Below, one piece after another: positions 1 to 64,000 of a DNA stretch of 64,000 nucleotides. Every line of letters begins with the position of its first letter. Position 1 is the stretch's first letter. The DNA is from Ancylobacter sp. WKF20 (GTDB lineage: Bacteria; Pseudomonadota; Alphaproteobacteria; Rhizobiales; Xanthobacteraceae), in contig NZ_CP121679.1 of assembly GCF_029760895.1 (NCBI RefSeq), positions 1,426,001-1,490,000 on the forward strand, given 5' to 3'. The notes beneath the pieces are model-generated. The model did no database searches. It saw nothing but the letters and a program-made list of their open reading frames with translations, and was not told where the DNA came from. The position numbers were made by a program, and so were the translations under genes.

Positions 1-164
1 GCGGCCGCGTCGATCTCGGCGGTCGCGCGCGGCCCCCAGGCATGGATGCCGGAGGGCAGCGCGAGGATCGAGCCGGCCGAGGCCATGCCGGCGAAGTGGA
101 ACCCGCCGCGGCCATAACCGTCGATCGGCACCTGCTGCGGCAGATGAGCGTCGGCCTTGGCCAT
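1..164 (-). CDS. Mth938-like domain protein (DUF498 family), 3' end outside window
   Basis: The first 54 codons are visible, starting at ATG 164-162. The fold is the small Mth938/NDUFAF3-like domain; its precise bacterial role is not established, although the human relatives NDUFAF3 and AAMDC are known. Typical features are an early P-I-D-G-Y-G segment, a G-F-H-F-A-G-M segment and L-P-S-G-I-H-A-W. It lies 38 bases downstream of secF on the same strand, which is its usual position in Alphaproteobacteria, so it is probably the distal gene of the yajC-secD-secF operon. The C-terminal half cannot be judged because the gene runs off the window. Confidence 0.82.
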   Translation of the reverse strand, partial: MAKADAHLPQQVPIDGYGRGGFHFAGMASAGSILALPSGIHAWGPRATAEIDAA

Positions 165-202
165 AAGGGTCTCCCTGCGCGGCGCTGCCCGATGAAGACG
201 CC

Positions 203-1171
203 TCAGGGCGCGAGGCGTTCCGCCTTGGAGTTCGCCGCGTTCTGCGCGTCCTTCTCGGCCTTCTCCGCCAGCGCACGGGTCGACACGCCGAGATAGATCA
301 GCAGCGGCGAGGCGATGAAGATCGAGGTGTAGGTGCCGACCAGCACCACGCCGAACATCATGGTGATGGAGAAGCTGTGGATCGCCCGGCCACCGAACAG
401 CACCAGCGCGAGCAGCGCCAGCGTCACGGTGACATGGGTGATGACCGAGCGCGACAGGGTGGAATTGATCGACTGGTTCAGCAGCTCGTCCGTCGGCATC
501 TTCTTGTAGCGCCGCAGCATTTCGCGGATGCGGTCATAGATGACGATGGTGTCGTTCAGCGAGTAGCCGAGAATGGTCAGCAGCGCGGCGACGCTGGTCA
601 GATCGAAGTCGATCTGGAAGATCGCCATGAAGCCGATGGTCAGCACGATGTCATGGAAGTTGGCGATGGAGGCGCCCAGTGCGAACTGCCACTCGAAGCG
701 GAACCAGAGGTAGATCAGGATGCAGAGCACGGCGAGCATCAGGCCGACGATGCCGTAGCTGAGCAGTTCCTGCGACACGCGCGGGCCCACCACCTCGACA
801 CGGCGATACTCCACGCCCTCGCCGAGCGCGGTGCGCACCTTGCCGACGACGGCCTGCTGGGCCGCCTCGCCGCCCGGCTGCTGGGCGACGCGGATCAGCA
901 CCTCGCCATCATTGCCGATCTCCTGGATCTGCACCTCGCCAAGCTCGAGCGATTCGAGCTTGGAGCGCACATCGCCGATGTTCAGCGTGCTGTTGGGGTA
1001 GCGCACCTCAAGCAGCGTGCCGCCCTTGAAGTCGATGCCGAAATTCAGCCCGACCGTCATGAAGGCGACCAGCGCCACGATCGACAGGATCGCCGAGATC
1101 GGGAAGCTGATGCGCCGGAAGCGCATGAAGTCGAAATTGGTATCGTCCGGTACGATGCGGAGCAGACGCAT
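203..1171 (-). CDS. secF: Protein translocase subunit SecF
   Basis: SecF is an inner-membrane partner of SecD that uses the proton-motive force to help pull preproteins through SecYEG. The 322-residue product has an N-terminal membrane helix near residues 23-45, the diagnostic F-G-I-D-F-K-G-G-T segment just after it, a periplasmic domain, and a five-helix C-terminal block containing Y-S-L-N-D-T-I-V-I-Y-D-R-I-R-E. Length and motifs match the family. The start ATG (1171) has an AAAGG ribosome site about 8 bases upstream. It follows secD by 15 bases and is certainly cotranscribed with it. Confidence 0.97.
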   Translation of the reverse strand: MRLLRIVPDDTNFDFMRFRRISFPISAILSIVALVAFMTVGLNFGIDFKGGTLLEVRYPNSTLNIGDVRSKLESLELGEVQIQEIGNDGEVLIRVAQQPGGEAAQQAVVGKVRTALGEGVEYRRVEVVGPRVSQELLSYGIVGLMLAVLCILIYLWFRFEWQFALGASIANFHDIVLTIGFMAIFQIDFDLTSVAALLTILGYSLNDTIVIYDRIREMLRRYKKMPTDELLNQSINSTLSRSVITHVTVTLALLALVLFGGRAIHSFSITMMFGVVLVGTYTSIFIASPLLIYLGVSTRALAEKAEKDAQNAANSKAERLAP

Positions 1172-1186
1172 GGGCTGTCGCCTTTC

Positions 1187-2785
1187 TCAGATTGGCACGC
1201 GCTGGGGGCGCCGCCAGCGCACCCACATCGCCACCATCAGGCGGGTCAGCGTGAAAGCCGTGAACACGGTGGTGATGATGCCGATGCCGAAGGTGATGGC
1301 GAAGCCACGCACCGGGCCCGAGCCGATATAGAACAGCACCGCCGCCGCGATGAAGGTGGTGATGTTCGAATCGAGGATCGTCGCCAGCGCGCGCGAGAAG
1401 CCCGCGTCGATGGCGGAGATCGCCGACCGGCCCGCCCGCGCTTCCTCGCGGATGCGCTCATAGATCAGCACGTTCGAATCGACCGCGATGCCGACGGTGA
1501 GCACCACGCCGGCAATGCCGGGCAGCGTCAGCGTGGCGCCGAGCATGGCAAGGATGCCGAAGATCATGCCGACATTGATCGCGACCGCCACGACCGCCAC
1601 CACGCCGAACAGGCCGTAGGTCGCGACCATGAACAGGGCGACGGCACCCGCGCCGACCAGCGAGGCGATGACGCCCGCGCGGATCGAGTCGGCGCCGAGG
1701 CCGGGGCCCACGGTGCGCTCTTCCACCACCTGCAGCGGCACCGGCAGGGCGCCGGCGCGCAGCAGGATGGCGAGATCGTTCGCCTGCTGCACGCTGAAGC
1801 TGCCGCTGATCTGGCCCGAGCCGCCGAGGATCGGCTCGCGGATGACCGGGGCCGAGATCACCTTGTTGTCGAGGATGATCGCGAAGGGCCGGCCGACATT
1901 GGCCTGCGTCGCCTCGGCGAAGCGGCGCGCGCCGTTCGTGTTGAAGCGGAAGGTGACGACCGGCTCGCGCGTCGTCGGATCGAAGCTCGGCTGGGCGTCG
2001 GTGAGATCCTCGCCGGCGACGAGCACGCGCTGCTCGATGAGGTAGGGCACCGGCGGCTGGTCTTCCGAATAGAGCACGTCCGTGCCCGCCGGAGGACGGC
2101 CCTGCAGCGCCTGCTGCGCGCTCATCGAGGTATCGACGAGGCGGAAGGTCAGCTTGGCGGTCTGGCCAAGCAGCGCCTTCAGGCGCGAGGGATCCTGAAG
2201 GCCGGGCACCTGCACCTGGATGCGGTCGGCGCCCTGCCGCTGGATCGACGGCTCGGTGGTGCCGAGCTGGTCGATACGCTTGCGGATGATCTCGATGGAC
2301 TGCGACACCGCCTGGATCGTGCGGGACTGGATGCCCGCCGAGGTCGGGGTGATCGTGATGACATCGCCCGAACGCGACACGTCCGTATCCATCTGCCCGG
2401 TCGTCGCCATCGCGCCGCCCAGAGGCTGCGCGAGGGTACGAAGCTGGGTCAGCGCCGCATCGGCGTCCTGTCCCTCGCGGATGCGGATCTGCACGCTGTC
2501 GCCCTGGATGGCGAGGCCGCTATAGCCGACCTTGGCATCGCGCAGCACGCGACGGGCATCGTCGCGGAGCTGTTCGAGCCGGCCCTTGCGCAGCTCGTTC
2601 GCGTCGACCTGGAGGACAATATAGGAACCGCCCTGCAGATCGAGGCCGAGCACGATCTTGCGCTGGAGGAAACGCGGCAGGCTGTCATAGGCGGCCGGCG
2701 GCAGCAGGCTCGGCACGATCATCAGGCAGATGATCGTCGAGAACACCGCAATCGCCAGTGCCTTCCATTTCGAGAAGTAGAGCAT
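1187..2785 (-). CDS. secD: Protein translocase subunit SecD
   Basis: SecD is the large accessory membrane subunit of the Sec translocon. The protein (532 residues) starts with a membrane helix (about residues 8-30), followed by the conserved L-G-L-D-L-Q-G-G-S segment, a long periplasmic P1 region, and a C-terminal six-helix RND-like part with A-V-D-S-N-V-L-I-Y-E-R-I-R-E. No truncation is seen. It lies between yajC (47 bases upstream) and secF (15 bases downstream), the standard yajC-secD-secF operon order. Confidence 0.97.
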   Translation of the reverse strand: MLYFSKWKALAIAVFSTIICLMIVPSLLPPAAYDSLPRFLQRKIVLGLDLQGGSYIVLQVDANELRKGRLEQLRDDARRVLRDAKVGYSGLAIQGDSVQIRIREGQDADAALTQLRTLAQPLGGAMATTGQMDTDVSRSGDVITITPTSAGIQSRTIQAVSQSIEIIRKRIDQLGTTEPSIQRQGADRIQVQVPGLQDPSRLKALLGQTAKLTFRLVDTSMSAQQALQGRPPAGTDVLYSEDQPPVPYLIEQRVLVAGEDLTDAQPSFDPTTREPVVTFRFNTNGARRFAEATQANVGRPFAIILDNKVISAPVIREPILGGSGQISGSFSVQQANDLAILLRAGALPVPLQVVEERTVGPGLGADSIRAGVIASLVGAGAVALFMVATYGLFGVVAVVAVAINVGMIFGILAMLGATLTLPGIAGVVLTVGIAVDSNVLIYERIREEARAGRSAISAIDAGFSRALATILDSNITTFIAAAVLFYIGSGPVRGFAITFGIGIITTVFTAFTLTRLMVAMWVRWRRPQRVPI

Positions 2786-2832
2786 GTCGTTCTTTCCGGC
2801 CGCCCCTCAGGAACGCCCGCAAGAGGTAAGCG

Positions 2833-3171
2833 TCAGGCGGCGCTGTCTTCCTTGGCGGGCTCGCCCTTGGCGCGCACGTCGGAGATCAGGGCACGAAGCT
2901 GGCGGACCTTCACGCCATCGGCGAGCTGAAGCTCGATTTCGGTGTCGTCCACCACGCGGGAGACCTTGCCGATGAGGCCACCGGTGGTCACCACCGTGTC
3001 GCCACGGCGGATGTTCTTCACCAGCTCCTGATGCGCCTTCACCTTCTTCTGCTGCGGACGCAGGATGAGGAAGTACATGATGACGAAAATCAGCACGAAC
3101 GGCAGCAGCGACATCAGCATGTCGGTACCGCCCGGAGCGGCGCCCTGCGCGAAGGCGGGAGTGATGAACAT
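2833..3171 (-). CDS. yajC: Preprotein translocase subunit YajC
   Basis: YajC is a small, single-spanning inner-membrane protein associated with SecDF. The 112-residue product has a hydrophobic helix around residues 18-40 followed by the family hallmark L-R-P-Q-Q-K-K and a basic, soluble tail with R-R-G-D-T-V-V-T-T-G-G. The open frame extends further upstream to 3360, but ATG 3171 is chosen because an AAGGAACC ribosome site precedes it and because the family begins just ahead of the membrane helix. It is the first gene of the sec operon; the promoter should lie in 3172-3399, shared with the divergent ATPase gene. Confidence 0.95.
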   Translation of the reverse strand: MFITPAFAQGAAPGGTDMLMSLLPFVLIFVIMYFLILRPQQKKVKAHQELVKNIRRGDTVVTTGGLIGKVSRVVDDTEIELQLADGVKVRQLRALISDVRAKGEPAKEDSAA

Positions 3172-3399
3172 GTCGGTTCCTTGTCCGTCGAAGAGTGGCG
3201 GGCGGAAGGCCCGGCGGAAGCGGCGCGGACTATACTGACGCGCCTGCCGATTGCAAACGGCGCCGGTGCCCGTTCCGGTCACGGATGGGACAGCATCCAC
3301 GGCCCATAAGTCTTGCGCCATCAGTCCCACGGACGAGTCGCGCCTCGCGCTTGTCCTCACCGGGCCGGCTGGCTATTCCGGGCGGACAAGGAGCCCGCC

Positions 3400-4311
3400 A
3401 TGACCCACGCTTCCGACGCCGCCGCCCCGCCCGATCTCGGCCCGCTGCTCGTGCGCATCGCCGAGGCGCTCGAACGCCTTGCCCCGGCGCCGGCCGCGCG
3501 GGGCGACTTTGAGGTCGCCGACGCCTTTGTCTGGCAGGCGGACGCCCGGCATCCGGCCCCCGTGCCGAAGGTCAGCCGGGTCGAGATGGCCCTGCTCAAG
3601 GGCATCGAGCGCACGCGCGAACAGCTCCTCGACAACACGCTGCGCTTCGCCCGTGGCCTGCCCGCCAACAATGCCCTGCTCTGGGGCGCGCGCGGCATGG
3701 GCAAGAGCTCGCTGGTCAAGGCCGCCCATGCCAGTGTCAATGCGGTGATGGCCAGCGAGGGCAAGCCGCCGCTGAAGCTGGTGGAGATCCATCGCGAGGA
3801 TATCGAATCCCTGCCCGCGCTGATGGCGCTCATGCGCCCCGCGCCGTTCCGATTCGTCGTGTTCTGCGACGATCTCTCCTTCGACGCCGACGACACCTCC
3901 TACAAGTCGCTCAAGGCGGTGCTGGAAGGCGGCATCGAGGGGCGACCGGAGAATGTGCTGTTCTACGCCACCTCCAACCGCCGGCATCTTCTGCCGCGCG
4001 ACATGATGGAGAATGAGCGCTCGACGGCGATCAATCCGGGCGAGGCGGTCGAGGAGAAGGTGTCGCTGTCCGACCGCTTCGGCCTGTGGCTCGGCTTCCA
4101 CAAATGCAGCCAGGACGACTATCTGGCGATGGTGGAGGGCTATGCCGCCCATTTCGCCCTGCCGCTCGACGCCGACACGCTGCGGGCCGAGGCGCTGGAA
4201 TGGGCGACGACGCGCGGCGCGCGCTCGGGGCGTACCGCCTGGCAATATGTTCAGGATGTCGCGGGACGGCTGGGCGTGTCGTTGTCGGAACCGCCAGCCG
4301 CCCCGCGCTGA
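3400..4311 (+). CDS. DUF815-family AAA+ ATPase
   Basis: This is a predicted soluble P-loop ATPase of the DUF815 group, whose cellular task is not known. The 303-residue product carries a Walker A loop G-A-R-G-M-G-K-S-S at about residues 96-104 and a Walker B strand V-V-F-C-D-D-L near 154-160, followed by a sensor-like T-S-N-R-R-H segment. ATG 3400 was chosen over an upstream start (3313) because of the AAGGAG ribosome site about 8 bases before it. It is divergent from yajC and convergent with the LytM gene. It is commonly found beside yajC in related genomes (recalled). Confidence 0.9.
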   Translation: MTHASDAAAPPDLGPLLVRIAEALERLAPAPAARGDFEVADAFVWQADARHPAPVPKVSRVEMALLKGIERTREQLLDNTLRFARGLPANNALLWGARGMGKSSLVKAAHASVNAVMASEGKPPLKLVEIHREDIESLPALMALMRPAPFRFVVFCDDLSFDADDTSYKSLKAVLEGGIEGRPENVLFYATSNRRHLLPRDMMENERSTAINPGEAVEEKVSLSDRFGLWLGFHKCSQDDYLAMVEGYAAHFALPLDADTLRAEALEWATTRGARSGRTAWQYVQDVAGRLGVSLSEPPAAPR

Positions 4312-4348
4312 CCGGCGCCGAGGTCCAAACGTCACGCCGGGTGGGGAA

Positions 4349-4371
4349 CGGCGGAGCGCAACGCTCCGCCG
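4349..4371. terminator. Hairpin between convergent genes
   Basis: A perfect 10-bp stem (CGGCGGAGCG / CGCTCCGCCG) closed by a CAA loop lies midway between the stops of the rightward ATPase gene and the leftward LytM gene. It could act on both strands. It lacks a clear T-tract, so intrinsic termination is probable but not certain. Confidence 0.6.
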
Positions 4372-4386
4372 GAACGGCTCGGCGGC

Positions 4387-5652
4387 TCAGAGGCCGGCGA
4401 GATACTGCGACGGGTCGACCGGCTGCGAGCCCTTGCGGATCTCGAAATGCACCTGCGGCGAGGTCACATTGCCGGTCTGTCCGGCCTTGGCGATCACCTG
4501 GCCGCGCTTCACCGTGTCGCCCTTCTTCACCTCCAGCTCGCTGTTATGCGCGTAGGCGGTGACGTAGCCATCGGCGTGCTTGATCAGCACGAGATTGCCA
4601 TAGCCCTTCAGCTCGCTGCCGGCATAGGCGACGACGCCATCCTCGGCGGCCTTGACCGCCGTGCCTTCCGGCACCGAGACGTTGATGCCCTCATTCTGCT
4701 GCCCGCCCGGCTTCGGCCCGAAGGTCGAGATCACCCGGCCACGGACCGGCCAGCGGAACTGCGTGCCGGAACCGGTGCGCATGTCGTCCGGCGTCTCGGC
4801 CGGCTTCACCGCGGCGATGGTCTGCGGCTTCTCGGTGGTGGCGACCGGCGCCGGGGTGGCGGGAGCGGTCGCAACAGCGGCGGGCTTGGCGGCAACCGGC
4901 GCCGCGGCGACCGGCGCGGGCGCCGGGTGCGGAGCAGCGGCAACGGCGGGGGTCGTCGCGGGCTTGGGCGCGGCGGCGACCGGGTTGGCGGCAGCGGCAC
5001 CGGCGCCCGGAATGGTCAGCGTGCGGCCGATCTGAACCTGCGCGTTGATGTCGAGCCCGTTGGCGGCGGCGAGCGTGCCGCGCGGCACGCCGTAATTGCG
5101 GGCAATGGAGCTCAGCGTCTCGCCGGGCTTCACCACATGGCTGCCGCCGCCGGCGGCGGCCATCTGCGGGGCGCGCGGCGCGGCGGCCTGCGGCGCCAGC
5201 TGCTGGGGCTGCGAGCCATAGAGCGGCTGCGTCGCCGGCACGGGCGCGGCGGCGGGATAGGAGGTCGGCGCGGCGGCGGCAACCGGGTAGTTCGGGGCGG
5301 CGCTGGCGAGCTGGCGCGGCGCGCCATAGGGCGCGGGAGCAGCGGCGGGGGCACCGTAGGGCGAGGGATAGGCGCTGGCGACACCGGCGCCTGCGGGAGC
5401 GGCGAGCGGTGCGGCCGCCACCTGCCCACCGACCGGAGCCCCCATCGGCGCCTGCTGCACGACCCCGGTGGGGGCAGCGGCGACCGAGCCGGTGTAGCTC
5501 GGCGCCCCGGCGCTTGTGGCGAACGGGCTGGCGTTCGGATCGCTGAAGCGACCCGTATCCGAACTGCAGGCGGCAGCCGTGCCACCAAGAAGCGCGACAA
5601 CCGAAAGCCGTATCAGGGAGCTGCTGCCGGAGGCCGTCAAAAAGTTACGCAT
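4387..5652 (-). CDS. LysM-LytM lipoprotein with degenerate catalytic site (NlpD/DipM type)
   Basis: Probably an envelope protein that activates septal amidases rather than cutting peptidoglycan itself. The N-terminus has a hydrophobic signal ending in A-A-A-C, with Cys29 as a likely lipidation site. A LysM domain spans about 171-215, then a long Ala/Pro-rich linker, then an M23/LytM domain at 300-421. In the LytM domain the first zinc motif H-x(3)-D is replaced by N320-E-G-I-N324, and the final H-x-H reads Q400-V-H402, so most metal ligands are missing, as in E. coli NlpD and EnvC. Caulobacter DipM and LdpF are the nearest functional analogues I know. Expression could be separate from upstream pcm, from 5653-5766. 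Confidence 0.88.
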   Translation of the reverse strand: MRNFLTASGSSSLIRLSVVALLGGTAAACSSDTGRFSDPNASPFATSAGAPSYTGSVAAAPTGVVQQAPMGAPVGGQVAAAPLAAPAGAGVASAYPSPYGAPAAAPAPYGAPRQLASAAPNYPVAAAAPTSYPAAAPVPATQPLYGSQPQQLAPQAAAPRAPQMAAAGGGSHVVKPGETLSSIARNYGVPRGTLAAANGLDINAQVQIGRTLTIPGAGAAAANPVAAAPKPATTPAVAAAPHPAPAPVAAAPVAAKPAAVATAPATPAPVATTEKPQTIAAVKPAETPDDMRTGSGTQFRWPVRGRVISTFGPKPGGQQNEGINVSVPEGTAVKAAEDGVVAYAGSELKGYGNLVLIKHADGYVTAYAHNSELEVKKGDTVKRGQVIAKAGQTGNVTSPQVHFEIRKGSQPVDPSQYLAGL

Positions 5653-5766
5653 CTCACCGCACCCGAACGCTAAAACTGTGAGACCGATTAAAACCTCGTA
5701 TAGGTAAACGTCGGCTTAAATCACCGCGCGTTCGGCAACCTTCGCGGCCTTTTCGGGGCAGGAGGA

Positions 5767-6420
5767 TCAAAGCACCGTCGCGATTCCCGGCCGCATCGGC
5801 ACGAAGCGGACATGGCCGAGCTCGCGCCGTTCCAGCCCGCCTGCCGTTCGGGCAAGACGGAGCAGTATCTGGGTATCGTCCGGCGGCCCGACCGGCGCCA
5901 CCAGCACCCCCTCGGGGGCGAGCTGTTCGAGAATCGCGGCGGGGATTTCCTCGACCGCCGCCGACAGCAGGATGCGGTCATAGGGCGCGCGGGCGCCATA
6001 GCCGCGCATCCCATCGGCGATGGCCACCTCGACATTGGAGAGCCCCAGCGAATCGAGCCGGCGCGCCGCCGCGTCCGCCAGCGTGCGGAAACGCTCCACG
6101 CTCACCACCTCGCGCACGATATGGCCGAGGATCGCCGCCGCGTAGCCCGAGCCGGTGCCGACTTCCAGCACGCGATGGCCGGGGGCGAGGTCGAGCGCCT
6201 GCGCCATCAGCGCCACCACGGCGGGCTGGCTGATGGTCTGGCCGCAGTCGATGGGCAGCGCCTGGTCGGCCCAGGCGAGCGGGCGCAGGCCCGCCTCGAC
6301 GAAGCGCTCGCGCGGCACGCGCTCCAGCGCGCTCATCACCGCCCGGTCGCGAATGCCGCGCTGGCGGAGCGCGAGGAGAAGCTGCGCGCGCTCCAGCGCC
6401 TCGTCGGACGCTTCCGTCAT
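5767..6420 (-). CDS. pcm: Protein-L-isoaspartate O-methyltransferase
   Basis: The enzyme methylates L-isoaspartyl residues with S-adenosylmethionine, starting the repair of aged proteins. The 217-residue product has the canonical substrate motif T-I-S-Q-P and the SAM-binding loop V-L-E-V-G-T-G-S-G-Y. ATG 6420 overlaps the surE stop by four bases (ATGA), so the two are translationally coupled; the open frame upstream of this ATG is only a shadow across surE. The surE-pcm pairing is conserved widely in proteobacteria and links nucleotide and protein repair in stationary phase. Confidence 0.95.
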   Translation of the reverse strand: MTEASDEALERAQLLLALRQRGIRDRAVMSALERVPRERFVEAGLRPLAWADQALPIDCGQTISQPAVVALMAQALDLAPGHRVLEVGTGSGYAAAILGHIVREVVSVERFRTLADAAARRLDSLGLSNVEVAIADGMRGYGARAPYDRILLSAAVEEIPAAILEQLAPEGVLVAPVGPPDDTQILLRLARTAGGLERRELGHVRFVPMRPGIATVL

Positions 6421-7184
6421 GGCCGCGCGAAGACCTGGGCGAGCTGCGTCATCATCGGCTCGTCGGTCATGTCGAAGCGCAGCGGCGTCACCGAGATGAA
6501 GCCCTCGTCGAGCGCGTGCAGGTCCGAGCCGTTCACCGTCTCGAAGATGCGCTTCTCGAAGGCGATCCAGTAATAGGGATTGCCGCGCCCGTCCGCCCGC
6601 TCGTCGATGCGCAGCAGGTCCTGGTTGCGCCGGCCCTGCGCGGTCACCCTTATGCCCTTCACCTCGCCCACCGGACGGTTGGGGAAGTTCACATTGACCA
6701 CGATGCCCGGCGGGATGCCGTCCTTCAGCAGCGTGCGCACCACGTCCGGCCCGAAATGCTCGGCGACCGTGTAGGGCGGCGCGCGGCGGGTCTCGAAGCC
6801 ATAGGCCTGCGACAGGGCGACGGAGGGGATGCCGAGCACCGTGCCTTCCATGGCGCCCGCCACCGTGCCGGAATAGCCGACATCCTCGGCGACGTTCTGC
6901 CCGCGATTGACGCCGGAGAGCACGAGGTCCGGCTTGTGGTCCTTGAGGATGTGGCGCACCGCCATGATGACGCAGTCGGTCGGCGTGCCCTTCACCGCGA
7001 AGCGCTTCTCCGCCACCTGCCGCAGCCGCAGCGGGTCGGAGAGCGAGAGCGAATGCGACACGCCCGACTGGTCGGTCTCCGGCGCGACGATCCACACATC
7101 GTCCGAGAGCGCCCGCGCAATATTGGCGCAGGCCTCGAGCCCCGGCGCGTGGATGCCGTCGTCATTCGTGACCAGGATGCGCAT
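6417..7184 (-). CDS. surE: 5'/3'-nucleotidase SurE
   Basis: SurE is a metal-dependent phosphatase of nucleoside 5'- and 3'-monophosphates. The protein begins M-R-I-L-V-T-N-D-D-G, whose paired Asp residues bind the metal, and carries the downstream family segments A-P-x-x-D-Q-S-G-V-S-H-S and L-S-G-V-N-R-G-Q-N. The chosen ATG 7184 is 9 bases after an AGGA site; an in-frame GTG at 7190 would add two residues. It is coupled to pcm by a 4-base overlap. A REP-like palindrome sits just upstream (7209-7298), between it and serS. Confidence 0.96.
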   Translation of the reverse strand: MRILVTNDDGIHAPGLEACANIARALSDDVWIVAPETDQSGVSHSLSLSDPLRLRQVAEKRFAVKGTPTDCVIMAVRHILKDHKPDLVLSGVNRGQNVAEDVGYSGTVAGAMEGTVLGIPSVALSQAYGFETRRAPPYTVAEHFGPDVVRTLLKDGIPPGIVVNVNFPNRPVGEVKGIRVTAQGRRNQDLLRIDERADGRGNPYYWIAFEKRIFETVNGSDLHALDEGFISVTPLRFDMTDEPMMTQLAQVFARP

Positions 7185-7208
7185 GTCCACCTATCCTACC
7201 TGAAACAC

Positions 7209-7298
7209 CGTCATCCCGGCCGAAGCGCAGCGGAGAGCCGGGATCGCTCTCCGCCTTGGATACGATCCCGGATCGGCCTTTGGCCGTCCGGGATGACG
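7209..7298. repeat. REP-like palindromic repeat, copy 1
   Basis: A 90-base intergenic element bounded by perfect 11-bp inverted ends CGTCATCCCGG and CCGGGATGACG. Its right half (from about 7262) is nearly identical to that of the element at 59228-59319, including an inner hairpin CGGCC-TTT-GGCCG. It lies between the start of surE and the stop of serS. Such short palindromic repeats are frequent in intergenic DNA of rhizobia and relatives and carry no gene. Confidence 0.85.
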
Positions 7299-7319
7299 CT
7301 ATCGCTCACACGCCGTCGC

Positions 7320-8771
7320 TCACCCGCCGATCCGCGTCAGCCCGCCCATATAGGGCACCAGCACGTCCGGCACCGTCACCGAGCCGTCCTCGTTCTGGTA
7401 GGTCTCGAGGATCGCCACCAGCGCGCGGCCGACCGCGACGCCCGAGCCGTTGAGCGTGTGGACATAGCGCGGCGCCTTGGCGTCCTTCGCCCGGTAGCGC
7501 GCATTCATCCGGCGGGCCTGGAAGTCGGTGCAGGTCGAGACCGAGGAAATCTCGCGATAGGCGTTCTGGCCGGGCAGCCACACCTCGATGTCGAAGGTGC
7601 GGGCCGAGGCGAAGCCCATGTCGCCGGTGCAGAGCGTCACCACGCGGTGCGGCAGGTCGAGCTTCTTCAGCACGTTCTGCGCGCAGGCGAGCATGCGCTC
7701 CTGCTCGTCCAGCGACGTCTCGGGCGCGCAGATGGTGACCATCTCCACCTTGTTGAACTGGTGCTGGCGGATCATGCCGCGCGTGTCGCGCCCCGCCGAG
7801 CCGGCCTCGGCGCGGAAGCAGGGGGTGAGCGCGGTGAGCCGCATCGGCAGTTCTTCCTCGGAGAGGATGGACTGCGCGACGAGGTTGGTCAGCGGCACTT
7901 CGGAGGTGGGGATGAGCCAGAAATTGTTCGTGTACTCGCCAGCATCAAACCGCTTCATCAAGCGCTGCTGACGTTCGCGACTAAGGGCGAGCAGTTCTTC
8001 CCCACTCAGACGGTCACCTTTTGTCAAAACTATCTGATCTTGGAGGTCAGAGTGGAAGTCTACCCAAAGGCGTTCGAGATCGAAAGCGGCCGCACTAAAC
8101 TGATCCTCGCGGAACTTCGGCAGCTGCGCGGTGCCGAACATCGCCTCGTCCTTCACCAGCACCGGCGGGGCGACCTCGGTGAGGCCGTGCTCGTCGACAT
8201 GGGTGTTGATGAAAAACTGGCCGATGGCGCGTTCCAGCCGGGCGAGCTGGCTCTTGAGCACCACGAAGCGCGCGCCGGAGAGCTTGGCGGCGGCCTCGAA
8301 ATCCATCTGGCCGAGCGCCTCGCCGATCTCGAAATGCTGCTTCGGCGTGAAGGCGTAAGAGCGCGGCGCGCCGACGCGGTCGATCTCGACATTGTCGTGC
8401 TCGTCCTTGCCGTCCGGCACCACCTCAAGCGGCGCGTTCGGAATGGCGGCGAGCTGCGTGTGAAGCTCGGCCTCGGCCGCCTTCACATCTTCTTCCAGCG
8501 CGGGAATATCGGTCTTGAGCGCCCCAACCTCGGCCATCAGCGCGTCGGCCTTGGCGTTGTCGCCGGCCTTCTTGGCGGCGCCGATCTCCTTGGAGGCGGC
8601 GTTGCGGCGGGCCTGAAGCTCTTCCAGCTTCACGATGCCGGCGCGGCGGCGCTCGTCGAGCGCGATCAGCCCGTCCACCAGCGCCTGCGCCTCGCTCTCG
8701 GGCGTACCCCGGCGGGTGAGCGCAGTCACGAGCCCTTTCGGCTCCTCGCGAATCCATTTGATGTCGTGCAT
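7320..8771 (-). CDS. serS: Seryl-tRNA synthetase with an internal insertion
   Basis: This class II enzyme charges tRNA-Ser. The 483-residue product has the N-terminal tRNA-binding coiled coil (about residues 35-110), [10 protein letters not shown] at 211-220, the [10 protein letters not shown] segment at 285-294, motif 2 ([11 protein letters not shown]) and motif 3 ([10 protein letters not shown]). Between the second and third of these lie about 57 extra residues (227-283) that typical bacterial SerRS lacks. The DNA coding for them is about 52% GC against roughly 68% around. The frame stays open and all catalytic motifs are intact, so the enzyme is probably functional. It is in the leftward tatABC-serS-surE run. 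Confidence 0.96.
7923..8093 (-). other. Low-GC in-frame insertion inside serS
   Basis: About 171 bases encode residues 227-283 of SerRS. By hand count the segment 7921-8100 is 93 of 180 G or C (52%), well below its flanks, and it uses AT-ending codons rarely seen in neighbours. The encoded peptide is charged and likely helical (for example [13 protein letters not shown]). It sits before catalytic motif 2, in a position where bacterial SerRS normally has a short loop. Exact borders are approximate. Confidence 0.75.
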
Positions 8772-8850
8772 GGACGTCTCGCTTTCGCGTCTGATCGGCC
8801 CTGTGGCCCGTGCCGCAGGGGACTACCCAATGACGGCGCCGCCGACAAGG

Positions 8851-8895
8851 GCGGCGATCAATCGGGCGGCGATCAAACGGGCACGGATCAAACGC
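8851..8895. repeat. Three 15-base tandem repeats
   Basis: Three consecutive 15-base units (GCGGCGATCAATCGG, GCGGCGATCAAACGG, GCACGGATCAAACGC) occupy the gap between the tatC stop and the serS start. The first two differ at one base. No gene overlaps them. Function is unknown; they may reflect simple slippage expansion. Confidence 0.8.
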
Positions 8896-8912
8896 GGCGC
8901 GCGGGATGCCCC

Positions 8913-9707
8913 TTACGCCACCGAGCCCTCGGTCGCCGCCTCACGCGCGGCGCGCCGCTTCTCGATCATCTGCACGAGGATCACCGAGATTTCGTAGAGC
9001 AGCAGGGTGGGGATGGCGAGGCCGAGCTGGCTGACCACGTCGGGCGGGGTCAGCACCGCCGCGACGACGAAGACGCCGACAATGGCATAGCGGCGGAACT
9101 TCTTGAGCTGGTCGGAGGAGACCACGCCGATCTGCGCCAGCAGCGTCAGGATCACCGGCAGCTGGAAGCAGATGCCGAAGGCGAAGATCAGCGTCATGAT
9201 CAGCGAGAGATACTCACTCACCTGCGGCAGCATGGAGATTTCCGGCGAGCCGGGGCCGGCGGCCTGCTGCATGGAGAGGAAATAGGTCATCGCCATGGGC
9301 ATGGCGACGAAATAGACGAAGGCCGCGCCAATGAGGAAGCACACCGGCGTCGCCACCAGATAGGGGCGGAAGGCGTTCTTCTCGTGGCTGTAGAGGCCCG
9401 GCGCGACGAACATGTAGATCTGCGTCGCCACCACCGGGAAGGAGATGAACGCCGCCCCGAACATGCCGAGCTTGATCTGGGTGAACAGGAATTCCTGCGG
9501 CGCCGTGTAGATCAGCTTCACATGCTCGGTGCCGCCGGCCGCGAACTCGTAGGGCCAGAGCAGGATGTTGTAGATGAACTTGCCCAGCATGAAGCAGGCG
9601 AAGAAGGCGATGAAGAAGGCGATCAGCGACTTGATCAGCCGCGAACGCAGCTCGATCAGATGCTCGATCAGCGGGGCCTTGGAGGCGTCGATATCGTCCT
9701 GGCTCAT
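8913..9707 (-). CDS. tatC: Twin-arginine translocase subunit TatC
   Basis: TatC is the six-span membrane receptor that binds twin-arginine signal peptides together with TatB. The 264-residue product starts in the expected way with a polar N-terminus, then L-I-E-L-R-S-R-L-I, and shows six hydrophobic segments. The conserved F-x-x-P segment is present as S-F-P-V-V. Its ATG overlaps the tatB stop by four bases, indicating coupled translation. The order tatA-tatB-tatC is standard. At least one likely Tat substrate occurs in this window (MBL hydrolase at 42739). Confidence 0.97.
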
Positions 9708-10648
9708 GCACCCGGCCCTTCATTGCCGGTAGAACCGGCCGGCGCCTTGGCGGCACGGGACCGGGGCTTGGGAGACGCCTTGGCGGCGGCCGGCGGGGTA
9801 CCGAGCGGCAGTTCGCCGGTCGAGGCCACAACCTCGGCCGTCTTGGCACGCACGCGCGGCTTGGCGGCACGCTTGGGCGCGACATCCGTTGAGGCGATTT
9901 CCGTTGAGGCGATTTCCTTGGGCGCCGCGTCAACCGGCGCAACCACCGGGTCGGCGGCGGGAGCCGCCTTGCGGCGGGTCGACCGCTTGGGCAGCGCCGG
10001 GCGCGGAGGGGCGTCGGCCACCGGGGAGGCCGGCGCGGCCGCCGCAATGGTGGGGGCTTTCTCCGGCGTCGCAGCGGCAGCAGCCGGCGCGGGCGCGGCG
10101 GCCGCCACCACAGGGGAAGCCGGTGCCGGCGGCTGCGAGGTCGCCGGCGCGGCGGAAGCCGAGACCGGCGCAGCGGCGGCGACAGAAGCGCTGGCCGGCG
10201 CCGCCGGCTCCATCTTCTGCGTCGCGGCCCGCACCTCGTCCTCGATGGTCTCGAAGGCGTGGGTTTCCAGCTCGCTCGGCGGGGGAAGCTGCGCCTCGAT
10301 GTCGGCCGCCGGCAGCTCCGTGCGCTCGACCGGGGTCGAGGTCGCCTTCATCTCGGTGTCGAGATCCTGCAGGGGATTGGTCGGAAAGGCGTTGCTCAGC
10401 GTCGAGCGCGCATTGTCGGCAAGACCCGAGAGGTCGTTGCGCAGACCGCTCACGCTGTCCTTGAGGTCGGATAGCTCCGCCTCGCGGAGCGCCTCGTTGA
10501 ACTGGCCCTGGAACTCGCCGGCCATGCGGCGCAGCTTGCCGACCCCCTGCCCCACCTTGCGCAGGACAGTCGGCAATTCCTTGGGCCCGATCACGACCAG
10601 AGCGACGACGCCGATCACCAGTAGTTCGGACCAGCCGATATCAAGCAT
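9704..10648 (-). CDS. tatB: Sec-independent translocase subunit TatB, long C-terminal tail
   Basis: TatB forms the substrate receptor with TatC. Residues 1-22 form the single membrane helix, followed by the hinge and amphipathic helix with G-P-K-E-L-P typical of TatB. At 314 residues it is far longer than E. coli TatB (171), owing to an Ala/Pro/Lys-rich tail from about residue 145. That tail contains a short duplicated I-A-S-T-E motif and a basic stretch (R-S-T-R-R-K). The extended tail is common in high-GC Alphaproteobacteria and probably unstructured. Coupled to tatC by a 4-base overlap. Confidence 0.94.
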
Positions 10649-10707
10649 ATGTCAAGCCGGGGCCGCCGCAGCGGCCCTCCCCGATCAAGAACGCCCGCGA
10701 GCGGGCT

Positions 10708-10932
10708 TCAGCCGACCTTGGTCCGCTCGGCTTCAACGCTCGACTGGTGGTCGAGGGAACGCACCGGCTCGGCCGGCTTGGCGGTCGTCTCGTCGTCGTC
10801 CGACATGCCCTTCTTGAAGGCCTTGATGCCCTTGGCGGCGTCGCCCATCAGCTCCGACAGCTTGCCGCGGCCGAAGAGGAGGAGCACGACGACCAGCACG
10901 ATGATCCAATGCCAGATGCTCAGCGAACCCAT
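10708..10932 (-). CDS. tatA: Twin-arginine translocase subunit TatA
   Basis: TatA oligomerises to form the protein-conducting element of the Tat system. The 74-residue product has the short N-terminal helix [11 protein letters not shown] followed by [14 protein letters not shown], the highly conserved F-G-x-x-K-L hinge, and an acidic tail. It is first in the tatABC run, 59 bases ahead of tatB. Upstream, where scpB would normally be next in this lineage, lies an ABC ATPase gene (10999-12090). Confidence 0.97.
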
Positions 10933-10998
10933 TTTACAACTCCCTGTCCGAGGCGCCGCCGGCCCCTGGTGACGACGCTTCGCAATTGTGAGCGGACA

Positions 10999-12090
10999 CT
11001 AGGGCCCGGTTGCGGCGAAGACAAGAACTTCGGCCGCGTCGATGTGCACGCCTACGTCATGGCCACGGTGTAATCCGGCAACCGGGCGGCGGCGTGCGAC
11101 CAAAGGGGTATCGAGGCCCTCGACCGCGACCTCATAGAGATCAAGCTCGCCGAGGAATCGGTGGTTGATCACCCGGCCGGGAACCCCGGTGCCGGGGGCG
11201 CGCAGATCGACCCCCTGCGGGCGGATGGCGGCAACCGCCGGGCTGCCCTCGGCGAGGCCGGGCGCCGGATAGTCGCCGAAGGGCGTGTGGATCTTGCCCT
11301 GACTGGCCACACTGTTCACCTCATTAACCTCGCTGAAGAAGCGCGCGGCGGCGAGATCGGCGGGGTGGCGGTAGAGTTCTTCGGGCGTGCCGAGCTGGAC
11401 GATTTCGCCCTTGCGCATCAGCGCGATCCTGTCCCCAAGCCGCATCGCCTCCTCCGGGTCATGCGTGACGATGATGCAGGTCGCGCGCGCTTCCCTAAGC
11501 ACCGCAAGGGTTTGCGCGCGCACACTGCCACGCAGGCGACTGTCCAGCCCCGAGAAGGGTTCGTCCATAAGGAGAATGCCGGGGCGTGGCACAAGCGCAC
11601 GGGCCAGCGCCACGCGCTGCTGCTCGCCGCCCGACAGCGCATGCGGATAGTCCTGCGCATGCGCCTCCAGCCGCACCCGCGCGAGCGCCCGCAACGCCTC
11701 CGCCCTCGCCTCCGCCGCGCTGAGCGCCCGCAAACCGAAGGCGACGTTCTGCTCATTGGTCAGGTGCGGGAACAGCGCATAGTCTTGAAAAACAAGGCCA
11801 ATACTGCGTTTTTCCGGCGGCACGAACATGCCCGGACCCGCCACCACCTTGCCGTCGAGCAGGATCTGGCCGGCGCTCGGCCGCTCGATGCCGGCGATGA
11901 GGCGCAGCAGCGTGGTCTTTCCACAGCCCGACGGGCCGAGCAGGCACAGGATCTCGCCGGGCTCGACCGTGAGCGAGATGCCGCGCACCGATTCCGAGGC
12001 GCCATAGGCGTGGCGGAGCCCGTCCAGCGTCAGGCGATTGGCGAGCGAGACCGGGGTGCGGGCCTGCGCGCGGACCGGCATCTGGGACAT
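10999..12090 (-). CDS. Orphan ABC transporter ATPase, FbpC/ferric-iron or sulfate/polyamine type
   Basis: A 363-residue ATP-binding subunit of an uptake transporter of the CUT1/FbpC-like group. It shows Walker A G-P-S-G-C-G-K-T-T, Q-loop F-Q-D-Y-A-L-F-P-H, signature L-S-G-G-E-Q-Q-R, Walker B L-L-M-D-E-P and the H-loop V-T-H-D, plus a C-terminal TOBE-like regulatory region from about residue 250. No permease or binding-protein gene is nearby, so the substrate cannot be assigned; ferric iron is the best guess from the motif style. It follows scpB by 30 bases with a good AGGAAAGG site, suggesting cotranscription with scpAB. Confidence 0.9.
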   Translation of the reverse strand: MSQMPVRAQARTPVSLANRLTLDGLRHAYGASESVRGISLTVEPGEILCLLGPSGCGKTTLLRLIAGIERPSAGQILLDGKVVAGPGMFVPPEKRSIGLVFQDYALFPHLTNEQNVAFGLRALSAAEARAEALRALARVRLEAHAQDYPHALSGGEQQRVALARALVPRPGILLMDEPFSGLDSRLRGSVRAQTLAVLREARATCIIVTHDPEEAMRLGDRIALMRKGEIVQLGTPEELYRHPADLAAARFFSEVNEVNSVASQGKIHTPFGDYPAPGLAEGSPAVAAIRPQGVDLRAPGTGVPGRVINHRFLGELDLYEVAVEGLDTPLVARRRPVAGLHRGHDVGVHIDAAEVLVFAATGP

Positions 12091-12120
12091 GCGGCGCCTT
12101 TCCTGTGCGAGGAACCGCCG

Positions 12121-12828
12121 CTACCCCTCGTCCTCATCATCCGCCTCGGGTTCCGGGGCAAAGGAGAGGTCGAACTCGGGCTCCAGCGGATCCTCGTCGT
12201 CCTTAAGCCCGGCATCGTCACTGGGCAGAGGCACGGTTAAGCCGGCGGAGACGCGCGCGTCAATGAGCCCGGTGCCGCGCAATTCCTCCAGACCCGGCAG
12301 ATCCTGGATGCTGTCGAGCCCGAAATGCACCAGGAAGGTCTCCGTGGTGCCATAGGTCACTGGCCGGCCGGGGCTGCGCCGGCGCCCGCGCATCCGCACC
12401 CAGCCGGCGGCGAGCAGCACGTCGAGCGTGCCCTTATTGGTTGAAACGCCACGGATTTCCTCGATCTCCGCCCGCGTCACCGGCTGGTGATAGGCGATGA
12501 TCGCCAGCGTCTCCAGCGCCGCGCGGGAGAGGCGGCGCGGCTCCGGCTTGTCGCGCGACAGCAGGAAGCCGAGATCGGGCGCGGTGCGCAGCATCCACTT
12601 GCCGGCGACCCGAACGAGATTGACGCCGCGCGGCGCGTAGTCCGCCGCCAGTTCCGCCAGCAGCGCGCGCAGGTCGGATCCCTCCGGCAGGCGGGCGGCC
12701 AGCGTCGCCTCGTCCAGCGGCTCGCCAGCGGCGAACAGCATGGCCTCCAGTAGCCGCAGGCCGAGCGCACGGTCGGGGATGAGGGGTTCACGATCCGGCT
12801 GCGGCGCACGCGCCGCCTCGGCGCTCAT
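12121..12828 (-). CDS. scpB: Segregation and condensation protein B
   Basis: ScpB is the winged-helix (kite) partner of ScpA in the SMC-ScpAB condensin that compacts and separates the chromosome. The 235-residue product includes L-L-E-A-M-L-F-A-A-G-E-P-L near its start and T-L-A-I-I-A-Y-H-Q-P-V-T-R-A-E-I-E-E, both typical of the family, and an acidic tail. Its ATG overlaps the scpA stop by four bases. Confidence 0.95.
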   Translation of the reverse strand: MSAEAARAPQPDREPLIPDRALGLRLLEAMLFAAGEPLDEATLAARLPEGSDLRALLAELAADYAPRGVNLVRVAGKWMLRTAPDLGFLLSRDKPEPRRLSRAALETLAIIAYHQPVTRAEIEEIRGVSTNKGTLDVLLAAGWVRMRGRRRSPGRPVTYGTTETFLVHFGLDSIQDLPGLEELRGTGLIDARVSAGLTVPLPSDDAGLKDDEDPLEPEFDLSFAPEPEADDEDEG

Positions 12829-13628
12829 GCCCCCTCCCCGCCGGTCGCGCGTGAGCGAATCCAGATGGGGGCGAAGGGTGCCTCCTGCTGCACGTCGATC
12901 AGCCCTTCGCGCACCATCTCAAGGCTCGCGGAGAAGCCCGAGGCGAGCGCGGTCGCCCGCATCTTCGGATCGGCCATCCAGTTGAGCAGGAAACCGTCCA
13001 GCCGCGCCCATTCCCCGCCAAGCGCGAGGCGGCCGATCAACCGCTCCAGCCGCTCGCGTGCCTCGGCCAGAGAAACGACGTTGCGCGGGGCGAAACGCAC
13101 CTGCGACAGCGCCATCTTCTGCCGCTGTGCGCCATAGGCGGCGAGCAGTTCGTAGAGCGTCGCCTCATAGGTTTGTGGCCCGCCGCGCTCCAGCGGCTCC
13201 GGCGCGCCGCGTTCAAACACCTCGTGACCGATGCGGTCGCGGGTCGCCAGATGCGCCGCCGCCGCGCGGATCTGCTCCAGCCGGCGCAGGCGCTCGGTGA
13301 GATCGGCGGCGAGATCTGCCGCGCTCGGGCCTTCTTCCTTCGTCGGCTCGGGCAGCAACAGGCGGGATTTCAGATAGGCCAGCCACGCCGCCATGACGAG
13401 ATAATCGGCCGCGAGTTCCAGCCGGATGCGCCGCGCTTCCTCGACGAAGGTGAGATACTGCTCCGCGAGATCGAGGATCGAGATACGGCCGAGGTCCACC
13501 TTCTGCGTGCGTGCGAGCGCCAGCAGCAGGTCGAGCGGGCCCTCGAAGCCGTCCACATCCACGACGAGCGACGGCTCGCCCGGCGAACGGGCGTCATCCG
13601 CCTCGAAAGCGAACTGGCTTTGCTCCAT
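12825..13628 (-). CDS. scpA: Segregation and condensation protein A
   Basis: ScpA is the kleisin that bridges the SMC heads and binds ScpB. The 267-residue protein opens with the family segment V-D-G-F-E-G-P-L-D-L-L-L-A-L-A, then K-V-D-L-G-R-I-S-I-L, and ends in a winged-helix region with S-L-E-M-V-R-E-G-L-I. It is 18 bases downstream of nagZ and overlaps scpB, so nagZ-scpA-scpB are one transcription unit. Confidence 0.95.
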   Translation of the reverse strand: MEQSQFAFEADDARSPGEPSLVVDVDGFEGPLDLLLALARTQKVDLGRISILDLAEQYLTFVEEARRIRLELAADYLVMAAWLAYLKSRLLLPEPTKEEGPSAADLAADLTERLRRLEQIRAAAAHLATRDRIGHEVFERGAPEPLERGGPQTYEATLYELLAAYGAQRQKMALSQVRFAPRNVVSLAEARERLERLIGRLALGGEWARLDGFLLNWMADPKMRATALASGFSASLEMVREGLIDVQQEAPFAPIWIRSRATGGEGA

Positions 13629-13646
13629 GAAGTGACCGCGCTGGCG

Positions 13647-14675
13647 TTAGGACACCGCGATCATAGCCGAAAATTGAACGCGCGCCTGCGTTTGTTCGAT
13701 CGCCGTGGGGCGCGCGACCCGCGCCAACGCCGCTGCGCAACGCCGGGCGGCATCTCCGGCGACAACGGGCGTGTGCGCGGCGACCTCACGCATCTCGTCG
13801 ATCTTGCCATTGCAGTGGAGCACGAGGTCGCAGCCAGCCGCAAAGGAGGCTGTCGTGCGGCTGGCAAGCGAGCCGGCAAGCGCGCCCATGGAGAGATCAT
13901 CGCTCATCAGCGCACCATCGAAGCCGATGAAGCCGCGAATAACCTCGTCGATGACACGCTTAGAGGTGGTGGCCGGCGCGTCGGGGTCGATCGCCGCGTA
14001 GACCACATGCGCGGTCATGCCGAGCGGAAGATCGGCGAGCCGGCGGAACGCCTCGAAATCCGTCGCCTCCAACTCCGCGCGCGGCGTCTCGACCACGGGC
14101 AGGCTCTCATGGCTGTCGGCGCGCGCGCGGCCATGGCCGGGAATGTGCTTGAGCACGGGCAGCACGCCACCCTGCATCAGCCCCTCGGCGGCGGCGCGGG
14201 CGAGCACGGCGACGCGCTCGGGCGTCTCGCCATAGGCCCGGTCACCGATGATGCCGTGGCCTTCTGGCAGGCGCAGATCGGCACAGGGCACGCAGTCCAC
14301 ATTGATGCCGAGCGCGGCAAGGTCGTCCGCCATCAGGCGGGCGCCGAGACGCGCGGCCTCCGCCCCGCGGGCTTCGCTGGCGGTGTTGGCAAGCTGGGCA
14401 AAGACATCCGCCGGGGGGTAGACCGGCCAGTGCGGCGGGCCGAGACGCTGCACGCGCCCGCCTTCCTGATCGATCAGGATCGGCGCATCGGACCGGCCGA
14501 CAAGCGCACGAAAAGCCGCCACGAGGTCAGCAACCTGCGCGGGCGTCTCGATGTTGCGGCGAAAGAGGATGAAGCCCCAGGGATTGGTCTCGCGGAGGAA
14601 CGTCTCTTCCTCCGCCGTCAGATGCGTGCCGGCGCAGCCGGTGATGAAGGCGCGCGGCGCGGTCGTGGCGGTCAT
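13647..14675 (-). CDS. nagZ: Beta-N-acetylhexosaminidase NagZ
   Basis: NagZ is a cytoplasmic glycoside hydrolase family 3 enzyme that removes N-acetylglucosamine from recycled muropeptides. The 342-residue protein contains the substrate-binding I-D-Q-E-G-G-R-V-Q-R and the catalytic loop K-H-I-P-G-H-G-R-A-R-A-D-S-H, whose His/Asp act in catalysis, and S-D-D-L-S-M-G-A with the nucleophile Asp. No signal peptide is seen, as expected. It is placed between a SPOR-domain gene and scpA. Confidence 0.95.
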   Translation of the reverse strand: MTATTAPRAFITGCAGTHLTAEEETFLRETNPWGFILFRRNIETPAQVADLVAAFRALVGRSDAPILIDQEGGRVQRLGPPHWPVYPPADVFAQLANTASEARGAEAARLGARLMADDLAALGINVDCVPCADLRLPEGHGIIGDRAYGETPERVAVLARAAAEGLMQGGVLPVLKHIPGHGRARADSHESLPVVETPRAELEATDFEAFRRLADLPLGMTAHVVYAAIDPDAPATTSKRVIDEVIRGFIGFDGALMSDDLSMGALAGSLASRTTASFAAGCDLVLHCNGKIDEMREVAAHTPVVAGDAARRCAAALARVARPTAIEQTQARVQFSAMIAVS

Positions 14676-14698
14676 GGAACGGCTGCTTCGGTTCGGGG

Positions 14699-16393
14699 TC
14701 AGTTGCGCTGGACCATGCAGTCGCCGCCCTGCACACGCAGCGCCTGGCAGAGGGCATTGGCATCATCACGATTGGTGAAGGACCCGACCTGGGCGCGGTA
14801 GTAAATGCCGCGGTCGCCGAGGTCCGCCCGACGCACCGCCATGGACTGGCCGTTCAGCACGCCCGGAAACTTCGCCTGCATCGAGCGCCAGGTGGCCTGG
14901 GCTTCCGCCTCCGAGCGCACCGAGGCGATCTGCACCACATAGGCACCCGCCGGCGCCGGGGCGGCGGAGGTGGCCGCCGGAGCCGGCGTCGGCGCGGCGG
15001 CAACGCGGGCCGGCGGATTGGGCGCGTTCGGCACGATGGAGGGCGTCGCGGCGAGCGGCGTCGGGCTGGTCGAGACCGGCGCGCCAGAACCCGTGCTCAG
15101 CGGCGCCGGGGCGGTGGCTGTCGGCTGCGCGGAGGACTGGACGGAAGCCGTCGTGCCGGGAGGCACCGGGCTCGGCGTCGCGTCCTCGACGATCGTGCCG
15201 TCGGCCCGCACGGTGAGAGTGCGCACGCGCTTGGGTTCGGTCGTCTTCGCGCTCGGGCTGGTGGCCGGCTGGATGACACGCGGCTGGGGCTGCGCCGCCT
15301 GGCTGACATCGACCGGCTGCTCTTCGCTGGAGACGACGCGCTCATTGCCGGTCGGGGCGCTGCCGCCCACACGGTCATAGATCAGCTTCTGGCCGTCGGA
15401 CGATGCCTCCGGCGCCGGCTGGGACGGCACGATCTTGTTCGGCCCCTGCTCGGCGTGGATCACCGGCGCTTCGCCCGAAGCGGAGACGCTGGCGCGCTTA
15501 TTGGCGACGAGCACATAGCCGGTCACCGTGCCGACGGCGGCGAGAGCCACGACGGCGGCGACGAGCGCCAGCCGGCGGCGGCCAGAACGGGCCCGTTCCT
15601 CGCCTTCGAGCTGGTAATTCTGCTCGACGAGCTCTTCCTCGTCATAGCCCTCATCGGCGTCCGCCGACCGGCCGTAATCATAGGCATCGTCGCCGGGCGG
15701 CACGTCGCGCGCGGTTGTCGGCGCGGGAGCCGGGGCCGGAGCCGCCCCACGCGCCATCCAGGCCGGCGGAGCCGATTCGCCACGCGGGGTCGCCCGCGCC
15801 GTGGCGCGGGGATCCTCATAGGCCGGATCGTCGACCAGATTGAAAGGCTGCGACAGGGCACGCGAAATGGCATCGGCCGCGCTGTCACCAATCGCCGCCT
15901 CGTCACGCGGACGGGGCTGCGGGGCGCGGGGCGCGGAGGGGTAAGCCTCCGCACGCGGCTCGGGCGGGCGCGGCGCCGGCGGCACAACCCGCTCGGGACG
16001 GACCATGGAGCGGTTGAGATCGCGCGCCGTGTCCTCGAGCGAGGAACGCGGCGCGGGGGTCGCGGGCGGGGCGGAGCGGCGCGGCGTCTCGGCGAAGACA
16101 TCCGCCGCCAGCGCCGAGAACGAAGTCGGCGCGGCGGGACGAGGCTGCGCAGGAGGGGCGCTCGGCGGGGCCGACGGACGGGTCGAGGCTGGACGCGGCG
16201 GCAGCGGCGGGCGCGCCGCCGCAGGGGGCGGACTAGCCGGCGCGGGCGCAGCCGGACGCGCCGCGGGCCGCGCGGACTGGGCCTGACGCAGCAGATCCGC
16301 GAATTCGTCTTCCTGACCCATCAGGCGAGCGAGTTCGGCAAGCGGGTCCTCAGCGGGACCGCCCTGCCGATTACGCGTCGTGTCGTTGGCCAT
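14699..16393 (-). CDS. SPOR-domain membrane protein
   Basis: Probably binds denuded glycan strands at the division septum. The 564-residue protein has a Pro/Ala-rich cytoplasmic part (1-265), a membrane helix with A-L-V-A-A-V-V-A-L-A-A-V-G (about 275-300), a second low-complexity Pro/Thr-rich region, and a C-terminal SPOR domain in the last 75 residues (Y-V-V-Q-I-A-S-V-R-S-E ... Y-R-A-Q-V-G-S-F). The start at 16393 (M-A-N-D-T) is preferred over 16429 because an AGG element lies 9 bases upstream. Located between argS and nagZ, as in relatives. Confidence 0.9.
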   Translation of the reverse strand: MANDTTRNRQGGPAEDPLAELARLMGQEDEFADLLRQAQSARPAARPAAPAPASPPPAAARPPLPPRPASTRPSAPPSAPPAQPRPAAPTSFSALAADVFAETPRRSAPPATPAPRSSLEDTARDLNRSMVRPERVVPPAPRPPEPRAEAYPSAPRAPQPRPRDEAAIGDSAADAISRALSQPFNLVDDPAYEDPRATARATPRGESAPPAWMARGAAPAPAPAPTTARDVPPGDDAYDYGRSADADEGYDEEELVEQNYQLEGEERARSGRRRLALVAAVVALAAVGTVTGYVLVANKRASVSASGEAPVIHAEQGPNKIVPSQPAPEASSDGQKLIYDRVGGSAPTGNERVVSSEEQPVDVSQAAQPQPRVIQPATSPSAKTTEPKRVRTLTVRADGTIVEDATPSPVPPGTTASVQSSAQPTATAPAPLSTGSGAPVSTSPTPLAATPSIVPNAPNPPARVAAAPTPAPAATSAAPAPAGAYVVQIASVRSEAEAQATWRSMQAKFPGVLNGQSMAVRRADLGDRGIYYRAQVGSFTNRDDANALCQALRVQGGDCMVQRN

Positions 16394-16513
16394 GTTCACC
16401 GAACCTGTTCGCTGCGTCTCGCTACACACCCGCCGGGAGGCGGCACATCGGCGGCGGCAGGTCAGATGCGATCTGCGGGCACCTCAGGAGGAAGCACCCG
16501 TTTCGCGACTCGC

Positions 16514-18280
16514 TCACCGCATTTCTTCGGGAGCATCGACTCCAAGAATCGAAAGTCCTGAAGCGATGATCAGCGCGACCGCGTGCACAAGCGCCAGCCG
16601 CGCGTAGGTCAAGTTTCGATCATCTTCGATAATGAAGCGTAAATGTGGCATGTCTTTCCCGCGATTCCACTGTCCATGCAGGGCGCTGGCAAGATCGTAG
16701 AGATAAAACGCCACCCGGTGCGGCTCACGCGCGCTCGCCGCCTGCTCGATGAGCCGAGGATAGGCGGCGATGAGCTTGGCGAGCCCGATCTCCCCTTCGT
16801 CATCGAGACGGGAGAGCTCGGCCTCCGCGAAGGCCGCCAACTCGGTCGGCAGGTCCGGAAACGCCTCGCGCGCATTGCGCAGGATCGAGGATGCCCGCGC
16901 ATGGGCATACTGGACATAGAACACCGGATTGTCGCGCGACTGCTCGATCACCTTGGCGAGATCGAAGTCGAGCACCGCGTCGTTCTTGCGATAGAGCATC
17001 ATGAAGCGGACGGGATCGACACCGACCTCGTCCACGACGTCGCGCAGCGTGACAAACGTGCCCGCCCGCTTCGACATCTTCACCGGCTCGCCATTGCGCA
17101 GCAGGCGCACGAGCTGGCAGATCTCGACATCGAGCGCGCCCTGCCCGGCGGTCGCGGCGGTCACCGCCGCCTGCATCCGCTTGATGTAGCCGCCGTGATC
17201 GGCGCCCCAGACGTCGATCATCTGCTTGAAGCCGCGATCGAACTTGTTCTTGTGATAGGCGATGTCGGCGGCGAAGTAGGTGTAGGTGCCGTCCGACTTC
17301 ACCAGCGGCCGGTCGATCTCGTCGCCGAAGCCGGTGGCGCGGAACAGGGTCTGCTCGCGGTCCTCCCAATCCTCCACCGGCGCGCCCTTGGGCGGGGGAA
17401 GGCTCCCCTGATAGACGAGGTCGCGGGCGCGCATCTCATCGAGCAGCCGGTCGATGATCGAGGCGTTGCCGCCCTCACGGGCATGCAGCGTGCGCTCGGA
17501 GAAGTAGACGTCGAAGCTGATGTTCAGCGCCTTCAGGTCGGTGCGGATCATCGCCATCATCATGTCGATGGCGACACCGCGCACCAGCGGCAGCCACTCG
17601 GCCTCGGGCTTGGCGAGCAGCGTGTTGGCGTATTTGGCGACCAGCGCATGGCCGACCGGGACCAGATAGTCACCGGGATAGAGGCCGTCGGGAATCGTGA
17701 TCGCCTCGCCCAGCGCCTCGCGGTAGCGCAGGAAGGCGGAGCGGGCCAGCACGTCGACCTGCACGCCGGCGTCGTTGATGTAGTACTCGCGCGTCACCTC
17801 ATGGCCGGCAAAGGCGAGGAGATTCGCCAGCGCATCGCCGAACACCGCGCCGCGGCAATGGCCGACATGCATCGGGCCGGTCGGGTTGGCCGAGACGTAC
17901 TCGACATTGATTTTCTCGCCGGCACCCAGCTCGGAGCGGCCAAAGGCGCGGCCCGCTGTCAGCGCCGCCGACAGCACGCGCGGCCAGTAGGCCAGATCGA
18001 GCGCGATATTGATGAAGCCGGGACCGGCCACCTCGACGCGCGCCACACCGGCCACGGCGGCGAGCTTTGGCACCAGCGCCTCGGCGAGGTCGCGCGGCTT
18101 CATCTTCGCTTCCTTGGCCAGCACCATCGCGGCATTGGTGGCGAGATCGCCATGGCTGGCCTCGCGCGGCGGCTCGACCACGACGCGCGCCACATCGAGC
18201 CCGGCCGGCACGCGGCCTTCGGCGGCAAGCTGGCCCACGGCGTCACGCACATGGTCGGCGAAGATGGCGAACAGGTTCAT
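16514..18280 (-). CDS. argS: Arginyl-tRNA synthetase
   Basis: Class I synthetase for tRNA-Arg, 588 residues. The N-terminal Add1 domain is followed by the HIGH-type motif inside [12 protein letters not shown] and the KMSKS-type [10 protein letters not shown]. The C-terminal DALR helical domain ends with [12 protein letters not shown], typical of the family. No internal disruption. It follows dgt by 60 bases on the same strand. Confidence 0.97.
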
Positions 18281-18340
18281 CGGCAGCAGCTCTCGGCTCG
18301 GCGCGTCGGCCCGCAGGGCCGGAAAGGACGGCCGCTGCCG

Positions 18341-19513
18341 CTACCGCAGTTCAGGTACGCTGTCAAAGAGACGGGCATGCTCGGCCAGCGCATAGCGGTC
18401 GGTCTGGCCGGCGATGAAGTCGGCGATCCGCCGGGCGCGCGCCGCCTCGGTGCGGCCGGCGACACCGGCACGCCACTCCTCCGGCAGCGCCCGGTCGTCC
18501 TGCATGTAGCGGTTGAACAGCGCCCGCACGACCTCGCCCGCCGCATCCATCTCCGCCATCACGCGCGGATGGCGGTACATGCGGGGGAAGAGGAACGCCT
18601 TCACCGCCCGCTCGGCCTCTGCCACCGGGCCGGAGAAGCCAACCAGCGTTCGCCCGAGGCGCCGCACCGCATCCGCACTCTCCGGCTCGGCCTGGGCGGC
18701 ACGGCGACGCGTTTCCCCCACCACATCCTCGATCAGCGCGGTAATCATCCGCCGGCCGATTTCATGGATGAAGCGGGCGCGGTCGAGCCCCGGAAAGCAC
18801 TCCCGGATCTGAGCGATGATGTCGCCGACCAGCGGCAGGTCGGCGAATTCCTCAATGTCGAACAGGCCGGCCCGCAGGCCGTCGTCGAGATCGTGCACGT
18901 CATAGGCGATGTCGTCGGAGATGGCCGCAACCTGCGCCTCGGCCGAGGCCCAGCTCCACAGCCACAGATCCTGCTTCTCCGCGTGAACCTCGATGGCGTG
19001 CGGCAACGGTCCGGCCAAGGGGCCATTATGCTTCACGATGCCCTCAAGCGTCTCCCAGGTGAGGTTCAGCCCGTCAAAGGAGGGGTAGCGATTCTCCAGC
19101 CTCGTGACGACGCGCAGCGACTGGGCGTTGTGGTCGAAGCCGCCATAGCCGGCCATGCAAGCGTCGAGCACGCGCTCGCCGGCATGGGCGAAGGGCGGGT
19201 GGCCGAGGTCATGCGCCAGCGCCAGCGCCTCGGCGAGATCCTCGTCGAGACCGAGCGCGCGCGCCAGCGAACGCGCCACCTGCACCACTTCCAGCGTATG
19301 GGTCAGGCGCGTGCGGTAGTGGTCGCCCTCGTGATAGGAGAAGACCTGCGTCTTGTAAGCGAGGCGGCGAAAGGCCGAGGAATGGATGATGCGGTCTGCG
19401 TCGCGGCGGAAGCGGCTGCGCCCGTCGCCGTCCGGCTCGCCATGGAGACGGCCGCGACTTTCTTCCGCCCGCGAGGCCCATGCCACGCGCGGCTCTGCTC
19501 CGGCCACCGCCAT
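18341..19513 (-). CDS. dgt: Deoxyguanosinetriphosphate triphosphohydrolase-like protein
   Basis: HD-domain hydrolase that splits dNTPs to deoxynucleoside and triphosphate, keeping dNTP pools in balance. The 390-residue product has F-R-R-D-A-D-R-I-I-H-S-S-A-F-R-R-L, then T-R-L-T-H-T-L-E-V (first His) and A-L-A-H-D-L-G-H-P-P-F (HD pair). Length matches the shorter, dNTPase-like group common in Alphaproteobacteria. It is the first gene of the leftward dgt-argS-SPOR-nagZ-scpAB block and is divergent from erpA. Confidence 0.94.
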   Translation of the reverse strand: MAVAGAEPRVAWASRAEESRGRLHGEPDGDGRSRFRRDADRIIHSSAFRRLAYKTQVFSYHEGDHYRTRLTHTLEVVQVARSLARALGLDEDLAEALALAHDLGHPPFAHAGERVLDACMAGYGGFDHNAQSLRVVTRLENRYPSFDGLNLTWETLEGIVKHNGPLAGPLPHAIEVHAEKQDLWLWSWASAEAQVAAISDDIAYDVHDLDDGLRAGLFDIEEFADLPLVGDIIAQIRECFPGLDRARFIHEIGRRMITALIEDVVGETRRRAAQAEPESADAVRRLGRTLVGFSGPVAEAERAVKAFLFPRMYRHPRVMAEMDAAGEVVRALFNRYMQDDRALPEEWRAGVAGRTEAARARRIADFIAGQTDRYALAEHARLFDSVPELR

Positions 19514-19605
19514 GCGCGCATCTCCCCTGCGTCGATGCCCCTTTGACTCGGGGCCGGCAGCACTTAACTATCCAGCCAGATCATATTCAACCCGAAGGCC
19601 GCGAG

Positions 19606-19989
19606 ATGAGCGCAAGCCCCGCCCTGCCGAATGCGTCCTCCAACGCCGGTTCGCCTCCCCCCGCCACGGGCGTCGGTGTCACCGCCAGCGCCATTCGCCG
19701 TATCAGCGAGATTCTCCAGGGCGAACCTGGCGATGCCATGCTGCGCGTCAGTGTGGAGGGCGGCGGGTGCTCCGGCTTCCAGTACAAGTTCGACATCACC
19801 CGCGAGCGTGACGCGGATGACATCGTGATCGCCGATGGCGCCGCCCGCGTGGTGATCGACCCGGTCTCGCTGGAGTACATGTCGGGCTCGCAGCTCGACT
19901 TCGTCGACGACCTGATCGGCGCCTCCTTCCGCATCAACAACCCGCACGCGACATCCTCGTGCGGCTGCGGCACCAGCTTCGCCCTGTGA
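19606..19989 (+). CDS. erpA: A-type iron-sulfur cluster carrier (ErpA/HesB family)
   Basis: Carries and inserts Fe-S clusters into apoproteins. The 127-residue protein has the three ligand cysteines: one in V-E-G-G-G-C-S-G-F-Q-Y and two in the C-terminal S-S-C-G-C-G-T-S-F. A 15-20-residue polar N-terminal extension precedes the domain. The start ATG 19606 has a GAAGG site; the longer open frame upstream runs into the divergent dgt start and is ignored. Its stop overlaps the next start (TGATG). Confidence 0.94.
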   Translation: MSASPALPNASSNAGSPPPATGVGVTASAIRRISEILQGEPGDAMLRVSVEGGGCSGFQYKFDITRERDADDIVIADGAARVVIDPVSLEYMSGSQLDFVDDLIGASFRINNPHATSSCGCGTSFAL

Positions 19990-20738
19990 TGGGTCCGGTC
20001 GGCGTGCTCTGCGCCATTCCGCAGGAGCTCGCCTATCTCGCCGACAATCTGATTGCGGCCGAGATCATCGAGGCGGCCGGCATGCGCTTTCATGCCGGAC
20101 GGCTGGATGGCGAGCCTGTGGTGCTGGCCCGCGCCGGCATGGGCAAGGTGAATGCCGCCATCGCCGCGACGCTGCTGATCGAGCGCTTCGGTTGCCGCGT
20201 CGTGGTGTTCTCCGGCATTGCCGGCGGGCTCGATCCCGTGCTGGCGATCGGCGACGTGGTGATCGCCGATCATGTGATCCAGCACGATGCCGGCTACACC
20301 TCGGAGACCGGCTTCACCGTCTATCAGGCGGGCTTTCTTCCCTTCTTCGCGCCGACGGATGAACTCGGTCACAGCGCCGAAGCCGCGCTGCTCGAGCGGG
20401 TGCGCGCGGCGCTTGCGGATATGGCTCTGTCGCCGCTCTCCGCCGCCCCCGATGAGCGCCCTCCCCGCCTGCATTTCGGCCGCGTGCTGACCGGCGATCA
20501 GTTCGTCAACAGCGAGAGCCTGCGCCGGCGGCTTCATGAGGAGCTGGGCGGCGTCGCCGTGGAGATGGAGGGCGCCGCCATGGCGCAGGCCTGTGCCGCC
20601 TTCGGCGTGCCCTGGCTGGTCATCCGTGCGCTTTCGGACCTCGCCGGCAACGAATCGCATTTCGATTTCCGGCAGTTCGTGGATGAGGTCGCGCTCTCGT
20701 CCGCGCTCATCCTGCGCCGTCTGCTGCCAGTGCTGTAA
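19989..20738 (+). CDS. 5'-methylthioadenosine/S-adenosylhomocysteine nucleosidase family protein
   Basis: A phosphorylase-fold hydrolase that likely removes adenine from methylthioadenosine or S-adenosylhomocysteine. The 249-residue product shows F-S-G-I-A-G-G-L near its glycine-rich phosphate-site region, G-D-Q-F-V-N, the ribose-binding V-E-M-E-G-A-A-M and catalytic-Asp R-A-L-S-D-L-A-G. The ATG overlaps the erpA stop by one base, so erpA, this gene and xthA (34 bases on) probably form one rightward unit. Substrate choice among the family cannot be read from sequence alone. Confidence 0.88.
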   Translation: MGPVGVLCAIPQELAYLADNLIAAEIIEAAGMRFHAGRLDGEPVVLARAGMGKVNAAIAATLLIERFGCRVVVFSGIAGGLDPVLAIGDVVIADHVIQHDAGYTSETGFTVYQAGFLPFFAPTDELGHSAEAALLERVRAALADMALSPLSAAPDERPPRLHFGRVLTGDQFVNSESLRRRLHEELGGVAVEMEGAAMAQACAAFGVPWLVIRALSDLAGNESHFDFRQFVDEVALSSALILRRLLPVL

Positions 20739-20772
20739 GCTCGCGCTCCGATTCACCACCCGGCAGGCCCCG

Positions 20773-21561
20773 ATGATCATCGCCACCTGGAACGTCAACT
20801 CCGTCCGCCTGCGCATCGACAACACGATCGCCTGGCTGAAGGACCGCCAGCCGGATATCGTGTGCCTGCAGGAGATCAAGTGCCAGGACGACCAGTTCCC
20901 GCGCGAGGCGTTCGAGGCGCTCGGCTACAATGTCGCCGTCCACGGCCAGAAGGGCTTCAACGGCGTCGCGGTGCTCTCCCGCCTGCCCTTCGACGAGGTG
21001 TCGCCCGGCCTGCCCGGCGATGAAAGCGACGTGCAGTCCCGCTTCATCGAGGTGGTGGTGTCGACGCCGCAGGGCGCGGTGCGGGTGTGCGGGCTCTATC
21101 TGCCGAACGGCAATCCCGTCGGCACCGAGAAATACCCCTACAAGCTCGGCTGGATGGCGCGGCTGAAGGACCATGTCGCCGCCCGCCTCGCGCTGGAGGA
21201 GCCGCTCATCGTCTGTGGCGACTATAATGTGATCCCGGAAGCGGCCGATGCCGCCCATCCGCAGGCCTGGGTAAACGACGCGCTGTTCCTGCCGCAGACC
21301 CGCGCCTCGTTCCGCGAACTGCTCAATCTCGGCCTGACCGACGCGCTACGCGCCACCACGGACGAGCCCGGCCTCTACAGCTTCTGGGACTATCAGGCCG
21401 GTGCCTGGCCGCGGAACAACGGCATCCGCATCGACCATCTGCTGCTCTCGCCGCAGGCCGCCGACCGGCTCAAAAGCGCCGGCATCGACAAGCATGTGCG
21501 CGGCTGGGAGAAGCCGTCGGACCATGTGCCGGTCTGGGCGGAGTTCGATGTCGGCGGATGA
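20773..21561 (+). CDS. xthA: Exodeoxyribonuclease III
   Basis: An AP endonuclease/3'-5' exonuclease of base-excision repair. The 262-residue protein has I-A-T-W-N-V-N-S-V-R at the start, Q-E-I-K-C-Q-D metal-binding Glu, L-P-N-G-N-P catalytic region, G-D-Y-N-V-I-P with the active Asp-Asn, and I-R-I-D-H-L-L-L-S at the end. The longer upstream open frame is a shadow of the nucleosidase gene. Its stop lies 15 bases from the exoR stop on the other strand. Confidence 0.96.
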   Translation: MIIATWNVNSVRLRIDNTIAWLKDRQPDIVCLQEIKCQDDQFPREAFEALGYNVAVHGQKGFNGVAVLSRLPFDEVSPGLPGDESDVQSRFIEVVVSTPQGAVRVCGLYLPNGNPVGTEKYPYKLGWMARLKDHVAARLALEEPLIVCGDYNVIPEAADAAHPQAWVNDALFLPQTRASFRELLNLGLTDALRATTDEPGLYSFWDYQAGAWPRNNGIRIDHLLLSPQAADRLKSAGIDKHVRGWEKPSDHVPVWAEFDVGG

Positions 21562-21576
21562 GGAAGGCCGGCGCGC

Positions 21577-22440
21577 TCAGCGCACGTTCTTCATGTACTG
21601 CTCGAGATAGACCAGCGCCATGGCCCGCTCGTCCGAGCTGGCGCCGGCAAAGGCCTCCTCATAAAGGTCGACGACCCACTTGTCCTCGGGACCGGCGGCC
21701 GCGTCACGGGCCAGCGTCAGCCACATGAGCCCCCGCGCGCCCTGCCGCGGAATGCCATCGTCGCCCTTGAACAGCAGCCCACCGAGCGCGGCCTGCGCCT
21801 GATACTGCCCCTTATGGGCGGCAAGGCCGAGCCAGCGGGCAGCAAAGCGCGGATCGCGCGGCACGCCGTCGCCGTCAATATACAGGCGGGCGAGGTGATA
21901 CTGCGCGTCGGGATCGCCGAAATAGGACGCGGCATAGGCGAACATGTCGCGGGCGCGGTTCGGATCGCGGCGCACCTTGTTGGGGATGCCGACGAGGTAA
22001 TAGCCGCCGAGTGCCACGAAGGCGTCCGCCACGAAGCGCGCCTGCGGCGCTGACGGATTGTCGTCGGCATGCAGGTTGGCGATCTGGGTGAAATATTCGA
22101 ACGCCTTGATATCGTTGCGCTCGACGCCCTCGCCCTCGGCATACATGCGCCCGAGCTTCCACTGCGCGCCGGCATGGCCTTGATCGGCGGCATAGCGCAG
22201 GGAATCGATGCCCTTCTCCATGTCGCCGGAACGCAGCGCCTGCGCGCCGAAGCGCACCACTTCCTCGAGCGGGCGGGTGCCGGAGGGCGGCACGACGCCC
22301 TTGGGCAGCGCCTGCGCCGCCGAGGCGGAATCGGTCGAGCCATCGAACGCCCGCGCGGGAGCCGGCGCGAGCGCCATCACGGCGCCGCCAAACGCGGCGC
22401 CGATGAGGGCGAGAAAGACGGGGCGCTCAAATATCCGCAT
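21577..22440 (-). CDS. exoR: ExoR-like periplasmic Sel1-repeat protein
   Basis: A secreted solenoid of Sel1/TPR-like repeats, 287 residues. A signal peptide (about residues 1-30, ending A-P-A-R-A) leads into repeats with [19 protein letters not shown] and L-Y-I-D-G-D-G-V. The architecture and several local segments, including the tail with L-Y-E-E-A-F-A, resemble Sinorhizobium ExoR, the periplasmic inhibitor of the ChvG(ExoS)/ChvI two-component system. That assignment is from memory of the family. The start at 22440 lies inside the last codons of ilvD, with a 14-base overlap. No chvG/chvI is in this window. Confidence 0.75.
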
Positions 22441-24154
22441 AGCACGATGTCTCGGCCGCGCCGCCGGGATGGGTGACCGCGCCCTCACGGGCGGGCCCCA
22501 CGGCCTGCGCGAACTTCCAGATGGCCCCCGAGCCGACGGGCGAAGGACGCGGCACCCATTCCGCCCGGCGGGCGGCGAGTTCCTCGTCCGAGAGCGCCAC
22601 GTCCAGCGTGCCCTCGATTGCGTCGATGGTGATGATGTCGCCGTCGCGGATCAGCCCGATCGGGCCGCCGACCGCCGCCTCCGGCCCGACATGACCGATG
22701 CAGAAGCCACGCGTAGCGCCGGAGAAGCGTCCGTCGGTGATCAGCGCCACCTTGTCGCCCGCGCCCTGCCCATAGAGCGCGGCGGTAGTGGAAAGCATTT
22801 CGCGCATGCCGGGGCCGCCCTTGGGGCCCTCATAGCGGATGACCAGCACGTCGCCATCGGCATAGGCGCGGTGGGTCACCGCCTCGAAACAGGCTTCCTC
22901 GCCATCGAAGCAGCGGGCGGGGCCGGAGAACTTGAGGTTCTTCAGGCCCGCCACCTTCACGATGGCGCCATCCGGCGCGAGGTTGCCCTTGAGGCCGACC
23001 ACGCCGCCAGTGACGGTGATCGGGTCATTGGCCGGGCGCACCACGTCCTGATCGGGGTTCCACTTCACCGAGGCGAGGTTCTCGGCGATGGTCCGCCCGG
23101 TCACGGTCAGGCAATCGCCGTGCAGATAGCCATGGTCAAGCAGCGTCTTCATCAGCAGCGGAATGCCGCCGACCTCGAACATGTCCTTGGCGACATAGCG
23201 CCCGCCGGGCTTGAGATCGGCGATATAGGGCGTGCGCTTGAAGATTTCGGCCACATCGAACAGATCGAACTTGATCCCGGCCTCATGCGCCATGGCGGGC
23301 AGGTGCAGCGCCGCATTGGTCGAGCCGCCCGAGGCGGCGACCACGGTCGCGGCATTTTCCAGTGCCTTCAGCGTAACGATGTCGCGCGGGCGGATATTGC
23401 GGGCGATGAGATCCATGATCTGCTCGCCGGCCGCCATGCAGAACCGGTCGCGGATCTCGTAGGGCGCCGGCGCGCCGGCCGAATAGGGCAGCGCAAGGCC
23501 AATGGCCTCTGACACGGTCGCCATGGTGTTGGCGGTGAACTGCGCGCCGCAGGCCCCGGCCGAGGGGCAGGCGACCTGCTCCAGCTCATCGAGATCATCG
23601 TCGGACATCAGCCCGACGGAGTGCTTGCCGACGGCCTCGAACATGTCCTGCACGGTGACCGGCTGGCCACGGAAGGAGCCGGGCAGAATCGAGCCGCCAT
23701 AGATGAAGATCGACGGCACGTTGAGGCGCAGCATCGCCATCATCATGCCCGGCAGCGACTTGTCGCAGCCGGCGAGGCCGATCAGCGCGTCATAGGAATG
23801 GCCGCGAATGGTGAGCTCGACCGAGTCAGCGATGACTTCGCGCGAGGCCAGCGAGGACTTCATGCCCTCGTGGCCCATGGCAATGCCGTCGGTGACGGTG
23901 ATGGTACAGAACTCGCGCGGCGTGCCATTGGCGCTCGCCACGCCCTTCTTGACCGCCTGCGCCTGGCGCATCAGCGATATGTTGCAAGGAGCCGCCTCGT
24001 TCCAGCAGGAGGCGACGCCGACGAGCGGCTGATGGATCTGCTCGCGGGTCAGACCCATCGCGTAGAGATAGGAGCGGTGCGGGGCGCGCGCCGGACCTTC
24101 GGTCACGTGCCGGCTCGGCAGCTTCCGCTTGTCGATAAGGGTCTTGGCGTCCAT
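22427..24154 (-). CDS. ilvD: Dihydroxy-acid dehydratase
   Basis: Dehydrates 2,3-dihydroxy-acids in valine, leucine and isoleucine biosynthesis using an Fe-S cluster. The 575-residue protein contains [12 protein letters not shown] (cluster Cys and catalytic region) and [16 protein letters not shown], both diagnostic. The C-terminus has [14 protein letters not shown]. The promoter should lie in the 260-base gap to the divergent gene at 24415, where no attenuator or riboswitch could be recognised. Confidence 0.96.
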
Positions 24155-24414
24155 TTTCTTATGCGCATCCCGGTGGACGAAGGCGTAGCGGGCAACTGCA
24201 CCCGGCCACTACTTTCCCTCGCCTACACGTCGGATTTCGTGCCGGTTTGTGGCGGCTTCACGGCATCGGCGCCTGCGGTTCCAGTTATGGTTGCGAATGC
24301 GTGACACTGTTGCGGAGACGCCACGATCTATGGCCCGCCTCGCCGGTCCGAAGGGCGGATTCAGAATGTCAGGATCGGCCGACAATACCTTGTAAACCAT
24401 AAGGAAACGTCAGA

Positions 24415-24825
24415 ATGCGCTGTTTGCTGACCGCCGCCACGCTGCTTGCCGTGGCGGGCCTGTGGGCGCCGCCCGCGCTCGCGGAAGATTGTACCGACGC
24501 CACCCAGATGGGCCTCGATGAATGCGCCGGCGCGGCTTACAAGAAAGCGGATGCCGAGCTGAACCAGATTTACGGCCGCATCGTTGCGCGCCTTGCCAAG
24601 GACGCCAGCACCAAGGCCAAGCTGGTGACGGCCCAGAAGGCCTGGATCACCTTCCGCGACACGGAGTGCGCCTTCAGGGCGTCAGCGGTCGAAGGCGGCA
24701 GCATGTACCCCATGGCGATGGCGCTCTGCCTTGCCGACGCCACCAAGCAGCGCGTCGCCGAACTTCGCCCGCTGCTGTCCTGCCAGGAAGGCGACACTAC
24801 CTGCCCCGTGCCGTCTTCCCCGTGA
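24415..24825 (+). CDS. LprI/DUF1311-family secreted protein
   Basis: A 136-residue periplasmic protein with a clear signal peptide (residues 1-23, cleaved after A-L-A). The mature part has paired cysteines and the family segments A-D-A-E-L-N-Q-I-Y and K-A-W-I-T-F-R-D-T-E-C, which define the lysozyme-inhibitor LprI/DUF1311 family. The exact target is not known for this member. A good AAGGAA site stands just upstream. It is divergent from ilvD and its stop nearly touches the convergent MgtC gene. Confidence 0.85.
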   Translation: MRCLLTAATLLAVAGLWAPPALAEDCTDATQMGLDECAGAAYKKADAELNQIYGRIVARLAKDASTKAKLVTAQKAWITFRDTECAFRASAVEGGSMYPMAMALCLADATKQRVAELRPLLSCQEGDTTCPVPSSP

Positions 24826-24831
24826 TAGGGG

Positions 24832-25548
24832 TCAGTCGGCGGCGCTCCGCGTCCAGGTGGCGGAAATGACATCCGGCAGGTGGCGGACCCGCGCCACCGT
24901 GGCATCGAGCTCGGCGACGCGGACGGAGGTGTTCACCAGCGTCACCCGCAATTCGACCTTGCCGTCCGGGCGATCCTCCTGCGTGACGACATCCGTCGGG
25001 AAGTGCGCGGCCTCGAGCAGCGCCGAGAGCCGGGAGACGAGATCATTGGCGACCGCCGCCCGGGTGACCACCGTGACGCCATAGGTCGCCTCGGTCGATT
25101 CCTCCGGGCGCGGCAGGCGCTCCAGCGCGGTAACCAGCGGCCGGAGCATGGTGTTGCCGGCGAGGACGAACAGGGTGAGCAGGATCGCCTGCGCCACCAA
25201 ATCGGCGCCCGCACAGGCCCCGACCGCCGCCGAGCACCACAGCGTCGCCGCCGTGTTGAGGCCGCGAATATTCGCGCCCTCCTTCATGATCACGCCGGCG
25301 CCGAGAAAGCCGATGCCCGACACCACATAGGCGACGACGCGGATCGCCCCTTCGGGGCCGCTCAGATGCATCGCCATATCGACGAACTGGCAGGCGCCGA
25401 TGGCGACCAGCACATTGGTGCGCAGCCCCGCCGTACGCTGGCGGTACTGCCGCTCCGCCCCGATCAGTGTGCCGAGCGCGAAGGCCACGGCGAGGCTGAT
25501 GAAGGTAGAGACGAAGTCGCTCGTCTCAAAACTGGCAATGAACGGCAT
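24832..25548 (-). CDS. MgtC/SapB family membrane protein
   Basis: A 238-residue inner-membrane protein with four or five N-terminal hydrophobic helices and a soluble ACT-like tail. Family residues are visible in L-G-T-L-I-G-A-E-R-Q and in G-I-G-F-L-G-A-G-V-I and L-N-T-A-A-T-L-W. MgtC proteins support growth in low magnesium and, in Salmonella, inhibit ATP synthase; this member's role is not shown. ATG 25548 is taken as start since the longer frame begins with TTG. A terminator-like hairpin for valS lies just upstream. Confidence 0.87.
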   Translation of the reverse strand: MPFIASFETSDFVSTFISLAVAFALGTLIGAERQYRQRTAGLRTNVLVAIGACQFVDMAMHLSGPEGAIRVVAYVVSGIGFLGAGVIMKEGANIRGLNTAATLWCSAAVGACAGADLVAQAILLTLFVLAGNTMLRPLVTALERLPRPEESTEATYGVTVVTRAAVANDLVSRLSALLEAAHFPTDVVTQEDRPDGKVELRVTLVNTSVRVAELDATVARVRHLPDVISATWTRSAAD

Positions 25549-25574
25549 CGGCCCGCGCTCCCGCAATGATGCGA

Positions 25575-25597
25575 GAGCCGGGCGCGGCGCCCGGCTC
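25575..25597 (-). terminator. Hairpin downstream of valS
   Basis: A perfect 10-bp stem (GAGCCGGGCG / CGCCCGGCTC) with a 3-base loop lies 12 bases past the valS stop. No long T-tract follows on the minus strand, but position and strength favour termination. Confidence 0.65.
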
Positions 25598-25608
25598 CAT
25601 CAACCGTA

Positions 25609-28443
<2,835 letters not shown>

Positions 28444-28553
28444 TTTGGCTCCGGCACCTCGTGTTGAATGGGTGCGACAGAAAGCGGAGCCGGGGCGTCA
28501 AGTCAACGGGTCGACCGCAACTCAGCCCTGCGCGGAGCCGACGGCGCAAAAGG

Positions 28554-28587
28554 AAAGGCCGCGCGGCAGTCAGCCCACGCGGCCTTT
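28554..28587 (-). terminator. Terminator after popZ
   Basis: A perfect 10-bp stem AAAGGCCGCG / CGCGGCCTTT with a 14-base loop. On the minus strand it lies 51 bases beyond the popZ stop; both arms end in T/A runs so it may work in either direction. Confidence 0.7.
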
Positions 28588-28638
28588 ATGAAACCAACGA
28601 CGAGGGCGCGTCCGGCGTCCCCCGACCGGATTGCGGCG

Positions 28639-29907
28639 TCAGAGCCCCTGGCGGGAGACGCGCTCGATCTCGGCGCGGACCAGACGCTCGACCAGCGCCG
28701 GCAGGTTCTCGTCCAGCCATTCCTTCAGCATCGGACGGAGCGCCTCGGTCACGAGATCGTCCACCGTGCGGGAGTTGGAGGCGACAGTGCGCGCCAGCGT
28801 GCCGAAGGCCGCGGAGACGGCGGTCGTCGTCGTGCCGGAAACCAGACGGTTCGGCGCCTCGGCCGCCGGCACCTCGGCCGGGCGCGGCGCCGGGAAGAAG
28901 CGCGGCTCGCCACGGCTCTCCGGGCGACGCTCCTCGGTCCCCTCAAGCGAGGACGCGCGAGAGACGGGGGCCGTCTTGGCTTGAACCTGCATGTCAGCGA
29001 TCTCCGGGACGGACGAGGGTTCAAAGGAGTGAGCGGCGGCGACGGGCGCGGCCTCAGGAGCGGACGACTCGGCCATATCGGCCGTCTCTGCCGCCAGTAT
29101 CGGCTGAGTCGGCTCGGAAGCCACGGTAGCCGCCTCCGCCGTATCGCCCGACATGATGGCGAGTTCGGCCTGCACCGCCTGCTCGACGAGATCGAGATCA
29201 AGAAGGGCCGCGGCGAAACGCTCGTCCTGGTCCTGCACCTCGGCAGGCTCGGGGGTCTCCACCGGCGCGAAGACCGGCAGCGCCTGCGCCACGGCGGCAC
29301 GGGCGGCCTGGCGGGTCAGCGAGGGGCGCGGCGCCGGGGTGAAGGTGGGCTCGGCTACGCGGCCCGCCGGCTCGCCGGCAAGCGTCGCAACGGCGCGACG
29401 GCCGCTGACGAAGGGATCGGAGGCCATCGGGCGTCCCACCGGCGTATAGCCGAGGGAGCCACCGTTGCGCGCGGCGTTCATCGCGCTGCGCGAGACGAAA
29501 GCCGGCAGATCAGCCAAGGGCCGCGCGGTCTCGACGGACGGGGCGTCGGCGGCCTGCGCGACAACCTCGGCAGCGGGCGCGGTGTCGTCCTCAGCAAGAG
29601 CCTGAGACACCCTGGGATGCCCTTTCTCATCCGCGCCGTTAAAATGATCCCCGGCGGCGAAATGCTCGGCAGCGCTCTCCTGGTCCGCCTCGGCGCCGAC
29701 GGCCTCCTCGGCAAGACGGCGGCTGGTCGGCAGATCGCGGCGGCCGGTCTCCCCGGTCGTGTCGGCGGCGCTGCGCTCGACTGCCACCGGACGAGACGCG
29801 GCGGGTGCCTCACGCGAACCGCTGGCAACTTCGTCGGAAATGATGCGCCGGATGGAGGCGAGAATCTCTTCCATGGATGGCTCGTTTGCCCTCGCGCTCG
29901 CCGACAT
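28639..29907 (-). CDS. popZ: PopZ-like polar organizing protein (DUF2497)
   Basis: PopZ forms a network at the cell pole that anchors the centromere and signalling proteins in Alphaproteobacteria. The 422-residue protein has the N-terminal helix S-M-E-E-I-L-A-S-I-R-R-I-I-S-D-E that recruits partners, a long acidic Pro/Ala-rich middle (about 30-340), and the conserved C-terminal oligomerisation helices T-E-A-L-R-P-M-L-K-E-W-L-D-E-N-L-P. It is about twice the length of Caulobacter PopZ, mainly from the middle region. Start ATG 29907 is chosen because family members begin a few residues before M-E-E-I-L. A CtrA-like site stands upstream. Confidence 0.88.
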   Translation of the reverse strand: MSASARANEPSMEEILASIRRIISDEVASGSREAPAASRPVAVERSAADTTGETGRRDLPTSRRLAEEAVGAEADQESAAEHFAAGDHFNGADEKGHPRVSQALAEDDTAPAAEVVAQAADAPSVETARPLADLPAFVSRSAMNAARNGGSLGYTPVGRPMASDPFVSGRRAVATLAGEPAGRVAEPTFTPAPRPSLTRQAARAAVAQALPVFAPVETPEPAEVQDQDERFAAALLDLDLVEQAVQAELAIMSGDTAEAATVASEPTQPILAAETADMAESSAPEAAPVAAAHSFEPSSVPEIADMQVQAKTAPVSRASSLEGTEERRPESRGEPRFFPAPRPAEVPAAEAPNRLVSGTTTTAVSAAFGTLARTVASNSRTVDDLVTEALRPMLKEWLDENLPALVERLVRAEIERVSRQGL

Positions 29908-29969
29908 GCGCTGATCCCGGTTCTGACTCAACTCTGCGGTGCCGGGCCCGCGACTCGCACGAATCACCC

Positions 29970-29985
29970 GTTAACGCTTCATGAA
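29970..29985 (-). promoter_or_regulatory. CtrA-like site upstream of popZ
   Basis: Read on the minus strand the sequence is TTCATGAAGCGTTAAC, one mismatch from the CtrA consensus TTAA-N7-TTAAC. It lies about 63 bases ahead of the popZ start codon, in a plausible promoter position. No binding data are available here. Confidence 0.4.
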
Positions 29986-30044
29986 TATGACACCGCGTCA
30001 CGCAGGGCGCCACGGACGGCCCTATCGCTGTTGTGGATGGCAAA

Positions 30045-30066
30045 ACGGGCCGGCAAGCCGACCCGT
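30045..30066 (-). terminator. Intrinsic terminator after tolC
   Basis: On the minus strand a stem (ACGGGTCGGC / GCCGGCCCGT, one mismatch, 2-base loop) is followed by TTTTG, a standard intrinsic terminator layout about 35 bases after the tolC stop. Confidence 0.7.
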
Positions 30067-30100
30067 CTTGATCCTGCGGCGAAAGCCTTGCCTCAGGCTG

Positions 30101-31510
30101 TCACTGACCACCCGGCGTGCGCACGCCGATCCAGGCATCGCGCACCTGATTGTAGTGAACCTGCGGATTATAGGTGGCCACCTTGAGGCCGAGCCGGCCG
30201 GCATTGAGCTGGCCGGTGGCCGAGAGCACCGCATAGGACGCGACGACGCGGTCGCGCTGGGCGATGACGAGGTTGGCGCGGGCATCGAAAAGCGCGGTCT
30301 GCGCGTTCAGGACGTCCAGCGTTGTGCGCTGGCCGACGCGCCACTCTTCACGCACGCCGCGCAGCGCGATCTCGTTGGCGGCAACGGAAGCCTGCGCCGA
30401 CTCGATCGCCGCCTTGGCGGCTTCGAGGTTGCCCCAGTACTGCACGACATTGGCGCGAACCTGCTCGCGGTTCACGTCGACCTCGATGCGCATCTGGCCG
30501 AGCGTTTCCTTGCTCTGGCGGATCGTCGCGAACTCGCTGCCGCCCTGATAGATCGGCACGGACAGGTTCAGCGTCGCCGAAGCCGCCGTCTGGCGCTCGG
30601 TGTACTGGGCGCTGTTGTAGTCGGAGGAGGCAGAGCCGTTCAGCGTCAGCGTCGGCGACAGGGCAGCTTCCGCCACCTTGACGTTCGCCACGGCCGCATC
30701 GACGGCGAACTCCGCCGACTTCACCGCGGGATGGCTGCCGATACCGGTGCTCACGGCGGCCGGCAGCGTCTTGGGCAGCAGACCGTCGATCGGCCGACCG
30801 GGGGACAGCTTGGTCGGCTTCAGGCCGATGACCTGGAAGAAGACCGCATTGGCGCTGTTCAGGTTGGCGTCGGCGAGAGCGAGCTGGCTCTGCGCATCGG
30901 CGACGCTGGCCTCGGCCTGCGCGACGTCGGTACGAGTGATCTCACCCACCGCGAAGCGATCACGAGCGGCGCGCAATTCCTCGCGCAGCGCTTCCAGGTT
31001 CTGCTTCTGCAGTTCCACCAGCGCGGCGTTCTGCAACACGTTCATATAGGCGGTGGCGGCATCGAGCAGGACGAGCTGCTCGGTGTTGCGCAGCAATTCG
31101 CGCTGGCCCTTGACCTGTGACTCGGCGCTGCGCACCGAATTGGCCGTGCGCAGACCGTTATAAATGGTCTGGCTGATCGTTACGCCGACACCGCTGGGGT
31201 CGGTGCGGTTGTTGCTGATCGACTGATTGCCCTGAAGCGCGGCATAGCCCGAATCGACACGGGTCTCGGCCCACTGGGTGCCGACATAGGCGCTGCCGAA
31301 CACCTGCGGCCGGTAGCCGGCCAGCGCGATCGGTACATACTCGTCAGTCGCCCGCGTGGCAGCACGCTGCGAGTTCAGTGTCGGATTGTTACTATAGGCG
31401 GCGGCGAGAGCCTGCTCGAGGGTCTGCGCGTGCGCCGGAAGCGAGAGGGCACCGAAAAATGAGACCGCCGTAAAAACGACGATCCTGCTCCCGGTAGCTG
31501 ACAGCCACAT
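30101..31510 (-). CDS. tolC: TolC-family outer-membrane efflux channel
   Basis: TolC-type proteins form a trimeric outer-membrane duct for type I secretion and tripartite efflux. The 469-residue product has a signal peptide (about 1-30, ending A-H-A), then T-L-E-Q-A-L-A-A-A-Y-S-N-N-P-T-L, typical of the family start, and the repeated helical halves with I-S-Q-T-I-Y-N-G and L-S-V-P-I-Y-Q-G-G. ATG 31510 is chosen since AGGGG lies 9 bases ahead and the earlier in-frame start is a GTG without a site. It is downstream of pcm2 on the same strand. Confidence 0.93.
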   Translation of the reverse strand: MWLSATGSRIVVFTAVSFFGALSLPAHAQTLEQALAAAYSNNPTLNSQRAATRATDEYVPIALAGYRPQVFGSAYVGTQWAETRVDSGYAALQGNQSISNNRTDPSGVGVTISQTIYNGLRTANSVRSAESQVKGQRELLRNTEQLVLLDAATAYMNVLQNAALVELQKQNLEALREELRAARDRFAVGEITRTDVAQAEASVADAQSQLALADANLNSANAVFFQVIGLKPTKLSPGRPIDGLLPKTLPAAVSTGIGSHPAVKSAEFAVDAAVANVKVAEAALSPTLTLNGSASSDYNSAQYTERQTAASATLNLSVPIYQGGSEFATIRQSKETLGQMRIEVDVNREQVRANVVQYWGNLEAAKAAIESAQASVAANEIALRGVREEWRVGQRTTLDVLNAQTALFDARANLVIAQRDRVVASYAVLSATGQLNAGRLGLKVATYNPQVHYNQVRDAWIGVRTPGGQ

Positions 31511-31694
31511 GGTCCAAACCCCTGCGAACGCATTACTTGTCCGGAGTCGCCTGCCCCCAGGGAGACTCTTCTGATTCACGTTTGACGCAGCATCAGAATA
31601 GGGGTTCGGGTAAGGGCTGTGAACCGCCCTTACCGCCCATCCCGACGTTTTAGTCGCACGCGCGGCAGTTCAGCCACAGCAGGTTCGGAAACGC

Positions 31695-32357
31695 TCAGAA
31701 AACAAAGCCCGGACGCGCCTCGAAACCGGGGAGCGTCGGCACGCCGGCGTCGAACACGATGCGCGAGCCGACACCGCCCGGCGTGTTGGTGAACACGGTG
31801 GCGCGCCCGGCGCGGCCACGACCGACCACGGCGACGAGCCGCCCGCCGGGCTTGAGCTGCGCGAACAGCGCGGCCGGCACTTCGTCCACCGAGCCATTGA
31901 TGAAGATGACGTCATAGGGCGCCTCGCCCGCCCAGCCGGCGGTCATCGGGCCCTGGACATAGGCGGCGTTCAGAAGGCCCAGATCGACCAGCACCGCCGA
32001 GCCCAGCGCCGCGAGCTCCGCGTCTTCCTCGAGCGACACCACCTGCCCGGAAAGCTTGGCCAGAACGGCGGTCGAATAGCCGGTGGCGGCGCCGACATCG
32101 AGCACCAGCGCATCGGGCCCGATCTCGGCCGCCTGCAGCAGCTTGGCGAGAACCATCGGCTCGACCAGATAGCGCGCGGGCTGGCCGTCCTTCACCATCA
32201 GGTCATCGTCAATATAGGCGAAGTTCGTGAGAGACGCCGGAACGAAGCGCTCGCGCGGGGTCTCCATCATGGCGGCGACGATGCGCAGGTCGGTCACGTC
32301 GTTGGCGCGCACCTGCGCGTCCACCATGGCACGACGCATCTCAGCGAAATCGATCAT
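31695..32357 (-). CDS. Protein-L-isoaspartate methyltransferase-like protein (second paralog)
   Basis: A 220-residue SAM-dependent methyltransferase of the PCMT family, distinct from pcm at 5767. It retains R-E-R-F-V-P and the SAM loop V-L-D-V-G-A-A-T-G-Y-S-T, but the canonical substrate segment T-I-S-Q-P is replaced by Y-L-V-E-P. It may therefore act on something other than isoaspartyl proteins. The gene precedes tolC (184-base gap) as in other Rhizobiales, in the order pcm2-tolC-popZ-valS. Start ATG 32357 has a GAGG element ahead; longer frames upstream are unlikely. Confidence 0.85.
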   Translation of the reverse strand: MIDFAEMRRAMVDAQVRANDVTDLRIVAAMMETPRERFVPASLTNFAYIDDDLMVKDGQPARYLVEPMVLAKLLQAAEIGPDALVLDVGAATGYSTAVLAKLSGQVVSLEEDAELAALGSAVLVDLGLLNAAYVQGPMTAGWAGEAPYDVIFINGSVDEVPAALFAQLKPGGRLVAVVGRGRAGRATVFTNTPGGVGSRIVFDAGVPTLPGFEARPGFVF

Positions 32358-32621
32358 TCGGGGAACCTCGGCAAGTCCAGGCGCCACGGGCGCGCGGGCG
32401 GTAACGTCGCAGGAGAATTGCGACACGCGCGGGCGCAATGCAAGCCTTGTCGAAGGATTCCAATGTCGCGGACCACCGCAGCGCACAGCCGGCAGGCCCC
32501 CTGCCCGCTCCCGGCGCGCTCACGCGATGGGGATGGCGAGCCCAAGGTGCGTTGCCGATCCCGAAAGGCTCTGTTATGAGGCGCCCGGTCCATCGGTCGG
32601 GAGACATCCCGCGCACCGATC

Positions 32622-32695
32622 GGCCACGTGGCGGAGTGGTTACGCAGCGGACTGCAAATCCGCGTACGGGGGTTCGATTCCCTCCGTGGCCTCCA
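32622..32695 (+). tRNA. tRNA-Cys (anticodon GCA)
   Basis: A full cloverleaf can be folded: acceptor GGCCACG pairs with CGTGGCC, the discriminator is T (typical of tRNA-Cys), the anticodon loop is CTGCAAA giving GCA, the T-loop is GGTTCGATTCC, and CCA is encoded. Confidence 0.97.
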
Positions 32696-32702
32696 GTTCA
32701 CG

Positions 32703-32743
32703 CACGCGCCGCCGGGCCGTCTCACGGTAACCGGCGGCGCGTG
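32703..32743 (+). terminator. Strong hairpin downstream of tRNA-Cys
   Basis: A perfect 13-bp stem (CACGCGCCGCCGG / CCGGCGGCGCGTG) encloses a 15-base loop that itself contains a small hairpin CCGT-CTC-ACGG. It starts eight bases after the tRNA end. There is no strong T-tract. Confidence 0.65.
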
Positions 32744-32906
32744 TCGTCCACGCTACACCTTGCCAAAGCTCGCCCCATGCACGGGCTGGTTGGTTTGACA
32801 ACGCCCGCCGATCGTCGTTGATGAGGCCGCCGCCTTGGGCGGACCGCGATCGAGCCGCGCCCGGAGCTTCCGGCGCCGCGATGGCTCTCTGCAGAGGAAC
32901 TGCCTG

Positions 32907-34706
<1,800 letters not shown>

Positions 34707-34797
34707 TTAATATCCACAGGCCACGCGGTTGCGACTTCACAAACCGAAAACGCGTTGCTATATCGCCGGCCTCCGAGGCGCTCAGCCGCGCCTCCGG

Positions 34798-34873
34798 TCC
34801 CTGATAGCTCAGTTGGTAGAGCGTTCGACTGTTAATCGAATGGTCGCAGGTTCGAGTCCTGCTCAGGGAGCCA
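34798..34873 (+). tRNA. tRNA-Asn (anticodon GTT)
   Basis: A complete cloverleaf: acceptor TCCCTGA pairs with TCAGGGA, the anticodon stem TTCGA/TCGAA holds loop CTGTTAA (anticodon GTT), the T-loop reads GGTTCGAGTCC, and CCA is encoded after a G discriminator. Confidence 0.97.
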
Positions 34874-34930
34874 CTCCCCCGTTTCCGGGGCGGCTCAGCT
34901 TCCCCAAGATCGACCGCTGATCCTTAGGCT

Positions 34931-34975
34931 CTCATCTTGCGCCACTCGCCTTGTCGGGCATGGCGCAAGGGTGAG
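34931..34975 (-). terminator. Long hairpin after the P450 gene
   Basis: A 9-bp perfect inverted repeat (CTTGCGCCA / TGGCGCAAG) with 16-base spacer, extended outside by CTCA / TGAG with small bulges. It lies about 42 bases past the P450 stop on the minus strand and likely ends the MFS-GT-P450 transcript before tRNA-Asn. No T-tract is seen. Confidence 0.55.
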
Positions 34976-35017
34976 AAAGAAGTCGGCGCATGGCGCCTCG
35001 CCGCTGCTCCTGCCCTG

Positions 35018-38000
35018 TCAGCTGGAAGCCCAGACGTCCTGCAGATAGCGATGCGACGCCTCCATCTCGGCCAGCGCCTCGGCGCCGAGAATAGCGGTGA
35101 AGGCGGCGCGGACATCGGGGGCCATGGTGCGGGCATTGCCGCAGATCAGGACAGAAGCCCCGCGCCCCACCAGCTCCTTGACCCTGACGGCATCGGCCCG
35201 CAGCAGATCCTGAACATAGGTCTTGGGCGTACCGGCCCGGCGTGAGTAGGCGACCGCGAGCAGGCCCAGCGTGCCTTCGTCGCGATAGGCTTCCAGTTCC
35301 TCGCGATAAAGATAATCGCCCTCATCCCGGCAGCCGAAGAACAGCAGCACCGGCCCCACTGCGATGCCCTTCGCCCGCAAGGCATGCCGCTCCTGGATGA
35401 AGCCGCGCAGGGGCGCGATGCCGGTGCCCGGTCCGATGAGGATGAGCGGCACGGAGGGATCGTCCGGCAAATGAAAGGTGCTGCCCGTGTCCTTCACCAC
35501 CACGCGTAGCGTCGTTCCCTCGGCGCGGCCCGCGAGAAAGGTGCTGCACAGGCCGTCATGCTCGGTGCCATCGCCGCAGCGGAAACGGTGCGCGCCCACG
35601 GTGAGCGAGCAGCTATCCGGCGCCAGCAAGGGCGAGGACGAGATGGAATAGTAGCGTGGCTTCAGCGCCGGCCGCAGGCTGAGCAGGGTGGCCAGATCGA
35701 GCTGCACCGACGGCACCTGCGCGAGCAGATCCATCATGCGCGGCTTGCCGGCAGCAAGGGTCGGGAAATCGGCGAGCCATTGAGCGATCCGCGCCTGATC
35801 GGGCGGGCAGCGGGCCGCCTTCGCCCAGGCCCGCAATTCACGCCGCGTCACCGGGCCGGCGAGATCCACATGCTCGGCGAGAAGCTCGCCGACGCGGACC
35901 GGCATGCCGAAGGGCAGCGCGCCCTCCCCCTCCGCTTCCGGCTTCAGGGCGGTCAGCAGCACCGTGGCATCAGCGGCGAGGCCGCAATGCGTCACCGCGG
36001 CAGCCACCAGTGCCGGCGGATTGCTGGGGAAGACGCCCAGATGATCACCCGCGGCATACGGGACGCCGGCCGGCAGGGACAGCTCGATATGGCGGGTGGA
36101 GCCGCGCGCGTCCGGCGCATGCAGTTCGCGATTGACCCGCACCTCGATCCGCACGGCGTCCTGATCGAGCGCCGTGCCACGGCGCGGTGCCGTCTCCGCT
36201 GCCGCGCCGGCGAAATTCACCACCTCGACCTTGAGGACCGGCGTCTCAGCCGCGTCGACGTCCTGGGAACGCCCGGTATCGGCGCTGTCGAGCACCTGCC
36301 ACAGGCCCGCGCTCCAGATCTCAACCGCCGATTCGAAATCACCGTCCGCATCGGCCGCGCCTGGCTCCAGAAGCGGCGTGCCACCGCGCGCCGCGAGCCC
36401 CTCGGCGATGGTCCGGGGGAATTTCTGGAAGGTCTGGCGCCACTGCGCATTGCCGCAGCCCAGCACAGCAAAACGCACCCCGGCGCAGGCGTCCGTCGGG
36501 GCAGTGTCCAGCCAGCGGGCGAAGCGGGCGGCGTTGTCCGGCGGGGCGCCATTATAGGTGGAGGTGACGATGACCACCGGCCCTTCGGTCAGCCAGGGCT
36601 GGCCCACCTGCTCGTCGAGTTCCGCCACGTGCGCGGCGAAGCCCCGGCTGCCGGCATCGCGCGCCAGGGCGAGGGCGATGTCGCGGCAGCCCCCCATATT
36701 GGAGCCATAGAGCACGCTCATCGGCCGGCCGCTCCCCGAGCCGGGCGCGGCAACGGGCGCGCCCTTGGGAGCTTCAGTCCGCACAGGGAACCGGCCCTTC
36801 ACCTCCGGCCGCCGCTCCAGCAGCATCTCCAGATGATCGGGCTTCACGGTGAGCGCCTGCTTGTGGCGCAGCACGTAATGCGGGTCGCGCGGCCGTGCCG
36901 TGTAGCGCTGGATAAAGCGGGCCAGCACCATGCGCGCTTCCAGCAAGGCGAACTGGAAGCCGATGCAGGAGCGCACGCCCATGCCGAAGGGGTGGTAGGC
37001 ATCGCGGTGGTGCTGGCCCTCCTCCCCCGGCAGGAAGCGGTCGGGGCGGAAGCTGTGCGCGTCGGGGCCCCAGAAGCGTGGATTGGTGTGCATGGTGGTC
37101 AGCGACACGAAGATGCGCTCGCCGGCCTTCACCGCGTAGCGGCCATGGCCCACGGTCGTGTCGCGGGTGACATAACGGGGGAACATGGGCACGGGCGGGC
37201 ACAGCCGCAGCGCCTCCTTCAGGACGCGCTGGGTGTAGTCCAGCCGGCCGCAATCCTCATAGGTCGGAACATAGGAGAAGTCCCGGCCGAGCACCTGATC
37301 CACCTCGGCGATCAGCTTCTCCAGCGCCTCAGGATGCTTCCAGAGATAATACAGCGCATAGGAGAGCATGCCGCTGGTGGTCTCATGGCCGGCGATCAGC
37401 AGGACGATGAGCTGGCCGCGAATATTGTCGTCCGGCAGCTTCAGCCCGGTCACCCGGTCCGGCGTGGTGAGCATCACCTGCAGCAGGTCCGTGGGCACGG
37501 GCGCGCCACTGTCCATGAGCGCGCGCCGATCGCGGATGATGGCGTTCACATCGTCCAGCATGATTTTGTCGGCGGCGGCGCGGTGGCGGCGGGCCTCGTG
37601 GTAGAAGATTTCCGGCAGGAGGCGCTTCGGCTCCTGCATGGCATCCACCAGGACCAGATTCATCGCCTCCACGAACGGCGGCAGTTCGGGAGAGTCGATC
37701 GCATCGTACCGCTTGTTGAAGGCGGCGTAGGAGATGGCCTCGAAGGTCATCCGGGTCATCAGGTCGGTGGCGAGGAAGCTCTCGTCGGGCCCCAGGCGGT
37801 CGAGATGAGCGAAGAGGTCGTCGGCCACCTCGACGATGCGGCCATAGTAGTTCTTCAGCGCGGTCGAGCCGAAGGCGGGGGCGAGGATGCGGTGGGCGCG
37901 GTGCCACAGCGGGTCATCGTCACTGGCGGTGAACAGCGCGCTGCCGACACTCTTTTCCGCGAGGTTGCCAAGGCCGCCACGGCCCTCCACCACCTTGGCG

Positions 38001-38485
38001 AACACATCAGGGGCAGCCGTCATCTCCGAGACGATATCGGCATCGGCGCAGAAATAGGCCTTTCCGCCCGGCGCCGTGAAGGCGAAGAAGTCGCCATAGC
38101 GGGCGTGAAGATCGGCCATCGCGCCCACAAGGCCATCCGCGTGGTGGAGCTCCGGCAGATTTCCGACGATGGGGTAAGGCTTGGGACCGGGAACGGCCTC
38201 CTGCGCCCCGCTGGCATCGTGGCCGGCGGTCACCAGCGTCAGCTGCGTCCCGTCGGGAACGCTGTCATCCAGCGCGACCACCCTCCCATCCGGCGTTTCC
38301 ACATGGAAAGTCGCGCCCGGCTCGAGATGGGCGGCAGCACGGACCGCCTCCAGCACCGCCTCGCGGCTCGCACCGGGAAACCAGCCGACGCGGATGTTTC
38401 CGGCCGGGAGACGGAGTTCAAGGGTCTTCAGGGCCGGAATGGCCTCACCGGCTGCGGTTTCATCGGGGGGCGTGCGTGCGGACAT
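35018..38485 (-). CDS. CYP102-type self-sufficient cytochrome P450-reductase fusion
   Basis: A single-chain monooxygenase, likely hydroxylating fatty acids with NADPH, as P450 BM3 does. It is 1155 residues against about 1049 in BM3. Order: an extra N-terminal domain (1-95); P450 domain (about 96-555) with I-helix A-G-H-E-T-T (365-370), E424-A-L-R427, and heme loop F-G-M-G-V-R-S-C (Cys507); FMN/flavodoxin part from about 590; FAD part with R-Y-Y-S-I-S-S-S; NADPH part with G-P-G-T-G-I-A-P; a near-terminal Trp (D-V-W-A). Start ATG 38485 has an ideal AGGAGG site. It is 25 bases after a glycosyltransferase gene, same strand. Confidence 0.95.
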   Translation of the reverse strand: MSARTPPDETAAGEAIPALKTLELRLPAGNIRVGWFPGASREAVLEAVRAAAHLEPGATFHVETPDGRVVALDDSVPDGTQLTLVTAGHDASGAQEAVPGPKPYPIVGNLPELHHADGLVGAMADLHARYGDFFAFTAPGGKAYFCADADIVSEMTAAPDVFAKVVEGRGGLGNLAEKSVGSALFTASDDDPLWHRAHRILAPAFGSTALKNYYGRIVEVADDLFAHLDRLGPDESFLATDLMTRMTFEAISYAAFNKRYDAIDSPELPPFVEAMNLVLVDAMQEPKRLLPEIFYHEARRHRAAADKIMLDDVNAIIRDRRALMDSGAPVPTDLLQVMLTTPDRVTGLKLPDDNIRGQLIVLLIAGHETTSGMLSYALYYLWKHPEALEKLIAEVDQVLGRDFSYVPTYEDCGRLDYTQRVLKEALRLCPPVPMFPRYVTRDTTVGHGRYAVKAGERIFVSLTTMHTNPRFWGPDAHSFRPDRFLPGEEGQHHRDAYHPFGMGVRSCIGFQFALLEARMVLARFIQRYTARPRDPHYVLRHKQALTVKPDHLEMLLERRPEVKGRFPVRTEAPKGAPVAAPGSGSGRPMSVLYGSNMGGCRDIALALARDAGSRGFAAHVAELDEQVGQPWLTEGPVVIVTSTYNGAPPDNAARFARWLDTAPTDACAGVRFAVLGCGNAQWRQTFQKFPRTIAEGLAARGGTPLLEPGAADADGDFESAVEIWSAGLWQVLDSADTGRSQDVDAAETPVLKVEVVNFAGAAAETAPRRGTALDQDAVRIEVRVNRELHAPDARGSTRHIELSLPAGVPYAAGDHLGVFPSNPPALVAAAVTHCGLAADATVLLTALKPEAEGEGALPFGMPVRVGELLAEHVDLAGPVTRRELRAWAKAARCPPDQARIAQWLADFPTLAAGKPRMMDLLAQVPSVQLDLATLLSLRPALKPRYYSISSSPLLAPDSCSLTVGAHRFRCGDGTEHDGLCSTFLAGRAEGTTLRVVVKDTGSTFHLPDDPSVPLILIGPGTGIAPLRGFIQERHALRAKGIAVGPVLLFFGCRDEGDYLYREELEAYRDEGTLGLLAVAYSRRAGTPKTYVQDLLRADAVRVKELVGRGASVLICGNARTMAPDVRAAFTAILGAEALAEMEASHRYLQDVWASS

Positions 38486-38510
38486 GGGGCCTCCTGGCGC
38501 CCGGAGGTGA

Positions 38511-39794
38511 TCAGCGTTCGGCGTGCGGCAACGTGGCGGAGCTGCCCTGCGCCGGGCTGACCTGAAGCGCCTCGATGGCGGCGACCGTCGCCGCCATGTC
38601 GCGCTCGGGGTCGATCTCCCGCGCCACGGCCTTCGCACGGGCGGCGAATGCGGGATTGTCCAGCACGGCGCGCAGGCTCTGTTCGAGGGTGGCCCAGTTG
38701 ACCTTCTTGAGCGGCAGCTCGGCCCCGACGCCGATGCGGCGCATCCGCATCGCATTGTCCGGCTGGTCGAAGGCGAAGGGGATGGTGAGCACCGGGACGC
38801 CCGCCCGCAAGGCTTCGGCGCAACCGCCCACGCCACCATGCTGCACGATGGCGGCGGCATGGGGAAACAGCAGGGAGTGCGGGGCATAATCGAGCGCCAG
38901 CACCTGATCGGCCGGCGCATCGGGCGGTGGGTTCTTGCCCATGAGCAGGATGGCGCGGCGCCCGAGCGCGCCCGCCGTCTCCGCCGCGATCTGGTAGAAA
39001 TCATGGGCGAGATGTACCGCCGTGGTCCCCAGGGTGAAGACTACCGGCGGGGTGCCCGCCGCGAGGAAGGCGTCGATCCGGGCGGCGGTCTCCGGGCTCG
39101 CTTCCTGCGCGAAGAAGGGAAAGCCGGTCTGGACGGCAGCCGCCGGCCAGTCCCGCTGGGGCGCACCGAAAGCGCGGGGGAATAGCGCCAGCACGAGATC
39201 CGGCGAGAACTTGTCGGCGAAGATGATGTCGCCGGTGCCCACTCCCATCTCGCGCTGAAGCGCCAGGAGCGGCCCGGCCCACCGCGTCGTCTGGCGGCGC
39301 ATGAGGCGGAACATCAGCTTCTGCGGCCAGGTTCCGAGATGGCGCAGGTGAAAGCCCGCCGGAAACCAGCTGTAGATGCTGGGATCGAGCGCCGACATCA
39401 TGGTGGCGGGCGCCAGCATGGCATTGGCCCAGGGGATACCCCGCCGCGCCGCAACCAGGCGTGCCACATGGACGAGTTCGCCCACCACCAGCGCGTCCGC
39501 GCCTTCGGTGGCATTCAGCAGATCCTCGTAGGTTTCCCGCACATGGGGAAAGACGAGGTCGAGAAGCAGGCGGCGCCCGCCATGTACCGGGTCGCCGAAG
39601 ATCTCCATCAGCACGTCGGGCGGAAAGTCCGGCCGCAGGGGATGGAAGGCCAGGCCGAGCGCCGCCACGCGCGGGGCATAGACCGGCGGGGCGGCGATGA
39701 TCGGCTCATGGCCGCGCGCGCGCAGCGCCTGCCCGATCGCGAGCATGGGATAGAGATCACCGAACGATCCGAGCGTGGCCAGAACAACGCGCAT
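38511..39794 (-). CDS. Glycosyltransferase family 1 (UGT/RhlB-like)
   Basis: A GT-B fold transferase that moves a sugar from a nucleotide donor to a small lipophilic acceptor. The 427-residue protein starts with L-A-T-L-G-S-F-G-D-L-Y-P, carries a donor-binding region Q-H-G-G-V-G-G-C-A-E-A-L-R-A-G-V, and P-F-A-F-D-Q-P-D-N-A, features shared with rhamnosyl- and sterol/lipid UGT-type enzymes. The sugar and acceptor are not determined. The start overlaps the stop of the upstream MFS gene (TGATG), and P450 follows after 25 bases, so the three act as one transcription unit. Confidence 0.9.
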   Translation of the reverse strand: MRVVLATLGSFGDLYPMLAIGQALRARGHEPIIAAPPVYAPRVAALGLAFHPLRPDFPPDVLMEIFGDPVHGGRRLLLDLVFPHVRETYEDLLNATEGADALVVGELVHVARLVAARRGIPWANAMLAPATMMSALDPSIYSWFPAGFHLRHLGTWPQKLMFRLMRRQTTRWAGPLLALQREMGVGTGDIIFADKFSPDLVLALFPRAFGAPQRDWPAAAVQTGFPFFAQEASPETAARIDAFLAAGTPPVVFTLGTTAVHLAHDFYQIAAETAGALGRRAILLMGKNPPPDAPADQVLALDYAPHSLLFPHAAAIVQHGGVGGCAEALRAGVPVLTIPFAFDQPDNAMRMRRIGVGAELPLKKVNWATLEQSLRAVLDNPAFAARAKAVAREIDPERDMAATVAAIEALQVSPAQGSSATLPHAER

Positions 39795-41338
39795 CAGGGC
39801 ACCATCTTGGCGTTTTGTGGGAGCGCAGCCGGTTTACGACGCATCAGCACCCAAGCGGCCAGCAGGCCGAGCGCCACCATGCCGGAACCGACGTAATAGC
39901 CGTCACCAATGCTCTGGGCGGCGCTGAGGCGCAGGGCGGAGGCGACCGCCGGCCACTGCTCGAGCAGCGCCCGCACCGCCTCGTCCTTGCCATAGATGGC
40001 CTGCTCCATCAGGCTCTCTAGATGCGCGCGGGCCTCCCCCTCGGGCACCGCCTTCGCCGCGATATCGAGCACGCGGGCCCGCTCCATGCCGGCGACCACC
40101 GTCCCGATGGCCGCCATGCCGATGGCGCCGCCGAGCTGGCGCACCGTGTCGAGGGCACCGAAGGCACTGCCGCGCCGGTCCTCTGCCACGCGCGCGGTGC
40201 CGTCCGTATAGGCCTGCGACAGGAAGAGGCCCATCCCCGCGCCGGTGACGATGAGGGCGGGGAACATCAGCAGGAAATCGGCACGCGGCAGCACCTGCGT
40301 CTGCCAGAACAGGCCGAGGGTCGCCAGCGTCAATCCCGTGACCACCGGCAGCTTCGCGCCATAGCGGTCATAGAGCCGGCCCGCCAGCGGCGCACAGAGC
40401 ATCAGCGGCAGCAGAAACAGCAGCATGGCGAGGCCCGACTGAAGCGGGGTGAAGTGCAGGATGCGCTGGAGATAGATGGCGCCGAAGGCCGATTGGCCGA
40501 CCAGCGCGCACTGCGCGCAGAACAGCACGATGCCGTCCGCGGCGAACTGCCGGTCGGCGAACAGGCGCATATCCACCAGTGGCTCGAGCGCACGCCGCTG
40601 CCCGATGATGAACAGCGCCAGCAGAACCGCGCCTGCCGCGATCAGGGTGAGCGTAAGGGCCGCGTTCCAACCCCAGACATGGCTCTGCTGTAGACCCAGC
40701 ACCAGAGGCCCCAGCGCCACCGCCAGAAGCAGGCTGTGCATCGGCCGGAAGATGCCGCCTCGCGGGCTGGCGGTCGCCGGCCCGGCCGCACGCAGCATCA
40801 GCAGGGTGGCCGCGGCTAGCGGGAGGTTCACGAAGAAGGCCCAGCGCCAGCCGCCGAGCTGCACCAGCGCGCCGCAGATGATGGGACCGAACACCAGCGC
40901 CAACCCGCCCAGGGCGCTGTAAATGCCCATCGCCCGGCCGCGCTGGGTGGGCCCGAACGCCTCGGTGGCCAGCAGCGCCGCCGCCGGCCCCATCAGGATA
41001 TTGCCCAGCCCCTCCAGCACCCGGCCGCACAGCAGCATGGGCAGGTCAACCGACACGCCGCAGAGGAGCGAGCCGAGGGCGAACAGCACGACCCCGGCAA
41101 TGAAGCTGCGTTTGCGGCCAAAGACATCCGCCAGCCGCCCCCCGGTCGCGATGGTGGCCGCGACGGTCAGTGCGTAGAGGGTGATGATCCATTGCTGGGC
41201 GCCGTGGCTCAGCATCAGGTCGCGCTGGATGGAGGGGAGCGCCACCGCTGTGCCGGTGACGTCGATCATGATCATGCCCAGCGCGCCGCTGCCGGCGAAC
41301 ACGGCGTACCATTGCTGCTGGCTGGTCGCGGCAGTCAT
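39794..41338 (-). CDS. MFS exporter, DHA2 (14-TMS) type
   Basis: A proton-driven drug or metabolite efflux pump of 514 residues with about 14 hydrophobic spans. The DHA2 signatures are visible: I-D-V-T-G-T-A-V-A-L-P-S-I, W-I-I-T-L-Y-A-L, G-R-L-A-D-V-F-G-R-K, and G-L-G-N-I-L-M-G-P. The start ATG 41338 has a GGGAG site 6 bases away; an upstream in-frame ATG (41353) lacks one. It is the first gene of the leftward run with the glycosyltransferase and P450, and might export their product. An inverted repeat lies 67-95 bases upstream. Confidence 0.88.
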   Translation of the reverse strand: MTAATSQQQWYAVFAGSGALGMIMIDVTGTAVALPSIQRDLMLSHGAQQWIITLYALTVAATIATGGRLADVFGRKRSFIAGVVLFALGSLLCGVSVDLPMLLCGRVLEGLGNILMGPAAALLATEAFGPTQRGRAMGIYSALGGLALVFGPIICGALVQLGGWRWAFFVNLPLAAATLLMLRAAGPATASPRGGIFRPMHSLLLAVALGPLVLGLQQSHVWGWNAALTLTLIAAGAVLLALFIIGQRRALEPLVDMRLFADRQFAADGIVLFCAQCALVGQSAFGAIYLQRILHFTPLQSGLAMLLFLLPLMLCAPLAGRLYDRYGAKLPVVTGLTLATLGLFWQTQVLPRADFLLMFPALIVTGAGMGLFLSQAYTDGTARVAEDRRGSAFGALDTVRQLGGAIGMAAIGTVVAGMERARVLDIAAKAVPEGEARAHLESLMEQAIYGKDEAVRALLEQWPAVASALRLSAAQSIGDGYYVGSGMVALGLLAAWVLMRRKPAALPQNAKMVP

Positions 41339-41404
41339 GCTGGCTCCCGACATCCGGCAATCGCGGTTCCCGCGAGCGGAGTGAGACGCCGCGAAAGCCC
41401 GGGC

Positions 41405-41433
41405 ACAAGTTTCCGCATACCGCATGAACTTGT
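41405..41433. promoter_or_regulatory. Inverted repeat in the MFS / HTH divergent region
   Basis: A 7-bp perfect inverted repeat ACAAGTT / AACTTGT with a 15-base spacer, in a gap between divergent genes at 41338 and 41611. It is a candidate operator for a regulator of the P450 cluster. The regulator is unknown. Confidence 0.4.
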
Positions 41434-41610
41434 CCATCGTTGCCGGCGATGCGACCCAAAATAGCCAGATCAACGCGATGGCCGCGATCACGCGCGGCGT
41501 CACCTGTCTCCCGCCGTCGCGCCATAGCCACTGACGCGCCCGCCTGCTATTGCGCGGACATCAGCAGAAGGGGCGTCCGTAACGCTCCAGAAGGATCGGC
41601 GGCAGCACCC

Positions 41611-42006
41611 ATGACTCCCGAGGACTTCCGCGACGCGCTCGAGCGGCTCGGGCAGACGCCCGCCAGCCTTGCCAAACTCATCGGCGTGGACGTGCGCACG
41701 GCGCGCCGCTGGAGCACGGGGCAGAAGGCCATCCCGGACAGTGTCGCGGCCCAGATCGGCGCACTTGTCGAAGCCGGTGGCGTGACGCCGGAGCTGGTCG
41801 CGGAAATCGAGGCCACCCGGAACGACACCAGCGCGGAGCCGCAGATCGCGCGCTTCGTCTGGGTCCAGCGCAAGGACGAGGATCCGTACTGGACGGTTGC
41901 CGAGCACGACCTGATCGCGGATGTCTTCTATCTCCCCGGCCGGCTGGAGCGGTTCACCGCCGACGAGCTGGTGCTGGGCGCGGTGATCGCCCCGCCAGCC
42001 GGGTAA
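41611..42006 (+). CDS. Small helix-turn-helix protein
   Basis: A 131-residue cytoplasmic protein. Its first 45 residues form a Cro/XRE- or YdaS-like helix-turn-helix (D-F-R-D-A-L-E-R-L-G-Q-T-P-A-S-L-A-K-L-I, then R-T-A-R-R-W-S-T-G). The C-terminal part (about 75-131) resembles no family I can name. It is divergent from the MFS gene and could regulate it, but that is only positional. An AAGGA element stands 13 bases before the chosen ATG, a rather long spacing. Confidence 0.75.
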   Translation: MTPEDFRDALERLGQTPASLAKLIGVDVRTARRWSTGQKAIPDSVAAQIGALVEAGGVTPELVAEIEATRNDTSAEPQIARFVWVQRKDEDPYWTVAEHDLIADVFYLPGRLERFTADELVLGAVIAPPAG

Positions 42007-42020
42007 CCAGCCCCCTCGCC

Positions 42021-42686
42021 TCAGCCCGCCTCATCGGTCGGCCCGGCCTCGCGCGCCGCCAGCGCGCGGCGCAGGCGTTCATTCTCCCGGCGCAGCGCGG
42101 CGATCTCGTCACGCACCGGTTCCAGCACGACCTCCAGCTCCGCCTGGGTGAAGCGGGGCGTGATGTGCTGCGGGCAGTTCCAGTCGAAGGCTTCCACCGT
42201 GATGAGGGCGAGGCGCTCGATGCGGCCGCTATAACCCGGCATGGCCAGCCTCTCGGCCAGCGCCGGGTCGTCCGTCGCATCGACGAGGCGCATATGGCCG
42301 AAGATCTTAAGCCGCTGGCGATGGGCATAATCCATCAGGAACAGCGACACGCGGTCATTCGCCCGCACATTTCCGGTGGTGATGTACTGACGGTTGCCAC
42401 GGAAATCGGCGAAGCCCAGCGTCGCCTCATCCACCGGCTTCAGGAAACCCGCCGGCCCGCCCCGGTACTGGACATAGGGCCAGCCGGTCTCAGAGACGCT
42501 GGCGAGGTAGAAGCCGTCGCGCCCGGCGATATAGGCCAGCTCCGGCGGACCGAGGCGCTGGCTGGGCGCCCCCTCCTGCGCATCGCCACGCGCGCCGAAC
42601 CGCGCCCACTGGGCCGCGCTGCCATAATGCTCCTGCGCCGCCCGCACCGAGGGCGTGGCGGCGATGTCGAGATATTTGCTGCCCAT
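42021..42686 (-). CDS. Pyridoxamine 5'-phosphate oxidase-like FMN-binding protein
   Basis: A 221-residue split-barrel protein. The central part has G-R-D-G-F-Y-L-A-S-V-S-E-T-G-W-P-Y-V-Q and F-A-D-F-R-G-N-R-Q-Y, typical of the flavin/heme/F420-binding barrel, and the tail (about 185-215) is a charged coiled-coil-like helix. It probably binds FMN and acts as a small oxidoreductase or detoxification protein; substrate unknown. ATG 42686 has a GAAGG site. It ends 14 bases after the HTH gene (convergent) and lies downstream of the MBL hydrolase on the same strand. Confidence 0.82.
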   Translation of the reverse strand: MGSKYLDIAATPSVRAAQEHYGSAAQWARFGARGDAQEGAPSQRLGPPELAYIAGRDGFYLASVSETGWPYVQYRGGPAGFLKPVDEATLGFADFRGNRQYITTGNVRANDRVSLFLMDYAHRQRLKIFGHMRLVDATDDPALAERLAMPGYSGRIERLALITVEAFDWNCPQHITPRFTQAELEVVLEPVRDEIAALRRENERLRRALAAREAGPTDEAG

Positions 42687-42738
42687 CTGCCTTCTATCCT
42701 CGCCGCCGGCGTCCCGGCGGCTCTCGCGTCCGGACCGC

Positions 42739-43725
42739 TCAGTTCTGCAGCGCCCAGTCGGCCACCTGCCAGCGCATCTGTCCACGGTCATTGACGATGC
42801 GCCCGAGACCGGGGAACGGCATGTGGGTGGCGGCGATCAGCGTGTTGTCCGAGGCCGCGCGCGAAAAGAAGCGCTCGCGCATCGCCTGCGCCGCCGGCCG
42901 GTCCTGCTCGAACAGGAAGAAGACATCGGTCGCCCCCGGATGCACCACCGGAAACACCATGTCGGACACCATGATGAGGCTCTTGCCGCCATCGGCCACC
43001 CGCACGCCGATATGGCCGGGCGTATGGCCGGTGAGGTCGACGATAGAGATGCCCGGCGCGATCTCGCGCTCGCCGTCGATGGCCTGCAGCTTGGGATAGA
43101 GGCGCACCACCTCTTCCGCCATGCGGAAGCTGGTCTGGAGATAATCCGGCGCCCCCGCGCGCTTGGCCGGATCGGTCCAGTGCTTCACGTCGCGCCGGTC
43201 GATGAACAGCTCGGCATTGGGGTAGTTGTTCTTCCCGCCCAGCACCAGCCCGCCCATATGGTCCTGATGCAGATGGGTGACGATCACCGCGTCGATCTGG
43301 TCGGGGCGAAGCCCGATGGCGGCAAGCGCCTGCGGCAGCGCGCCGGTCTTGCCGATGGAGCCGGCCGCGCCGGTGTCGATCAGGATGCGGCGCGTGCCAT
43401 CCTCGATCAGATACTGGTTGAACAGGAAGCGCACGCCGCTTGGCCGCGCCACGAACTGCGCCACCGCCTCCTGCTCCACCTGCGCGGCCGTCTGGCCGGG
43501 AAAATAGGTGTAAGGCATGTCGGCATAGCCGTCGGTGAGCGCGGTCACGGTGAAGCGGCCGATGGTGATCTGCGCGAGCGGCGTCACCGTCGCCACTCCG
43601 GCGCTGGCGGCCGTCGCCGAGGTCGCCGCCAGACTGGCGGTTGGCGTGAGAAGCGGCAGCAGGCCGCCGCCGACGATGCCGAGAGGAAGGCCGGTCGCAA
43701 AGGCACGGCGGGAAAGGTGAGGCAT
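42739..43725 (-). CDS. Tat-exported MBL-fold hydrolase, methyl-parathion-hydrolase-like
   Basis: A 328-residue periplasmic metallo-hydrolase. The N-terminal L-S-R-R-A-F-A-T-G plus hydrophobic stretch is a twin-arginine signal. The MBL core has the metal motif T-H-L-H-Q-D-H, a later T-P-G-H-I-G, M-V-S-D-M and A-A-T-H-M-P-F-P-G. Segments such as L-I-D-T-G-A-A-G and F-T-V-T-A-L-T-D-G resemble the methyl parathion hydrolase branch; lactones, esters or organophosphates are possible substrates. GGAGGG precedes ATG 43725. The gene is divergent from a LysR regulator with a clear dyad between them. Confidence 0.9.
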   Translation of the reverse strand: MPHLSRRAFATGLPLGIVGGGLLPLLTPTASLAATSATAASAGVATVTPLAQITIGRFTVTALTDGYADMPYTYFPGQTAAQVEQEAVAQFVARPSGVRFLFNQYLIEDGTRRILIDTGAAGSIGKTGALPQALAAIGLRPDQIDAVIVTHLHQDHMGGLVLGGKNNYPNAELFIDRRDVKHWTDPAKRAGAPDYLQTSFRMAEEVVRLYPKLQAIDGEREIAPGISIVDLTGHTPGHIGVRVADGGKSLIMVSDMVFPVVHPGATDVFFLFEQDRPAAQAMRERFFSRAASDNTLIAATHMPFPGLGRIVNDRGQMRWQVADWALQN

Positions 43726-43801
43726 GGTGCCCTCCGTCTGATCCACGACTCGGCGCAGAGCGCGATCCCAGACGCGGCCCCACCCGGCTGGCTCTGACGC
43801 T

Positions 43802-43849
43802 AGGACATCCAGAACATGCGCAGTATCCTGTGATTCTGGAAGCTGTCCT
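43802..43849. promoter_or_regulatory. Dyad operator between MBL gene and LysR gene
   Basis: Two nested inverted repeats, AGGACA ... TGTCCT and TCCAGAA ... TTCTGGA, flank a 19-base centre in the 143-base intergenic region. This layout fits a LysR-type binding site that controls both divergent genes. Confidence 0.55.
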
Positions 43850-43868
43850 CTCACTATTCGGAAGGCTC

Positions 43869-44771
43869 ATGGATCGGTTCGAGGCGATGTCCGTGCTCAT
43901 GGCCGTGGTGGAGGCCGGCAGCCTATCGGCCGGCGCGCGGCGCCTGAACGCCCCGCTCGCCACGATCAGCCGCAAGGTCACCGAACTCGAGCAGCATCTC
44001 GGCACGCGGCTTCTGGTGCGCAGCAGCCGCGGGTTGACGCTCACCGATGCCGGCCGCGCCTTTGTCGCCGCCTCCCGCCGGATTCTGGAGGATCTGGAGG
44101 CGGCCGAGCGGCAGGCCGCGGGCGAATACAGCGCGCCACGCGGCTGGCTGCAGGTCACCGCGCCCATCTCTTTCGGCGAGCGCCATCTGCTTCCGGTCGC
44201 GCTGGCGTTCCTCGCCGAACAGCCGGAGATCGACCTGCGGCTCATGCTGGCCGACCGGCAGATCAATCTGGCGGATGAGCATGTGGATATCGCGCTGCGC
44301 ATCGGCCATCTCGCGGACAGTTCGCTGATCGCGACGCGCGTCGGGGCGGTACGCCGGGTCATCTGCGCCAGCCCCGCCTATCTCGCGCGGCGCGGCGTGC
44401 CCCATCAGCCGGAAGATCTCGCCGGGCATGACGGCATCAGCTTCCAGGGTTTCGCCGTCGCGCCGGAATGGCGCTACCGGCGCGACAGCGCGGCCTTCGC
44501 CGTCGAGCCACGCCCCCGGCTGGCGGTGAACACGACGGAAGCAGCCATCCAGGCGGCGCTGGCGGGCCTGGGGATTATCCGTGTGCTGTCCTATCAGGTG
44601 GCGGATGAGCTTCGCGCGGGCCGGTTGCAGGAGCTGCTGCCGACATTCGCTCCGGAACCGCTGCCCGTGAACCTCATCTACCCGGAAGCCGGCCTTATGC
44701 CGTTGAAGGTCCGCTGCTTCATGGACTGGGCCGTGCCCCGCCTGCGCGCGCGCCTCGCCGATCTCGGCTAG
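43869..44771 (+). CDS. LysR-family transcriptional regulator
   Basis: A 300-residue regulator. Residues 1-60 form the winged HTH with V-E-A-G-S-L-S-A-G-A-R-R-L, A-T-I-S-R-K-V-T-E-L-E and G-T-R-L-L-V-R-S-S-R-G-L-T-L-T-D-A-G; the rest is a periplasmic-binding-like effector domain. The closest subgroup by style is the DsdC/AaeR-like CrgA group. ATG 43869 is used rather than the longer upstream frame because GGAAGG lies in front. Divergence from the MBL gene makes that gene the probable target. Confidence 0.9.
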   Translation: MDRFEAMSVLMAVVEAGSLSAGARRLNAPLATISRKVTELEQHLGTRLLVRSSRGLTLTDAGRAFVAASRRILEDLEAAERQAAGEYSAPRGWLQVTAPISFGERHLLPVALAFLAEQPEIDLRLMLADRQINLADEHVDIALRIGHLADSSLIATRVGAVRRVICASPAYLARRGVPHQPEDLAGHDGISFQGFAVAPEWRYRRDSAAFAVEPRPRLAVNTTEAAIQAALAGLGIIRVLSYQVADELRAGRLQELLPTFAPEPLPVNLIYPEAGLMPLKVRCFMDWAVPRLRARLADLG

Positions 44772-44876
44772 CCCCCGCGAGGGGACCGGACGGGCGATCT
44801 CGCAACGGAGGGCATTAGCGGGATGCTGTTCTGGTCGCTCCCAAAAGCCCGCGCGCCCGACGCGAAAGGAACGCTC

Positions 44877-45254
44877 ATGGCCACCGCCGAGCCGGACTAC
44901 GATCAGCTTCTGCGCGCCAATCTCGAGCGCGTCTTCAACGAGCGCGATGATGAGGCGCGGGCACGGGCGATCGACGCGCTCTTTGCCGCCGATCCCGTAA
45001 TGTATGAGCCGGACAATATCGTGGAAGGCCGCGCCGCGGTCTCCGCCATTGCCGGCAAGCTTCTGGAACAGTTCGGCCCCACTTTCCGCTTCACCGCCAC
45101 CGGCCGCGCCGTTGGCCATCACGGCCTCGCGGTGCTGCGCTGGGAAGCCGGCCCGGCGGGCGGTCCCGTCGCCGTCACCGGCACGGATGCCGCACGGATC
45201 GTCGACGGGCGCATAGCGGAGCTGTGGGTTTTGTTGAACGCGCCCGAAGTCTGA
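44877..45254 (+). CDS. NTF2/SnoaL-like small protein
   Basis: A 125-residue protein with an alpha+beta cone pattern: an N-terminal helix (D-Y-D-Q-L-L-R-A-N-L-E-R-V-F-N-E-R), then D-P-V-M-Y-E-P-D, later alternating strands ending R-I-V-D-G-R-I-A-E-L-W-V-L-L. Such NTF2-like folds serve as isomerases, hydrolases or binding proteins; no specific substrate can be given. GAAAGGAA stands before the ATG. It follows the LysR gene by about 105 bases in the same direction and could be cotranscribed. Confidence 0.75.
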   Translation: MATAEPDYDQLLRANLERVFNERDDEARARAIDALFAADPVMYEPDNIVEGRAAVSAIAGKLLEQFGPTFRFTATGRAVGHHGLAVLRWEAGPAGGPVAVTGTDAARIVDGRIAELWVLLNAPEV

Positions 45255-45308
45255 GGGCCGGGGCTCCCGCCGCCTCGGTGGGCGAAACAGCGGGGCCGTC
45301 GGCGCGCG

Positions 45309-46046
45309 TCAGGCGGCGGTCTTGACCGCGCCATCCTTCATCCGGGCGGCGAGCGACTGCGTCGCGCCAAGGCTGAACAGATGCGCGTAGATCGCCCCGA
45401 GGAAGTTCAGCCGGCGCAATTCCAGCAGCGCCGCCTCGGAAATCGCCGCGAACTTGGCCTCGTCCACGATGAAGAGGCCGTGGACGCTGGCGCTCGCGCC
45501 TTCAGGCGTCTTCACGTCGAGGGTGACGCTGCGCAGCAGGTCGAACTCCCCAAGCTTGGCGCAGAGCTGCTCGGTGCGCTTGGCGGCGCCGGCATATTCC
45601 GTCACCAGCTTCACCGTCGCGTTCAGGGCCGGCGTCGCCTTGCCCTCGTCGTCGAACAGGCGCTCGACGCCCTCCCCCACGCCGAAGCCGGCATGGCCGG
45701 TGTCGACGCAGATCAGCGGGTCGCCCGCCGGCCGCTCGCCGAGGATGAACGGGAAGCGCCGCAGATAGGCCGGCAGATACCCTCCGTTCCAGCGTCCTTC
45801 GCTGATGAACAGGTTGCTCTGCGCCTTCAGCCCGCACAGGAACACGGCCGAGTGGCCGGTGCCGGCGGGGGCGAAAACGATGGGAATCTCGCGCGCCGCC
45901 GCGGCAAACTCCTCGGCCACCGCCGGGATGATGTGGGCGCGGGCCGCGAAGCCGAAGCGGTCGGCGGCGGTCGAGACGCCATGCGCCCGATGCGCCTGGC
46001 TGTCGAGCGGAACGACCGAGGAGTAGAAGAGCGGCAAGTCGGACAT
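45309..46046 (-). CDS. SapC family protein
   Basis: A 245-residue soluble protein of the SapC family (PF07277 as I recall it). The family takes its name from an S-layer-associated protein, yet most members have no known function. Visible signatures are L-P-L-F-Y-S-S-V-V-P-L near the start, V-A-E-E-F-A-A-A-A-R-E-I-P-I-V-F, G-R-W-N-G-G-Y-L-P-A-Y-L-R-R-F-P-F and I-C-V-D-T. It has no signal peptide. Start ATG 46046 agrees with family starts; the longer upstream frame is unsupported. It is divergent from the SLC23 permease. Confidence 0.85.
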   Translation of the reverse strand: MSDLPLFYSSVVPLDSQAHRAHGVSTAADRFGFAARAHIIPAVAEEFAAAAREIPIVFAPAGTGHSAVFLCGLKAQSNLFISEGRWNGGYLPAYLRRFPFILGERPAGDPLICVDTGHAGFGVGEGVERLFDDEGKATPALNATVKLVTEYAGAAKRTEQLCAKLGEFDLLRSVTLDVKTPEGASASVHGLFIVDEAKFAAISEAALLELRRLNFLGAIYAHLFSLGATQSLAARMKDGAVKTAA

Positions 46047-46305
46047 GGGGGTCTCGGCTCTGGGAACGGGGAACGAGCGCCAGCGGTAGATCCGTAGCGC
46101 CTCCGTTTTAGCGTAGCTCCGCCCACCTTGTCCTGCCAAACAGCGACGAGCCCCCAGCCGGCGCCCGCCGCCCGCTTGCGGGTGCCGGCGCTTGTCGCCA
46201 TAGTCGCGCCACGGATTCCCGGCCTCGATACGCCCCGTCCGGCACCGATCGCGGCGCCCGGTGGAACGTGTTGTGCGCGGGATGCCCTCCCGCCCGAGCG
46301 ACCGC

Positions 46306-48012
46306 ATGCCCCGCAAGCCACAAAACATCCTCTACGCCGCCAATGAGAAGCCGCCGCTGACCACGCTGCTGATTCTCGGCGTGCAGCACGCGACCCTGTC
46401 GCTGCTCTTCATCGTCTACCCGCTGGTGGCGGCGACCGAGGCGGGGCTCTCCTTCGAGAGCACGCAGATCCTCATCACCAGCTGCATCATCTTCATGGCG
46501 GTGGCGACGCTGCTGGAATGCTGGCCGCGCACCGGCTCCGGGCTGCTGCTGGTGCAGATTCCGAACATGGCGCATCTGCCGCTGGCGTTGCAGTCCTATG
46601 CGGCGGGTGGCCCGGCGGTCTATGTCACGATGAGCCTGATCGCGGCGGTGTCCCAGCTCTCGCTGACGCGCTTCATGAACGCGATGCGCACGCTGTTCCC
46701 GCCGGAGATCTGCGGCGTGGCCGTGACCATGCTCGGCGTGGCGCTGGCCGAGCCGTCGCTGCGGCGCATGTTCGGGCTGGGCGAGGGGCCGGATTCGCTG
46801 GCCGATGGGCGCTATGTGCTGGTGAGCTTCACCGCGCTGGCGATCATCGTCGTGCTGGCGATCTTCTCGCGCGGCCTGCTGCGGCTCTTCGCGGTCGCCA
46901 TCGGCGCGGCGATTGGCTGGATCCTCGCCGTCTATACCGGCGTCGCCATTGCCCCGGCCGAGCCGACCTTCTCCTCCCTGCCCTATGTCGATCTGCCGAG
47001 CCTTGGCTGGCCGGGTCTTGGCTTCTCCTGGGCCATCGTCCCGGCTGCCGTGATCACCGGCATCATCTCGGCGGTGGACATGCTCGGCACGGTCGTCTCC
47101 ATGCAGCGCATGGACGATGCTGACTGGCGCCGCGCCGACATGAACCAGGCGGCGCGCGCCATCCGCGCCAACACCGTCAGCGACATGGGCACGGCGGTGA
47201 CCGGCGGCTTCGCCAGTGCCTCCTCCTCGGCGGCGATCGGCGTGGCCTTCGCCACCGGCAGCACGGCGTGGCGCATCGGCATCGTCTCCGGCGTGGTGAT
47301 GCTGCTCGCGGCCTTCTCGCCGAAGCTCATCGCCTCGCTGACCGTGATCCCCGCGCCGGTGATCGGCGCCATCCTGCTCTACAGCGCCGCCTTCCTGATC
47401 GTCGCCGGCATGGAGCTGATCCTCTCCCGCCGCCTGTCGGACCGGCGCATCTTCACGGTGGGTCTCGCCGTTCTCGCGGGCCTTGCCGTCGCGGTGCTGC
47501 CGCAGCTGGTGCATCAGGCGCCCGGCTGGGCGCAGCCGATCCTGGAATCGCCGCTCTCGGTGTCCACGGCGGTCGCGGTCATCCTCAACCTCGTCTTCCA
47601 GATCGGCATCCGCCAGACGGCATCGGTGCCGGTGACGGCCGATGACAACCCCTTCACCGCCTCCACCGAGTTCCTTGAGCGGCAGGGCGACCTCTGGGGC
47701 GCGCGGCGCGACGTGGTTGCCGCCGCCATCCCCGTTGTGGCCGAGGCGATCGAGACGCTGATCGACACCGGCGTCGCCGAAGACGGGCTGGAGATGGAAG
47801 CGCGTTTCGACGAGACCAATTTCGATGTCGTGCTGCTCTACAAGGGCGAGGCCATCGAGATCCCCACGCTGCGGCCCTCGCCGGAAGACCTGCTGGGCGA
47901 CGCGAAGGCCGTGGCACGTTTCGTCGGCTACATGCTGAGCAAACGGGCCGACAAGCTGGTGCTCGGCAAGCGCGGCGAGCGCCAGGCCCTGACGCTGCGC
48001 TTCGAGCACTGA
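46306..48012 (+). CDS. SLC23/xanthine-uracil-type permease fused to a degenerate RsbW/GHKL-like domain
   Basis: A 568-residue membrane protein. Residues 1-440 give about 12-14 membrane spans typical of nucleobase permeases (for example G-V-Q-H-A-T-L-S-L-L-F and G-G-F-A-S-A-S-S-S-A-A). Residues about 446-568 are soluble and align by eye with the RsbW-like kinase encoded two genes on: V-A-E-A-I-E-T-L-I-D stands where the kinase has V-D-E-F-V-N-N-A-V-D, and the final R-Q-A-L-T-L-R-F matches R-N-V-V-T-L-R-L. The ATP-box Asn, the D-x-G aspartate and the second glycine box are lost. Start 46306 is uncertain; GTG 46261 and ATG 46282 are alternatives. Confidence 0.85.
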   Translation: MPRKPQNILYAANEKPPLTTLLILGVQHATLSLLFIVYPLVAATEAGLSFESTQILITSCIIFMAVATLLECWPRTGSGLLLVQIPNMAHLPLALQSYAAGGPAVYVTMSLIAAVSQLSLTRFMNAMRTLFPPEICGVAVTMLGVALAEPSLRRMFGLGEGPDSLADGRYVLVSFTALAIIVVLAIFSRGLLRLFAVAIGAAIGWILAVYTGVAIAPAEPTFSSLPYVDLPSLGWPGLGFSWAIVPAAVITGIISAVDMLGTVVSMQRMDDADWRRADMNQAARAIRANTVSDMGTAVTGGFASASSSAAIGVAFATGSTAWRIGIVSGVVMLLAAFSPKLIASLTVIPAPVIGAILLYSAAFLIVAGMELILSRRLSDRRIFTVGLAVLAGLAVAVLPQLVHQAPGWAQPILESPLSVSTAVAVILNLVFQIGIRQTASVPVTADDNPFTASTEFLERQGDLWGARRDVVAAAIPVVAEAIETLIDTGVAEDGLEMEARFDETNFDVVLLYKGEAIEIPTLRPSPEDLLGDAKAVARFVGYMLSKRADKLVLGKRGERQALTLRFEH

Positions 48013-48129
48013 CGACCGTTCCGCACCACCACCTGCGCTTGCGCGCCCCGGAGCTTTATGGCTAGCTCGATTTCGCTTGGCCGCCGCTCTCGCGCGTGAG
48101 CCAGCCTGACCCGACGGGATTTCACGCCT

Positions 48130-48462
48130 ATGCAGATCGACCGCTTCATCGAAAAGGATGTCGTCATCACCACCGTGAAGGGGCGGCTCGACAGCAGCTC
48201 CTCGCACAAGCTGGACGACTTCCTGGCGGAGATCCCGCAGGGCAACAACCCGATCCTGCTCGATTTCGCCGAGCTCACCTATATCAGCTCGGCCGGGCTG
48301 CGCGTCGTGCTGAAGGCGACCAAGCTCGCCCGCAGCCAGGGCGTGGCGCTCGCCATTTGCAGCCTCGTGCCGCAGGTGCATGAAGTGTTCGATGTCAGCG
48401 GCTTTACCACGCTGATCCCGATCCATCCCAGCCGCGACGCGGCGCTCGCCGCCCTCGCCTAA
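48130..48462 (+). CDS. STAS-domain anti-sigma-factor antagonist (RsbV-like)
   Basis: A 110-residue single-domain STAS protein. The phosphorylatable Ser region reads L-T-Y-I-S-S-A-G-L-R-V-V-L, as in SpoIIAA/RsbV, and G-R-L-D-S-S-S-S-H begins the fold. In partner-switching its unphosphorylated form binds the cognate kinase. A GGGAT element stands before the ATG. It follows the permease and precedes the RsbW-like gene, so the rightward run is permease-STAS-kinase. Confidence 0.92.
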   Translation: MQIDRFIEKDVVITTVKGRLDSSSSHKLDDFLAEIPQGNNPILLDFAELTYISSAGLRVVLKATKLARSQGVALAICSLVPQVHEVFDVSGFTTLIPIHPSRDAALAALA

Positions 48463-48500
48463 GTCAACTTCCCCAGCGGCATCCGTCGGCGGGACAGGCC

Positions 48501-48947
48501 ATGATCATCCGGGAGATCGACCTCAGCCTGCCGAACCAGCTCTCGCAGATGGAGGGTCTGGTCGCCGCGCTCGACTTCTTCATCGAGACCTCCGCCATCC
48601 CCGCCAAGCCGGCCTATCGCCTGCACCTCGCGGTGGACGAGTTCGTCAACAACGCCGTGGACTATGGCTACAAGGACGGGCGCGCCGGCGAGATCGGCGT
48701 GCATCTGCGCCATCTGGGCGAGGCGCTGGAACTCACCCTGTCCGATGATGGCGACGCCTTCGATCCGTTCAACGCCCCCCCGCCGGACCTCGCCGGCACG
48801 CTGGACGAGCGCCGGATCGGCGGGCTGGGCGTGCATCTCGTGCGCACGCTGGCCGACAGCTTTGCCTATAAGCGCGAGAATGGCCGCAACGTCGTGACGC
48901 TTCGCCTCTCCCTCGCCGGTGAGACCGCGCAGGCGCGGGAAGCCTGA
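48501..48947 (+). CDS. RsbW-like anti-sigma factor serine/threonine kinase
   Basis: A 148-residue GHKL ATPase that should phosphorylate the STAS partner and sequester a target. N-box D-E-F-V-N-N-A-V-D-Y-G, G1 box L-S-D-D-G-D-A-F-D-P and G2 box I-G-G-L-G-V-H-L-V-R are intact. It begins 38 bases after the STAS stop, consistent with one operon, and ends 16 bases from the convergent Na/Pi transporter. No sigma-factor gene is in the window, so the regulated partner is unknown. Confidence 0.92.
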   Translation: MIIREIDLSLPNQLSQMEGLVAALDFFIETSAIPAKPAYRLHLAVDEFVNNAVDYGYKDGRAGEIGVHLRHLGEALELTLSDDGDAFDPFNAPPPDLAGTLDERRIGGLGVHLVRTLADSFAYKRENGRNVVTLRLSLAGETAQAREA

Positions 48948-48963
48948 GAGCCCTCGCGGCGGG

Positions 48964-50559
48964 TCAGCTCGATTCCAGCGCCCGGTGCGCCTGGGTGAAG
49001 TCGTTCACCAGCCGGCGCGCCATCCAGACGATCCGCTCGAACAGCATGGTCATGCGGAACAGCGCGTTCTGCGCGCCGGGCGTGATGTCCTGCTGGGCGG
49101 AGAGGCGCAGCCGCAGATCTTCCATCAGTTTGTCGCGATGGCCGAGAAGGCCGAGCACCAGCGCGGCATCCTCCGCCCCCAGGCTCTCGCCATGCTCCGC
49201 GACCGCGCTCAGCAGCGCGTGCAGCGCCTCGATCAGCCGCTGGGCGGTATCAACCGCCTGCGCCTCGCGGGCCGCCTCGACGAATTCCGCCAGCGCCTCA
49301 TGCAGCGCCCCGGCATTGGTCGCGCCCTCATCGACCAGCAGCGCGGTCGCCACCTGCTCGCGGGTCAACGCGCCATCGAGCAGCGTGGCGAGATAGGCGC
49401 GGATGGTGCCGGCGAGCGACTGGCCGGCGGTCTTCAGCGTCGCCGCCGGCGGCGTGCTCGGCTCGCCCTCGTCGCGCACATGATCGAGCAGCAGCGGCAG
49501 GCGGGCGCTGAGCCGCGCCAGCTCGCGCAAGGCGAGGTCGAGCGCGGTTGATGGATCGCCCGCCGCCTCGCGCAGCAGGAAGGCGGGCTGGGCCAGCGTC
49601 TCCGCCGGGCTTTCGCGCGTCACCCGCAGCAGCAGGTGCCGGGTCGGCGTTTCCAGCAGGTTGGTGATGAAGGCGCCGCCGATCTGCGCCAGCAGGAACA
49701 GGATGGCGATCTGCGCGCCGGCATCCTCGCCCACGAGGCCCAGCGCGCCATCCAGATGGGCGGGAAACAGCGCCGCGATCACGCAGACCAGCGCCAGCAG
49801 CGCCGAGCCGGCGACCTTCTGCAGCACCTGCAGGGCGAAGACGATGCGCCCGGACATCGCCTCGCCGGGGATCAGGATGATGTTGTTGACCGAGCCGGCG
49901 AGATTGGCGCCCGCCACCAGAGGCAGGGCGGCGCCGAGATCGAGAAGGTCGCTGCCCACCGCCGTCACCGCGATCGCCGCCGCGACGGAGGAGGACTGCG
50001 CGGCGAGCGCGAAGGCGGCACCGATGCCCGCCAGCAGCCAGGGGCTACCCACGGCAATCTCCCACAGCGGATTGCCCATTAGGCTCTCACGCATCGGCCC
50101 AACCGCGACCGAGACGAGGTGCATGCCGAACAGCAGCAGCGCGGCGCCGAGCGCGGCTTCCATCACGTTGCGCATACGGTCGCCGCGCGCGAGGTTGAAA
50201 TAGGTGGCGAAGCCGACAATGCCGATGACGATGGCGGCCGGCGTCGCCGTGTCGATGGCAACGATCAGCGGCAGCAGCGCGGTGCCGACATTGGCCCAGG
50301 TCGGCGCCAGCAGCGCCGGCCCGTCCGGCAGCACGCCGCCGCGCACGAAGGAGACGATGATCCACGAGACGGCGGTCGAGCTCTGCGTGACCATGCCGGC
50401 CACGACGCCGCTGATCGCCGTGCTCAACGGCGCCCGCAGCGCCCCGGCAAAGGCCGCGCGCGCCCGCCGGCCGACCAGCGGCACGAGATTGGCGGAGAGG
50501 CCGCGCACGCCGATGAAGAACAGGCCGAGCCCGCTCAGCAGAAATCCAACCGGTCCCAT
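48964..50559 (-). CDS. Na/Pi cotransporter family protein with PhoU-like tail
   Basis: A 531-residue transporter. The membrane part (about 1-305) shows the paired QSS motifs of the NptA/SLC34-like family, T-Q-S-S-T-A-V-S and A-Q-S-S-S-V-A-A. From about residue 320 the protein is soluble and largely helical, resembling a PhoU-like regulatory region. It is the last gene of the leftward operon (PP2C regulator, hybrid kinase, response regulator, transporter), with a 54-base gap from the response regulator. Confidence 0.9.
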   Translation of the reverse strand: MGPVGFLLSGLGLFFIGVRGLSANLVPLVGRRARAAFAGALRAPLSTAISGVVAGMVTQSSTAVSWIIVSFVRGGVLPDGPALLAPTWANVGTALLPLIVAIDTATPAAIVIGIVGFATYFNLARGDRMRNVMEAALGAALLLFGMHLVSVAVGPMRESLMGNPLWEIAVGSPWLLAGIGAAFALAAQSSSVAAAIAVTAVGSDLLDLGAALPLVAGANLAGSVNNIILIPGEAMSGRIVFALQVLQKVAGSALLALVCVIAALFPAHLDGALGLVGEDAGAQIAILFLLAQIGGAFITNLLETPTRHLLLRVTRESPAETLAQPAFLLREAAGDPSTALDLALRELARLSARLPLLLDHVRDEGEPSTPPAATLKTAGQSLAGTIRAYLATLLDGALTREQVATALLVDEGATNAGALHEALAEFVEAAREAQAVDTAQRLIEALHALLSAVAEHGESLGAEDAALVLGLLGHRDKLMEDLRLRLSAQQDITPGAQNALFRMTMLFERIVWMARRLVNDFTQAHRALESS

Positions 50560-50613
50560 CGGATCACGCCCCGGACGCAGGAAGGCCGCGGCGCGGCAGG
50601 AAAGGCACGGTCC

Positions 50614-50982
50614 TCATGACAGGCCGAGCAGCGCGTTGATCTTGCCCATCAGCCGGGGGAGCTCCACCGGCTTGGTGTCGAAGTCATCGCACCCGGCCGC
50701 CAGCGCCTGCTCGCGGTCCTGCGCCATGGCATGGGCGGTGAGCGCGATGACGGGGATGGCGCGGGTGGTGGGATCGGCCTTCACCCGCCGCGTCGCCTCC
50801 CATCCGTCGAGCACCGGCAGGCTCATATCCATCAGGATCAGGTCCGGCTTTTCGGATCCGGCGAGATCCACCCCTTCCTGACCATTGACCGCGATCACCA
50901 CCTCGAAGCCGTTGCGCGTCAGGCGCCGGCTCAGCATGTCGCGGTTCATCTCATTGTCTTCGACCAGCAGAATTTTCGGCAT
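50614..50982 (-). CDS. Single-domain response regulator (CheY/DivK-like)
   Basis: A 122-residue receiver domain with no output part. It has the acidic pocket L-V-E-D-N-E-M-N, the phosphoacceptor Asp in L-I-L-M-D-M-S-L-P, the switch Thr in A-L-T-A-H-A-M and the Lys in D-T-K-P-V-E-L. It is 9 bases from the hybrid kinase gene and presumably receives phosphate from it or relays it to another partner. Confidence 0.94.
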   Translation of the reverse strand: MPKILLVEDNEMNRDMLSRRLTRNGFEVVIAVNGQEGVDLAGSEKPDLILMDMSLPVLDGWEATRRVKADPTTRAIPVIALTAHAMAQDREQALAAGCDDFDTKPVELPRLMGKINALLGLS

Positions 50983-50991
50983 GTTCCCTCC

Positions 50992-53316
50992 TCACCCCGG
51001 CTTGTGGCTGGCGATGGTGGCCAGCGCCGAACCGAGCGAGCCGATCGGCTGCGCGCTCTTGTTGAGGATCAGCAGCGTGTTGCGGGCGAGGAACTCGCGC
51101 TCCTCGGCCGTCAGCTCCTTGGCCGTCAGCACCACGATGGGCAGGTCGCCGAAACGCTCATCGGCACGTACATGCGAGAGAAACTCGAAGCCGTCCATCT
51201 CCGGCATCATCAGGTCGAGCAGCACCAGCGCCGGCAGATGATGGGCCTCCAGCCAGTCGAGCGCCGCCTGGCCGTTCGCCGCCTCGGCGGCGTGCAGCCC
51301 GACATCCTCGATGGTCTTGCGGATCATGGCGCGGACCTGCGGATCGTCATCGACAACCAGCACCAGCCCCTCCTCCTCGCCCGGCGCGAACTTATGGATC
51401 AGCGCGATCAGCCGCTGCCGGTCGATCGGCTTGGTCATGTATTCGGAGGCGCCGAGCGAATAGCCGAGATTCCGGTCGTCGACGATGGTCAGCATGATGA
51501 CCGGGATGTGCTCGAGCGCCGGCTCGGACTTCATGATGCCGAGCACCGACCAGCCGTCGATCTTCGGCATCATCACGTCGAGCGTGACGATGTCCGGCGG
51601 CTCGCGGCGCATGATGTTGAGTGCCTCGATGCCGTCGCGGGCGTGGCGCAGCACATAGCCTTCCTTGCCGAGCGTCGCCGCCAGCACCTCATGCACCGCC
51701 GGGTCGTCATCGACCACCAGCACGGTGATGGCGCCAGGCTCCGCCGGCGCGCCGGGATCGGACAGGTCGGGCGCTGCCGCGCTGTCGGCCGCCGCCGTCT
51801 TGGTCTCGACCGGCAATTCGATGGTGAAGGTCGAGCCGACGCCGGGCTGGCTGGCGACGTTGATCGTGCCGCCGAGCATGGCGGCGAAATGCTTGGTGAT
51901 GGTCAGGCCGAGCCCCGTGCCGCCGAAATTGCGGGTGGTGGAGCTGTCCGCCTGGGTAAAGGCCTGGAACAGCCGGCCCATCTGCTCCTCGCTCATGCCG
52001 ATGCCGCTGTCGGCGACCTCGAAGCGCACCACCTCGCCGCCCTCGCCCTCGATGCGCAGGAGGCGCAGCACGACCTCGCCCTTCTTGGTGAACTTGGCGG
52101 CGTTGCTGAGCAGGTTGATGAGGCTCTGCTTCAGCTTGGTCACATCGGTGCGCAGCGAGCCGATATCCATCGGGCAGTCGATGACGAAGCGGTTCTCGTT
52201 CTTCGCCATCATCGGGCTGACGATGGTCTTCACCTCTTCCACCATGCGGGTGAGGAAGACCTGCTCGAGATAGACGTCCATCCGCCCGGCCTCGATCTTG
52301 GAGAGGTCGAGGATGTCGTTGATGAGACCCAAAAGGTGCTTGCCGGCGGCCTGGATCTTGTCGAGGTCGGCGACCATCGCCGTGTTGCCCTCGTCGGCCG
52401 CGTCCTCGGAGAGGATCTCGCTGTAGCCGATGATGGCGTTGAGCGGGGTGCGCAGCTCATGGCTCATATTGGCGAGGAAGGCGGATTTGACCCGGCTCGC
52501 CGATTCCGCCGCTTCCTTGGCCTCGCGCAGCTGCTGCTCCATGCGCACCCGGTCGCTGATGTCGACGAAGGTGCCGATGATCGCCGGCTGGCCGCGGAAA
52601 TCGAGATGCTCATGCGAGACCATGGTGCAGATGCTCGTGCCGTCCGAACGCGGCAGGTAGAACTCCTGCCGCTCGGTCGACGGGCTCATGAGAATGTCGA
52701 TCAGCCGGGCGGTCTTCTCGGTGTCGCCCACCAGCTCGGCGATGGGCCGGTCGATCAGTGTGGCCGCATCCTTGCCGATCAGCCGGCCGAAGCAGCCATT
52801 GGAATGGCGCACCACATGGCTCTTTATATCCATGATGACGAGGCCGACGGGCGCGGCGGCGTCGATGGCGCGCAGCTGCTCCTCGTCCTCGCGCAGTTTC
52901 ATCTCGGCGATCTTGCGCTCGGTGATGTCGGTGTAGATGGCGATGAAGCCGCCGCCGGGCACCGGGTCGCGCCGCACCTCGAGATAGGTGCCGTCCGGCC
53001 GCACGCGCTCGAAGGAATGGGGATGGTCGAGCTGCTTGATGCGCTGGGCCAGCGCCACCTCGATATCCACCTCGCCGAACTCACCGCGCGCGCCGAGATA
53101 GCGGATGTAGTCGGCAAAGGTGTGCTCGCTGGTGAGGAACTCGTCGGGCATGTCGAGATATTCGCGGAACAGCTTGTTCCACGTCACGAGGCGATGCTCG
53201 GCGTCATACATGGCGACGCCCTGCGACATGTTCTCCAGCGTCGCCCGCAGCAGCGTGGCCTCGCGCCCGTCCAGCCCCTCCTCGGGAAGGGTCGCGGCCT
53301 TCGTGTCCTTGGTCAT
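50992..53316 (-). CDS. PAS-PAS hybrid histidine kinase with two receiver domains
   Basis: A 774-residue soluble sensor. Domain order: PAS 1 (about 25-135), PAS 2 (about 145-258), HisKA with S-H286-E-L-R-T-P-L-N, HATPase (about 390-503) with N-L-L-S-N-A-A-K, D-S-G-I-G and G-G-T-G-L-G-L, then receiver 1 (530-640, Asp580) and receiver 2 (650-770, Asp701). No membrane helix is apparent, so it senses a cytoplasmic cue. It sits 24 bases after the REC-PP2C gene and 9 before the response regulator. Confidence 0.95.
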   Translation of the reverse strand: MTKDTKAATLPEEGLDGREATLLRATLENMSQGVAMYDAEHRLVTWNKLFREYLDMPDEFLTSEHTFADYIRYLGARGEFGEVDIEVALAQRIKQLDHPHSFERVRPDGTYLEVRRDPVPGGGFIAIYTDITERKIAEMKLREDEEQLRAIDAAAPVGLVIMDIKSHVVRHSNGCFGRLIGKDAATLIDRPIAELVGDTEKTARLIDILMSPSTERQEFYLPRSDGTSICTMVSHEHLDFRGQPAIIGTFVDISDRVRMEQQLREAKEAAESASRVKSAFLANMSHELRTPLNAIIGYSEILSEDAADEGNTAMVADLDKIQAAGKHLLGLINDILDLSKIEAGRMDVYLEQVFLTRMVEEVKTIVSPMMAKNENRFVIDCPMDIGSLRTDVTKLKQSLINLLSNAAKFTKKGEVVLRLLRIEGEGGEVVRFEVADSGIGMSEEQMGRLFQAFTQADSSTTRNFGGTGLGLTITKHFAAMLGGTINVASQPGVGSTFTIELPVETKTAAADSAAAPDLSDPGAPAEPGAITVLVVDDDPAVHEVLAATLGKEGYVLRHARDGIEALNIMRREPPDIVTLDVMMPKIDGWSVLGIMKSEPALEHIPVIMLTIVDDRNLGYSLGASEYMTKPIDRQRLIALIHKFAPGEEEGLVLVVDDDPQVRAMIRKTIEDVGLHAAEAANGQAALDWLEAHHLPALVLLDLMMPEMDGFEFLSHVRADERFGDLPIVVLTAKELTAEEREFLARNTLLILNKSAQPIGSLGSALATIASHKPG

Positions 53317-53340
53317 CTCTCCCCCTTGCCGCTTTTCTTC

Positions 53341-54540
53341 TCAGCCCGCCGGAACGCCGTCCGGCCCGAGCGCCAGCAGGATCGCCGCCATGTCGTCAAA
53401 GGCCGGCAAGCCGGCCTCGAAGCCGCGCACGTCGCTGACGAGGCGGGCAAGCACCCGCGCCTCGCCCGGCGCTTCCGCGTGCCCCAGTTCGGCGAAAAGG
53501 GCGGCGAGCCGCTCCTCGCCATAGAGCGCCGCGCCGGCATTCTGCGCCTCGGTGAAACCATCGGTGACGATGAGCAGCCGGTCGCCTTCGGCCAGCACGG
53601 CCTGCGCGCTCCGATACGGAAACTCTTCCATCACGCCCAGCGCCGGCCCGCCAAAGCCCTGAAGCCGGGACAGGCCGCCATCAGCGCGGCGCAGGAAAGG
53701 CGGCACATGGCCGGCGCGCACATAGGCGAGCTCGCCGCTCGCGGCCTCCAGCACGGCCAGCGTCAGCGTCACGAACATGCAGCCGGCATTGCCGCGTGAC
53801 AGCGCGTCATTGACCATGCCCACCGCCCGCGCCGGATCGCCGAACAGCGCCGGCGCATCCGGCCGCGCCGCCAGCGCGCGGAACATGGCATGGGTGCGCG
53901 CCATCATCAGCGCCGCGGCGGCGCCCTTGTCGGAGACGTCGCCGACGATGAGCGCCATGCGGTCGTCGCCCACCGGGAAATAGTCGACGAGATCGCCACC
54001 GACCTCCTTGGCCGGTTCCAGCAGCGTGTCGATGGTGAGCACGCGCCCGTCCACCGTGCCGGCAAAGGCCGGCGGCACCAGCGCGAGCTGGAGCGTGCGT
54101 GCCTCGTTCAGCTCCACCTGCTTGCGGCGCAGCTCGTCGCGCGTGCGGTCGCGCAGCGCCTTCTTCTCCAGCGTCGCCATGACGCGGGCGCGCAGCAGCG
54201 TCGGGTTGAAGGGCTTGAAGATGAAATCGTCGGCGCCCAGCTCGATGCAGCGCACCACCGGGTCGATCTCGTTCAGCGCCGAGACCACGATCACCGGCAG
54301 GTCATGGATCGCCCCGCTGGCTTTCAGCGCGTCGAGCACGCCGAAGCCGTCGAGTTCCGGCATCATGATGTCGAGCAGCACGAGGTCATAGGCGGTCTTG
54401 CCGATGGCGGCGAGCGCCTCATGGCCGTTGGCGGCCTCGTCGAGGCGGCTGAAGCCAAGCCGTTTCAGGCGGCGCATGAGCAGATCGCGATTCTCGGCGA
54501 CGTCATCCACCACCAGAATCGCCGCGTTCGGGTCTGCCAT
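53341..54540 (-). CDS. Response regulator with SpoIIE/RsbU-type PP2C phosphatase
   Basis: A 399-residue protein: receiver domain (1-125; phosphoacceptor in V-L-L-D-I-M-M-P-E-L, Lys in F-I-F-K-P-F), a helical linker (A-L-R-D-R-T-R-D-E-L-R-R), then a PPM-type phosphatase (about 160-395) with E-V-G-G-D-L-V-D, I-V-G-D-V-S-D-K-G, and I-V-T-D-G-F-T-E metal motifs. It fits a RsbU-like role: when phosphorylated, dephosphorylate the STAS protein. ATG 54540 starts the receiver; the longer frame upstream is unsupported. Confidence 0.94.
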   Translation of the reverse strand: MADPNAAILVVDDVAENRDLLMRRLKRLGFSRLDEAANGHEALAAIGKTAYDLVLLDIMMPELDGFGVLDALKASGAIHDLPVIVVSALNEIDPVVRCIELGADDFIFKPFNPTLLRARVMATLEKKALRDRTRDELRRKQVELNEARTLQLALVPPAFAGTVDGRVLTIDTLLEPAKEVGGDLVDYFPVGDDRMALIVGDVSDKGAAAALMMARTHAMFRALAARPDAPALFGDPARAVGMVNDALSRGNAGCMFVTLTLAVLEAASGELAYVRAGHVPPFLRRADGGLSRLQGFGGPALGVMEEFPYRSAQAVLAEGDRLLIVTDGFTEAQNAGAALYGEERLAALFAELGHAEAPGEARVLARLVSDVRGFEAGLPAFDDMAAILLALGPDGVPAG

Positions 54541-54728
54541 CGGCGCGCCTGCCCCCGCTCCATGAAGTCGCGCGGAATATCCACGCAAAGCCCGGCCTTA
54601 GCAACGGCGGAAGCCGTCTGACGCTGCGGCAGTCCGGTGGGATTTTCCGTGGCATGCGCGGCGGCGACGCAGCGGCATGGCAAAGCGGCGGGCCGGACCC
54701 TAGATAGGGAGGAGACGAGGGAGACAAG

Positions 54729-55037
54729 ATGCAAAGATTGTTGGGCGCCCGCGCGGCGATCATCCTCGTCGCGCTGCTCGCGCCGGGCCTGCCGGCGCTG
54801 GCCCAGACATCGACCAGCCCAGGGAATCGCTACGTGCCGCAACGCCCGGATTCGGTGCGACCGAACAGCCAGAACCTGATGCAGGGGCCGTCCTACTGGA
54901 CGCCGCAGCAGCGCCGGCTCAACGTGCCCGGCGCCACCAGCAATCCCAGCCTGCGGCGCGACACCGGCGCCTACCCGCCGCAACCCCTCCCGCCCCCGCC
55001 CCGCCCGGCCGAGACGCCGCCAAAGACCGGCGGGTGA
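54729..55037 (+). CDS. Small secreted Pro-rich protein, unknown function
   Basis: A 102-residue protein with a signal peptide (about 1-25, ending A-L-A-Q) and a mature part rich in Pro, Arg, Asn and Gln. It has no family I recognise. GGAGGAG-type ribosome site lies just before the start. It is divergent from the REC-PP2C gene and convergent with the outer-membrane barrel gene. Confidence 0.7.
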   Translation: MQRLLGARAAIILVALLAPGLPALAQTSTSPGNRYVPQRPDSVRPNSQNLMQGPSYWTPQQRRLNVPGATSNPSLRRDTGAYPPQPLPPPPRPAETPPKTGG

Positions 55038-55058
55038 CAGGCCGGGCCGGAAGCCGGT

Positions 55059-55958
55059 TCAGAACGCCCGGTTGATCGACAGGGTGATCGCCTGCGTGCT
55101 GGTCGCCCCCGAGAAGGTGCCGCTGAGGATGCCGGTATCCTCGAAACCGCCCCGCGCCGTCGTGGAGAACGGGCCGGCATAGGCGAGGCTGACGTTTTCC
55201 GTGAGCGCGTAGGTGTAGCTGATGTCGAGGAACCAGTCCGGGGTCACGAAATAGGTGGCGCCGACCACGACCGCGCCGCCCCACGCCCAGTCCGAGGCCG
55301 AGTAGCTCGCCGAGCGGCCGGTGATGTCGTAGTGCACGCCATTAATGTCGGCGAGACCCACCACCTCGTTGAAGGTGTAGTTGACCCGCGACAGCGTGGG
55401 CCCGGCGCCGAGATACAGGAAGCCCTTCTCGAAGGACCGGCCGATGAACGGCACCAGCGCGAACTGGTTGTCGAGGCTCGTCGTGTAGGAGCGCGCGACG
55501 ACATTGCCGGTGAAGGTGGACGGGGACGCGCCGGTGAACGACCCGGCCTGCGGCACCACCACGGGCTCGGTCTGCGCATCGCCGCCGACATAATTATAGG
55601 TGAACTTCACGCCCCACAGCCATTCCGTGCCGGGGATGCGGCTGAAATAGCCGAGCTGCGCCGCGCCGGAGAGGTCATAGGACGTGTCAAAGCCGGGGCT
55701 CATCGCGCCGCCCGCCGAGCCGGCGCCTGCTTCCACCCCGTTTTCATAGATGGTCGAGACACCCTGCGCGTAGAGGCTCTGATCGGTGAAGCGCGTGGCG
55801 TTCAGGCTGCCGCCGGCACCGATGAAGAAGGCGCTGTCCGGCACCAGCGTGACGCTCGCCGGCATGGAGGCCGGGGCCTTGGTGATGGCCTGCGCCTGCG
55901 CGGTCGCGGTGATCGCCGCAAAGCCGGCCACGGCGCAGAAAAGTCTGACGACCCGCAT
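55059..55958 (-). CDS. Outer-membrane beta-barrel protein
   Basis: A 299-residue secreted protein with a signal peptide (1-23, T-A-Q-A) and a run of amphipathic, aromatic-rich strands: F-F-I-G-A-G-G-S-L-N, L-W-G-V-K-F-T-Y-N-Y-V-G-G, F-L-Y-L-G-A-G-P-T-L-S and W-F-L-D-I-S-Y-T-Y. It ends I-N-R-A-F, the C-terminal Phe expected for BAM-assembled barrels. It resembles OmpW/Omp25-like porin-like proteins in general form, but a specific family is not fixed. GGGGGAAC precedes the chosen ATG. Confidence 0.8.
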   Translation of the reverse strand: MRVVRLFCAVAGFAAITATAQAQAITKAPASMPASVTLVPDSAFFIGAGGSLNATRFTDQSLYAQGVSTIYENGVEAGAGSAGGAMSPGFDTSYDLSGAAQLGYFSRIPGTEWLWGVKFTYNYVGGDAQTEPVVVPQAGSFTGASPSTFTGNVVARSYTTSLDNQFALVPFIGRSFEKGFLYLGAGPTLSRVNYTFNEVVGLADINGVHYDITGRSASYSASDWAWGGAVVVGATYFVTPDWFLDISYTYALTENVSLAYAGPFSTTARGGFEDTGILSGTFSGATSTQAITLSINRAF

Positions 55959-56322
55959 GATGTTCCCCCGCAGCCCGTAGGCCGATGCCTGAAATCGCCG
56001 TCCGCAAGTCCCGACGGCGTGGGGAAGGTCACAGGCGCGGAGCGGCTGGAATAGCGCCACGACTCAGCACGCGTGACGTTCAGCCGGGAGGGTATAAAAG
56101 CGGAGGTTGCAGCGCAATTGCCATCTACCGGATGGGCCGGCGTGGCAGCGCCTCTTCAGCCAGGCGTCCGCAGTACCGCCGTCATCCCCGGGCTTGGTCC
56201 GGGGATCCACGACTTTGATACCGGAGAAAGACGTGGATGGCCGGGCCAAGCCCGGCCATGACGTTCTAGGGACAGTATCGGTCAGCCAGCCCTGACAGCG
56301 CCGGGACGGAACCGTTCCCCGC
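55959..56322. other. Intergenic region with one REP-like element
   Basis: This 364-base gap separates the outer-membrane barrel gene from the end of thrS. Its first part should hold the barrel gene promoter, although no clear -35/-10 pair could be picked. It contains the palindromic repeat at 56180-56263. No further gene is apparent. Confidence 0.6.
56180..56263. repeat. REP-like palindromic repeat, second type
   Basis: An 84-base element with ends CGTCAT / ATGACG and inner matching arms (GGGCTTGG with GGCCAAGCCC; CCACG with CGTGG). It begins like the other two elements but its interior is different, so it belongs to a separate subfamily of the same style of repeat. It stands downstream of thrS. 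Confidence 0.75.
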
Positions 56323-58284
56323 TCAGTCGCGCAGCGTGTCCGGCGGGCTGGCTTCCGCCACCAGCGCGGCCAGCGCCTCGTCCAGCGTGAAGCTGGTCTG
56401 GTTGGGCGAGCCGAGGCGGCGGATCGAGACGGTGCGCTCGGCGGCCTCCTTGCGGCCAACCACGACCAGAGCCGGCACCTTGGCCAGTGAGTGCTCGCGC
56501 ACCTTGTAGTTGATCTTCTCGTTACGCAGGTCGAGCTCGACGCGCAGGCCGCGCTTCTTCGCCAGCGCGACGATCTCGCGGGCATAGTCATCGCCCTCGG
56601 AGGTGATGGTCGCCACCACCGCCTGCACCGGCGCCAGCCAGAGCGGGAAATGCCCGGCATGGTGCTCGATGAGAATGCCGGTGAAGCGCTCCATCGAGCC
56701 GCAAATGGCGCGGTGGATCATCACCGGCGTCTTCTTCGTGCCGTCGGCATCGACATAGAAGGCGCCGAAGCGCTCCGGCAGGTTGAAGTCCACCTGCGTG
56801 GTGCCGCACTGCCATTCGCGGCCGATCGCGTCGCGCAGCGTGTACTCGAATTTCGGGCCGTAGAAGGCGCCCTCGCCCGGCAGGATGCCGGTCTTGATCT
56901 TGCCGCCGGACTCCGCCTCGATCTGGGTGAGCACCCGGCCCATCACGTCCTCGGCGTGATCCCACACCGCGTCCGAGCCGACGCGCTTCTCGGGCCGCGT
57001 GGAGAGCTTCACCACGATCTCCTCAAAGCCGAAATCGGCATAGGTGGAGAGGATGAGATCGTTGATCTTCAGGCACTCCGCCGCCATCTGTTCCTCGGTG
57101 CAGAAGATGTGGGCGTCGTCCTGGGTGAAGCCGCGCACGCGCATCAGCCCGTGCAGCGCGCCCGAGGGCTCGTAGCGATGCACCGCGCCGAATTCGGCGA
57201 GGCGCATGGGCAGGTCGCGGTAGGATTTCAGCCCGTGCTTGAAGATCTGCACATGGCCGGGGCAGTTCATGGGTTTGAGCGCATAGACGCGGTCATTATC
57301 CTCGGTGTCGCCGGCCGGCTGCACCTTGAACATGTTGTCCTTGTACCAGCCCCAATGGCCGGAGGTCTCCCACAGCGACTTGTCGAGCACCTGCGGGGCG
57401 TTGACCTCGCTGTAATCGGCGGCGAGGCGCCGGCGCATATAGGCGACGAGGTTCTGGAACAGGTTCCAGCCCTTGGGGTGCCAGAACACGACGCCCGGCC
57501 CCTCCTCCTGGAAGTGGAACAGGTCCATCTCCCGGCCGAGCCGGCGATGGTCGCGCTTCTCGGCTTCCTCCAGCTGGACGATATAGGCGTCAAGTTCCTC
57601 GCGGGTGCGCCAGGCGGTGGCGTAGATGCGCGTCAGCATCGGGTTGTTGCTGTCGCCGCGCCAATAGGCACCGGCCACCTTCATCAGCTTGAAGGCGTCG
57701 CCGATCTTGCCGGTGCTCGGCATATGCGGGCCGCGGCACAGGTCGAACCAGGCGCCCTGCTTGTAGATCTTGATCGACTGGTCCGCCGGAATGGCGTCGA
57801 CCAGCTCGACCTTGAACGCCTCGCCCTTCTCCTTGAAGACGGCCTTCGTCGTCTCGCGGTCCCACACTTCCTTGGTGAAGGCGGCGTCGCGGGCGATGAT
57901 CTCGCGCATCTTCTTCTCGATGGCGGGGAAATCCTCCGGCGTGAACGGCTCGTTGCGGAAGAAGTCGTAATAGAAGCCGTTCTCGATCACCGGGCCGATG
58001 GTCACCTGCGTACCCGGCCACAGCTCCTGCACCGCTTCCGCCAGCACATGCGCGGCGTCGTGGCGGATGAGTTCCAGCGCCTCGGGGCTCTCGCGGGTGA
58101 CGATCTCGAATTTGGCGTCGGCGATGATCGGGTCGGACAGGTCGCTCAGCACGCCGTCGAGCTTGATGGCCAGCGACTTCTTGGCCAGCGACTTGGCGAT
58201 GGAGGCGGCGACTTCCGCGCCCGTGGTGCCGGAGGCATAGGCTCGGACGGCGCCATCGGGGAAGGTGAGGTTGATTTCGGACAT
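56323..58284 (-). CDS. thrS: Threonyl-tRNA synthetase
   Basis: Class II synthetase, 653 residues. A TGS domain (1-62), the N2 editing domain with R-H-D-A-A-H-V-L-A (zinc-like H-x(3)-H) and the catalytic core with [13 protein letters not shown] (motif 2) and a C-terminal anticodon-binding domain are all apparent. The zinc-site Cys is present in P-M-N-C-P-G-H. Its start follows yidD (48-base gap, same strand). Confidence 0.97.
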
Positions 58285-58332
58285 CTATTTTCTCCCGCCC
58301 ACTCCTGCGAACCACGCAGGTAGGCTTGTTGG

Positions 58333-58668
58333 TCAGGTGCCGCGCGCTCCCTCCTGCTTTTCGGGCGTGCGCGCATAGCGCCACGGCATATACCACGCGC
58401 CATTCGCGGGCAATTCGGCCGGCACGCACTCAAAGCCCGACCCGCCCCAAGGATGGCAGCGGCAGATGCGCCCCGCCGCCATCCAGCCCCCCGCCCAGGC
58501 GCCGTGCTTGTCGATCGCCTCCTCGGCGAATTCCGAGCAGGTCGGCAGATAGCGGCACTGCCGGCCCATGAAGGCGGAGAAGCTGTAGCGATAGACGAGG
58601 ATCGGCACGCGCAGCATCAGCCGCGGCAGGCGGGCCAGCAGCGCTGCGGCGGAAGCGCGCGTCGTCAT
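58333..58668 (-). CDS. yidD: Membrane protein insertion efficiency factor YidD
   Basis: A 111-residue protein with L-M-L-R-V-P-I-L-V-Y-R-Y-S-F-S-A, then R-Q-C-R-Y-L-P-T-C-S-E-F, A-I-D-K-H-G, and R-I-C-R-C-H-P-W-G-G-S-G, the standard YidD core with paired cysteines. It assists the YidC insertase at the inner membrane. The start at 58668 (M-T-T-R-A) has only a weak ribosome site. Unlike the common rnpA-yidD-yidC setting, it stands upstream of thrS here, as in other Rhizobiales. Confidence 0.92.
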   Translation of the reverse strand: MTTRASAAALLARLPRLMLRVPILVYRYSFSAFMGRQCRYLPTCSEFAEEAIDKHGAWAGGWMAAGRICRCHPWGGSGFECVPAELPANGAWYMPWRYARTPEKQEGARGT

Positions 58669-58745
58669 CGGTGTGACCCCGTAGCGGGGAACCGCCGAGA
58701 TTCCCGCGCGTTGGGTGGCACACACGCGGCGAAAAGGTTCAGCAC

Positions 58746-59195
58746 ATGCGGATGACAGCGCCTCTCACCCTTCTGATCCTGCTGCTCGCCGGGCCGGCGC
58801 TGGCGCAGCAGCCCGCCCCGCAGACCATGCCCGATGTGGCGCCCTCGCCCACGCCCGCCCCGGCGACGCCGCCCGGCCCCGCCGGTGGCACGCAGCCCGA
58901 TCCCGCCGCCGCGAACCAGTCCGATGTCGATCCCGACATGCAGCGCGTCGCCGCCTGCAAGGCGGATGCGCTGGCCAAGCTGAAGCAGCGCTCCCCGTCG
59001 ATCGAGGACATCTATATCGAGATCGACGGCCTCACCATCGCGCAGGCCGAGTCCAAGCTCGGCGACACGGCGGTGAAGGGCGTCATCATGGGCGAGGCCT
59101 ATATTCAACGCGATCGCTCCGACACCGCCAACCGCTTCCTCTGCCTCACCGGCGAGAAGGACGAGGTCCTGTTCACCTTCTTCACCGAACGCTGA
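58746..59195 (+). CDS. Secreted protein of unknown function
   Basis: A 149-residue protein with a signal peptide (about 1-20, ending G-P-A-L-A), a Pro/Ala-rich stretch (21-58), and a compact C-terminal domain (65-149) with A-A-C-K-A-D-A-L-A-K-L-K, I-Y-I-E-I-D-G-L and F-L-C-L-T. The two cysteines in the domain could form a disulfide. I do not recognise the family. Orientation is opposite to thrS-yidD. Confidence 0.8.
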   Translation: MRMTAPLTLLILLLAGPALAQQPAPQTMPDVAPSPTPAPATPPGPAGGTQPDPAAANQSDVDPDMQRVAACKADALAKLKQRSPSIEDIYIEIDGLTIAQAESKLGDTAVKGVIMGEAYIQRDRSDTANRFLCLTGEKDEVLFTFFTER

Positions 59196-59227
59196 GGCGG
59201 GATCACCGAGCCCCGCCAGCCACAGGC

Positions 59228-59319
59228 CGTCATCTCGGCCGGAGGCGTAGCCGCAGAGCCGGCATCGCGCGCCGTTCTGGCCACGATCCCGGATCGGCCT
59301 GCGGCCGTCCGGGATGACG
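59228..59319. repeat. REP-like palindromic repeat, copy 2
   Basis: A 92-base element whose right half (from about 59281) is almost identical to that at 7262-7298: hairpin CGGCC-TGC-GGCCG and the end CCGGGATGACG. Its left end is CGTCATCTCGG, one mismatch from a perfect inverse. It fills the gap between two convergent genes. Confidence 0.85.
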
Positions 59320-59361
59320 ATGGCGGGGGCCGCTGTCGCCCCCACTTCGCCGCCGCGCCCC

Positions 59362-59805
59362 CTACTCCGCCGCCGTCGCCTTCGCCTCGATCTGGTCGAG
59401 CGCGTCGACCACGGCGTCGAAGGTCAGGAGGGTCGAGGCATGGCGCGCCTTGTAGTCGCGCACCGGCTCCAGCACGGCGAGTTCGGCCCAGCGGCCCTCG
59501 GGCGGCGCGCCGTTTTCCTTGAGCATACGCCGCATCGCCTCGCGCACCGCCCGCACTTCCGCAGGCGTCGAGCCGACGACCAGCGCGCCCATCACCGAGG
59601 ACGACGCCTGACCGAGCGCGCAGGCCCGTACCTCATGGGCAAAATCGGCGATCACGCCGTCCTTCACCGCCACATCCACGGTGACGGTGGAACCGCAAAG
59701 CTTGGAATGCGCCGTTGCCGTCGCATCGGGCGCGGCGAGCCGGCCGAGGCGTGGTATATCGGCTGCCAGCTCGAGGATGCGGCGATTATAGACCTCGTTC
59801 AGCAT
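59362..59805 (-). CDS. IscU/NifU-like iron-sulfur scaffold lacking the third cysteine
   Basis: A 147-residue protein of the IscU/SufU/NifU-N family. It keeps two of the usual three ligand cysteines (S-K-L-C-G-S-T and V-R-A-C-A-L-G-Q-A-S-S-S) but the third, normally in a K-C-x-x-L-P segment, is replaced by R-H-A-S-T-L-L. In Alphaproteobacteria a group with this H-A-S-T-L-L ending is common. It probably binds metal or assists cluster transfer differently from IscU. ATG 59805 chosen because the family starts at M-L-N-E-V-Y. Confidence 0.85.
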   Translation of the reverse strand: MLNEVYNRRILELAADIPRLGRLAAPDATATAHSKLCGSTVTVDVAVKDGVIADFAHEVRACALGQASSSVMGALVVGSTPAEVRAVREAMRRMLKENGAPPEGRWAELAVLEPVRDYKARHASTLLTFDAVVDALDQIEAKATAAE

Positions 59806-60038
59806 CTTGTCCGTCCGTCGCGCCGCGCGTCGCGGCTGCGTTGCAGGCCACCCTTGCTCACCTATATAGGAGCGGGTGCGCGTCTGCGAAAGCAACCGGA
59901 TGTCACTTCCGGGGCGTTCAGACGGGCGTTATGATGATGGTAATGCGCTGATCCGTGACAAGTCATGGCACGTATGTCGAGTAATACCGGTGACACCCCG
60001 GCGCCCGGTCTGAAATGCGCCGTCGAACGGAGTTCGTC

Positions 60039-60683
60039 ATGGATGCCGTGCTTGAATCGCTGATGCGCAGCGCGAAGAACGAAGTTGCCGCCGCTGCCAC
60101 CGAACAGCGCCGCCCCAGCCGCGAGGAAGCGGAAGCGGCCGTGCGCACGCTGATCGCCTGGGCGGGCGATGATCCGACCCGCGAAGGGCTGCTGGATACC
60201 CCCAAGCGCGTGGTGAAGGCGTATCAGGAATTCTATGACGGCTATAATGCCGACGCCGAGGCCGTGCTCGACCGCACCTTTGGCGAGATCGGCAATTTCG
60301 ACGACATGGTGCTGGTGCGCGACATCGAGTTCCACTCGCACTGCGAGCACCACATGGTTCCCTTCGTCGGCAAGGCGCATGTCGCCTATTTCCCGGTGGA
60401 GCGCGTGGTCGGCCTTTCGAAGATCGCCCGCATCGTCGATCTGTTCGCCCACCGGCTGCAGACGCAGGAGCACCTGACCTCGCAGATCATCACCGCCATG
60501 GACGAGGCGCTGAAGCCGCGCGGCGTCGCCGTGCTGATCGAGGCCGAGCACATGTGCATGGCCATGCGCGGCGTGCGCAAGCAGGGCGCCTCCACCGTCA
60601 CCATGCAGTTCACCGGCGTGTTCCGCGATGACCCGCAGGAGCAGGTCCGCTTCATGAGCCTGTTGCGGGGCGGGCGTGGCTGA
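60039..60683 (+). CDS. folE: GTP cyclohydrolase I
   Basis: Makes dihydroneopterin triphosphate from GTP, the first step of folate synthesis. The 214-residue protein has zinc-binding [17 protein letters not shown] and [13 protein letters not shown] 60039 has an ACGGAG site. Its stop overlaps the hisI start by eight bases, which implies coupled translation of folE and hisI. Confidence 0.97.
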
Positions 60684-61170
60684 GACGCGTGAGCCGGCCT
60701 TCGCCGCGCGCGGCAGCAAGGCCGAGATCGAGGAAGGCGAACGCCTCGCCCCGAAATTCGACGCGGATGGGCTGATCACTGCCGTGGCCGTCGATGCCGA
60801 GGACGGCGCGGTCCTCATGGTCGCGCATATGAACGCGCAGGCCCTTGCCCTCACCATCGAGACCGGCGAGGCGCATTATTACAGCCGCTCGCGCGGGCGG
60901 CTGTGGAAGAAGGGCGAGGAAAGCGGCCACGTGCAGAAGCTCGTCGAGCTCCAGGTCGATTGCGACCAGGACGCGGTGGTGATGCGCGTGCGCATGGGCG
61001 GCACGGGCGCGGCCTGCCACACCGGGCACCGCTCCTGCTTCTTCCGCTCCGTGCCGCTCGGCGCCGCGCCGACACCCGAGTTGAAGCTCGCGGTCAATGA
61101 CGCCGGCAAGCTGTTCGACCCGGGCGAGGTCTACGCCACCCCGAAGAAGACCGACACGCCGCGCTTCTGA
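60676..61170 (+). CDS. hisI: Phosphoribosyl-AMP cyclohydrolase
   Basis: Third step of histidine synthesis. The 164-residue single-domain protein begins with GTG and overlaps folE. Signature parts are [28 protein letters not shown] and a zinc site with V-D-C-D-Q-D and C-H-T-G-H-R-S-C. It lacks the fused HisE part found in enterobacteria. The pairing with folE is usual in related genomes. Confidence 0.95.
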
Positions 61171-61194
61171 GCGGGCATGCGCGCCGGCCGGTGA

Positions 61195-61220
61195 CGCTCC
61201 CGACCCTCCGGCCGGGAGCG
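61195..61220. terminator. Bidirectional hairpin between hisI and the CBS gene
   Basis: An 8-bp perfect stem (CGCTCCCG / CGGGAGCG) with a 10-base loop lies between the convergent stops. No T-tract is obvious on either side. Confidence 0.55.
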
Positions 61221-61226
61221 CGTGTG

Positions 61227-61658
61227 TCAGGTGGACATGATGTATTCGCGCATGGCGTGGCTCTCGCGCTCCATCTCCGCCAGGCGATGCTTGACCACGT
61301 CGCCAATGGAAATGATGCCGAGAAGCTTGCCGCCCTGCACCACCGGCAGATGGCGGAAGCGGCCGGCGGTCATGTGCTCCATGACCTGATGCACGGTCTC
61401 ATTGCCGTCGGCGGTGACCACCTTGGAGGTCATGACGGTGGCGACGGTGTCATCGAGCCGTCCCGGCCCGTCATTGCCGATCACCCGCACGCAATCGCGC
61501 TCGGAGAGAATGCCGACCACACGGCGCTCGGCATCGGTCACCACGATCGCACCGATGCGCTTCTCGGCCAGCACTTCCACCGCCTCGCGCAACGTTGCGT
61601 CCGGGCGGATGGTCTGCACGTCGTACCCCTTCTCGTCCAGAATCGAACGAACCGTCAT
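61227..61658 (-). CDS. CBS-domain pair protein
   Basis: A 143-residue protein made of two CBS domains (about 5-60 and 75-130), with I-V-V-T-D-A-E-R-R-V-V-G-I-L-S-E-R-D and L-P-V-V-Q-G-G-K-L-L-G-I-I-S-I-G-D-V. Such stand-alone pairs bind adenosine nucleotides and may act as energy sensors. A strong GGAAGGAGG site precedes ATG 61658. It is convergent with hisI and near a rhomboid gene; no partner enzyme is evident. Confidence 0.92.
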   Translation of the reverse strand: MTVRSILDEKGYDVQTIRPDATLREAVEVLAEKRIGAIVVTDAERRVVGILSERDCVRVIGNDGPGRLDDTVATVMTSKVVTADGNETVHQVMEHMTAGRFRHLPVVQGGKLLGIISIGDVVKHRLAEMERESHAMREYIMST

Positions 61659-61796
61659 GGCATGCCTCCTTCCCATTCGGCAGCCGGTCGGCTCTTCCGC
61701 CGGCTGCTCGTTACGGCCGCGCTTGCGCGTAGCCTGAGCCGGAAATGATCCGCCTTAACGCAGCGGGAGGCAAGTCTGTTGCGAGAACAGGCTGGA

Positions 61797-62627
61797 TCAG
61801 CCCTGAGGGTGCCGGGAATAGGGCGCGCCGTCCGGTCCGGAACGCACCGGATCGAACAGCGGGAACAGCAAAAGCCCGACGACGAAGCCGCCAATATGGG
61901 CTTCCCAGGCGATGCTGCCATCGGTGACGCCGGCCGGTGTCAGCAGGCCGAAGCCGATATTGATGAGGAACCACACGCCGACAAAGCCGATCACCCGCCG
62001 GTCACGCATGACGATGGACAGCGGCGGGGCGGGATAGCGCACCGAGGCGCTCATCGCGTCCGGCTGCCATACCACATGGCCTTCCGAGGCGAACATGAAG
62101 CGGATCGCCGCCGCCATGCAGCCCGACACCGCCGCCGAGGCGCCGATCATCGGCACCAGTTCGCCCTCATGGGTGACGAGATGCAGCCCCGCCCCCGCCG
62201 CCGCCGTGACGACGAAGAACAGGAGGAAACGCAGCGTGCCGAAGCGGCGCGCCACCGGGCTGCCAAAGGCCAGCATCCACAGGAGGTTCAGCCCCACATG
62301 GGTCCAGCCGCCATGCAGGAAGGCATAGGTGACGAAGGTCCACACATCCGCCCCGGCCCCGCCCGGCAGAATGCCTTCGGCGAGCACGGAGGGGTCGAAG
62401 CGGGCGGGAATGAAGGCGAAGAGCGCGAGGATCTCGATGCCCGTATCGGGATCGACCATGTCGCGCAGCCCCTGAATGGCCAGCATCACCGCCGCCAGGA
62501 CGGTGATCACCGTCGGCACGTTGAGGATGGGCTGGCGGCGCTGGGCGGCAATCTGGGATGGGTCAAGCACAGCGATGACATAGGCGGCGCAGTGCGGGCC
62601 GGCAAGCGCCGACAGCACCGACCTCAT
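61797..62627 (-). CDS. Rhomboid-family intramembrane serine protease
   Basis: A 276-residue membrane protein with six or more hydrophobic spans. Family signs are the H-G-G-W-T-H-V-G-L-N-L-L-W segment after the first loop (with the oxyanion-helping His/Asn), the catalytic Ser in G-A-S-A-A-V-S-G, and the catalytic His in A-H-I-G-G-F-V-V-G. A charged cytoplasmic insert stands between the Ser and His helices. The start is uncertain: no ribosome site precedes ATG 62627, and a GTG about 60 bases downstream is possible. Confidence 0.85.
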   Translation of the reverse strand: MRSVLSALAGPHCAAYVIAVLDPSQIAAQRRQPILNVPTVITVLAAVMLAIQGLRDMVDPDTGIEILALFAFIPARFDPSVLAEGILPGGAGADVWTFVTYAFLHGGWTHVGLNLLWMLAFGSPVARRFGTLRFLLFFVVTAAAGAGLHLVTHEGELVPMIGASAAVSGCMAAAIRFMFASEGHVVWQPDAMSASVRYPAPPLSIVMRDRRVIGFVGVWFLINIGFGLLTPAGVTDGSIAWEAHIGGFVVGLLLFPLFDPVRSGPDGAPYSRHPQG

Positions 62628-62833
62628 CAAAGAATCGAGCGCGCGCTAGCGGCGCCGGGTTGCGACCGGCTTAATTCGCGTGATGAACAGCCTGCCAATA
62701 TCAATGGTTAATGCCAAGAGAAACAGGTGTTAACGACCTCTATCCAAGGTACTCGTGAATCTACGTCGTCGCTTAGACCAGAATAAAAACATCGCTGTCA
62801 TGATGTCTTCCATAGACAGGAATGAGGTACGCG

Positions 62834-63502
62834 ATGAACAAGAGGCTCGAACGAGCCCGTCTCGCGGCGGCGGCAGCGGTCGTGATAGCGGCGATAGCGG
62901 GTGTCTGGGGCGTGTCCCCGGCGCAGGCGAGCGAGCGGGTCGGCGAGGTGCATCTGGCGATGCGCAGCGCCCCCGGCTCGAACATGATCGCGGGGAGCAA
63001 CACCGCCACCCCGATCGGCTATGCGCGCTTCTGCGCCGAGCGGCCGGGCGATTGCGGCAACGGCAATGGCCGCGGCGGCAAGGTCGCCCTGACCGACGCC
63101 AATTACGCCCAGCTCCGCCACATCAACGACACGGTGAACGGCACCATCCAGCCGCTGACCGATATCGAGCATTATGGCGAGATCGAGCGCTGGACCTACC
63201 CGGATGACGGCTATGGCGATTGCGAGGACTATGTCCTCCTGAAGCGCCGCCTGCTGATCGAGGCCGGCTGGCCGGCGGAAACGCTGCTCATCACCGTGGT
63301 GCGCGACAAGCAGGGCGACGGCCATTCGGTGCTCACCGTCGTCACCGATCGCGGCGATCTGGTGCTGGACAATCAGGAAGCCGCCATCCTGCTCTGGCAC
63401 GAGACCGGCTACCGCTTCGTCAAGCGGCAGGCGCAGGGTTTCCCGGATCGCTGGGTGTCGCTGGGCGATGTGCTGGCCCCGGCCACGGTCGGCCAGAACT
63501 GA
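62834..63502 (+). CDS. BTLCP (LapG-like) transglutaminase-fold cysteine peptidase
   Basis: A 222-residue exported protein with a signal peptide (about 1-31, A-Q-A-S-E) and the bacterial transglutaminase-like cysteine peptidase domain (DUF920 group). The catalytic triad is visible as D-D-G-Y-G-D-C-E-D-Y, D-G-H-S-V-L-T-V and D-L-V-L-D-N. The family includes LapG, which releases surface adhesins in response to c-di-GMP; no LapD or adhesin gene lies here, so substrate is unknown. Start at 62834 has GAGG upstream. The 206-base upstream region is AT-rich and holds TTAA-type elements. Confidence 0.85.
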   Translation: MNKRLERARLAAAAAVVIAAIAGVWGVSPAQASERVGEVHLAMRSAPGSNMIAGSNTATPIGYARFCAERPGDCGNGNGRGGKVALTDANYAQLRHINDTVNGTIQPLTDIEHYGEIERWTYPDDGYGDCEDYVLLKRRLLIEAGWPAETLLITVVRDKQGDGHSVLTVVTDRGDLVLDNQEAAILLWHETGYRFVKRQAQGFPDRWVSLGDVLAPATVGQN

Positions 63503-63520
63503 GGCGAGGCGCGCGGGGGA

Positions 63521-64000
63521 TCAACCGACCCGCGCCAGCCACTCCTTGCGCAGCAGCGCATATTGCCGCGTGTTCTCGAAGACGGGTTGGCCGTTCTCAT
63601 CCTGGCGGAAGGAGACGAACTCCTTGAACAGCCCCTCCGCGCGCATGCCGAGCCTGTCGCACAGGCGCTGCGAGGCGGCGTTGTCCTCCTCGACATAGGC
63701 ATAAAGACGCCGCGCCTGCCGGACCGTGAACAGATGCTCGAACAAAGCCCGCGCGGCCTCGGTGGCGAAGCCGGCCCCGCCAAACGCGGCGTTGAAGTTC
63801 CAGCCGACGGAGAAGGTGTCGGGCGGTTCCGGCATGGCAAACACATCGCCGATCACCCGGCCGGTGTCGGCGAGGCAGACCGCGATGGTCTCGTCGCTGC
63901 CGGCGCGCGCCGCCGCCTCTGCCTCGGCGGCCGCCAGATCACCGAGCTTGAGGGAAAGATAGCAGCTGGCGCCCGGCTCCCGCAGATAGGCCAGCAGATC
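63521..64000 (-). CDS. GNAT-family N-acetyltransferase, 5' end outside window
   Basis: The open frame runs past the right window edge; 160 or so codons are seen. Visible features are I-G-D-V, S-V-G-W-N-F-N-A-A-F-G-G-A-G-F-A-T-E-A with the acetyl-CoA-binding pattern, a helix with F-E-H-L-F-T and N-A-A-S-Q-R-L-C-D-R-L-G-M-R-A-E-G, all typical of the RimJ/RimL-like GNAT group. The substrate cannot be inferred. Its stop lies 18 bases from the BTLCP gene stop. Confidence 0.86.
   Translation of the reverse strand, partial: DLLAYLREPGASCYLSLKLGDLAAAEAEAAARAGSDETIAVCLADTGRVIGDVFAMPEPPDTFSVGWNFNAAFGGAGFATEAARALFEHLFTVRQARRLYAYVEEDNAASQRLCDRLGMRAEGLFKEFVSFRQDENGQPVFENTRQYALLRKEWLARVG

Follow-up and report, generated by a model that had tools for sequence, protein, structure and literature searches.

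A predicted degenerate RsbW-type domain at the C-terminus of an SLC23/NCS2-type permease encoded with a partner-switching set in Ancylobacter sp. WKF20

RESULTS

A tailed permease and a complete partner-switching set share one locus

We analysed a 64,000-nucleotide stretch (hereafter the window) of the Ancylobacter sp. WKF20 genome, which comprises 4.63 Mb in one contig; the features discussed are collected in Table 1. The permease reading frame (46261-48012, plus strand) is open from a GTG at 46261. Since close homologues are 567-574 aa long and the family consensus begins with MPRKP, translation probably begins at the ATG at 46306, which gives a protein of 568 aa. The longest frame of a divergently oriented SapC-family gene (45309-46328, minus strand; PF07277, 201.9 bits) overlaps the permease start. 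The transporter body scores 136.1 bits with the Pfam model Xan_ur_permease (cut-off 27). Among NCBIfam models it exceeds the cut-off for NCS2_1 purine/pyrimidine permeases alone (61.7 bits, cut-off 40), PbuX and the remaining models staying below theirs. Its closest solved structures are UapA and UraA by sequence and UraA, UapA and SVCT1 by fold.

Residues Ser53-Ser54 of the STAS protein encoded next to the permease are presumably its phosphosite, by homology to known STAS switch proteins; all 37 STAS rows, among which that of the window appears twice, keep the aligned Ser. A genome-wide search returned a single SpoIIE match, the PP2C phosphatase at 53341-54588. HATPase_c_2 gave 17 matches, with one strong stand-alone protein, the kinase at 48501 (88.5 bits), and a 370-aa frame as the next best (42.4 bits). 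STAS scored 61.7 bits at the window gene, and a second match, in a 413-aa frame, reached 23 bits (cut-off 22.6). Thus, the one SpoIIE of the genome and its sole strong matches to stand-alone RsbW and to STAS are all encoded no more than 8.3 kb from where the permease begins, so that the genome has one evident partner-switching set, encoded around the permease. No sigma factor was found among the ten genes of the window scanned with Pfam. By computational annotation, a complete switch set (STAS, RsbW with intact boxes, receiver-PP2C and hybrid histidine kinase) is encoded with a permease whose RsbW-type tail has broken ATP boxes. Sixteen of 17 Ancylobacter-group loci share the set of permease, STAS, RsbW, Na/Pi cotransporter, response regulator, histidine kinase and PP2C; at the 17th (L002) the permease, STAS and RsbW were found and the rest of the set was not.

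Table 1. Features of the window, and type-2 tailed permeases at other loci (positions in the respective locus record)
Feature	Position	Strand	Evidence
SLC23/NCS2-type permease	46306..48012	+	568 aa; Pfam Xan_ur_permease
Asp258 in the position of the TM8 substrate Glu (UapA E356 / UraA E241)	47077..47079	+	permease alignment
Ala309-Ala310 replacing [Gln/Glu]-[Asn/Ser] of the TM10 motif	47230..47235	+	permease alignment
Predicted C-terminal pseudo-RsbW (GHKL) domain, residues 443-568	47632..48009	+	stop codon follows
Thr484 at the N-box Asn position	47755..47757	+	Asn in 0/79 tails
Tyr512 at the G1 Asp position	47839..47841	+	Asp in 0/79 tails
Ala-Arg-Phe-Val 537-540 replacing Gly-Gly-x-Gly of G2	47914..47925	+	tail/RsbW alignment
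Stand-alone STAS protein (RsbV/SpoIIAA-like)	48130..48462	+	Pfam STAS 62.4 bits; NCBIfam ant_ant_sig 73.3 bits, above cut-off
Likely phosphosite Ser53-Ser54 of the STAS protein	48286-48291	+	aligned Ser conserved
RsbW-like serine kinase; N, G1 and G2 boxes intact	48501..48947	+	Pfam HATPase_c_2 88.6 bits
Na+/Pi-cotransporter-family protein	48964..50559	-	Pfam Na_Pi_cotrans 89.2 bits
Single-domain response regulator	50614..50982	-	Pfam Response_reg 91.4 bits
Hybrid histidine kinase: two PAS regions, HisKA, HATPase_c, two receivers	50992..53316	-	Pfam
Receiver + SpoIIE-type PP2C phosphatase	53341..54588	-	Pfam SpoIIE 147.7 bits, Response_reg 94.7 bits
NCS2 permease with type-2 RsbW-like tail, L115	5425-7212
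NCS2 permease with type-2 RsbW-like tail, L119	5839-7683
NCS2 permease with type-2 RsbW-like tail, L122	5899-7683
NCS2 permease with type-2 RsbW-like tail, L132	5461-7350
NCS2 permease with type-2 RsbW-like tail, L136	5722-7440
NCS2 permease with type-2 RsbW-like tail, L140	5803-7686

The tail belongs with RsbW-type GHKL domains

A preliminary description, made by eye, had placed a degenerate RsbW/GHKL-like domain at the C-terminal end of the permease. The placement at this end holds, but the proposed start, 47643, misses the reading frame by one base, and the in-frame start is 47632. The matching endings it pointed to are present (...ALTLRF(EH) in the tail and ...VVTLRL in the RsbW encoded at 48501). 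A two-sequence BLASTP of the window tail against this RsbW gave no match, and the tail alone matched no Pfam or NCBIfam model. Likeness judged by eye was therefore insufficient as proof, and we applied profile-profile and fold methods.

Aligning 79 tails with 31 neighbouring RsbW proteins in hhalign gave a probability of 96.1% (E 2.9e-9, 117 columns). Control comparisons scored 0.23% (tail against STAS) and 0.37% (tail against reversed RsbW), and the best raw score from 30 column shuffles was 17, versus 55 for the real pair. When the 18 Ancylobacter-group tails were used alone, the probability was 6.35% (E 0.0058), so that the link of the window protein to RsbW rests on the wider tail family and on the structure model. 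The Pfam HATPase_c_2 model matched 3 of 18 scanned tails (best E 0.0015), the window's not among them, and hmmsearch with the tail profile A2 found no PDB sequence at E up to 10. At E up to 10, a clean RsbW profile, from which the permease fragment L037 had been excluded, matched 19 of the 83 permease frames, again without that of the window; three of these, all Syntrophus-type tails, were matched at E up to 1e-3 (E 2.5e-6 to 7.1e-5). Among the controls it matched no reversed frame (of 83) and 4 of 1660 shuffled tails (best E 0.43).

The AlphaFold2 model of the tail has a pLDDT of 93.7 and a pTM of 0.87. Foldseek returned 12 PDB chains for it at E up to 0.001. Ten of them are SpoIIAB, RsbW or UsfX, and the histidine kinase AdeS (rank 6) and LvrC (rank 10) make up the rest. 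The tail aligns with RsbW/SpoIIAB structures across its full length. Profile comparison of the C-domain with RsbW and its structure prediction both favour the earlier claim: homology to RsbW is found (96.1% against less than 0.4% in the controls), the predicted fold is of the RsbW GHKL type, and the fusion of such a degenerate domain to an SLC23/NCS2 permease is supported. Judged from profiles and model, the tail is almost certainly an RsbW-type GHKL domain.

The tail shares fold and homology with the anti-sigma kinases RsbW, SpoIIAB and UsfX (HATPase_c_2, GHKL). It differs from them in the fusion to a permease, in the loss of the ATP boxes in 79 of 79 tails, and in conserved motifs of its own, WGARR, FDE and a C-terminal F-x-H. 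The most conserved segment is WGARR, present in all 79 tails, partly owing to the scan pattern.

Residue alignment confirmed the reported loss of all three ATP boxes, with the N-box Asn, the G1 Asp and the G2 glycines absent from the window tail. The G1 Asp position is occupied by Tyr in 69 of the 79 tails. None of the three G2 glycines is present in 60 tails, one in 19, and two or three in no tail. All 31 neighbouring RsbW proteins have the N-box Asn and keep all three G2 glycines. Glu480 of the N-box and Gly514 of the G1 box are retained in the window tail. From the altered box residues, the tail is predicted not to bind ATP.

The substrate site is remodelled

Like UraA, UapA, XanQ and PbuX, the window permease has a Xan_ur_permease domain, and UraA and UapA are its top matches. 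Unlike described SLC23/NCS2 proteins, it has a C-terminal domain and lacks the TM10 substrate Gln/Glu. SLC23 proteins have been described as being without carboxy-terminal domains (PMC6497670). In UapA, E356 (TM8) and Q408 (TM10), equivalent to UraA E241 and E290, bind substrate, and the E356D substitution increases xanthine affinity 18-fold and abolishes transport (PMC3405029). We placed the TM8 position by alignment with 46 permeases that do not have the window's tail type (type 1); UapA stood outside this alignment, the residue roles being those given in the available text of PMC3405029.

None of 82 type-1-tailed permeases has Glu at the TM8 position (Asp in 52, Lys in 17, Arg in 10, others in three), and none keeps the TM10 Gln/Glu, Ala or Ser mostly standing there. 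The TM10 Gln/Glu is also absent from six type-2-tailed permeases (see below). It is present in 38 of 38 scorable tailless permeases (out of 40, L120 and L123 being left out for an unsuitable frame), which at TM8 have Glu (15 of NAT type) or Asp (23 of AzgA type). Since the Xan_ur_permease domain is present and the TM10 motif is not, we describe the window protein as a member of the SLC23/NCS2 fold without an assignable substrate. The lost Gln/Glu speaks against ordinary uptake of xanthine or uracil by the tailed permease, and the altered TM8 and TM10 residues, together with the effect of UapA E356D, make ordinary nucleobase uptake doubtful. The Lys or Arg that many lineages have at TM8 would fit an anion substrate or a sensor role.

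Linkage to the switch module recurs across lineages

A tail scan of contigs from 84,980 species yielded 76 tailed loci. STAS and RsbW genes share the locus with the tailed permease in 30 of them (29 under a frame-length filter that removes L017), PP2C in 27, and all three in 26. STAS, RsbW or both are absent from the other 46, some of which end at contig ends; all Xanthobacter, Azorhizobium, Achromobacter, Bordetella and Syntrophus loci found are without an adjacent STAS and RsbW pair. By record name, the linked proteobacterial groups are three Ancylobacter-like ones, one made up of two Rhizobiales MAGs, an alphaproteobacterial and a betaproteobacterial MAG, Verticiella, Comamonas and a deltaproteobacterium; the others are Formimonas (Bacillota), Methanosarcinales, Methanothrix, another euryarchaeote and Rokubacteria.

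Gene order varies: STAS-PP2C-RsbW-permease in L043, permease-STAS-PP2C-RsbW in L050, and a divergent STAS with RsbW downstream in L058, L061 and L072. The input domains of the PP2C also vary by lineage (5TMR-LYT in three archaeal records, MASE1, HAMP, receiver). In L043 (2720-4108), L047 (6772-8136) and L050 (6909-8270), whose record names point to methanogen-type archaea, the 5TMR-LYT and SpoIIE phosphatase is encoded between STAS and RsbW, next to the tailed permease.

Chance linkage was assessed with 53 NCS2 places from 115 unselected genomes of one class; seven of the 60 places there were left out (five partial or weak, one in a region already included, and the window's own), and contig ends cut seven of the 53 stretches short of their planned length. 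No STAS, RsbW or PP2C gene was found within ~6 kb of any of the 46 unselected permeases without this tail type. In hand-made genus/MAG groups of tailed loci, STAS and RsbW are linked in 14 of 36, versus 0 of these 46 (Fisher P-value 1.7e-6), a comparison in which the controls all come from one class and the tailed loci span phyla, many being closely related. In the unselected class sample the module adjoins one of the seven permeases with this tail type. Linkage is thus frequent in the tailed family, yet far from universal.

A second tail type and the permease tree

Six of the 46 control permeases carry RsbW-like tails of a second type (Table 1), with a different motif set and a comparable match to RsbW (hhalign 96.0%, E 4.4e-9); the L115 tail also matches Pfam HATPase_c_2 (E 3e-4). 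A type-2 profile matches just those six among the control permeases, which leaves 40 of the 46 as tailless, and weakly matches a true RsbW (L135 7552-8229, E 0.0021). No STAS, RsbW or PP2C gene was found within ~6 kb at the type-2 loci.

In the permease tree, both tail types form one clade of 88 tips (support 0.998) without a tailless member, which fits a single fusion event; the support for the type-1 clade by itself is 0.606. The module occurs in 11 tip groups of this tree, counted by eye and with the tandem genes of L046 taken as one. Tandem tailed permease genes were seen in L031 (2603-6378), L041 (3-3343) and L046 (1324-4855), an arrangement that suggests heterodimeric carriers.

RsbW co-occurs with the tail at the genome level

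SpoIIE/PP2C was found in 35 of 35 genomes of loci without an adjacent STAS and RsbW pair (covering 35 of the 46 such loci), the base rate of SpoIIE in the class being 52 of 115 genomes over cut-off. An RsbW relative was found in 28 of 28 genomes, which belong to those 35. One genome in both sets, that of L067, contains a further tailed locus, L064, and this one does adjoin the module. Since the genome sets differ taxonomically, a comparison inside the class is the fairer test. There, strong RsbW matches (E<1e-15, a threshold chosen after inspection of the list) occur in six of nine genomes with either tail type, the source genome left out, versus 1 of 31 other NCS2 genomes (P-value 1.4e-4). 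At E 1e-5 the counts are 7 of 9 and 5 of 31 (P-value 0.001), the 31 including four (G060, G062, G069 and G106) with partial or weak NCS2 matches of uninspected tail status. Type 1 occurs in six of the nine tailed genomes (strong RsbW in four) and type 2 alone in three (strong RsbW in two). No RsbW match at E 1e-5 was obtained in G101 and G114, whose divergent tails (L133 and L129, respectively) are without the WGARR and FDE motifs, and the match in G149, a further tailed genome, is weak. In G003:C3, G004:C38, G031:C14 and G018:C99, from genomes in which the tailed permease examined has no module next to it, a PP2C and an RsbW relative are encoded ~5-9 kb apart, away from that permease.

DISCUSSION

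Partner switching is known mainly for freeing sigma factors, and several partner-switching systems have, to our knowledge, no known target; of the proteins compared below, RbaY is a receiver-PP2C. At the locus described here, a switch best known for gene control may be wired directly to a transporter. Repeated adjacency, varied gene orders, genome-unique parts and co-occurrence with RsbW speak for a link between the tailed permease and the module; against a strict link, the module adjoins one of seven unselected tailed permeases, and two of nine tailed genomes are without an RsbW match. On balance, a functional link between the two is quite probable.

In RsbV/RsbW/PP2C switches known so far, an RsbW-type partner is bound by the STAS protein in its unphosphorylated state, and phosphorylation frees the STAS protein (PMC8256260, PMC3999984). 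By analogy, the RsbW kinase of the window would phosphorylate the STAS protein on Ser54 (or Ser53), and the receiver-PP2C, under control of the hybrid kinase, would strip the phosphate. Unphosphorylated STAS could then dock on the pseudo-kinase tail as it would on RsbW, with no phosphorylation taking place there, and this docking would alter carrier activity, on or off. A tail with the RsbW fold that does not phosphorylate would make a stable receptor for unphosphorylated STAS, so that kinase and phosphatase would set the STAS load on the carrier. The two halves of the STAS-RsbW contact would be divided between the carrier (tail) and a soluble protein (STAS), and the transporter would stand in place of the Bacillus subtilis sigma factor, the output being a membrane protein and not RNA polymerase. 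Of the readings considered, we hold it the most likely, with about an even chance, that the tail is the docking site by which the STAS protein controls the carrier.

RsbW proteins form dimers, and the main rival to STAS docking is that the tail heterodimerises with the live RsbW, holding it at the membrane and altering its activity, with the permease as input or transceptor. Such an arrangement has a precedent in Mycobacterium smegmatis, where RsbW3, an RsbW relative, acts as an antagonist by binding the switch component RsbW1 in an RsbW1-RsbW3 heterodimer; no transporter fusion of RsbW3 is described in the available text (PMC10950880). The match of the tail to RsbW/SpoIIAB structures along its whole length would also fit, as would the absence of the TM10 Gln/Glu from 82 of 82 tailed permeases, which a receptor might show. 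However, the PP2Cs of the module already have inputs of their own (receiver, 5TMR-LYT, MASE1, HAMP), and we regard the heterodimer as possible but somewhat unlikely. In a related reading, which we hold to be unlikely, the NCS2 body with its remodelled site would be a membrane receptor or an unusual carrier whose tail competes with the live RsbW for STAS, in bacteria and archaea. If that were true, a whole SLC23 clade (both tail types, 88 sequences) would consist of switch components and not of nucleobase carriers.

The tail might also descend from RsbW but now serve a single NCS2 subfamily in structure or dimerisation, outside any switch, with the module an ancient or casual neighbour. The missing STAS and RsbW pair at 46 of 76 loci and at six of seven unselected tailed loci would agree with this, as would the tandem tailed permeases without the module (L031, L041), the two of nine tailed class genomes in which RsbW was not matched at E 1e-5 and the weak match in the third (G149). 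Yet linkage is repeated in 11 tip groups with differing gene orders and RsbW co-occurs with the tail at the genome level, which makes a purely structural role improbable.

The set in the window resembles the Rba system of Rhodobacter capsulatus, likewise an alphaproteobacterium, which has a STAS protein, an RsbW-like kinase and a homologue of RsbY (PMC3999984). Its rbaVW genes (rcc03323-4) and rbaY (rcc00181) stand apart, unlike the window set; a cognate sigma factor was not found for it, and the word permease does not occur in the available text of that paper (PMC3999984). That the locus encodes an Rba-type switch which in truth acts on an unlinked sigma factor or enzyme, its sharing of the locus being incidental, is highly improbable: R. 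capsulatus does have RbaV, RbaW and the RsbY homologue RbaY, and enzymes can also be controlled in this way, but a sigma partner was likewise not found for RbaW (PMC3999984), the ten Pfam-scanned window genes include no sigma factor, and linkage to the tailed permease recurs in archaeal, Bacillota and several proteobacterial-class records.

The preliminary description had further likened the arrangement to SLC26/SulP carriers, whose C-terminal STAS domain is needed for full function (PMC8256260, PMC6497670). In position and context the analogy is fair: SLC26/SulP proteins belong to the same 7+7 fold family (PMC6497670) and end in a domain from the STAS/RsbW world, and a STAS protein is encoded by the next gene here. 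The tail itself is not a STAS domain (hhalign 0.23%); unlike in SLC26/SulP, it is a kinase-like partner, and STAS is a separate protein. SLC23 proteins can thus carry a C-terminal domain from the signalling world of the SLC26 STAS domain.

In the literature searched, which covered few subscription papers, we found no system that joins a permease or SLC23 protein with STAS, anti-sigma, GHKL, HATPase_c_2 or partner switching. Each component is of a known kind, and their combination was not found there. The predicted fusion of pseudo-RsbW and carrier offers a concrete, testable candidate for a non-transcriptional target of partner switching, and loci that link it to the switch range from Ancylobacter to records labelled Methanothrix. 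With a tail and two small soluble proteins, the layout lends itself to simple binding tests. The Na+/Pi-cotransporter-family protein encoded inside the switch cluster (48964-50559) might be a further target or work as a functional partner.
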